A stretch of DNA of 34,490 bases, from assembly GCA_030696315.1 (NCBI GenBank), contig JAUYSM010000057.1, positions 1-34,490 of the forward strand, in the 5' to 3' direction. The notes under the pieces are model-generated. The model was not told the origin of the DNA, searched no databases, and saw only the letters and a list, made by a program, of their open reading frames with translations. Numbering within the stretch: position 1 is the stretch's first letter; each line of letters begins with the position of its first letter. Of the stretch, positions 1 to 34,490 are shown one piece after another. Origin of the DNA: Pseudohongiella sp. Lineage in GTDB: Bacteria > Pseudomonadota > Gammaproteobacteria > Pseudomonadales > Pseudohongiellaceae. Both the position numbers and the translations under genes were made by a program.

Positions 1-96
1 TACCTGCTGCGAAGCCCGCAAAATGCGCGACGCTTGATTGAATCAGTGTCTGAGTTGGAGCGCGGTATGGGGCAGGAGAAGGAGCTTGTTGAATGA
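1..96 (+). CDS. yefM: YefM/Phd-family antitoxin, C-terminal fragment
   Basis: The first 31 codons of the window are open in frame 1 and end at TGA 94-96. The peptide begins YLLRSPQNARRLIESV and ends QEKELVE, which matches the C-terminal half of YefM antitoxins (family pattern: YLLRSP-NARRL followed by a G-x-E-x-E tail). That segment wraps the YoeB toxin and neutralises it. The N-terminal DNA-binding part lies left of the window. The stop overlaps the next start codon in an ATGA arrangement, the usual yefM-yoeB junction. What is visible of the antitoxin looks intact, although its partner toxin is not. The family call rests on a short but distinctive motif. Confidence 0.8.
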   Translation, partial: YLLRSPQNARRLIESVSELERGMGQEKELVE

Positions 97-167
97 TTTT
101 GGTGTTTGCAGGGAATGCATGGGCTGACTATCAGTATTGGAATATATCGTTGCGTTACCACTACTGA
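93..167 (+). pseudogene. yoeB: YoeB toxin remnant with in-frame internal deletion
   Basis: A 24-codon frame starts at ATG 93, overlapping the antitoxin stop, and ends at TGA 165-167. The first 16 residues (an ILVF strand, then NAWADYQYW) resemble the start of YoeB, and the last four, RYHY, are the YoeB C-terminus. YoeB is normally about 84 residues, so roughly 60 residues from the middle are missing. In E. coli YoeB the catalytic residues are Glu46, Arg65 and His83. Only the terminal His is retained here, so mRNA-interferase activity is not expected. The frame stops 6 bp before the convergent aacS gene. Chance resemblance is unlikely because both ends match at the expected positions and the start overlap is conserved. 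Confidence 0.75.
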
Positions 168-173
168 TTAATG

Positions 174-2237
174 TCAGCACTGCAACTGCCTGGCCAGCCC
201 CTCATACTCAAGCAAAGACAGCGGATTGGCCAGCGCATCCTTGTTGTTGACCGTCCGGCTATGAATGGTTTCGCGCACCGCTATTTCGGCGATTTTGCCA
301 TTGAGCGTACGCGGGATATCCTGCACCTGTTCAATGACCGCCGGCACGTGACGCGGCGAGGCACCGGTGCGGATCTGCTGGCGGATGTCGGCGCGCAGCC
401 CGTCGTCCAATGTGAGATCGCCACGCAGGCGCACAAACAACACCACTCGCACATCACCCTGCCATTCCTGAGCAATGGCAACACTTTCCAGCACCCACGG
501 CAATTGTTCAACCTGGCGATAAATTTCTGCAGTACCAATGCGCACGCCGCCCGGATTCAACACGGTGTCGGATCGTCCATAGATGATCCAGCCCTTGTGG
601 TCGGTCAGCTCGGCATAGTCGCCATGTGTCCAGCATTCCTCAAACCGTTCAAAGTAAGCCGCCTGATATTTTTTATGCTCAGGGTCACGCCAGAAACCAA
701 CCGGCATACTGGGGAACGACTGACGACATACCAGTTCGCCTTTTTCGCCACTCACCGCTTGCCCTTGCGCGTTATAAACCGCCACATCCATGCCCAGCCC
801 GGCACACTGGATTTCACCGCGATAAATCGGTTGTACGGGATTGCCCAGCACAAAACAGGAAATGATGTCGGTGCCGCCGGAAATCGACTGCAGCATGACA
901 TCGGCCTTGATGTCGCGATACACATAGTCAAACCCTTCGGCGCTCAGCGGCGATCCGGTTGACAGCACAGTGTGCAGCTTAGGGGCAGCAAATTGGTTTT
1001 GTAGTTTGACCCCGGCTTTTTCAGCGGCTGCCAGATACTTGGCTGAGGTTCCAAAAATACTGACCTCGGTCTCTGCCGCGATCTGAAACAGAATATCGGG
1101 CTGCGGATGAAACGGTGAACCGTCATACAGCACCAGCGTGGCACCCGATGCCAGGCCGCTGACCAGCCAGTTCCACATCATCCAGCCACAGGTGGTGAAG
1201 TAAAACAGCACATCGTCGCGTTTTAAATTCAGATGCAGCTGGTGTTCTTTGCGGTGTTGCAGCAGGGTGCCGCCCACACTGTGCACAATACATTTGGGCA
1301 CACCGGTTGTGCCCGAGGAATACATGATAAACAGCGGATCCGAAAATTCTGCTGCATGGAATTCCAGCGCGGGTGTTGCCATCGGTGGGCTGTTAAATCC
1401 AGCGCTTAATCCGGGCACGCGTGTCCAGTGATACACCTCACAGTGCGCTCCTGCTTCAAGAGCTTGTGTGTCTGCAGAAGCCATGGCGTACAGGTTGGGC
1501 ATCAGCACCAGTGCCTGTAAGGTGGGCAGACCTGCCATCAACTTTTCGAGTGTCGCCTGATGTTGAATGACTTTACCGGCATAGGCGTGGGCGGATACGG
1601 CAAACAGCACCTTAGGCTCAATCTGTGTAAAACGATCCAGAATGCCGCCGACCCCAAAGTCAGGAGAGCAGGATGACCAGATTGCACCTAACGACGTAGC
1701 AGCCAGCATGGCAATCACGGTTTCAATACGATTGGCTGCAAACCCGGCAATTCGATCGCCGGGTTTGATGCCCTGAGCGCGCAACCAGGCGGCCAGGTGC
1801 GCGACTTTGCGCGTCAGCTCCGCATAACTGAGCGTATCGCGGTGCCCGAATTCATCACAAAAAATCAGCGCCGTGTGCTCATCCGCATAACCCAACAGGT
1901 TTTGTGCATAATTCAGGCGGGTGCCGGGAAACCAGCGATCCAGCCAGATGTGTTCACCCTTTTTCAGAATAGATTCCGGAGTCGACAACGATGGCAGTTC
2001 ACTTTGCAGATGAATGCCGCTGAAATCCAGACAGGCATGCCAGAACGCTTCGCGTGAATTCACACTCCATTGATGCAGGGTTTCATAACTGTCAAAACGC
2101 TGCTGCCGGGTGGCATTTAACCAGCGCGCAAAATCCACCAGCTGGCAGGCACCCATACGATGGGGCTGATCTGCAGTCAGTGAAAAACGCGGTGCATGCA
2201 TGATAGAAGGTGGGGTGAAAGTCGTGTTGTTCATCAT
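174..2237 (-). CDS. aacS: Acetoacetyl-CoA synthetase (acetoacetate-CoA ligase)
   Basis: This 687-residue member of the adenylate-forming ANL superfamily activates acetoacetate with ATP and CoA in the cytosol. The N-terminal ACAS-type segment includes [17 protein letters not shown]. The AMP-binding P-loop [10 protein letters not shown] lies near residue 306, the core motif [21 protein letters not shown] near 555, and the catalytic C-terminal Lys is K648 (LNGK). The length slightly exceeds the usual 650. The start is ATGATG with only weak purine upstream; Met13 is an alternative. It is last in the leucine-degradation run, 41 bp after the HMG-CoA lyase gene, whose product is acetoacetate. This supports acetoacetate over acetate as substrate. 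Co-transcription is inferred from spacing. Confidence 0.92.
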
Positions 2238-2278
2238 CAGTCTCTGGTCTTTTTTATGCTGGCCTGATCAATACAGAC

Positions 2279-3217
2279 CTAAACATTACACTTGGAGGGT
2301 GAGCCCATGGCCAAGGCCACGCGCGACTGATTGCTGCGATTTAATTCATGGCAAATCCAATGGCTGGTATCAACAAGACGCTCAAGGTCAATGCCAGTGT
2401 GTAAACCCATGCCGTGCAGCATATAGACCACGTCTTCGGTGGATACATTGCCGCTGGCGCCTTGCGCATAAGGGCAGCCACCCAGTCCGGCAATCGACGC
2501 ATCAATGGTGAACACGCCCAGCTCCAGCCCCGCCAGCAGATTGGCCAGCGCCTGCCCGTAAGTGTCATGAAAATGCATGGCAAGCTGATCAGCTCGCGCT
2601 TCTTGCAGGCACGTGGACAACACGCGTTGCACCTGCACCGGTGTGCCCACACCGATGGTGTCGCCGATGGACACTTCATAACAACCCAGTGCCATCAACT
2701 CGCGCACCGCCATGGCCACATCCTCTGCCGGTACCGCGCCCTGATAAGGGCAACCCATGGCGCAGGATACATAACCGCGCACTGCGATGCCCCGGGCGCG
2801 GGCTTCAGCACACACGTCCGTAAAGCGCTGGATGCTTTCCCGAATACCACAATTGATATTTTTTTGGCTGAAGGCTTCGGACGCGGCAGCAAATACGGCA
2901 ACTTCATCCGCTCCGGCTGCCATGGCGCGCTCAAACCCTTGCAAGTTTGGGGTCAATGCCGAGTAACGCACACCGGGTAATCGTGTGATGCTGGCAAAAA
3001 CCTCAGCGGAGTCCGCCATCTGTGGCACCCAGCGTGGCGACACAAAACTGCCGGTTTCGATTCTCAACAAGCCCGCTGCTGCCAGACGATCAACCAGGCC
3101 GGCTTTGATCGCAGACGACACATGAGCCGCCTCATTCTGCAAACCATCACGTGCGCCTACTTCCACAATGCTGACGTGTTGTTGAGATACGTTTGCTGTG
3201 TGTGTTAACAGGCTCAT
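2279..3217 (-). CDS. liuE: Hydroxymethylglutaryl-CoA lyase
   Basis: This 312-residue TIM-barrel enzyme cleaves 3-hydroxy-3-methylglutaryl-CoA to acetoacetate and acetyl-CoA, the last step of leucine catabolism. Visible family marks are EVGARDGLQNE near residue 20 (divalent-metal Asp), the HFHDTYG metal-ligand motif near 215, and the lyase signature SIAGLGGCPYA with its active-site Cys at residue 248. The ATG at 3217 has a GGAG-type ribosome-binding site about 5 nt upstream. Only 2 bp separate it from the stop of the biotin carboxylase subunit gene. The length and every motif are normal for the bacterial enzyme. Confidence 0.95.
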   Translation of the reverse strand: MSLLTHTANVSQQHVSIVEVGARDGLQNEAAHVSSAIKAGLVDRLAAAGLLRIETGSFVSPRWVPQMADSAEVFASITRLPGVRYSALTPNLQGFERAMAAGADEVAVFAAASEAFSQKNINCGIRESIQRFTDVCAEARARGIAVRGYVSCAMGCPYQGAVPAEDVAMAVRELMALGCYEVSIGDTIGVGTPVQVQRVLSTCLQEARADQLAMHFHDTYGQALANLLAGLELGVFTIDASIAGLGGCPYAQGASGNVSTEDVVYMLHGMGLHTGIDLERLVDTSHWICHELNRSNQSRVALAMGSPSKCNV

Positions 3218-3219
3218 GA

Positions 3220-5058
3220 TCAGGCTCCGGGTGCGCTGGCGGGCGGTGCAAATTCAATCAGCAACTGATCGGGTTGCACCATGTGATCGTCCTGACAGTG
3301 CACCGCCGCGATCACTGAATCACTGCTGGCGCGCAGGGTATGCTCCATTTTCATGGCTTCCATAATCAATAAGGCTTGTCCCGCAACCACCGCATCACCC
3401 GCCTTCACAAACACGCTGATCACCCGGCCAGGTAAGGGGGCTTTGATAGTGCTCTGATGGTGAGAGGCGGCAGCCTTGGCAATCAAGGTATCCGCATCGC
3501 TGGCCGGCGAGGCCTCGCCTTGTGCAAACAGCGGTAGCAAGTGATGCTGTCGGCTGAATGGATTTAAACCGCCGCTGCGAAACGCGGCCATCGCGCTGTT
3601 TTTAAAACCAGACGTGTTAAAACCATCAGCAGCAACGCCAGCGGCTGCGCTGTTGCCGCGCGTTTCCAGGTGCCACTGACGGTGCTCCTGCGCGGCGGCG
3701 ATGGCTGCCTGATGCTCCAGCAGAAATCCGGTATGCACATCTCCGGCCGCAAATGCCTGGGTATCCAGCACGGCGCCAAGATACGCACCATTATGTTGAA
3801 TGCCAGCGACCTGCAGGCAGGCCAATGCGGCCGACAAACGCCGGACCGCCTGTGCGCGAGACGGTGCCCAGGCAATCACTTTGCCGAGCAGACTGTCGTA
3901 ATACACACTGATGCGATCACCGGCGCGGAAGCCTGCATCCACACGCAATGCCCGCTCGCTGACCGGTGGCCATACCAACTGCTCGATCAATCCTATGCCG
4001 GGCAAAAAATCCGGGGCAGGTCCTTCCGCGTTGATGCGTGCTTCAATGGCCCAGCCATCGCGTTTGATCTGCGATTGCGTTAAGGGCAAGTCTTCACCTT
4101 GTGCTACACGCAGTTGCCATTCCACCAGATCCAACCCAGTGATGGCTTCGGTAACCGGGTGTTCAACCTGCAAGCGGGTATTCATTTCCAGAAAATAGAA
4201 CTGCTCGTTCTGATATAAAAATTCGACAGTCCCTGCACCGGTGTAATCGATGGCCTGCGCAGCGCGCACAGCAGCTTCACCCATGGCGAGTCGGGTTTCT
4301 GTTTTTAATCCCGGTGCCGGCGCTTCTTCTATCAGTTTTTGGTGGCGGCGCTGAATGGAACAATCACGTTCATGCAGGTGGACACAATGGCCGGCCTGAT
4401 CGGCAAATACCTGAATTTCGATGTGCCGGGCATGGGGTAAATACTTTTCAAGCAAAACACGGTCATCGGCAAACGCGGCTTTTGATTCGCGTTTGACAGC
4501 CTGTAGTGCCGCCATAAATTCATGGGAATGTTCAACAATCCGCAAACCGCGCCCGCCACCGCCCGCCACGGCTTTGATTAACACCGGATAAGCCATCAGA
4601 TCGGCCTGCGTGTGCAGAAATGCGGCATCCTGATTATCACCATGATAACCCGGCAACATCGGAACCCCGGCGGCGCTCATCAATTGTTTGGCGCGTGCTT
4701 TGGAACCCATCGCCGCAATGGCATCTGCACGAGGGCCTACAAACAGGTAACCAGCATCCACAACAGCCTGTGCAAACGCAGCATTCTCCGACAAAAAACC
4801 GTAACCGGGATGCAGGGCATCCGCGCCGCACTGCGCGGCAGCCGCCAATAACTGTGCCTGATCCAGATAGGACTCAGCAGCGCTGTAGCCGGTCAATGCA
4901 ATCGCCTGATCTGCCAATTGTGTATGCAGCGCGCCGCGATCAGCCTGAGAAAAAACTGCGATTGTTTTAACACCCATACGCCGTGCAGTACGAATGATGC
5001 GGCACGCAATTTCGCCGCGATTACAGATCAACAGTGTTTTGATCAGCCTTTGTGTCAT
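3220..5058 (-). CDS. liuD: Methylcrotonyl-CoA carboxylase, alpha (biotin) subunit
   Basis: This is the biotin-carrying subunit of 3-methylcrotonyl-CoA carboxylase, which carboxylates methylcrotonyl-CoA using ATP and bicarbonate. An N-terminal biotin carboxylase domain starts LLICNRGEIACRI and has the ATP-grasp loop GGGGRGLRIV and the RDCSIQRRHQKLIEEAPAP and EMNTRLQVEHPVTE motifs. The C-terminal biotinyl domain carries MEAMKMEH with the biotinylated Lys at residue 570. The chosen start, ATG 5058, gives 612 residues. It overlaps the liuC stop as ATGA and has GGAG upstream; a 14-residue longer form is open but unlikely. The alpha rather than acyl-CoA carboxylase assignment follows from the neighbouring beta subunit and the pathway genes. 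Confidence 0.94.
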   Translation of the reverse strand: MTQRLIKTLLICNRGEIACRIIRTARRMGVKTIAVFSQADRGALHTQLADQAIALTGYSAAESYLDQAQLLAAAAQCGADALHPGYGFLSENAAFAQAVVDAGYLFVGPRADAIAAMGSKARAKQLMSAAGVPMLPGYHGDNQDAAFLHTQADLMAYPVLIKAVAGGGGRGLRIVEHSHEFMAALQAVKRESKAAFADDRVLLEKYLPHARHIEIQVFADQAGHCVHLHERDCSIQRRHQKLIEEAPAPGLKTETRLAMGEAAVRAAQAIDYTGAGTVEFLYQNEQFYFLEMNTRLQVEHPVTEAITGLDLVEWQLRVAQGEDLPLTQSQIKRDGWAIEARINAEGPAPDFLPGIGLIEQLVWPPVSERALRVDAGFRAGDRISVYYDSLLGKVIAWAPSRAQAVRRLSAALACLQVAGIQHNGAYLGAVLDTQAFAAGDVHTGFLLEHQAAIAAAQEHRQWHLETRGNSAAAGVAADGFNTSGFKNSAMAAFRSGGLNPFSRQHHLLPLFAQGEASPASDADTLIAKAAASHHQSTIKAPLPGRVISVFVKAGDAVVAGQALLIMEAMKMEHTLRASSDSVIAAVHCQDDHMVQPDQLLIEFAPPASAPGA

Positions 5059-5873
5059 GGCTTTAACTCCGTGCTGCCATCGCTGTCGGGCAGCAGCCAC
5101 GGCGCCGGCTGTTTATCGAAAAACGCCTGCAGACCTGACTGGGCTTCTTCACCCGCGCGCACACGGGCAATCAGCTCGCAGGTATATTGTGTCATTACCT
5201 CGCGATTGGGGTCGGCGACCAGTTCGCGAATCAGGGTTTTGGTTGCCGCCAGTGCGCCTGGGGCATTGGCTAACAGTTGTGTCGCCACTCGCATGGCATT
5301 GTCCATCAAGGTGTCGGGTGCCACGCATTCGTGGACCAGTCCTGCCTGTTGCGCAGCAGCGGCATCAAATACTTCAGCGGTCAAAAAATAGCGCCGTGCA
5401 AAATGAGGGCCCATACGCGCCATCACGAAGGGGCTGATGACGGCAGGGACCAGACCGAGTTTGACTTCGCTGATACAAAAACGTGCATTGTCTGCGGCCA
5501 GAATAATATCTGCACAGGCCACCATGCCAGTGGCACCAGCGTACACATTCCCGTGCACGGCAGCGATAATGGGTTTGGGGAATTGATGCAGCGCTTGCAA
5601 CATGGCCGCCAGACGGCCGGCATCCGCAATATTTTCCTCCAGTGAGTAGTTCACCATCGACTTCATGTAGTGCAGATCAGCGCCGGAGCAAAAACTTTTA
5701 CCGCGCCCGGCCAGAATCAGTACGCGGGTGTCAGCATCGCTGCGCAGGGTGTCCACCAAGCGGTGAATGGTGGCGATCAAAGCCGGATCAAAGGCATTGT
5801 GTTTTTCCGGGCGATTCAGCCACAACACAGTGATGCCGTTGGCGGGACGCGTGACTTCTACAATGGTATCCAT
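5055..5873 (-). CDS. liuC: 3-methylglutaconyl-CoA hydratase (enoyl-CoA hydratase family)
   Basis: This 272-residue crotonase-fold protein is predicted to hydrate 3-methylglutaconyl-CoA to HMG-CoA. Crotonase features are the start VLWLNRPEKHNAFDPALI, the oxyanion-hole region GKSFCSGADLHYMK near residue 62, and GNVYAGATGMVACADIILA near 110. The downstream EVKLGLVPAVISPFV segment carries the Glu typical of hydratases. ATG 5873 was chosen over an open 40-residue extension because it lies 5 bp after the liuB stop, has AGGAT upstream, and matches the family N-terminus. The 3' end overlaps liuD by 4 bp. Substrate specificity is inferred from its position between the two carboxylase subunit genes. 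Confidence 0.9.
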   Translation of the reverse strand: MDTIVEVTRPANGITVLWLNRPEKHNAFDPALIATIHRLVDTLRSDADTRVLILAGRGKSFCSGADLHYMKSMVNYSLEENIADAGRLAAMLQALHQFPKPIIAAVHGNVYAGATGMVACADIILAADNARFCISEVKLGLVPAVISPFVMARMGPHFARRYFLTAEVFDAAAAQQAGLVHECVAPDTLMDNAMRVATQLLANAPGALAATKTLIRELVADPNREVMTQYTCELIARVRAGEEAQSGLQAFFDKQPAPWLLPDSDGSTELKP

Positions 5874-5878
5874 AACAT

Positions 5879-7480
5879 TTACATCCTGAATATGCCGAAA
5901 CGGGTGTCCTGCTGTGGTGCATGGCTGGCAAAGTACAGCGATAAACCCAGCACTGAGCGGGTGTCGGCCGGCGCAATGATGCCATCGTCCCACAGGCGCG
6001 CGCTGGCGTAGTAGGGATGGCCTTCATGTTCATATTTATCTTCAATGGGTTTGCGGAACGCCTGTTCTTCTTCCGGGCTCCACGCCTGGCCTTTGGCGGC
6101 CAGCATCTCGCCACGCAACTGTGACAAGACCCCGGCAGCCTGGGCTCCGCCCATCACGGAAATGCGGGCATTGGGCCAGGTCCATAAAAACCGCGGATCA
6201 TAGGCTCGGCCACACATGCCATAGTTACCCGCGCCAAAACTGCCACCAATCAGTGTGGTGATTTTGGGCACATTGGCGGTGGCTACTGCGTTAACGAGTT
6301 TGGCGCCGTTTTTGGCGATGCCTTCATGCTCGTATTTGCGGCCAACCATAAACCCGGTAATGTTCTGCAGGAACAACAGAGGAATCTGCCGTTGGCAACA
6401 CAGCTGTATAAAATGCGCGCCTTTTAAAGCGCTTTCTGAAAACAGAATGCCGTTATTCGCCAGAATACCAACCGTCTGTCCAAAAATCTCTGCAAAACCA
6501 CACACCAAGGTACTGCCGTACAGCGGTTTAAATTCATCAAACTGCGAGGCATCGACCACGCGCGCAATAATCTCGCGCACATCGTAAGGCTGGCGCACAT
6601 CAGCGGGCACAATGCCGTAAATCTCGTCGGTGTCATAAGCCGGAGCAGGGGCCATCAGGTTCAGGGCGTGAGCAGGGCGATTGAGCCGGGCAATGCTGCG
6701 CCGCACCAGTGCCAATGCGTGCATGTCGTTGTCGGCCAGTTGATCGGCGACACCGGAAATTTGTGCGTGTACTTCCCCGCCGCCCAGTTCTTCTGCGCTC
6801 ACAATCTCGCCAGTAGCGGCTTTCACCAAGGGCGGGCCGCCCAGAAAAATGGTGCCTTGATTACGTACAATAATCGATTCATCGGCCATCGCGGGCACAT
6901 AGGCGCCGCCGGCAGTACATGAGCCCATCACCGCTGCAATTTGAGGAATACCGGCTGCGGACAAACGCGCCTGATTAAAAAAGATACGCCCAAAGTGTTC
7001 CCGATCCGGAAACACCTCAGCCTGATGCGGCAAGTTGGCCCCACCGGAGTCCACCAGATAAATACAGGGCAAATGGTTTTCAGCGGCAATCTGCTGCGCG
7101 CGCAAGTGCTTTTTGACACTCAAAGGATAGTAGGTGCCGCCTTTAACCGTCGCATCGTTGGCCACAATCACACAGGCCTGCCCGGATACCATGCCGATGC
7201 CGCTGATCAGCCCTGCGCCGGGGATCTCCTCGTCGTATACCTGATAGGCGGCCAGCGCGGACAACTCAAGAAACGGTGAGCCAGTATCCAGCAGGGCCTC
7301 CACACGTTCTCTGGGCAGCAGTTTGCCCCGCGCGGTGTGACGCTCGCGGGACTTTGGGTCGCCGCCCAGTGCCAGCGTGTTGTGCAGGCTTTGCAGTTCA
7401 TCGCGCAAAGCAGTGTGATGGCGGTAGTTATGCGCGAAGCCGGGATCCTGTCGGTTGATGCTTGTGTGTATTTTGCTCAA
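5879..7480 (-). CDS. liuB: Methylcrotonyl-CoA carboxylase, beta (carboxyltransferase) subunit
   Basis: This 533-residue carboxyltransferase transfers the carboxyl group from biotin to methylcrotonyl-CoA. Characteristic stretches are [71 protein letters not shown] and [21 protein letters not shown], and the protein ends GIFRM. The reading frame opens with TTG at 7480, preceded about 9 nt upstream by AGGGA. The resulting N-terminus [10 protein letters not shown] lines up with known LiuB proteins, so a TTG start is accepted. It lies 180 bp downstream of liuA, the one large gap in an otherwise tightly packed operon, and that gap holds a long palindrome. Confidence 0.95.
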
Positions 7481-7553
7481 TGCTCAGGTCCCTTTTTGTG
7501 TGTACTCAAACTCTGTTACGCGAAACGCTCTCACGGCTACGTTGACACTTGCA

Positions 7554-7650
7554 GCCCGGTCACCGTGTCGGGTGGGATGTCCGTCGAGGAACAATCAGAT
7601 GGCGCAGCCATCGTTCCGAGACCGACTCCCGCCCGGCATGGGGACCGGGC
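7554..7650. repeat. 97-bp nested imperfect palindrome between liuA and liuB
   Basis: The left arm 7554-7592 and right arm 7613-7650 match as inverted repeats over nearly their whole length, with about seven mismatches and one indel. The outer ends are GCCCGGTC and GACCGGGC. Inside sits a second perfect hairpin, GATGGC-gca-GCCATC (7598-7612). Three of the mismatches become G-U pairs if the plus strand is read as RNA. The element starts immediately after the liuA stop and fills most of the liuA-liuB gap. No target-site duplication is visible. It could be an intergenic repeat unit (ERIC-like in architecture) or an mRNA-processing/stability element. It has no T-run to mark it as a terminator. Confidence 0.75.
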
Positions 7651-7660
7651 AGGCCATGAA

Positions 7661-8839
7661 CTATGTAGTCTCGCGGAACAACTCACGCCCAATCAACATC
7701 CGCCGGATCTCCTGCGTACCCGCACCAATCTCATAAAGTTTGGCATCACGCAACAGCCGACCGGTGGCGTACTCGTTAATGTAGCCGTTACCGCCCAGTA
7801 TTTGAATGGCCTCCAGCGCCAGCTTGGTGGCCAGGTCAGAACTGAACAGAATGGCACCAGCGGAATCTTTGCGCGTGGTTTCGCCACGGTCGCAGGCGCG
7901 TGCCACGGCATACACGTAGGCGCGTGCCGCATTCAGGCTGGTGTACATGTCGGCAAGTTTGCCCTGGATAAACTGGAAGTTGCCGATGGCCTCACCAAAC
8001 TGCTTGCGGTCATGAATGTAGGGCAGCACCTCATCGAGGCAGGCTTGCATGATGCCCAGCGGCCCGCCGGACAGCACCACCCGTTCGTAGTCCAAGCCAC
8101 TCATCAACACGCGCACACCGCCATTTTCCTTGCCCAGAATGTTCTCGGCCGGCACCACACACTCCTCAAACACCAGTTCGCAAGTGTTGGAGCCGCGCAT
8201 GCCGAGTTTGTCGAGTTTGGGGGAGCGGCTGAATCCGGGGCTGTCGCGCTCCACCAGGAACGCAGAGATGCCTTGTGGTCCCGCTGCGGTATCAGTTTTG
8301 GCGTAAATCACATACACATGCGCATCTGGGCCATTGGTGATCCACATTTTGCTGCCATTGAGCACAAAATGATCCCCCTCGCGGCGGGCGTTGAGCTTCA
8401 TGCTCACCACATCAGAACCCGCGCTGTGTTCACTCATGGCCAATGCACCAATCTGCTCGCCGCTGATCAGGCCGGGCAGATAACGGGCTTTTTGTTCATG
8501 GGTGCCGTTGCGGAAAATCTGGTTCACACACAGATTGGAGTGTGCGCCGTAGCTGAGACCAACACTGGCTGAGGCGCGGCTGATTTCTTCTGTGGCGATC
8601 ACGTGCGCCAGATAACCCATGCCGGCGCCGCCATATTCTTCAGAAACAGTAATGCCCAACAGGCCCAGGTCGCCCATTTTTCGCCATAAGTCGGCGGGAA
8701 AATTATTACTCTGGTCAATGTCGGCTGCACGCGGCGCAATTTCGCGCGCGGCAAATTGCTGGATCTGATCCTGCAACATCTGCAGACTGTCATCAAAGTC
8801 AAAACTGAGCTGGGGATACTGGGCAGGGGAAGCTGGCAT
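7661..8839 (-). CDS. liuA: Isovaleryl-CoA dehydrogenase
   Basis: This 392-residue acyl-CoA dehydrogenase passes electrons from isovaleryl-CoA to electron-transfer flavoprotein through FAD, giving 3-methylcrotonyl-CoA. Diagnostic stretches are [58 protein letters not shown] and [31 protein letters not shown]. The catalytic Glu of isovaleryl-CoA dehydrogenases sits in the [12 protein letters not shown] helix at residue 252, not at the position used by medium-chain enzymes, which fixes the substrate class. It is first in the liu operon. Its ATG follows a hairpin by 3 nt, and the only Shine-Dalgarno-like GAG is within that hairpin. No MerR-type liuR regulator is adjacent in this window. Confidence 0.95.
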
Positions 8840-8842
8840 AAC

Positions 8843-8880
8843 ATCGGTCTCGAACAGCGTAAATTGTTGTTGAGACCGAT
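8843..8880 (-). promoter_or_regulatory. Hairpin/dyad abutting the liuA start codon
   Basis: ATCGGTCTC (8843-8851) and GAGACCGAT (8872-8880) form a perfect 9-bp inverted repeat. After one bulged base it continues with AACA/TGTT, leaving an 11-nt loop. On the liuA transcript the stem ends 3 nt before ATG 8839 and contains the only GAG near the start. No U-run follows, so it is not an intrinsic terminator for the upstream gene. It could be a repressor operator overlapping the transcription start or an RNA structure that hides the ribosome-binding site. The structure is directly visible; its role is inferred. Confidence 0.55.
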
Positions 8881-8906
8881 TCTAAACCAAAAGTGAACTG
8901 ATTCAC
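8879..8906 (-). promoter_or_regulatory. Candidate liuA promoter region with upstream dyad
   Basis: On the minus strand, TAGAAT (8884-8879) is a reasonable -10 element. It would place the transcription start inside the hairpin just before liuA. No good -35 is present at 17 bp. Instead an inverted repeat GTGAA-ctga-TTCAC (8893-8906) lies where an activator or MerR-type regulator would bind. It sits immediately after the chemoreceptor gene stop. Assignment is tentative. Confidence 0.3.
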
Positions 8907-8907
8907 A

Positions 8908-10452
8908 TCACACGGCAAATTGCCGCGCCATCTCACGCATGGCCTTGATATCGTGGGCCAGATGCTTGCTGCTTTCAGCAGTCATACGTGATGCATCGCT
9001 GGTGCGCTCGGACTGTGTCTGAATGTTGACCACGTTGCGGTTGACCTCTTCAGCGACCGCACTTTGTTCTTCCACCGCTGTTGCCACCTGGAAGGTCATG
9101 TTACGGATATCCGACACCGCCTGGCTGATGTGCATATACGATTCACCGGCCTCCTGATTGAAATTCACACACAAGCGCGCCTTCTCCTGGGCGTTGCCAA
9201 TGCTGTCCACGCAGCTGCGCGTGCTGGCCTGGATACGGCTGATAATGGCCTTGATTTCAACGGTAGAGTTTTGTGTACGTTGCGCCAATGTGCGCACTTC
9301 GTCCGCCACCACCGCAAATCCACGACCCTGCTCGCCAGCGCGCGCGGCTTCGATGGCCGCGTTGAGGGCCAGCAGGTTGGTTTGCTCCGCAATACCATTG
9401 ATCACTTCGATAACCGATCCAATGGCGTCGCTGTCGCTGCCCAAGCCTTTAATCAGATGGGTGATGTCATCAATGTTCTGCGCAAGTTGCGTGGTCGCAG
9501 ACAAACTCTCCTGAATCGATTGGTGGCCATGAGCAACGCTACGATCAGCTTCTTCGGCTGCGCTTGAGGTATTGGCGGTGTTGCTGGCCACTTCGTTAAT
9601 CGCGGATGACATTTCAGTCACGGCCGATGAGACTGAACTTAGTTCTTCCTGCTGTCGGTGAATGGCGCTGTCAGTTTCTGACACGGCGTCATTGGCCTGG
9701 GAGGCGAGTTTGGTCAGGCGACTGGCAGACTCATCGACACGGGTCAGAATGGTATCAATCTGTGATTTGCGTGCTTTGAGTGCCAGTTCCAGACTGCCCA
9801 GCTCATCATGGCGCCCGGTATACACAGCACGCGCAATCGGGTCGTTGCAGACGTCTTTACTCATCGCCAAGACACGATCCAGCTGTGATGACAGAGCCCA
9901 GTTTCCAGCCAGCGCCAGTACTCCGGTCAGTGTGGCCAGTAGCACCTTGGTGGTGGCAGATAATGTGGGTGTTGCCATCAGCGCAATCAGCACTGCAATG
10001 CCCAGCCCCTGAACCAACAGTTGTTTGTGCCGCCATGACAGCAGACTGTGCATGCGTACAGATACACCGCTGACCAGTTTTGCATACAACTTTTCAGCGT
10101 TTGCCACGTGTTTTTCGTCAGGCTTCACACGCACGGATTGGTAGCCGGTGGTCTGGCCGTTGTCCATGATGGCGGTGACATAGGCGTCAACCCAATAAAA
10201 ATCGCCGTTTTTGCAGCGATTTTTAACCATGCCCATCCATGGGCGGCCCTCATGCACGGTGCTCCACAAGGACTTAAACGCTTCTTTGGGCATATCATTA
10301 TGGCGTACGATTTTATGTGCTGAACCCAAAAGCTCCTGCTCGGTATAGCCCGATATATTCACAAATTCCGCATTGGCGTATTTGATATAACTTTTTAAAT
10401 CGGTGGTCGAAACCAGTTTCTCCGACGCGGAGAATTGACGGCGTTGTGACAT
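8908..10452 (-). CDS. Aer-like aerotaxis receptor (PAS + methyl-accepting chemotaxis domain)
   Basis: This 514-residue chemoreceptor has an N-terminal PAS domain at about residues 10-115. That domain includes [16 protein letters not shown] and [18 protein letters not shown], the pattern of FAD-binding Aer PAS domains. Two closely spaced hydrophobic segments (about 146-163 and 168-186) form a membrane hairpin with almost no periplasmic sensor, as in Aer. The C-terminal signalling domain has the conserved hairpin tip [35 protein letters not shown], which contacts CheA/CheW. No C-terminal NWETF-like pentapeptide is present. E. coli Aer is 506 residues. ATG 10452 has AGGGA 7 nt upstream. A sigma-28-like promoter precedes it, tying it to the motility regulon. 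Ligand (redox/oxygen) is inferred from PAS type. Confidence 0.88.
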
Positions 10453-10485
10453 AACAAAATCCCTACAAAAGACATGTGCAGAAAT

Positions 10486-10512
10486 TTAGCGGCGTAAAGT
10501 TGGGGAACTTGA
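10486..10512 (-). promoter_or_regulatory. Sigma-28 (FliA) promoter for the Aer-like receptor
   Basis: Read on the minus strand, TCAA (10512-10509) is followed by exactly 15 nt and then GCCGCTAA (10493-10486). The FliA consensus is TAAA or TCAA, 15 nt, GCCGATAA, so only one base of the -10 differs. The bases after TCAA (GTT) also fit the extended -35. The predicted start site is about 27 nt before ATG 10452. Matching promoter class and a chemotaxis product support each other. Confidence 0.72.
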
Positions 10513-10516
10513 GTCA

Positions 10517-10541
10517 TAAAAGTGACAGGCGTCACGTTTTT
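10517..10541 (-). terminator. Possible weak intrinsic terminator after the GGDEF/EAL gene
   Basis: GTGAC-aggc-GTCAC (10522-10535) is a 5-bp stem with a 4-nt loop. It is flanked by AAAA on one side and TTTTT on the other, so it could work in either direction. It lies just downstream of the minus-strand GGDEF/EAL gene and upstream of the sigma-28 promoter. The stem is short. Confidence 0.35.
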
Positions 10542-10579
10542 CAGGGAAGGCTGACAAGGCCAGCAGGAAAGTCGTACGG

Positions 10580-13500
10580 TCAGTGTGCCAGTTGCTGTAG
10601 CTTGAACCAGGCCGCAAACTCATCAGGGCCTGAGGGTTTATGGCAGAAATAACCCTGAATAATGTCGCATTGATAGTGCCGCAAAAACGCCAGCTGACGT
10701 GAGTTTTCAACACCTTCGGCCACCACCGTCAAGCCCAGTGTTTTACTCATGGAGATAATGGCTTTGCTGATTGCTTGATCCTCGCGGCTGGTGTCCAGAT
10801 CTTTGATAAAGGCGCGATCAATTTTTAAGGTATCAATTGGGTAGTGGCGCAGTTGCCCAAGTGATGAGTACCCGGTACCAAAGTCATCCAACGCAAAACG
10901 AATGCCGGTTTTTTTCATTTCCTGCATCAAGCGGATTGTGCGTTCGGGGTTTTGCATTACCAGACTTTCCGTTATTTCCAGTTCCAGTTGCTCTGCCGGG
11001 AATTTATTGTCAGTGAGCATTTGCTGGATATAAGCGGGCAGGTCAGGGTGATTAAACTGACGTGCAGACAGATTGACGGCCAGAGACAGTGCCGGTAATC
11101 CCTGTGCCTGCCATTGCAATACCTGCTGACAGGCAGTTGCCATCACCCATTCCCCGATAGGCACAATCAAACCATTGTCTTCGGCTATGGGAATAAAATG
11201 GTTTGGGGAAATATCGCCCAATTCTGGATGCCGCCAGCGCAGCAAGGCCTCGACACCCACCACCTTTCCGGTGTCGACATCCACTTTTGCCTGGTAATTC
11301 AGGCTCAGTTCACCGCGTTTGAGCGCATGGCGCAATTCAACCGCCAGACCGGCGCGCTCCTGATTGTGTTGGTGTAAATCAGCGGAATACAGCCTGAAGT
11401 TGTTGCGGCCTTCTTCTTTGGCGGCGTACATTGCGGTGTCGGCATGGTTCATCAGGCTTTCTTCAGTATTGGCATCGACGCCAAACAAGCTGATGCCAAT
11501 ACTGGCACCGATCATGAATTCGCGCTGCTCAATGGTGATGGGCACACTAAACACCCGCAGGATATTGCTGGCAATCAGCGCCGCCTGTTCCTTGTCGTTC
11601 ACATGCTGCAACATGATCACAAATTCGTCCCCGCCCAATCGCGCTACTATGTCAGAGCCGCGCAACGGCGTGGTCAGGCGCTTGGCAACTTCGGCCAATA
11701 GCTGATCACCGGTGTGATGACCGTAGGTATCATTGACGGCTTTGAAGCGGTCCAGGTCAATAAACAACACTGCAAAACGCTGGTCCTTGTACCGCGTGGC
11801 ATTACGAATGGCATGCCCCAGCAGTTCGCTGAACATCACGCGGTTGGGTAAGCCAGTCAGCGTGTCATGTGTTGCCAGGTGCTTGATATGGTTGGCTACT
11901 TTCTTTTTACTGGTGATGTCACGGGTGATGCCACGATAGCCGCTGAACAAACCGGCAGAGTCCCGAATGGGTTCTCCACTTAAGGTCAGGTGATAGGTTG
12001 TGCCTTCGGTATTGGTAAAGGAAAACTCGAATTCACGAAATGCCTGTTGTTTTTCCAGCATACGCCGGAAATGACGCCAGCCGCCAATATCAGGCGTGAC
12101 GGATGGCAAATTCCACAAATGTTGACCGATTGCGTGATTCACCGCCGTTTTGTTGGCGTCACCTCGGATGCGGCCTTCATAAAGCGTAAATCGCAAGTCC
12201 GCATCCATCTCCCAATAGAAATCCGAGCTCAGGTTGGTAAGGCTGCGAAATCGCTCCTCGTTCTGCCGGATGCGTTCAGCCGCAACCGCTTGTTCCGCCG
12301 CATTGGCAAAAGAGTCCAGTGCAAACGACATGTTGTCGGCCATGCTCTGCAAAATGCTTTGGGTCTGGGCATCAAACACGTTTTTTTGATTGGCGTAAAA
12401 CAACATCACCGCCACAGGCTTTTTATGACGCAGCAGCGGCAACGCAGCGGCACTGTTGATGTTGTGTTCAATGGCATTTTCGCGCCAGGCGGCATTGGGT
12501 GCGTCGGCTTGATAGTCGTTGCTGAAATGTGCCTTGCCTTCCAGCATGGCCATAGTGGTCATACCGCGGCCTTCCGGCTGGCTGGTATCCATGATGACGC
12601 GGATTTTTTTCATGCTGTTATCCACGTGTCCAGCTTTGGCAACGGCATAGAAGTGACCACGCTCATTGGGCACCAGCACACTGGAAATAGTAAACAGCTC
12701 GCTGGACACCGCTGCGCGCGTGGCTTGCTGGTAAAGCGTATCCACTGAGGTGGCGCGCAGGATAGCCTCGTTGGTCAGGCTCAATGCTGAAAACAGCTGT
12801 TGAAGCTGCAAGGCTTTTAACTCGGCCTCTTTGCGCGCCGTTACATCGCGGCTGACACCTATAATCAACCAGCGTCCGTTGATCAGTGTGGCACGGCTGT
12901 GGACTTCCACGGTGCTGGAGCTGCCGTTAGGCAAGGTGATTCTGCGTTCAAAACGGCTGCTGCGCCCGAGTTCGATCAGCTGGTTATAACGCTCATTCAG
13001 CTCTGCATGACTGAATCCCATGATTTTGCTCGGCCCAAGTCGCAGGATTTCGTCCCGCGTCAAGCCGGCGTTGCGGCAGGCGGTATCATTTACATCCACA
13101 AAACTCAGGGTGTCGCGATCAACCAGGTAAATCATGTCCAGGGACATATCCATGGCTGCCCGAAAGCGTTTCAGATTGATTTCGTCATTACGTTCGCGGG
13201 TGGTATCAACCGCAACACATTCATAACCGAGGAATTTGCCCTGTGCATCAAATTGCGGTGCACCGGTAACCTGCAGGTAACAACTGTTGCCGTCTTTAAG
13301 TTTGATGACACAATCCACCTGCCGGAACGCCTGCCTGAGCACAAGGCTATCCAGATAGTGGCGCCATGTCAGGGTGCGCGGATTGTTGAGATCGGGTCGT
13401 TCAGGTTCAAATGCCACATCAATCAGACGTTGTCCAAATAACTGATGCGCCGCCGCTTGAGTGCTTTCGGAATAACTGAGCACCGCTTCACAGATACCGT

Positions 13501-13666
13501 CTGCATTTTCCTGCCAGAACATGTCAGACGAGAGTGACAACAAGCGATGCAGCAGCGGGTCGTCCTGCAAACGCTGCACACAAAGCTCACCCAGACCAAG
13601 CCTGAAGTCGGTCATTGCTGTGCCGCGTGTCAGCGAGCTTGCTGCTTTGTTGATGTCTGCTTCCAT
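10580..13666 (-). CDS. PAS/GAF sensor diguanylate cyclase-phosphodiesterase (GGDEF-EAL)
   Basis: This 1028-residue soluble signalling protein has PAS-like segments at about 40-165, 170-285 and 465-590 and a GAF-like segment at about 290-450. A GGDEF domain with intact GGDEF (residues 678-682) follows, then an EAL domain with EALLRW (from 806) and DDFGTGYSSLGQLRHYPIDTLKID. Both catalytic motifs are conserved, so it could make and degrade cyclic di-GMP; which activity dominates cannot be read from sequence. No clear transmembrane segment is seen. The start at 13666 has only a weak GGAA upstream; Met18 is possible. It lies 127 bp before the Aer-like gene on the same strand. A GC-rich hairpin sits in its leader. 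Confidence 0.92.
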   Translation of the reverse strand: MEADINKAASSLTRGTAMTDFRLGLGELCVQRLQDDPLLHRLLSLSSDMFWQENADGICEAVLSYSESTQAAAHQLFGQRLIDVAFEPERPDLNNPRTLTWRHYLDSLVLRQAFRQVDCVIKLKDGNSCYLQVTGAPQFDAQGKFLGYECVAVDTTRERNDEINLKRFRAAMDMSLDMIYLVDRDTLSFVDVNDTACRNAGLTRDEILRLGPSKIMGFSHAELNERYNQLIELGRSSRFERRITLPNGSSSTVEVHSRATLINGRWLIIGVSRDVTARKEAELKALQLQQLFSALSLTNEAILRATSVDTLYQQATRAAVSSELFTISSVLVPNERGHFYAVAKAGHVDNSMKKIRVIMDTSQPEGRGMTTMAMLEGKAHFSNDYQADAPNAAWRENAIEHNINSAAALPLLRHKKPVAVMLFYANQKNVFDAQTQSILQSMADNMSFALDSFANAAEQAVAAERIRQNEERFRSLTNLSSDFYWEMDADLRFTLYEGRIRGDANKTAVNHAIGQHLWNLPSVTPDIGGWRHFRRMLEKQQAFREFEFSFTNTEGTTYHLTLSGEPIRDSAGLFSGYRGITRDITSKKKVANHIKHLATHDTLTGLPNRVMFSELLGHAIRNATRYKDQRFAVLFIDLDRFKAVNDTYGHHTGDQLLAEVAKRLTTPLRGSDIVARLGGDEFVIMLQHVNDKEQAALIASNILRVFSVPITIEQREFMIGASIGISLFGVDANTEESLMNHADTAMYAAKEEGRNNFRLYSADLHQHNQERAGLAVELRHALKRGELSLNYQAKVDVDTGKVVGVEALLRWRHPELGDISPNHFIPIAEDNGLIVPIGEWVMATACQQVLQWQAQGLPALSLAVNLSARQFNHPDLPAYIQQMLTDNKFPAEQLELEITESLVMQNPERTIRLMQEMKKTGIRFALDDFGTGYSSLGQLRHYPIDTLKIDRAFIKDLDTSREDQAISKAIISMSKTLGLTVVAEGVENSRQLAFLRHYQCDIIQGYFCHKPSGPDEFAAWFKLQQLAH

Positions 13667-13680
13667 GTGTGTTGTTCCGG

Positions 13681-13699
13681 GCGGCCGATCCCGGGCCGC
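13681..13699 (-). promoter_or_regulatory. GC-rich hairpin in the GGDEF/EAL gene leader
   Basis: GCGGCC (13681-13686) and GGCCGC (13694-13699) form a 6-bp all-GC stem with a 7-nt loop. The stem ends 14 bp before the predicted ATG at 13666, close enough to affect ribosome access. No function is established. Confidence 0.35.
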
Positions 13700-13743
13700 A
13701 GAGTGTGGACAACTGATTTTTTATTATGAGTAGCCGTCCCGCT

Positions 13744-13775
13744 GTGTAGATCTACTATATCGACAGGTTCTACAC
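13744..13775. promoter_or_regulatory. Inverted repeat GTGTAGA ... TCTACAC between argD and the GGDEF/EAL gene
   Basis: GTGTAGA (13744-13750) and TCTACAC (13769-13775) are perfect inverted repeats 18 nt apart. The left copy is itself part of a 10-bp perfect palindrome, GTAGATCTAC (13746-13755). This makes three related half-sites in 32 bp, the pattern of a dimeric-regulator operator. It lies about 80 bp upstream of the GGDEF/EAL start and 30 bp after the argD stop. It could alternatively be a hairpin at the argD 3' end, but there is no T-run. Confidence 0.4.
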
Positions 13776-13804
13776 TTGCTTTACTTCTTGCACTGCTTCT
13801 TTCA

Positions 13805-14974
13805 CTACGACAGCGTGTCGCAGGCAGCTTTAATCAGCGCCAAGGCTTCGTCGATTTCCGATTCGCTGATATTAAGTGGTGGCAGCAGTCGTATGGAATT
13901 GCCGCCAGCCTTCACAGCCAGCAACTTCACTTGCATAAACGCTTTGATCAGATCGGCATTAGAGCAGGTGCAGCGCAAGCCAACCATCAACCCAAGACCC
14001 GTGTGTTCAGCCAACACCGTCGGGTATTGTTGAATCAGCACATCCAGCCCGGCCCGCAGACGTGCTGAGCGCTGTTGAACGGTCTGCAAAAATGCCGGAT
14101 CACTGATGTAATCCATCACAGCATTGCCCACGGCAGTGGCCAGCGGATTGCCACCAAAGGTGCTGCCGTGTGTGCCGGCCGTCATAACTTCGGCCACTCT
14201 TTCGATCGACAGACAGGCACCAATCGGGAAGCCGCCACCCAGGCCTTTAGCCGAGGCCAGCAAATCCGGGGTCACGCCCAAGGCTTCATGTGCAAACAGA
14301 TGACCGGTGCGGCCCATGCCGGATTGCACTTCGTCAAACATCAACAGGATGCCATGCTCGTCGCACAATTGACGTACCGCTTTCAGGTAATCAACCGCAA
14401 CGGCCCGGATACCGCCTTCACCTTGCACCGGTTCGAGAATAACACCCGCAGTCTGCTCCGTGATCGCAGCGCGCAAGGCCTGCAAATCACCAAAAGGCAC
14501 CTGGTCAAAACCCGAGTCGCCCACCAGGAAACCTTCGATATGCAGCGGGTTCAGACAGGCGGCGATAGGCGCCAGCGTGCGGCCATGAAACGACTGAGTC
14601 AGCGAAATAATACGCACGCGTTGTTTGTGACCATGGTGGTAATGATAACGGCGCATCATCTTGAATCCGCATTCCACGGCTTCAGTGCCCGAATTGGCAA
14701 AAAACACCCGGTCAGCAAAACTCAGATCAACCAGACGCTGCGCCAAGCGTTCGGTAGGGATGTTGCTGAACAGATTGGAGGTGTGCCACAGACGCTCGGA
14801 TTGCTCGCGAATGGCCTTCACCAGATGAGGGTGACAATGTCCCAGACAATTCACCGCAATACCTGCGGTAAAGTCCAGATAACGTTGTTGATCTGCGGTG
14901 TACAGGTATACCCCCTGGCCACGTTCAAATTGCAGTTCCGGGTGGCCATAATTGGCCATTAACGCTGAGCTCAT
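13805..14974 (-). CDS. argD: Acetylornithine aminotransferase (class III PLP enzyme)
   Basis: This 389-residue class III aminotransferase is predicted to convert N-acetylglutamate semialdehyde to N-acetylornithine in arginine synthesis; relatives also act on succinylornithine or succinyldiaminopimelate. Visible marks are DFTAGIAVNCLGHCHP near residue 33, FFANSGTEAVECGFKM, EPVQGEGGI, LLMFDEVQSGMGRTG and the PLP-binding Lys at 243 in SAKGLGGGFPIGA. GSTFGGNPLA, which supplies the cofactor phosphate contact, follows. ATG 14974 has AGGAAG upstream. The gene stands alone, divergent from msrA. Biosynthetic versus catabolic role cannot be separated from sequence alone. Confidence 0.9.
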   Translation of the reverse strand: MSSALMANYGHPELQFERGQGVYLYTADQQRYLDFTAGIAVNCLGHCHPHLVKAIREQSERLWHTSNLFSNIPTERLAQRLVDLSFADRVFFANSGTEAVECGFKMMRRYHYHHGHKQRVRIISLTQSFHGRTLAPIAACLNPLHIEGFLVGDSGFDQVPFGDLQALRAAITEQTAGVILEPVQGEGGIRAVAVDYLKAVRQLCDEHGILLMFDEVQSGMGRTGHLFAHEALGVTPDLLASAKGLGGGFPIGACLSIERVAEVMTAGTHGSTFGGNPLATAVGNAVMDYISDPAFLQTVQQRSARLRAGLDVLIQQYPTVLAEHTGLGLMVGLRCTCSNADLIKAFMQVKLLAVKAGGNSIRLLPPLNISESEIDEALALIKAACDTLS

Positions 14975-15032
14975 CTGTGCTTCCTGATGTTGCGATGCCA
15001 GGGCAATCGTATCTGTTGTGCATGTTGATGCG

Positions 15033-15081
15033 CAGCTTAAACAAGCTGTGTCAAATTCCGCATGCGGTGCTGTGATATTCT
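15033..15081 (+). promoter_or_regulatory. Candidate msrA promoter and palindromes in the argD-msrA divergent region
   Basis: In the 155-bp divergent region an extended -10 element, TG-a-TATTCT (15073-15081), lies 49 bp before the msrA ATG. No strong -35 is seen. Just upstream are a perfect 10-bp palindrome CCGCATGCGG (15058-15067) and a hairpin CAGCTT-aaac-AAGCTG (15033-15048), either of which could bind a regulator of one or both genes. Confidence 0.35.
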
Positions 15082-15129
15082 AGGCGTCGTTACTTCGTAT
15101 GTATAGGCAGTTTTTGCCGGGAGCATTTT

Positions 15130-15762
15130 ATGTTGTTTGCAGATAAAACACGCATGGTCAGCGCCGAGGCGGCATTAAAAGGTCGCACACAAGCCATGCG
15201 CATCAGCGGAGTTCATACCATCACGGGCAATACCATGCTGCAGCCTGTGCCCGCCGGGCTTGAGCAGGCGGTGTTTGGTCTTGGATGTTTCTGGGGGGCA
15301 GAGCGCGTGTTTTGGCGACAGCCCGGGGTGTTCAGCACCGCGGTTGGTTATGCTGGTGGATATACCCCAAACCCGACATATGATGAAGTGTGCAGCGGTC
15401 AGACCGGGCATACCGAGGTGGTGCTGGTGTTTTTTGATCCGCAACAGATCAGTTATGCACAGTTATTAGCGGTGTTCTGGGCATCTCATGATCCATCACA
15501 AGGTATGCGGCAGGGCAACGACCGCGGCACCCAGTATCGCTCGGCCATTTATACCTGCTCTGACGCGCAGGCGCGCGCTGCGGCAGACAGTTGCGCACAG
15601 GCACAGCTGCGTTTGAATGCTGCAGGGCTGGGGAGCGTCACTACAGAAATTGTGCCACTGGCCGAATTTTTCTATGCCGAAGAGTACCACCAGCAATATC
15701 TCGACAAAAATCCCAATGGTTACTGTGGCATACGCGGGCTGCCGTGCCTGATTGGGGAGTAG
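15130..15762 (+). CDS. msrA: Peptide-methionine (S)-S-oxide reductase
   Basis: This 210-residue enzyme reduces the S-epimer of methionine sulfoxide in proteins, using thioredoxin. The catalytic Cys is C53 in GCFWGAE. The recycling cysteines are C199 (KNPNGYC) and C206, nearly the same spacing as C51/C198/C206 of E. coli MsrA, and the length matches (212 there). Conserved [36 protein letters not shown] and AEEYHQQYL segments are present. No signal peptide is seen, so it is cytosolic. ATG 15130 has GGGAG about 8 nt upstream. The stop lies 21 bp before the first porin-like gene, suggesting co-transcription. Confidence 0.95.
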
Positions 15763-15783
15763 ACCTGTAGAGGAGAGATCTGA

Positions 15784-16920
15784 GTGAAACACGGTTTTTG
15801 GCGCGGGATGCTGTTGTTGTGTGTTGTGGCAGCATCCACATCAGTGCAGGCGCAAAGTGTCGACTTTTCGGGTGATCTTCGATTTGGTTACATCTCATTT
15901 GATCGTGATGAACGCAACGGCAGCACATCCGATGACGCGCAATGGCGTATGCGTGTGCGCGCGGGAATGTTGTGGACAATAAACGATACCTGGACTTTTA
16001 AGGGGCGTTATTCCGCGCGCGTGCATGATTCCCGCAACCGCAGTGGTTTTGTTGGTTTGTTTGAGGCCATGGGGTCAGGCGGTCCGACCATCGCGCCGGG
16101 GCAAACTGCCGTGGATGAGTTTTTTGTGCGCGCGCGTTACGGCAAGTGGGATCACCGCTTGGGGCGATTTCAAACCAACAGTCGGCTGATCGGTCTGGCC
16201 AGCAAGTCGTTCAGTCGCACAAATTCTACCGGTTGGGATGTCGGCTGGACGGACGGCATACAAAGCACCTACCGCGCCGACCACGGTGTGAATTACACCG
16301 CTATCATCGAGCGAAATGACAAAGACGGCCCCAGTAATCTGCGACGCTCCCCACTGCGCTTTGACAAGTCCGCCAGCCGTGCCGGTTATTATCTGGGGTT
16401 GGATGCCGCCAATACCGATGGTTTCTGGGCGCAGCGCTCACTGGATCTCACATATATCCCGAGCGCGTTATATTTCAATGGCATGGCTGCCGGGCAGCAA
16501 CGGGATTATTTTGGCCTGAGTGGACGCCTGGCAACGCGAGTGACCATTCATGATCAGATAAAACTGGTGTCGGGCATTCAATTGGCGTGGGCACCACAAA
16601 CACAGCGCCTTGCCGTTGCTGATCTGCCGGGTACGGGCGACACAAAAGGCACCGGTTGGCAGCTCTCTTTCAACGTGATTGATGTTGTGCCTGGTCAGAA
16701 TATCTCGATGAACTATGGGCAAAACGAAGCGGGCTGGTTGTTATCAACAGATTTTGTGGGCAATCAATCAGTCGCCGAACTTCGCCATTCCTGGTTTATC
16801 AGGCCCGGCCGTTTGCTGGAGACTCGAATTCATCAACGCAAAGATCTGAATCGGCTGAGCACCGCTGTCCGCAAACGTGTAGAAACCGACATGTACGTGC
16901 GCTACAGCATCAGTTTCTGA
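15784..16920 (+). CDS. Outer-membrane beta-barrel protein, porin-like (paralogue 1)
   Basis: This 378-residue secreted protein has a signal peptide (basic start, hydrophobic LLLCVVAAS, likely cleavage VQA-Q at 23/24). The rest alternates polar and hydrophobic residues and ends in Phe (VRYSISF), the terminal aromatic recognised by the BAM complex. It begins with GTG 15784, preceded by an AGAGGAGAG ribosome-binding site. It is closely similar along its whole length to the next gene; for example both contain NYTAIIERNDKDGPSN and SRTNSTG-DVGWTDG. A porin or specific channel is likely; substrate is not evident. It follows msrA by 21 bp. Compared with its paralogue it has no Pho-box-like sequence of its own. 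Confidence 0.8.
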   Translation: MKHGFWRGMLLLCVVAASTSVQAQSVDFSGDLRFGYISFDRDERNGSTSDDAQWRMRVRAGMLWTINDTWTFKGRYSARVHDSRNRSGFVGLFEAMGSGGPTIAPGQTAVDEFFVRARYGKWDHRLGRFQTNSRLIGLASKSFSRTNSTGWDVGWTDGIQSTYRADHGVNYTAIIERNDKDGPSNLRRSPLRFDKSASRAGYYLGLDAANTDGFWAQRSLDLTYIPSALYFNGMAAGQQRDYFGLSGRLATRVTIHDQIKLVSGIQLAWAPQTQRLAVADLPGTGDTKGTGWQLSFNVIDVVPGQNISMNYGQNEAGWLLSTDFVGNQSVAELRHSWFIRPGRLLETRIHQRKDLNRLSTAVRKRVETDMYVRYSISF

Positions 16921-16931
16921 TCCGTGAACAA

Positions 16932-16949
16932 AGGAGCTTTGCTGCTCCT
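16932..16949 (+). terminator. Hairpin after porin paralogue 1
   Basis: AGGAGC (16932-16937) and GCTCCT (16944-16949) form a 6-bp stem 12 bp after the stop at 16920. The following bases are C-rich instead of T-rich, so intrinsic termination is doubtful. The stem and trailing C-run resemble the core of the GGAGCAATGCTCC palindromes at 18.35-18.51 kb, so it may be a decayed copy. Confidence 0.35.
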
Positions 16950-17026
16950 CCCCCAAGGCTGTTGCCACACCCTCGCTTCATTCCCCTATGCTCTTGTCCT
17001 GGTGCCTGCAAAGTCCGATTTGATCT

Positions 17027-17088
17027 TTGTCATGCAAATGTCATAAAACTGTAGTTAAATTGCCACCGTTTTGTCATGTGACTGAATC
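17027..17088 (+). promoter_or_regulatory. Pho-box-like direct-repeat array upstream of porin paralogue 2
   Basis: TTGTCAT (17027-17033), ATGTCAT (17038-17044) and CTGTAGT (17049-17055) are 7-mers separated by 4-nt spacers, giving the 11-bp period of PhoB sites (consensus CTGTCAT with AT-rich 4-nt spacers). Another TTGTCAT at 17071 followed by CTGAATC at 17082 is in phase, exactly 44 bp from the first. A TAAATT at 17056-17061, about 11 bp after the best two repeats, can serve as -10. It would give a leader of roughly 95 nt. Control by PhoB is inferred; the repeat spacing is directly visible. Confidence 0.6.
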
Positions 17089-17164
17089 GTGACAACAAAA
17101 CAAGAGTCATTCAAAAACCGATCGACAGGTGCGGAGCCTGATGATCTTGTGGGGGAGAATACAG

Positions 17165-18301
17165 TTGAAACAACTTTCAAAGATGCTGGCAGTGGTGTCT
17201 ATTGTCGGGGCAACAGCGTCAGCCGCTCAGGCACAAGATATTGATTTTTCGGGCGATCTGCGCTTTGGTTTTGCGGGTTTTGAGCGTGACGAACGTAACG
17301 GCACTGAAACCAACGATGACCAGTTCCGCTTGCGCGTGCGCGCAGGTTTGCAGTGGAACATCAACGACACCTGGTCCTTTAAAGGCCGCTATGCTGGCCG
17401 CGTGCACGATTCACGCAATCAGGGTGGTTTTGTGCATTTGTTTAATGCGCCAACGGGCGGCGGCCCATCAGTCGCGGCAGGTGAAACAACGCTGGATGAG
17501 TTTTTTGTGCGTGCACGCTACGGCAATTGGGATCATCGTATTGGACGCTTTCAGAGTAACAACCGTCTGGTGGGTGTGGCAGCAAAATCCTTCAGCCGCA
17601 CCAACTCAACCGGTTTTGATGTCGGCTGGACAGATGGCCTGCAAAGCACGTACCGCTCCGACCACGGTCTGAATTACACCGCCATTATTGAGCGCAACGA
17701 TAAAGATGGTCCAAGCAACGTACGTCGCTCGCCGTTGGGATTCGACAAGTCCTCCAGTCGTGCCGGTTATTATCTGAGCGTTGACGCCGCGGATACCAAA
17801 GGACTCTGGGCGCAGCGTTCGGTTGATATCACCTATATTCCGTCTTCCTTATATGACAACGGTTTTGCAGCAGGCCAACCACGTGATTACCTCGGTGTCA
17901 CCGCTCGACTGGCAACGCAGGTAAACATTTACGAGCAGATGAGACTGGTCAGTGGGTTTGAACTGGCATGGGCACCGGAAACCCAGACCAACGCTGTGGC
18001 CAATTTGACCGGTAGTGGTGACACTGGCGGCAGCGCCTGGCAAGTGTCCTTAAATCTGATGGATATAAAACCCGGCCACAGTGTAGGGTTGGTTGTTGGT
18101 GAAACGGATGCCGGATGGTTACTATCTACAGATTTCCCCGCCGGACAGTCTCTTGCCGAGTTTCGTTATGCCTGGGTTCCGATGTCAGGTCACATTCTTG
18201 AAACACGTATTCGCGAACGCAAGGATCTGAGTCTGTTGCGTAATGCGGTCAACAAACGCGCTGAAACAGACGTCTATTTCCGGTACAGCATCAGCCTGTA
18301 A
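17165..18301 (+). CDS. Outer-membrane beta-barrel protein, porin-like (paralogue 2), possibly phosphate-starvation induced
   Basis: This is a 378-residue secreted barrel protein. The frame is open from ATG 17129, but TTG 17165 is preferred. It is preceded by GGGGGAG, removes 12 residues that do not look like a signal peptide, and makes the protein exactly as long as paralogue 1. Signal cleavage is likely AQA-Q at 23/24. The mature start DIDFSGDLRFGFAGFERDERNG aligns with paralogue 1, and the C-terminus is again an aromatic/hydrophobic strand (FRYSISL). Tandem duplication explains the pair. Together with the Pho-box-like array upstream, an anion or phosphate channel is a reasonable hypothesis. 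OprO/OprP membership needs a profile search. Confidence 0.8.
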   Translation: MKQLSKMLAVVSIVGATASAAQAQDIDFSGDLRFGFAGFERDERNGTETNDDQFRLRVRAGLQWNINDTWSFKGRYAGRVHDSRNQGGFVHLFNAPTGGGPSVAAGETTLDEFFVRARYGNWDHRIGRFQSNNRLVGVAAKSFSRTNSTGFDVGWTDGLQSTYRSDHGLNYTAIIERNDKDGPSNVRRSPLGFDKSSSRAGYYLSVDAADTKGLWAQRSVDITYIPSSLYDNGFAAGQPRDYLGVTARLATQVNIYEQMRLVSGFELAWAPETQTNAVANLTGSGDTGGSAWQVSLNLMDIKPGHSVGLVVGETDAGWLLSTDFPAGQSLAEFRYAWVPMSGHILETRIRERKDLSLLRNAVNKRAETDVYFRYSISL

Positions 18302-18308
18302 GGTGCCA

Positions 18309-18513
18309 GGGGACGGAGGTGCCAAAGGCAGCTCCGTCCCCATGCGGCAAGAAGGGGTCGGAGCAATGCTCCTCCGACCCCGGTTTGCCAAATAGAAACA
18401 AGGGGTCGGAGCAATGCTCCTCCGACCCCAATAAAAAAACAGGAAAGTGCGTTGAATTTGGTCTATGAAACTTGGTGTGAAGTTTGGGGTCGGAGCATTG
18501 CTCCTCCGACCCC
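18309..18513. repeat. Cluster of four REP-like palindromes
   Basis: Four short palindromes follow the second porin gene. The first (18309-18341) has outer arms GGGGACGGAG and CTCCGTCCCC around TGCC-aaa-GGCA. The other three (18354-18381, 18402-18429, 18486-18513) share arms GGGGTCGGAG and CTCCGACCCC around CAATGCTC or CATTGCTC and are almost identical. The first type recurs inside smc and downstream of it. Such families are usually dispersed REP-type elements mobilised by RAYT transposases; no such transposase gene is in the window. The last copy lies 30 bp upstream of the nuclease ATG. They may also act as transcript-end structures. Confidence 0.85.
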
Positions 18514-18542
18514 TTCAGAGCCCCCTTCGGAGACCAGCGACT

Positions 18543-20063
18543 ATGGATTACCCCACATTTTTACACCACGGCGCAGCCGGCGGTGTCACTGGCAGCTGCC
18601 ATCGCTATCTGGCCTCAGACGAGGCGCACCTGCTGATCGATTGCGGGTTGTTTCAGGGCCAGGATGTCACGGCGCCCGATCATCACAGTCAGCACCGCAT
18701 TGAGTTTGATCTGTCTGCCGTGCGCGCGCTGATCGTCACGCATGTGCATATCGACCACGTGGGCCGTATTCCGTATCTGTTTGCCGCTGGTTTTCGTGGG
18801 CCAATCATTTGCAGCGAGCCGTCTGCGCGCTTGTTGCCCTTGGTGATTGAGGATGCACTCAAAGTGGGATTTACCAAGGATGAAACGCTGATCAACCGAT
18901 TCCTTACGGCGGTTGATCAGATGTTATGTCCCATCCCGTATAAACAGTGGCATACCGTTATCGACACTGCAGAGTTATGCCTGCGTGTGCGCCTGCAGCG
19001 GGCAGGGCATATTCTGGGGTCTGCGTATGTAGAAGTTGATACGTGGTACAAAACAGAAAATCGCCACCACCGTGCGGTGTTTTCCGGCGATCTGGGCGCG
19101 CCTTACGCACCCTTGTTGCCTGCGCCAAAACCTCCCTATGGCTGCGACACCCTGGTGATAGAAAGCACCTATGGCAATCGGCTTCACGAAAACCGCAGGG
19201 AGCGCAAAGAACGCCTGCGCAGTGTGATCGAACACGCATTGCAGAATCAGGGCACTGTGATGATTCCAGCGTTCAGTATCGGGCGAACGCAGGAAATTTT
19301 GTATGAACTGGAAGGGCTGATTCATGAAGCTAAGGTTCAACGCGCAGAACTTGCTGCAGATGGCAAACAAGGGCGTGGCGTTGGCACAGCAGGGCAAGTT
19401 TCCGGCAAAGCCGGGCGCTCAACAACATCATCGGCACTGGACTGGACTCAGTTGCAAGTGATTGTGGATTCACCACTGGCGTCCAAATTTAATGAGGTGT
19501 ACCGCGAGTTAAAGCCGTTCTGGGATGCTGAAGCCCAGCAGCGCTTGCGGGCAGGGCGGCACCCGCTGAGTTTTGAAAACCTGATGACCATCAACAGCCA
19601 TGAAGATCATCAAAAGACGGTGGCCTTTCTGGCGCGTACCCGACAGCCCGCTCTGGTGTTAGCAGCCAGTGGTATGGCCGCCGGTGGGCGCATCGTCAAT
19701 TACCTGAAAGCCATGCTGGCCGATCCTGCACATTGTGTGTTGTTTGTGGGGTATCAGGCGCGCGGCACTCATGGCCATACCTTGCAGCAGATTGCGGCAG
19801 GCAAAGTAGAACCTCGCATGACCTTGGACGGCGAACGCATAGAGGTGAATGCCATGATCCGCAGCATAGGTGGTTACAGCGCTCACGCAGATCAGAAAGA
19901 CTTACTGAATTTCGTAAGGCGTATGAGGCGCTGGCCCAGCAAGATTCGGATTATTCATGGTGAGCGCAAGGCGCGTGAAACGCTGCGCGATGCGTTTTAC
20001 AGCCTTGCCCGTGAGCAGGGCAAAGCCATTGAGGTGCTGATTCCGGACAAAACCAGCGTCTAG
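18543..20063 (+). CDS. Beta-CASP metallo-beta-lactamase-fold ribonuclease
   Basis: This 506-residue protein has a metallo-beta-lactamase domain carrying a beta-CASP insertion, the CPSF73/RNase J-like architecture. Zinc-binding HVHIDH lies at residues 67-72, with further marks RAGHILGSAYVEV, FSGDLGAP, PAFSIGRTQEILYEL, DSPLASKFNEVYRE, AASGMAAGGRIVNYL and GGYSAHADQ. These are the conserved motifs of RNA-cleaving members. ATG 18543 is preferred; the longer open frame from 18465 runs through a REP-like palindrome and would be an artefact. GGAGA sits about 10 nt upstream. An Ala/Gly/Ser-rich stretch near residues 270-300 separates two parts of the beta-CASP region. The likely role is RNA processing; substrate is unknown. 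It ends 14 bp from a convergent gene. Confidence 0.9.
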   Translation: MDYPTFLHHGAAGGVTGSCHRYLASDEAHLLIDCGLFQGQDVTAPDHHSQHRIEFDLSAVRALIVTHVHIDHVGRIPYLFAAGFRGPIICSEPSARLLPLVIEDALKVGFTKDETLINRFLTAVDQMLCPIPYKQWHTVIDTAELCLRVRLQRAGHILGSAYVEVDTWYKTENRHHRAVFSGDLGAPYAPLLPAPKPPYGCDTLVIESTYGNRLHENRRERKERLRSVIEHALQNQGTVMIPAFSIGRTQEILYELEGLIHEAKVQRAELAADGKQGRGVGTAGQVSGKAGRSTTSSALDWTQLQVIVDSPLASKFNEVYRELKPFWDAEAQQRLRAGRHPLSFENLMTINSHEDHQKTVAFLARTRQPALVLAASGMAAGGRIVNYLKAMLADPAHCVLFVGYQARGTHGHTLQQIAAGKVEPRMTLDGERIEVNAMIRSIGGYSAHADQKDLLNFVRRMRRWPSKIRIIHGERKARETLRDAFYSLAREQGKAIEVLIPDKTSV

Positions 20064-20077
20064 CCCAAACCCGACAC

Positions 20078-21121
20078 TCAGCGGATCAGTCCGCGAGTGT
20101 CTTCAGGCAAAGGCTGGCGTGAAGCGACCAGATAAATGGCAAACAGAATAATAAACAGCAGGAACATCAAGCCTTCTGGTACACCGGCAAAGTGTCCAGC
20201 CAAACCGATACCGCCCAGAGCCAAGGCTGCACCGTGGATGATCAGCACGGTCTGGCGAGTGTCAAAACCCATGTTCAACAGACGGTGATGCAAATGATCC
20301 CGACCCGGTTTGAAGGGTGAGCTGCCGCGCAGAGGGCGACGAATCATCAGGCTGACGGTATCCATCAAGGGCACAGCCAGGAACCACAACGCATACACCG
20401 GGGCAATAAACGCCTTGTTGCCTTGTGTGCTGGCAATCAACAGCCACGCGATGATAAAGCCAAGCAGGGTACTGCCGGCGTCTCCCAAGTAGACCAGCGC
20501 ACTCTTTTTCCACAACAGGCGGAAGTTGAACGCGAGGAAGGCTAACAGGGACACAATCAGAATCTGGCTGAAACTCAGCAGAGCGCTCTGACCTGCGCCC
20601 AGCGCAGCCACCGAGAGCAATACCAGAGAAATCACGGACAAACCACCCGACAAACCATCCAGTCCGTCGCTCATGTTGACGGCGTTAATCACGCCAACGG
20701 TGGCAAAAATGGTGACCGGGATCGCTAACAAACCCAGTTCTACAGGCCCAGAGAAAGCGATGTCGCCCAGTGAGGTCAGTTGTACTTTGGCGGAAAACGC
20801 CATCACCCATGCTGCAGTCGCATGCATGGCCATACGTAAAGAAACACGAATATCGTAAAGATCGTCAAGAACACCCACAAACAACACAAATCCAGACAGC
20901 GCCAACAGGATTTTGTAGTCATTCATGATGACGGGAGACAGCATACAGATGGAAAGTGTGCCCAGATAAATCCCCAGCCCGCCAATCATGGGCGTGGGTT
21001 TTGCGTGTGTTTTTCGTCCGCCGGGGATATCCAGCAGCCCCACCTTTGCCGCAAAAGGGCGAAGGGCGACTAACGCTACCGCAGTTAACAAAAACGCACT
21101 CAAAAGTGTGATGAGCATCAT
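20078..21121 (-). CDS. wecA: WecA-like undecaprenyl-phosphate N-acetylglucosamine-1-phosphate transferase
   Basis: This 347-residue polytopic inner-membrane enzyme, with about ten hydrophobic segments, belongs to the MraY/WecA polyprenyl-phosphate sugar-1-phosphate transferase family. Family motifs are GGRKTHAKPTPMIGG, the metal-binding GVLDDLYDI, NAVNMSDGLDGLSGG, GDAGSTLLGF and SPFKPGRDHLHHRLL. The last matches E. coli WecA (SPFSPDRQHIHH) better than MraY, as does TQG-ALW-PLMD. It would load the first sugar phosphate onto undecaprenyl phosphate for O-antigen or another surface glycan. Start ATGATG at 21121 follows AAGGATGG. No glycan cluster surrounds it in this window, so the polymer is unknown. 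Confidence 0.88.
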   Translation of the reverse strand: MMLITLLSAFLLTAVALVALRPFAAKVGLLDIPGGRKTHAKPTPMIGGLGIYLGTLSICMLSPVIMNDYKILLALSGFVLFVGVLDDLYDIRVSLRMAMHATAAWVMAFSAKVQLTSLGDIAFSGPVELGLLAIPVTIFATVGVINAVNMSDGLDGLSGGLSVISLVLLSVAALGAGQSALLSFSQILIVSLLAFLAFNFRLLWKKSALVYLGDAGSTLLGFIIAWLLIASTQGNKAFIAPVYALWFLAVPLMDTVSLMIRRPLRGSSPFKPGRDHLHHRLLNMGFDTRQTVLIIHGAALALGGIGLAGHFAGVPEGLMFLLFIILFAIYLVASRQPLPEDTRGLIR

Positions 21122-21242
21122 GATTTAACCATCCTTGCCGCAAAACTAAATTTCAATGTAACAACATTGGACTTTCGACTATCTACTACTGCCAAACTGC
21201 TTCGCGGGTAACATCCCTGTCGCCCGCACCACAGTTTTTCTA

Positions 21243-24200
21243 TCAGTTCACGCCGTACAACAGCTGTGTGCCAGTGGCTGTGATTAGCTTCACGTCCAAC
21301 TTGCCGTCACCGTTGGCATCGAGGTACTGCACTGCGTTGCCGAAGGCATCTTTGTTGGTGTTGTGGAACACACGCTCTTCTGGCGTTGGAGCCAGCACAA
21401 AGAAGTTAGGTTTGAACACGCCCACAGTCGGTACCGTCACAAAACCGGTGTTACGGTCAGTGCTCGGTGTCAGGCCAAAGGCGCGTACGCTGTCATTGAA
21501 GGTTGATGACTCAATGAACGGCACAACATGTTGCAGCGCGCCATTGGCACATCGCACACCAAACGCGTAACCCGCACTGTTCAAAGCGCCAGTTGGCTCA
21601 ATGAAGCTCAGATCACCACACGCGGCCAGATCAATACCGGTGAGGTTGTCGTACGCAAAGGTGCCGGAGAAGCGCTCACCGTTACCAACTTGCAGAGTAA
21701 TGCTGGCATTCGGATTCAGGCGGAACGGGAAGCCTGAGCGTTCAACAGCAGTGACAAATTTCACCAGGCTGATAGGCGCAGGTGCAATTTCAATCGCAAA
21801 ACCGTTGTTCACAATCAGACCGCGGCCGTCAGCACGGAAGCGGATACCGGTTGGTACGGTTGCAGGCACGGATCTTACGCCCACGATTGCACCCGCGTAG
21901 GTTTCACCTGGCAAGCTCAGAGTCACCAGACCCGTCGCATCGTCAACCTTGATCTGTGCTGCGCCAGATTCCAGGTTGGTCACGCTGGCGATACGGCCAT
22001 TGGCGTCAATCATCGTGACGGTCAACGCCTCAAGACCAATTGCACCAAACAGGTTGGTAATTGCCTGCAGCGCGCTTATGCCGCCAATCTGCACAGTACG
22101 TGGGTCAACCGCTGTGCCGGATGCTGCTGCCAGGCGATCAACTAAACCTGCAGGCGGGTTGGCACCAGCATTTGCAGTTGCTTCCTGGTTCTTTTGTACC
22201 TGTGTCTTGGTTGTTGTCGGCGGAATCTTCAGTGCCGAATCAATCACCGTCTGCAGGGCGTTCGGGTTAGCGCTCAATGCTGTCCTGATCTCGCTCTCAG
22301 ACAGATTGCTGCCCAGTTCAGCCAGCGCTTGTGCAGCCACCTTGGTTGCAATCTCCAAACTGGCAGCGGCTGTTTTGGCCACCAGCTCAGGGGTTGCAGG
22401 GATACCCAGTCTCTGATTGCTTTCGGTGATGCGGTTGGCTGCATTCACAACATCCAGCAATTCGTCAGTATTGGTAACGTTTCTTGCGATATCAGTGGTG
22501 GTATCTAGCAGGTTGCTACTGGCTTGTTGAACCTGTTGCTCCTCCTCGATAGTCAGACCAACACCGGTGCTTGCCGCGTTTTCAGCCATTTGTGACAGCA
22601 ACAAGCTGCTGTTTGCCACGGTCTCTTTTGCTTGCGCATTGATCTGGTTTCTGGTGTTCTGATCGGTAGCGCCAGCACCTGCACGGGTTGCGCTGCTGAC
22701 TGCCTGAGACATTGCACCCAGTCCGTTTGCGATAGCAGAGTTACTGGCTGAACCGGTATCGGCCGCGCGACGAAGACTCGCAGCCTTGGCCGCTGCTTCC
22801 AGTGCCGCAGCACCTGCTTCTGCTGCCGCGGCTTGTGGGTTGGTTTCGATCAGTGTGCGCAGACGGGCAGCAGTGTCACGCTGGTTCTGAGCGCCCTGAT
22901 TTACTTCAGCCTCTGTGGGCGGCGGAATAAATTGCTGAACAACAACGGTTGTTGATGCCGAGCTGGTCATGCCTGAGTTATCGGTTGCCCGGAACTCAAC
23001 AGAGCTTGTGCCATCAGCCAGCACCAAGTCAGCAGCCAGGCCTGTTGATACCACAGTGCCATTGACCAGCCACTGTGAAGTCACAATAGTGCCGTCAGCA
23101 TCAGTAGCAGTGCCAAACAGTGACACGGGCTCGCCCGGGCGGCTGTTGGAGTCTGGTATGTTCAGGTTAGCGGTCAGAATGCTGACAACGGGTGCAACGG
23201 GTGCGTTGACGGTCAGCGTTGCTGTTGCTGTGCTGGTCAGACCCACGTTGTCAGTCGCGCGGAAACTCACTGTATTAGCGCCTTCCGGCAGGTTCAGCGT
23301 TGCGGATGTGCCATTGGCAACCACAGTGCCACCGACTAACCATTGTGAAGACACAATGGTGCCATCAGAGTCAGTTGCTGAGGCAGAAACTGTTACGAAC
23401 TCGCCAGGCACACCGTTAGTGTCAACAATCGTGCGGCTGCCGCCATCAATTGCAACGACCGGTGCGGCCGGGGCCAGCACGTTGATTGTTGCTGACGTTG
23501 TGGTGCTGGCACCCAGATTATCAATTGCGCGGGCAGTCACAGTGGTTGAGCCGTTTGGCAACGACAGCACTGCACTGGCACCGGTGGCCACTACTTCGCC
23601 GCCTACCTGCCACTCTATCAGAGACACAGAGCCGCCTACGTCCGTGGCAACCGCCGTGACAGCAACGTCCTGGCCTGGCAGGCCATCGCTGTCTGGTACA
23701 GTTGTTGGAGCCGTGATGGTGATAACGGGTGGTGTGTTTGGCAATGCCGACACAACAGTCACTGTTGCAGTAGTGCTGGTACTCTGGCCATCATTGTCGG
23801 TCGCACGGAAGGTGACTGCAGTACCACCATCAGGCAATGTCAGTGTTGCGGACAGACCCGTGGCTACAACACTGCCACCGACCAGCCACTCAGTGCTGGC
23901 GATTGTGCCGTTTGCATCTGTTGCGGTTGCTGTCAGTACAACAGCTTCACCGGCGATGTTATTAGTGTCGGCAACGGTTCTGCTGCCGCCAACAATTGAC
24001 ACCACTGGCGCGATACGTGACACAACAGTGATAGTGGCACTGGCTGTTGAACTAACTCCTGTATTGTCGGTTGCCCGGAAGGTCACGGTATTGGCACCGT
24101 TAGGCAATGTCAGCGACGCACTGGTACCCGTCGCAACAACATTTCCACCTACCAGCCATTCAGTACTGACAATACTGCCGTCGGCATCTGCCGCTGCACC

Positions 24201-27068
24201 ACTGACGTCGACCGTCGTGACTCCCGTCACATTGGTGTGGTTAACCGTACGACTGCCGCCAAGAATGCTGACCACGGGCGCAACAGGTGCTGCGACGTTG
24301 ATATTCACAGATGCGCTGGCTGTCAGGCCCACGTTATCTCTGGCAGTGAAGGTAACAACGTTATTGCCGTTTGGAACAGGAATGCTGGTAGTCAAGCCTG
24401 TGCCAGCTGGTGCGCCGTTCAAAAGCCATGTTGTCTCAACAATGCTGCCATCCAGATCTGCAGCAGTCGCTGCAAAAGCAAGGGTTTCGCCCGGCAAGCC
24501 GTTGGTATCTATGACATTGCGGTCGCCGCCATTAATGCTGACAACCGGAACCACAGGAGGACGCACAGTGATGTTAACGGAGGCCGTTCTGACCAGGCCG
24601 ACGTTGTCGCGAGCGCGGAAGGTGACCGCTGTCACGCCATTTGGTACCTGAAGCTGAGCTTCCAGCCCTGTCGCAACCACTGCGCCAGCAATCAGCCACT
24701 CAGCTAGCGCAATTGTGCCATCCGGGTCACGTGCAGTACCTGTCACTGAAACCAGCTCGCCCGCCAGACCATTGGTATCAACGACAATGCGATCTCCACC
24801 ATTGATAGTGACGATTGGCGGTACCGGCGGTTGTACACGGATATTGACTGACGAGGTACTGATCAGGCCAACATTGTCAACGGCGCGAATGCTGACCACC
24901 GAGTCACCATTCGGCAATTGAATGGTGGGGGAGAGGCCACTGCCAGCCGGAGCACCGTCTACCAGCCATTCAATGCTGGCAAGGGTGCCGTCAGCGTCAG
25001 CTGCGGTTCCGGAGAACACTACTGGCTCGCCGTCGATCGCGTTAGTGTCAATAATGGTGCGATCACCACCGGCTACTGATGTGGTTGGCGGTATGGGCGG
25101 GCCAACGATGATGCCAACAGAAGCACTGGCAGACAAACCGCCAGCGTCGGTTGCTTTAAACTCCAGTGTCGATGAGCCGTCTGGCAGATCAACACTGATA
25201 GAGTCACCAGAACCAATTGAGGAGCCGTTCAGAATCCACTCGGTGCTGGTGACATTGTTTTCAGCGTCAATGACGGACGCAGTATACGTGACGGTCTCAC
25301 CTATTTTGCCATCGGTATCGATGATGCTGGTCGGACCGGTCACGCTGACCGTTGGAGACGTATTTGCCTCTTCCACAAAAATGGTAACCGAGGTTTCGCT
25401 CGACAGACCCAAATTGTCGGTTGCCTTAAAGCTAACCGTGTTGCTGCCGTTGTTGAGCACCGCATCCAGGCTAAGGCCAGAACCGGCGGGCGTGCCATTC
25501 ACAGTCCATTCAGTGCTGGCAATAGAACCGTTATCCGTTGCGCTTGCTGACAGTGATACGGTTTCACCGGCTTTGCCGTCGGTATCAATTTGCGTGAAGC
25601 TGCCTTGATTGATGGCAACAACCGGCGGTGTATTAACAGGCGCAAGCACGGTGATGGTTACTGAGGTTTCATCAGACAGGCCAGCGTTGTCAGTGGCCTT
25701 GAAGGTCACAACGGTCGGGCCGACCGGCAAGGTAGCCTTGATTGAGTTACCTGAGCCGGAAGAAACACCACCCACAAACCACTCGGTTGTCGCAATGGTG
25801 CCGTCCGCATCTGTAGCGCTCGCGGTCAATTCAACTTCTTCGGTTGCCAGTCCATCCGTATCAGCAACATCACGATCACCACCGTCGATGGAAACTTCAG
25901 GCGGCGTGGGCACACCGACTGTGATCACAACAGTGGAGTCAGTGACCGCGTCGTCATCGTCCGTTACGCGGAAGGTTACGTTGGTTTGACCATCAGGCAG
26001 CGCGATATTGGCTTTTGTACCGGTTGCAACTTCTGCACCGCCAACCAGCCATTTTGTTGATTTAATGGTGCCGTCAGAATCTGCAGCATTACCCGTCAGA
26101 GATACAGTTTCACCCGCAACACCATCGGTGTCGTTAAACGTTTGCGCACCACCTTCGATAGAGGCAGTAGGCGGTACGTTTGCAGGCGGCGCCACACAGG
26201 TGTCAGTAAAGGCTGTGGGTGCCGCAGCGGCAACGCCGCCCGCGCCCGCCACACTGAATTGACCTTGCACAGCAAAGGCAGCACTGAACTGCTCATTCAC
26301 GCGGAAGGCAGCATTGCTGACGGTTCCCAGCAACTCGAATACGCTGCTCAGTTCCGAGGCAGGACTCAGAGCACAAACGGTTCGTGCTTGCGGCAGCGGC
26401 GAAAAGCTACCGGCATTCACCAGACCAAAACGCACATCCGGGCCGGATGTCTTTTCGATCACAACGGTGTAAGTGTAATGCCCTGGCGTTGTATTGAAGG
26501 AATCAAAAATCGCATCAAAAATCGGGTTGGAGCCTCTCAATCGCGATACCAGCGTTGCGCCGTTAAATGACACGCTGCCGCCGCTGATCGAGATAGGACC
26601 ATTGGTGGCGCCGTTACTCAACAGGCGCGTAACGTTGGTAGCGTCGTCACGGCCGATAACCACCAGGTTTTGCGCTGGAATTGAGCCAGTCAAGGTGTTG
26701 CCACTGTTGCTGACCGTCATGTTCAATGTGCCGAGATAGGCTTCAATACGACGGTCAGAATTGTCGTCATCAATAACCACACCAACTTTAAAGGCGTAGG
26801 TGCCGTTAGTCTTGACGTCAGCTTCATTCACAAGGTTGAAGCTGAAGTTAGGGATGCCGAAGCTGTCCGCCAAGGGTACGCCGGTGACTGACGGGATAAC
26901 CCCGTTCACGCCCACCGTCACCGCTTGGTTAAACCCAGTATTTGAAATTGTGAGGGCACCATTCTCGATGGTGAAGTCATTCGCTGCGGCGTGGCTGCCC
27001 AGACCCGTCAGTACGCTAGCGATAGCGACACTGATCAACCGCTTTTTGAAATTTGTCCGACTTTTCAT
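21243..27068 (-). CDS. Very large secreted protein with twelve Ig/PKD-like repeats
   Basis: The protein has 1941 residues from ATG 27068, which is preceded by AGAGGGAA; an extra 13 upstream codons are open but lack a ribosome-binding site. A clear signal peptide (KKRLISVAIASVLTG, likely cleavage AAA-N near 29) is followed by a unique domain to about residue 300 containing two cysteines. Twelve tandem repeats of about 90 residues follow (300-1379), then an Ala/Gln/Asn-rich, probably helical region (about 1385-1660) and a unique C-terminal domain. DANGDGKLD at 1917-1925 resembles a calcium-binding loop. No transmembrane anchor, LPXTG or recognisable autotransporter barrel was seen at the C-terminus. 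A surface adhesin or extracellular scaffold is plausible. The neighbouring minus-strand barrel gene is separately terminated. Confidence 0.85.
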   Translation of the reverse strand: MKSRTNFKKRLISVAIASVLTGLGSHAAANDFTIENGALTISNTGFNQAVTVGVNGVIPSVTGVPLADSFGIPNFSFNLVNEADVKTNGTYAFKVGVVIDDDNSDRRIEAYLGTLNMTVSNSGNTLTGSIPAQNLVVIGRDDATNVTRLLSNGATNGPISISGGSVSFNGATLVSRLRGSNPIFDAIFDSFNTTPGHYTYTVVIEKTSGPDVRFGLVNAGSFSPLPQARTVCALSPASELSSVFELLGTVSNAAFRVNEQFSAAFAVQGQFSVAGAGGVAAAAPTAFTDTCVAPPANVPPTASIEGGAQTFNDTDGVAGETVSLTGNAADSDGTIKSTKWLVGGAEVATGTKANIALPDGQTNVTFRVTDDDDAVTDSTVVITVGVPTPPEVSIDGGDRDVADTDGLATEEVELTASATDADGTIATTEWFVGGVSSGSGNSIKATLPVGPTVVTFKATDNAGLSDETSVTITVLAPVNTPPVVAINQGSFTQIDTDGKAGETVSLSASATDNGSIASTEWTVNGTPAGSGLSLDAVLNNGSNTVSFKATDNLGLSSETSVTIFVEEANTSPTVSVTGPTSIIDTDGKIGETVTYTASVIDAENNVTSTEWILNGSSIGSGDSISVDLPDGSSTLEFKATDAGGLSASASVGIIVGPPIPPTTSVAGGDRTIIDTNAIDGEPVVFSGTAADADGTLASIEWLVDGAPAGSGLSPTIQLPNGDSVVSIRAVDNVGLISTSSVNIRVQPPVPPIVTINGGDRIVVDTNGLAGELVSVTGTARDPDGTIALAEWLIAGAVVATGLEAQLQVPNGVTAVTFRARDNVGLVRTASVNITVRPPVVPVVSINGGDRNVIDTNGLPGETLAFAATAADLDGSIVETTWLLNGAPAGTGLTTSIPVPNGNNVVTFTARDNVGLTASASVNINVAAPVAPVVSILGGSRTVNHTNVTGVTTVDVSGAAADADGSIVSTEWLVGGNVVATGTSASLTLPNGANTVTFRATDNTGVSSTASATITVVSRIAPVVSIVGGSRTVADTNNIAGEAVVLTATATDANGTIASTEWLVGGSVVATGLSATLTLPDGGTAVTFRATDNDGQSTSTTATVTVVSALPNTPPVITITAPTTVPDSDGLPGQDVAVTAVATDVGGSVSLIEWQVGGEVVATGASAVLSLPNGSTTVTARAIDNLGASTTTSATINVLAPAAPVVAIDGGSRTIVDTNGVPGEFVTVSASATDSDGTIVSSQWLVGGTVVANGTSATLNLPEGANTVSFRATDNVGLTSTATATLTVNAPVAPVVSILTANLNIPDSNSRPGEPVSLFGTATDADGTIVTSQWLVNGTVVSTGLAADLVLADGTSSVEFRATDNSGMTSSASTTVVVQQFIPPPTEAEVNQGAQNQRDTAARLRTLIETNPQAAAAEAGAAALEAAAKAASLRRAADTGSASNSAIANGLGAMSQAVSSATRAGAGATDQNTRNQINAQAKETVANSSLLLSQMAENAASTGVGLTIEEEQQVQQASSNLLDTTTDIARNVTNTDELLDVVNAANRITESNQRLGIPATPELVAKTAAASLEIATKVAAQALAELGSNLSESEIRTALSANPNALQTVIDSALKIPPTTTKTQVQKNQEATANAGANPPAGLVDRLAAASGTAVDPRTVQIGGISALQAITNLFGAIGLEALTVTMIDANGRIASVTNLESGAAQIKVDDATGLVTLSLPGETYAGAIVGVRSVPATVPTGIRFRADGRGLIVNNGFAIEIAPAPISLVKFVTAVERSGFPFRLNPNASITLQVGNGERFSGTFAYDNLTGIDLAACGDLSFIEPTGALNSAGYAFGVRCANGALQHVVPFIESSTFNDSVRAFGLTPSTDRNTGFVTVPTVGVFKPNFFVLAPTPEERVFHNTNKDAFGNAVQYLDANGDGKLDVKLITATGTQLLYGVN
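22931..26171 (-). repeat. Twelve tandem ~270-bp repeats encoding Ig/PKD-like domains
   Basis: Each unit begins PxVSIxGGxR, has a D(T/S)(D/N)G turn near position 15, an A-x-D-x-DG-(T/S)-I turn, then E-W-L-V-x-G, a LP(N/D)G turn, and ends VTFRATDN-G followed by SATITV. Unit length is 88-92 residues, close to 270 bp, and 12 units fill 3.24 kb. Middle and late units (5-12) are more alike than the first four. Asp-rich turns suggest calcium-stabilised beta-sandwich domains. Repetitive DNA of this kind can change copy number by recombination. Confidence 0.9.
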
Positions 27069-27333
27069 TTTATTCCCTCTGACTCTAAAAAATTCCAGCT
27101 GCAACACTTATGGTGCTACCAGCCATGCATCCCACACGGATCGATCTTAATATTTAAAATTAAATGCCGGCTTCAGGGCTTTGATTTGCAGGGAAACTTT
27201 GTCCGTTCCACACTGTTTAAAAGCACTAGAGCCATGCAAAATACTTCTGTTTTACAATCGGTTACATTCCCGCCAGAGGTCAAAATATCAGAAACTGCCC
27301 TATGCGCTCAATGTTAACCTTTAATAAAACTGC

Positions 27334-27358
27334 AAAAAACTACCCGTTTGGGTAGTTT
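27334..27358 (-). terminator. Rho-independent terminator of the barrel gene
   Basis: On the minus strand a perfect 9-bp stem AAACTACCC / GGGTAGTTT with a 4-nt loop is followed directly by a run of T. The plus strand shows AAAAAA at 27334-27339. It lies 5 bp after the stop of the minus-strand gene ending at 27364. It separates that gene from the large repeat-protein gene downstream, which therefore needs its own promoter in 27069-27333; no convincing -35/-10 pair was found there. Confidence 0.85.
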
Positions 27359-27363
27359 CTACG

Positions 27364-28584
27364 TCAAAAAACTGACAATTTCATGCCGAACCTCAGTTCA
27401 GCAAAGCCATAAGCGATGTCACTGAGTGATCCGCTTAAGGGGTTGTTGTAGTGTGGCAATATTCCAAGGAACTGATTGCTCATCAATTTTCCGCCGGCAC
27501 CGATGTAAATGCGCGGTGTAATCCACCAGTCAACATTGCCTTCCAACACATGGTTGCTGGTCTCGGTAGTGAGATTATCAGCACGTAAAAATGAAGGGAG
27601 TGTGACAGCGGTGCTGGCACGTGTCGCAATCAGCTCACGGTCGGTGACATTGATGTACTCATAACTCAAGGTCAGAGGCAGTCGTGGCGTGATGTTCCAG
27701 CGCACGGAGGCGCCCGCTGACCATTGCTGTTCTTTGAGATCAAAGGTCTGCAAAAATGCGTTGGCGATGGCAGCAGACCGAATTTCCGACACCGTACCGG
27801 AGCTGGCGTCGGTGCGGGCATGGCCCAGCCACACATTGCCAGTGATATTGGTGCTCAGGGCTTGTGTCAGTGCCACGCGTGCAGTCCAGCCATCATCGGC
27901 CATGCGGTTGATGGCAAAGCGCTGAGCTGGGCGGAAATCAATAATGGTGCTGGCATCCAGGCGAATACGCTGTATCGACGCCCCAAAATCCTCAGAGCTG
28001 TTTTCGGTAGCCGCCAATTCAAGGCTTGCAGAGCGCCAGGGACTACTTTTATCTTTGGTGGCCGCTTCGTAAAACACCCACTCCACACCGTAACTTTCGC
28101 GTTTGGTGCGCAACTTGCTGTCCACGCTTTCCAGATCGAGGCTGGCGGGCTGAGACAATTCAGCGGTCAGATCATGTTCCTGCTGGCGGTAAAACACACT
28201 CAGCGACGGTAATACCCCAAATTGCACCTCTCCCGAGTAACCTTTGAAGTCACCGGTTTTACCACCCAGACGCGAGTTGCCGCTCAGGATGTCGCGACGG
28301 ATATTCATAAAGTCGAGTGTGTCGTTCACGCGCATCATGCTGCCGCTGACTTCAAGCTCCCACTGATCAGGCGTGTAGCCATCGGGCGAGCCATTGCTGG
28401 TCCAGCCATGTGGGCGGTCGGCCAGGGCAACATTCGAGCACAAAAAAGCAGCGCTGATCAGCAGCAGGGCTGGCGTGCATGAGCTGGTGCGTGCGCTGGT
28501 GTGCTTTGCCGGGGCGTAAAATTGACGGGCGAACTTAAACAGGGTGGAGGAGCAGGGTTTTTCGGCAGCCGACTCGGACGTCAT
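27364..28584 (-). CDS. Uncharacterised outer-membrane beta-barrel protein
   Basis: This 406-residue protein has an unusually long N-terminal region (37 residues) before a hydrophobic signal core ALLLISAAFL and probable cleavage ALA-D at 55/56. The mature part alternates hydrophobic and polar residues in many strands (for example WTARVALTQAL, NVWLGHART, LTLSYEYIN, IYIGAGGKLM). It ends AELRFGMKLSVF, with the terminal Phe expected of BAM substrates. No enzyme or transport motif was recognised. The start at 28584 has no good ribosome-binding site, but no later Met precedes the signal core. It has its own terminator and stands divergent from smc. Function unknown. Confidence 0.7.
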   Translation of the reverse strand: MTSESAAEKPCSSTLFKFARQFYAPAKHTSARTSSCTPALLLISAAFLCSNVALADRPHGWTSNGSPDGYTPDQWELEVSGSMMRVNDTLDFMNIRRDILSGNSRLGGKTGDFKGYSGEVQFGVLPSLSVFYRQQEHDLTAELSQPASLDLESVDSKLRTKRESYGVEWVFYEAATKDKSSPWRSASLELAATENSSEDFGASIQRIRLDASTIIDFRPAQRFAINRMADDGWTARVALTQALSTNITGNVWLGHARTDASSGTVSEIRSAAIANAFLQTFDLKEQQWSAGASVRWNITPRLPLTLSYEYINVTDRELIATRASTAVTLPSFLRADNLTTETSNHVLEGNVDWWITPRIYIGAGGKLMSNQFLGILPHYNNPLSGSLSDIAYGFAELRFGMKLSVF

Positions 28585-28866
28585 CGTGCGGTTCTCAGTA
28601 GCAAACTATTGATATTGGTCAATTCCATTTCGTACCCGAGAATGGTAGTCCTTTGGCCGGCATGAGTCCAGAAGGAACAGGGCCATTTGTGGAAAAAAAC
28701 GGGCAGAAACATGGCAACATTGCCGCTTTGACTTTCGCATGTGTACGCCTGCGCCGCAAATCAGCTACACTCTCCAGCTTACGGAAGAGCTTACAAAAAC
28801 CAGCTCAGAACAACAGGGTAAAACCAGACCCGACACCAAGACAAAAATAAGGCACAGCAGGGCAAC

Positions 28867-31800
28867 ATGCGTCTGAAAAGTATCAAACTCGCCGGCTTCA
28901 AGTCGTTTGTTGATCCCACCACGGTGAGCTTTCCGAGCAATCTGTGCGCGGTGGTAGGTCCCAACGGTTGTGGCAAGTCCAACATCATTGACGCCGTGCG
29001 CTGGGTGATGGGTGAAAGCTCAGCCAAGAATCTGCGCGGCGAAAACATGACCGACGTTATTTTTAACGGCTCGGGTGGACGCAAACCCGTGGGGCAGGCC
29101 AGCATCGAGCTGATTTTTGACAACAGCGACAACCGCATCACCGGCGAGTTTGCCAAGTTCAGTGAAATCTCGATCAAGCGCCGTGTGTCCCGCGACGGCG
29201 ACAATGTTTACATGCTCAACGGCACCAAATGCCGCCGCCGTGATATCACCGACCTGTTTTTAGGCACCGGTCTGGGCCCGCGCAGTTACTCCATCATCGA
29301 GCAAGGCATGGTCTCGCGGCTGATTGAATCGCGCCCGGAAGACCTGCGGGTGTTTATTGAAGAAGCGGCTGGCATTTCCAAGTACAAAGAGCGCCGTCGT
29401 GACACTGAAAACCGCATCAAGCGCACACGCGAGAACCTGGAGCGTCTGACCGACATTCGCGACGAGCTTGGGCGCCAGTTGCAGCATTTGCACCGACAAT
29501 CACAAGCGGCTGAAAAATATAAAGAATACAAGGTGCAGGAGCGTGATCTCACCGCGCAGTTTAATGCGCTGCGCTGGCGGGCGCTGGACGACGATGTCAG
29601 CACCAAACAAAGCGTCATTCAAGCCTTGGAAGTCCAGATTGAAGCGATTATTGCCGATCAGCGTGCACTGGACGCCACCCACGAACAACTGCTGCTGAAC
29701 CAGACCGATCTCAACGATCAGCTTGGCGAAGTACAAGCGCGTTTTTACGGCATTGGCGGCGATATTGCGCGCATTGAGCAGGCCATTGAGTTCCATCTGG
29801 AACGCATGAAGCAGCTGCGCCGCGATCTGGACGACAATCGGCAAAATTTCACCTCGGCACAATCCGAGATGGATACCGATGTCTTCAAGCTGGAAAATCT
29901 GCAGAACGAGCTCGACACACTGACACCCGATCTGGAGATGGCCGAGCATGCGCAGGAAGAATCCAGCATGCAGCTGGAAGACGCCGACGAGAAGATGCAG
30001 CACTGGCAGCAACAGTGGGATGAGTTTTCCCGCCGCTCCGAAGAGCCGCGCCAGACGGCTGAGGTCGAGCAATCGCGTATTCAGCAGCTGGAAAAAATTG
30101 TAGAGCGAGGCATTGAGCGCCGCACGCGATTGCGCGAAGAACGTGCCGCTTTGGGCGAGAACCCTGAGCAGGACGTGATTGACGAGTTGTCCATGCAGCT
30201 CACGCAGATGGAAGACGACATCGACGCGCAGCAAACGCGCAACGGCGATCTGGCCTCACGCATCGAACAGGAACGCACCCGCGGTCAACAACTGGCGCAT
30301 GAACTGGATCAGGCCCGCAGCCAGCTGCAACGCCAGAAAGGCCAGTTTGCCTCGTTGGAAGCCCTGCAAAAAGCCGCGCTCGGGCAAACCAACAACACCC
30401 TGAACAAATGGCTGGGCCAGCACCAGCTGGACAATCAGGCGCGCCTTGGCGAACACATCAAAGTCGCCGACGGCTGGGAGCACGCCGTCGAAGCCGTGCT
30501 CGCCGACACCCTGCAAGCCATCTGCGTCGACAACATCAACACCGTCGCCGCCGCGCTTGCCACCTTGCCCGCTGGCGTTGTGGCGTTAATCGAACCGGGG
30601 ACGGAGGTGCCAAGAACGGGGACTGAGCAAGGAACGGGGACGGAGGTGCCGAAGGCAGCTCCGTCCCCTGGGCCAACGTTTCTTGCCTCCCACATCACCA
30701 CCAGCATCGACCTCAGCGGTCTGCTCGCCGGCATCTACACCGCCGAGTCGCTGGATCAGGCGCTGAGCCTGCGCGCAACGCTGTCCGCCGGTGAATCCGT
30801 GGTCACCAAGCAGGGTTTGTGGCTGGGCCGCAACTGGATACGTGTGCGCAAATCGGTGGATGCCAGCGAGGGCCTGCTGACGCGCAAAGGCGACATGACA
30901 CGCCTGTCCGAGCAAATGGAAATGCTGCAAAATCAAGTGGATGAGCTGCAGGAACAGCAGCAGCTCAGCCGCGACAACTTGCGCGATCTGGAGAGCGAGC
31001 GCGAGGCGATTCAGCGTCAGATCGCCCAGATGAGCCGCGATTACAGCGAGCTCAAGTCCCGCCTCAGTGCGCGCATCATGAAAGAAGAGCAGACCACCCA
31101 GCGCCGCCAGCGTCTGCAATTTGAGCTGGAAGAGCTGCAGAAACAGCTGGAAATCGAGCAGGACAACATCACGCACTCCCGTGAGAATCTGCAAAACGCG
31201 CTCGACGCCATGGAACAAGACATCGAGCGCCGCGAATCACTGCTGCAGCAACGTGATGAACTGCGCCACACACTGGATCAGGTGCGCCAAAAAGCCCGTC
31301 ACGACAAAGACATGAGTCATCAGCTGCGTCTACGCGAGCAACTGTTACGCTCGCAAATCGCCGCCATGGACGATGCCAAAAAACGCATGAGCACCCAGGT
31401 GCAGCGTGCGCGTGAGCGCATCGAATCCATCGAAAAGCAGCTCAACGAATCCGACATGCCGCTGGAAGGCAAACGTATGGAGCTGGAGCAGCTGCTGCAA
31501 AAACGCCTCGACGTTGAAGAGCAGATGAACAAAGCCAAAACCGCGGCCGATGCCAACGAACATCAGCTGCGCGCGCTCGAACAACAGCGCATCGGCTACG
31601 AACGCAAAGCCGCCGGTGTGCGCGAACAGCTGATGGAAAGCCGCCTGAAAACCGAGGGCGATCTGGTGAAACGACAGGCGCTGGCGGATCAGCTGCGCGA
31701 AGCGCGTTACGATCTGCCAACCGTGCTCAGCAATCTGCCGGTCGACCTCACCGCGCAGACCTGTGAGGAAGAACTGGAAGCCATCGGCCAGCGCATCTCC

Positions 31801-32418
31801 CGACTTGGCGCGATCAACCTGGCCGCGATTGACGAATACGCCCAGCAGTCCGAGCGCAAAACCTATCTGGACGCGCAAAACGAAGATCTTGAAAAAGCGC
31901 TGGCCACACTCGAAAACGCCATTCGCAAAATTGACCGCGAGACGCGCACACGCTTTAAAGAGACCTTCGACAAAATCAACGCCGGCCTGCAGGAACTGTT
32001 CCCCAAAGTCTTTGGCGGCGGTCACGCATATCTCGACATGACCGGCGAAGATCTGCTCGACACCGGCGTGGCCATCATGGCGCGCCCGCCCGGCAAAAAG
32101 AACAGCACGATCCACCTGCTGTCCGGTGGTGAAAAAGCCATGACCGCCATCGCGCTGGTATTCTCGATTTTCAGGCTGAATCCGTCGCCTTTCTGTATGC
32201 TGGACGAAGTTGACGCACCCTTGGATGATGCCAACACCGCGCGCTACGGCCGCCTGGTCAAGGAAATGTCGGATTCCGTGCAATTTATCTTTATTACGCA
32301 CAACAAACTGACCATGGAAGTGGCCAACCAGCTGCTCGGCGTCACCATGCACGAGCCCGGCGTGTCGCGTATCGTGGCGGTTGATATAGAAGAGGCTGCC
32401 GAGCTGGCGGCGATGTAG
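28867..32418 (+). CDS. smc: Chromosome segregation ATPase SMC with repeat insertion in the hinge
   Basis: This 1183-residue SMC protein forms the ring-shaped condensin that folds and segregates the chromosome. The Walker A GPNGCGKS is at residues 31-38. Long coiled coils (about 165-500 and 660-1000) flank a hinge at about 505-660. The ABC signature LSGGEK is at 1085-1090 and Walker B FCMLDEVD has D1113/E1114. All ATPase motifs are intact. Within the hinge, residues about 577-601 (PGTEVP, then GTEVPKAAPSPGP) are translated REP-like palindromes, adding about 24 residues to a family length near 1160. The frame stays open. It is followed by zipA, the usual gammaproteobacterial order. The 282 bp upstream show no clear promoter. 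Confidence 0.95.
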   Translation: MRLKSIKLAGFKSFVDPTTVSFPSNLCAVVGPNGCGKSNIIDAVRWVMGESSAKNLRGENMTDVIFNGSGGRKPVGQASIELIFDNSDNRITGEFAKFSEISIKRRVSRDGDNVYMLNGTKCRRRDITDLFLGTGLGPRSYSIIEQGMVSRLIESRPEDLRVFIEEAAGISKYKERRRDTENRIKRTRENLERLTDIRDELGRQLQHLHRQSQAAEKYKEYKVQERDLTAQFNALRWRALDDDVSTKQSVIQALEVQIEAIIADQRALDATHEQLLLNQTDLNDQLGEVQARFYGIGGDIARIEQAIEFHLERMKQLRRDLDDNRQNFTSAQSEMDTDVFKLENLQNELDTLTPDLEMAEHAQEESSMQLEDADEKMQHWQQQWDEFSRRSEEPRQTAEVEQSRIQQLEKIVERGIERRTRLREERAALGENPEQDVIDELSMQLTQMEDDIDAQQTRNGDLASRIEQERTRGQQLAHELDQARSQLQRQKGQFASLEALQKAALGQTNNTLNKWLGQHQLDNQARLGEHIKVADGWEHAVEAVLADTLQAICVDNINTVAAALATLPAGVVALIEPGTEVPRTGTEQGTGTEVPKAAPSPGPTFLASHITTSIDLSGLLAGIYTAESLDQALSLRATLSAGESVVTKQGLWLGRNWIRVRKSVDASEGLLTRKGDMTRLSEQMEMLQNQVDELQEQQQLSRDNLRDLESEREAIQRQIAQMSRDYSELKSRLSARIMKEEQTTQRRQRLQFELEELQKQLEIEQDNITHSRENLQNALDAMEQDIERRESLLQQRDELRHTLDQVRQKARHDKDMSHQLRLREQLLRSQIAAMDDAKKRMSTQVQRARERIESIEKQLNESDMPLEGKRMELEQLLQKRLDVEEQMNKAKTAADANEHQLRALEQQRIGYERKAAGVREQLMESRLKTEGDLVKRQALADQLREARYDLPTVLSNLPVDLTAQTCEEELEAIGQRISRLGAINLAAIDEYAQQSERKTYLDAQNEDLEKALATLENAIRKIDRETRTRFKETFDKINAGLQELFPKVFGGGHAYLDMTGEDLLDTGVAIMARPPGKKNSTIHLLSGGEKAMTAIALVFSIFRLNPSPFCMLDEVDAPLDDANTARYGRLVKEMSDSVQFIFITHNKLTMEVANQLLGVTMHEPGVSRIVAVDIEEAAELAAM
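30597..30668 (+). repeat. REP-like palindromes inserted in frame within smc
   Basis: A full palindrome lies at 30636-30668, with arms GGGGACGGAG and CTCCGTCCCC around TGCC-gaa-GGCA. A left half-copy lies at 30597-30612 and a shorter GGGGAC trace at 30618-30623. The two main copies are in the same orientation, 39 bp apart. The block spans 72 bp, exactly 24 codons, so the smc frame is preserved. The palindrome differs by one loop base from the copy at 18309 and resembles that at 32455. Confidence 0.9.
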
Positions 32419-32424
32419 CTGACT

Positions 32425-32552
32425 GGGGACGGAGGCATGCCTCCAGCTTAGAACGGGGACGGAGGTGCCAAAGGCAGCTCCGAAACGGGGACGGAGGCAT
32501 GCCTCCGTCCCCTGGTTAAAAGGACAACAGACGGAGGCATGCCTCCGTCCCC
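32425..32552. repeat. Array of four REP-like palindromes between smc and zipA
   Basis: Four units fill most of the 150 bp between the two genes. Unit 1 (32425-32444) and unit 2 (32455-32482) each lack their final bases. Unit 3 (32487-32512) is a perfect 26-bp palindrome with half-site GGGGACGGAGGCA. Unit 4 (about 32530-32552) lacks its left GGG. Unit 2 has the TGCC-aaa-GGCA core seen in smc and at 18309; the others have a GGCATGCC core. The array starts 7 bp after the smc stop and ends 16 bp before the zipA start. It may affect coupling of the two genes. Confidence 0.88.
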
Positions 32553-32568
32553 TTAAAAAGGACCATAG

Positions 32569-34490
<1,922 letters not shown>

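What the first reader, a model, noticed from the sequence alone, without database searches (positions are those of the whole stretch)
30597..30668. REP-like palindrome inserted in frame inside the SMC hinge
A 72-bp block made of the same palindromes found in intergenic space at 18.3 kb and 32.4 kb lies in the hinge-coding part of smc. It adds 24 residues (Gly/Thr/Glu/Pro-rich) without breaking the frame. Short mobile palindromes normally avoid essential genes. Here one seems to have become protein sequence in the dimerisation hinge of a core chromosome-organising ATPase, probably in a surface loop after the VVALIEPG strand. The GTEVP motif occurs twice, showing partial duplication within the gene.
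Basis: partly seen in the sequence, partly recalled or inferred. Interest (0 to 1): 0.75.

Follow-up and report, generated by a model that had tools for sequence, protein, structure and literature searches.

The report
Mobile DNA palindrome inside SMC hinge
In a marine bacterium and most of the sister species examined, a short mobile-type DNA hairpin sits in frame inside the gene for the chromosome-organising protein SMC, has become a probably floppy loop of that protein, and differs from species to species largely in step with the hairpins elsewhere in each genome.

Summary
Confirmed and extended. The 72-bp block at 30597-30668 is one full and one partial copy of a REP-type palindrome, in frame in the hinge of smc. 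The genus is Pseudohongiella, judged from named relatives. Eleven of 14 genus genomes with an smc match carry REP arms in the hinge region; 0 of 26 examined relatives outside the genus do. It is not one frozen insertion: species differ in REP type, copy number and reading frame, one also in position. The smc copy matches that genome's own REPs best in 6 of 9 genomes. In G001 the REP arms found in smc, ligA and rapA are all GGGGTCGG, like the 50 palindromes listed for it, while smc arms of the ten other genomes are GGGGACGG. ligA and rapA each have two such sites. A RAYT-like transposase gene bracketed by these REPs lies beside ligA, 4.6-6.9 kb from smc in the three genomes where both share a contig. 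Best reading: a RAYT/REP population repeatedly colonises and overwrites tolerant loops of nearby essential genes. Intragenic REPs are published; the concerted turnover across several genes is the new part. No function of the insert, and no movement, is shown.

The parts
28867..32418 (+). smc gene, 1183 aa (SMC_N; SMC_hinge match at residues 526-635)
   Evidence: Pfam; ORF
30597..30668 (+). REP-derived insert in the hinge, residues 577-601
30597..30613 (+). partial REP copy (left arm only), first GTEVP
   Evidence: family D9
30636..30668 (+). complete 33-nt REP palindrome with a G-G mismatch at stem positions 11/23, second GTEVP
32425..32552 (+). intergenic REP cluster just after smc (subtypes with GGCATGCC and GGTGCC)
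18309..18341 (+). intergenic REP of the same 33-nt subtype as the smc copy
18349..18513 (+). three REPs of the GGGGTCGGAG type
   Evidence: family D8
32569..34490 (+). acidic repeat-rich open frame after smc, runs off the contig. I thought of zipA from recalled gene order, but Pfam gave no ZipA match. ligA and the RAYT lie on another contig (C39), inferred to be near from the gene order of relatives
   Evidence: sequence read; Pfam

Best explanation
The insert is a member of the genome's REP palindrome family, probably spread by the RAYT-like transposase encoded beside ligA, a few kilobases from smc. REPs land at many nearby sites; copies in essential genes survive only where they fall in a flexible loop, keep the frame and bring no stop codon. 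The copy is not frozen: REP DNA is added, partly duplicated, replaced or converted, so that the loop tends to keep pace with the REP type of that genome. In the protein it is most likely a tolerated, disordered loop without a function of its own. Shown here: REP identity, in-frame residence, restriction to the genus among the genomes examined, turnover, shared type of coding and other copies, a RAYT-like gene bracketed by REPs, and REP density around it in two genomes. Inferred: that this enzyme moves them, that the loop is neutral, and whether replacement is by new insertion or gene conversion.
For: REP arms in the smc hinge of 11 of 14 genus genomes and 0 of 26 outside. Of 21 forward arms in smc, 17 are in phase 2, 3 in phase 0, 1 in phase 1. 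In G008 arms begin at residue 559, before the strand they follow elsewhere. Longest match of the smc copy is to its own genome's REPs in 6 of 9 genomes, rank 2 in two, rank 3 in one; label permutation p about 1e-4 (which repeats after removing ligA copies). G001 is T-type in smc 6 of 6 arms, ligA 2 of 2, rapA 10 of 10 and in the 50 of 63 palindromes listed (four of the 50 lie in rapA); smc arms of the other ten genomes are all A-type. Enzyme: Y1_Tnp 55.8 bits, REP_Tyr_transpos 72.5 bits, below its cut-off of 80; palindromes stand 49 bp before it and across its stop codon. G008: 18 of 52 REP clusters within 50 kb of it, 1.57 expected if uniform; control, the second Y1_Tnp gene, 2 of 52. G006: 9 of 27, 0.59 expected. 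Hinge model pLDDT 91; ten-residue blocks 101-110 and 111-120 average 58 and 67.
Against: A random centre in G008 does as well within 50 kb in about 1% of cases and in about 3% within 25 or 100 kb, so clustering is clear but its focus on this gene is moderately supported. Six of 15 genus genomes show no such RAYT (G004, a 700-contig assembly, G007, G009, G011, G012, G013), yet G004, G007 and G013 carry in-gene REPs. The smc copies of G003, G010 and G013 do not match their own REPs best. G001 still has 7 A-type 11-mers and one rapA arm of G000 is T-type. One relative outside the genus, G055, has a long loop without REP arms, so loop length alone needs no REP. The GTAG tag described for RAYT substrates is seen only in part of the copies (GGTA before GGGG in 16 of 131) and not at the smc copy. 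No transposition was observed.
Confidence: 0.77

Rival explanations
1. One ancestral REP insertion in smc, inherited ever since, all later change being local recombination, gene conversion or hairpin-templated repair, without new transposition.
For: On the tree the label needs 3 changes, which one gain and two losses (G009, G011) would satisfy. All six of G000, G001, G003, G004, G010 and G014 have it. ligA site 1 in G000 and G001 has nearly the same half-element apart from the A-to-T change, which looks like conversion in place. Compensated stem changes between G000 and G004. The loop of G009, sister of G007, looks by eye like a decayed palindrome.
Against: Copies stand in three codon phases, in G008 also at another position, and G006 holds, by eye, a phase-0 remnant beside a phase-2 palindrome; a single insertion does not readily give this.
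Confidence: 0.3
2. The loop is kept by selection because it serves SMC, the REP being only raw material.
For: It persists in 11 of 14 genus genomes; it lies in the hinge.
Against: Residues and frame differ widely among species (GTEVPKAAPSP, NGDGGNKNGDGG, GSEAPQVPPTP, WGRRHASDP); G009, G011 and G012 do without; similar inserts sit in LigA and RapA.
Confidence: 0.1
3. A DNA- or RNA-level function of the hairpin inside smc (mRNA pausing or stability, or a chromosome site).
For: Strong hairpin (DNA z -5.1, RNA z -4.1); covariation score above all 500 shuffles.
Against: Copying of REPs gives the same covariation; the number of pairs changed on both sides was reached by 237 of 500 shuffles and the number of pair types by all 500; three genus members have no arms.
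Confidence: 0.1
4. Assembly error or contamination.
For: Palindromes do cause gaps: the G007 record has 180 N in this loop (gap or masking, not probed).
Against: Eleven genomes show in-frame arms, including assemblies of one (G008) and eight contigs (G006). Raw reads were not available.
Confidence: 0.02

Closest known systems
Intragenic GTAG/CGTC REPs (Di Nocera, De Gregorio and Rocco 2013, PMC3733652; abstract, sections 15 and 16 and found passages read)
   Same: Short palindromes read through inside genes, many for DNA replication and repair, among them a DNA ligase of O. terrae; in recB of two Xanthomonas species different REPs lie at about the same site.
   Different: A word search of the main text finds no smc or RapA. 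What I read does not describe coding copies changing type together with the other copies, nor a RAYT gene next to the targets. The supplementary gene list was not read.
Rickettsia palindromic elements (RPE)
   Same: Palindromes inserted in frame in many protein genes (as cited in PMC3733652; original papers not read).
   Different: Different sequence and lineage; PMC3733652 reports that CGTC repeats, to which it assigns RPE-4 and RPE-6, lack an associated transposase gene.
REPINs and RAYTs of Pseudomonas fluorescens (Bertels and Rainey 2011, PMC3116915; listing and found passages read)
   Same: REP palindromes in inverted arrangement tied to RAYT genes flanked by REPs.
   Different: Described there as randomly distributed in extragenic space, only 14 of the commonest 16-mers overlapping genes; here REPs are dense around the RAYT in two genomes and sit in conserved genes.
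TnpAREP/REPtron biochemistry (PMC8266576; found passages read)
   Same: A Y1 transposase recognising a REP hairpin with a GTAG tag; E. coli REPs have a stem mismatch.
   Different: Enzyme and REPs here are untested; the GTAG tag is present only in part.

Membership tests
REP element | short palindrome in many dispersed copies of one genome | tested here: met
   133 sites of GGGGACGGAGG, reversed control 0; hairpin folds
REP element | mostly extragenic | tested here: met
   Of 102 distinct sites examined, 17 lay within long open frames; 7 of these (smc 2, ligA 2, rapA 3) I judged to be in real genes, the rest by judgement not
GTAG-tagged REP, RAYT substrate | GTAG at the foot of the stem | tested here: inconclusive
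   GGTA directly before GGGG in 16 of 131 flanks, including a copy just before the RAYT; not at the smc copy
REPtron (RAYT gene with its REPs) | Y1_Tnp gene flanked by the same REPs | tested here: met
   L154 8707-9387, palindromes before the start and across the stop
REPtron (RAYT gene with its REPs) | protein reaches the curated RAYT model cut-off | tested here: not met
   NF047646 72.5 bits, cut-off 80; I therefore call it RAYT-like
REPtron (RAYT gene with its REPs) | the enzyme cleaves or moves these REPs | not testable with these tools
   needs biochemistry
In-frame intragenic palindrome (RPE-like) | element read through in frame in a conserved gene and absent from outgroup orthologues | tested here: met
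In-frame intragenic palindrome (RPE-like) | protein made with the insert | not testable with these tools
   no proteomics

The most novel reading that the evidence does not exclude
A living transposase-REP population rewrites loops of core DNA proteins (SMC, LigA, RapA) in concert with its own evolution: because the RAYT-like gene sits in the smc-ligA neighbourhood, its palindromes keep re-entering the same loops, so that parts of essential proteins track a genomic parasite rather than the host's own selection.
Probability: 0.5. Interest if true: 0.75.

Novelty: new variant of a known kind. Interest (0 to 1): 0.62.

Why it matters
It offers a natural experiment on how mobile DNA becomes protein: the same loops of essential proteins, filled with different versions of one element in sister species, with the presumed enzyme next door. 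It makes testable whether REPs spread locally, whether coding copies are converted in concert with the others, and how much insertion an SMC hinge tolerates.

Tried and rejected
Rfam scan of the window: 0 matches at the gathering threshold. Sequence search of solved structures with the hinge: 0 at E up to 0.01; the fold search found SMC hinges (best 5h69_B, E 1.1e-9). RAYT presence against insert on the tree: only 3 independent pairs, which cannot reach 0.05; that tree was a quick one (LG+G4, SH-aLRT only, 4 of 18 inner branches open). Palindromes in the hinge of other genera: among 74 hinge stretches (73 loci and the window) only Simiduia (L087) outside the Pseudohongiella-like ones has a 13-nt perfect inverted repeat, in the same loop; my rough estimate puts this near chance for so many stretches, and it was not pursued. 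Pfam on the frame after smc gave no ZipA match, only a low-complexity one under its cut-off. Paper searches: (at least 3 of 4 terms, 56 papers, 8 listed) showed nothing on REPs in smc among those listed, held 0 papers. Subscription papers and preprints are mostly not in that library.

Rows dropped. Of 52 genomes with an SMC match, 40 went into; G031 (partial; no arms in its fetched piece) and 11 others were not used. G016 and G048 came out truncated; their whole loci were checked (no arms). One search stopped with an error after 13 of 15 genomes. Own-genome survey: 102 distinct sites of 133, as only the first 100 places were listed; only the exact A-type 11-mer was surveyed. The nine-species test was first run with some ligA copies among the background; I noticed this on rereading, removed them and reran (same ranks, same p). 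In it G004, G007, G009, G011 and G012 were left out, and the background is incomplete for G000, G001 (50 of 63 listed), G014 (50 of 66) and G008 (13 of 18); repeats were entered once, and background copies may lie in genes other than smc, ligA and rapA. One search used 100 of 101 G008 sites, a rounded genome length, and for G006 a lower bound of the contig length. The seven units were picked by hand and the G000/G004 comparison was made after seeing it.

Full report
What is there. The window carries smc at 28867-32418 (+), 1183 aa, with a Pfam SMC_hinge match at residues 526-635. Bases 30597-30668 hold a partial and a complete copy of a palindrome that also stands between genes at 18309-18341 and, partly, 32455-32487. 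The complete 33-nt copy forms a stem of 14 pairs with one G-G mismatch at positions 11/23 and folds strongly as RNA and DNA. It belongs to a genome-wide family: 133 exact GGGGACGGAGG sites, reversed control 0.

Whose genome. Among the named hinge relatives the nearest (L074) and the third (L076) are Pseudohongiella metagenome assemblies, so I call the genus Pseudohongiella.

Relatives. In the alignment of SMC from 40 genomes the hinge loop after the strand VVALIE is mostly short outside the genus (G055 is an exception: long, but without REP arms) and in most genus members filled with REP-derived residues. Counting exact arms GGGG[AT]CGGAG or complement over the whole smc frame, 11 of 14 genus genomes have them, all between residues 559 and 646; 0 of 26 outside do. 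G009, G011 and G012 lack arms. G012 has neither the 11-mer nor a full palindrome in its genome; G009 has six 11-mers and four palindromes, but G011 has 43 and 12, so REPs in the genome do not guarantee an insert. The inserts differ: GTEVP...GTEVPKAAPSP here; G003 has three forward arms; G002 reads the palindrome in another frame as NGDGG; G001 has the T-type read as GSEA...PPTP and once as WGRRHASDP. By reading, the ten-base arms hold no stop codon in any of six frames.

Concerted change. The longest stretch shared between each smc insert and the REPs of nine genomes (copies in smc, ligA and rapA left out) is greatest for the own genome in six, second in two, third in one; permuting labels gives p about 1e-4 (backgrounds incomplete for four genomes). 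G001 is the clearest case: smc arms 6 of 6, ligA 2 of 2, rapA 10 of 10 are T-type, as are the 50 of 63 palindromes listed for it, whereas the smc arms of the ten other genomes are A-type. The split is not absolute: G001 has seven A-type 11-mers, one rapA arm of G000 is T-type, and this window has three T-type REPs. Between the smc copies of G000 and G004, whose SMC proteins are 97% identical, the four differences in the 33-nt unit are two complete base-pair changes; under random placement that has probability 0.002, a comparison made after the fact. Over seven hand-picked units 98% of cells pair and two pairs change on both sides; covariation score and cells changed on both sides exceed all 500 shuffles, but the number of pairs changed on both sides is reached by 237 of 500 and the number of pair types by all. 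I read this as a sequence shaped as a DNA palindrome, by copying or hairpin-templated repair, more than by protein need.

Other genes. Of 102 distinct own-genome sites examined, 17 lie in long open frames; I judged 7 to be in real genes: smc 2, ligA 2, rapA 3 (gene names). ligA has two sites, one within the stretch matched by the adenylation domain, one between the OB-fold and zinc-finger matches. Arms are found in ligA of G000 to G006, G010, G013 and G014, one arm in G008, none in G007, G009, G011 and G012 (G003, G004 and G014 from fragments). rapA has two sites, both filled in G000, G001, G003, G010 and G014; the fragments of G004 and G005 show one site each filled; the other eight genomes have no arms.

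The enzyme. A 226-aa Y1_Tnp protein is encoded on contig C39 beside ligA, with a REP palindrome 49 bp before it and another across its stop codon. It scores 72.5 bits on the NCBIfam RAYT model, below the cut-off of 80. A second, longer Y1_Tnp protein is found in all 15 genus genomes, the shorter type in nine; all nine have arms in smc or ligA. Six lack the shorter type and three of these still have in-gene arms. In the three genomes where one contig holds both, the match lies 4.6 kb (G008, only a 162-aa frame), 5.2 kb (G006) and 6.9 kb (G001) from smc. In G008 26 of 52 REP clusters lie within 100 kb of it, 3.1 expected; the second Y1_Tnp gene as control has 5; random centres do as well as the first in about 1-3% of cases. 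In G003 rapA with REPs is about 9 kb from the RAYT; in G006 and G008 rapA without REPs is about 56 and 417 kb away. I read this as local spread, with moderate support.

Structure. AlphaFold2 on the hinge with 74 sequences gives mean pLDDT 91; the blocks 101-110 and 111-120, most of the insert (model residues 97-121), average 58 and 67 and are coil. Fold search returns SMC hinges. The loop is probably flexible; its exposure and its place relative to the dimer interface were not measured.

Known or new. In-frame REPs in replication and repair genes were described in 2013, including different REPs at about the same recB site in two Xanthomonas species, with RPEs in Rickettsia cited there as earlier. 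The case here is a new variant: smc hinge, several conserved genes at once, change of type in step with the genome, and a RAYT-like gene next to the targets. The main text of PMC3733652 was word-searched for smc and RapA without a hit; its supplementary list was not read. That the concerted change is unpublished rests only and is not certain.

Limits. Everything is comparative sequence evidence. Function of the loop, movement by this enzyme and the replacement mechanism are inferences.

Noticed in passing
L154:9364-9387 and the end of rapA in L016: A REP supplies the last codons and the TGA stop of the RAYT-like gene itself (GGDGGIKI*) and of rapA (SGDGGIKN*).
   Followed up: partly
L087:4318-4349: The Simiduia smc hinge has a 13-nt perfect inverted repeat in the same loop, a different sequence.
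   Followed up: partly
L061, smc hinge of G007: A run of 180 N bounded by inverted REP arms in the same hinge loop; assembly gap or masking.
   Followed up: no
21243-27107: 1954-aa ORF on the minus strand with internal repeats spaced about 270 bp.
   Followed up: no
33995-34490: The open frame after smc has long Asp- and Pro-Glu-coding repeats up to the contig end.
   Followed up: partly
15784-18301: Two adjacent, similar ORFs (378 and 390 aa), apparently a tandem duplication (by eye).
   Followed up: no
L154:6523-8606: A PIN-domain ORF and a nucleotidyltransferase-like ORF with a neighbour of no Pfam match stand near REPs beside the RAYT-like gene.
   Followed up: no
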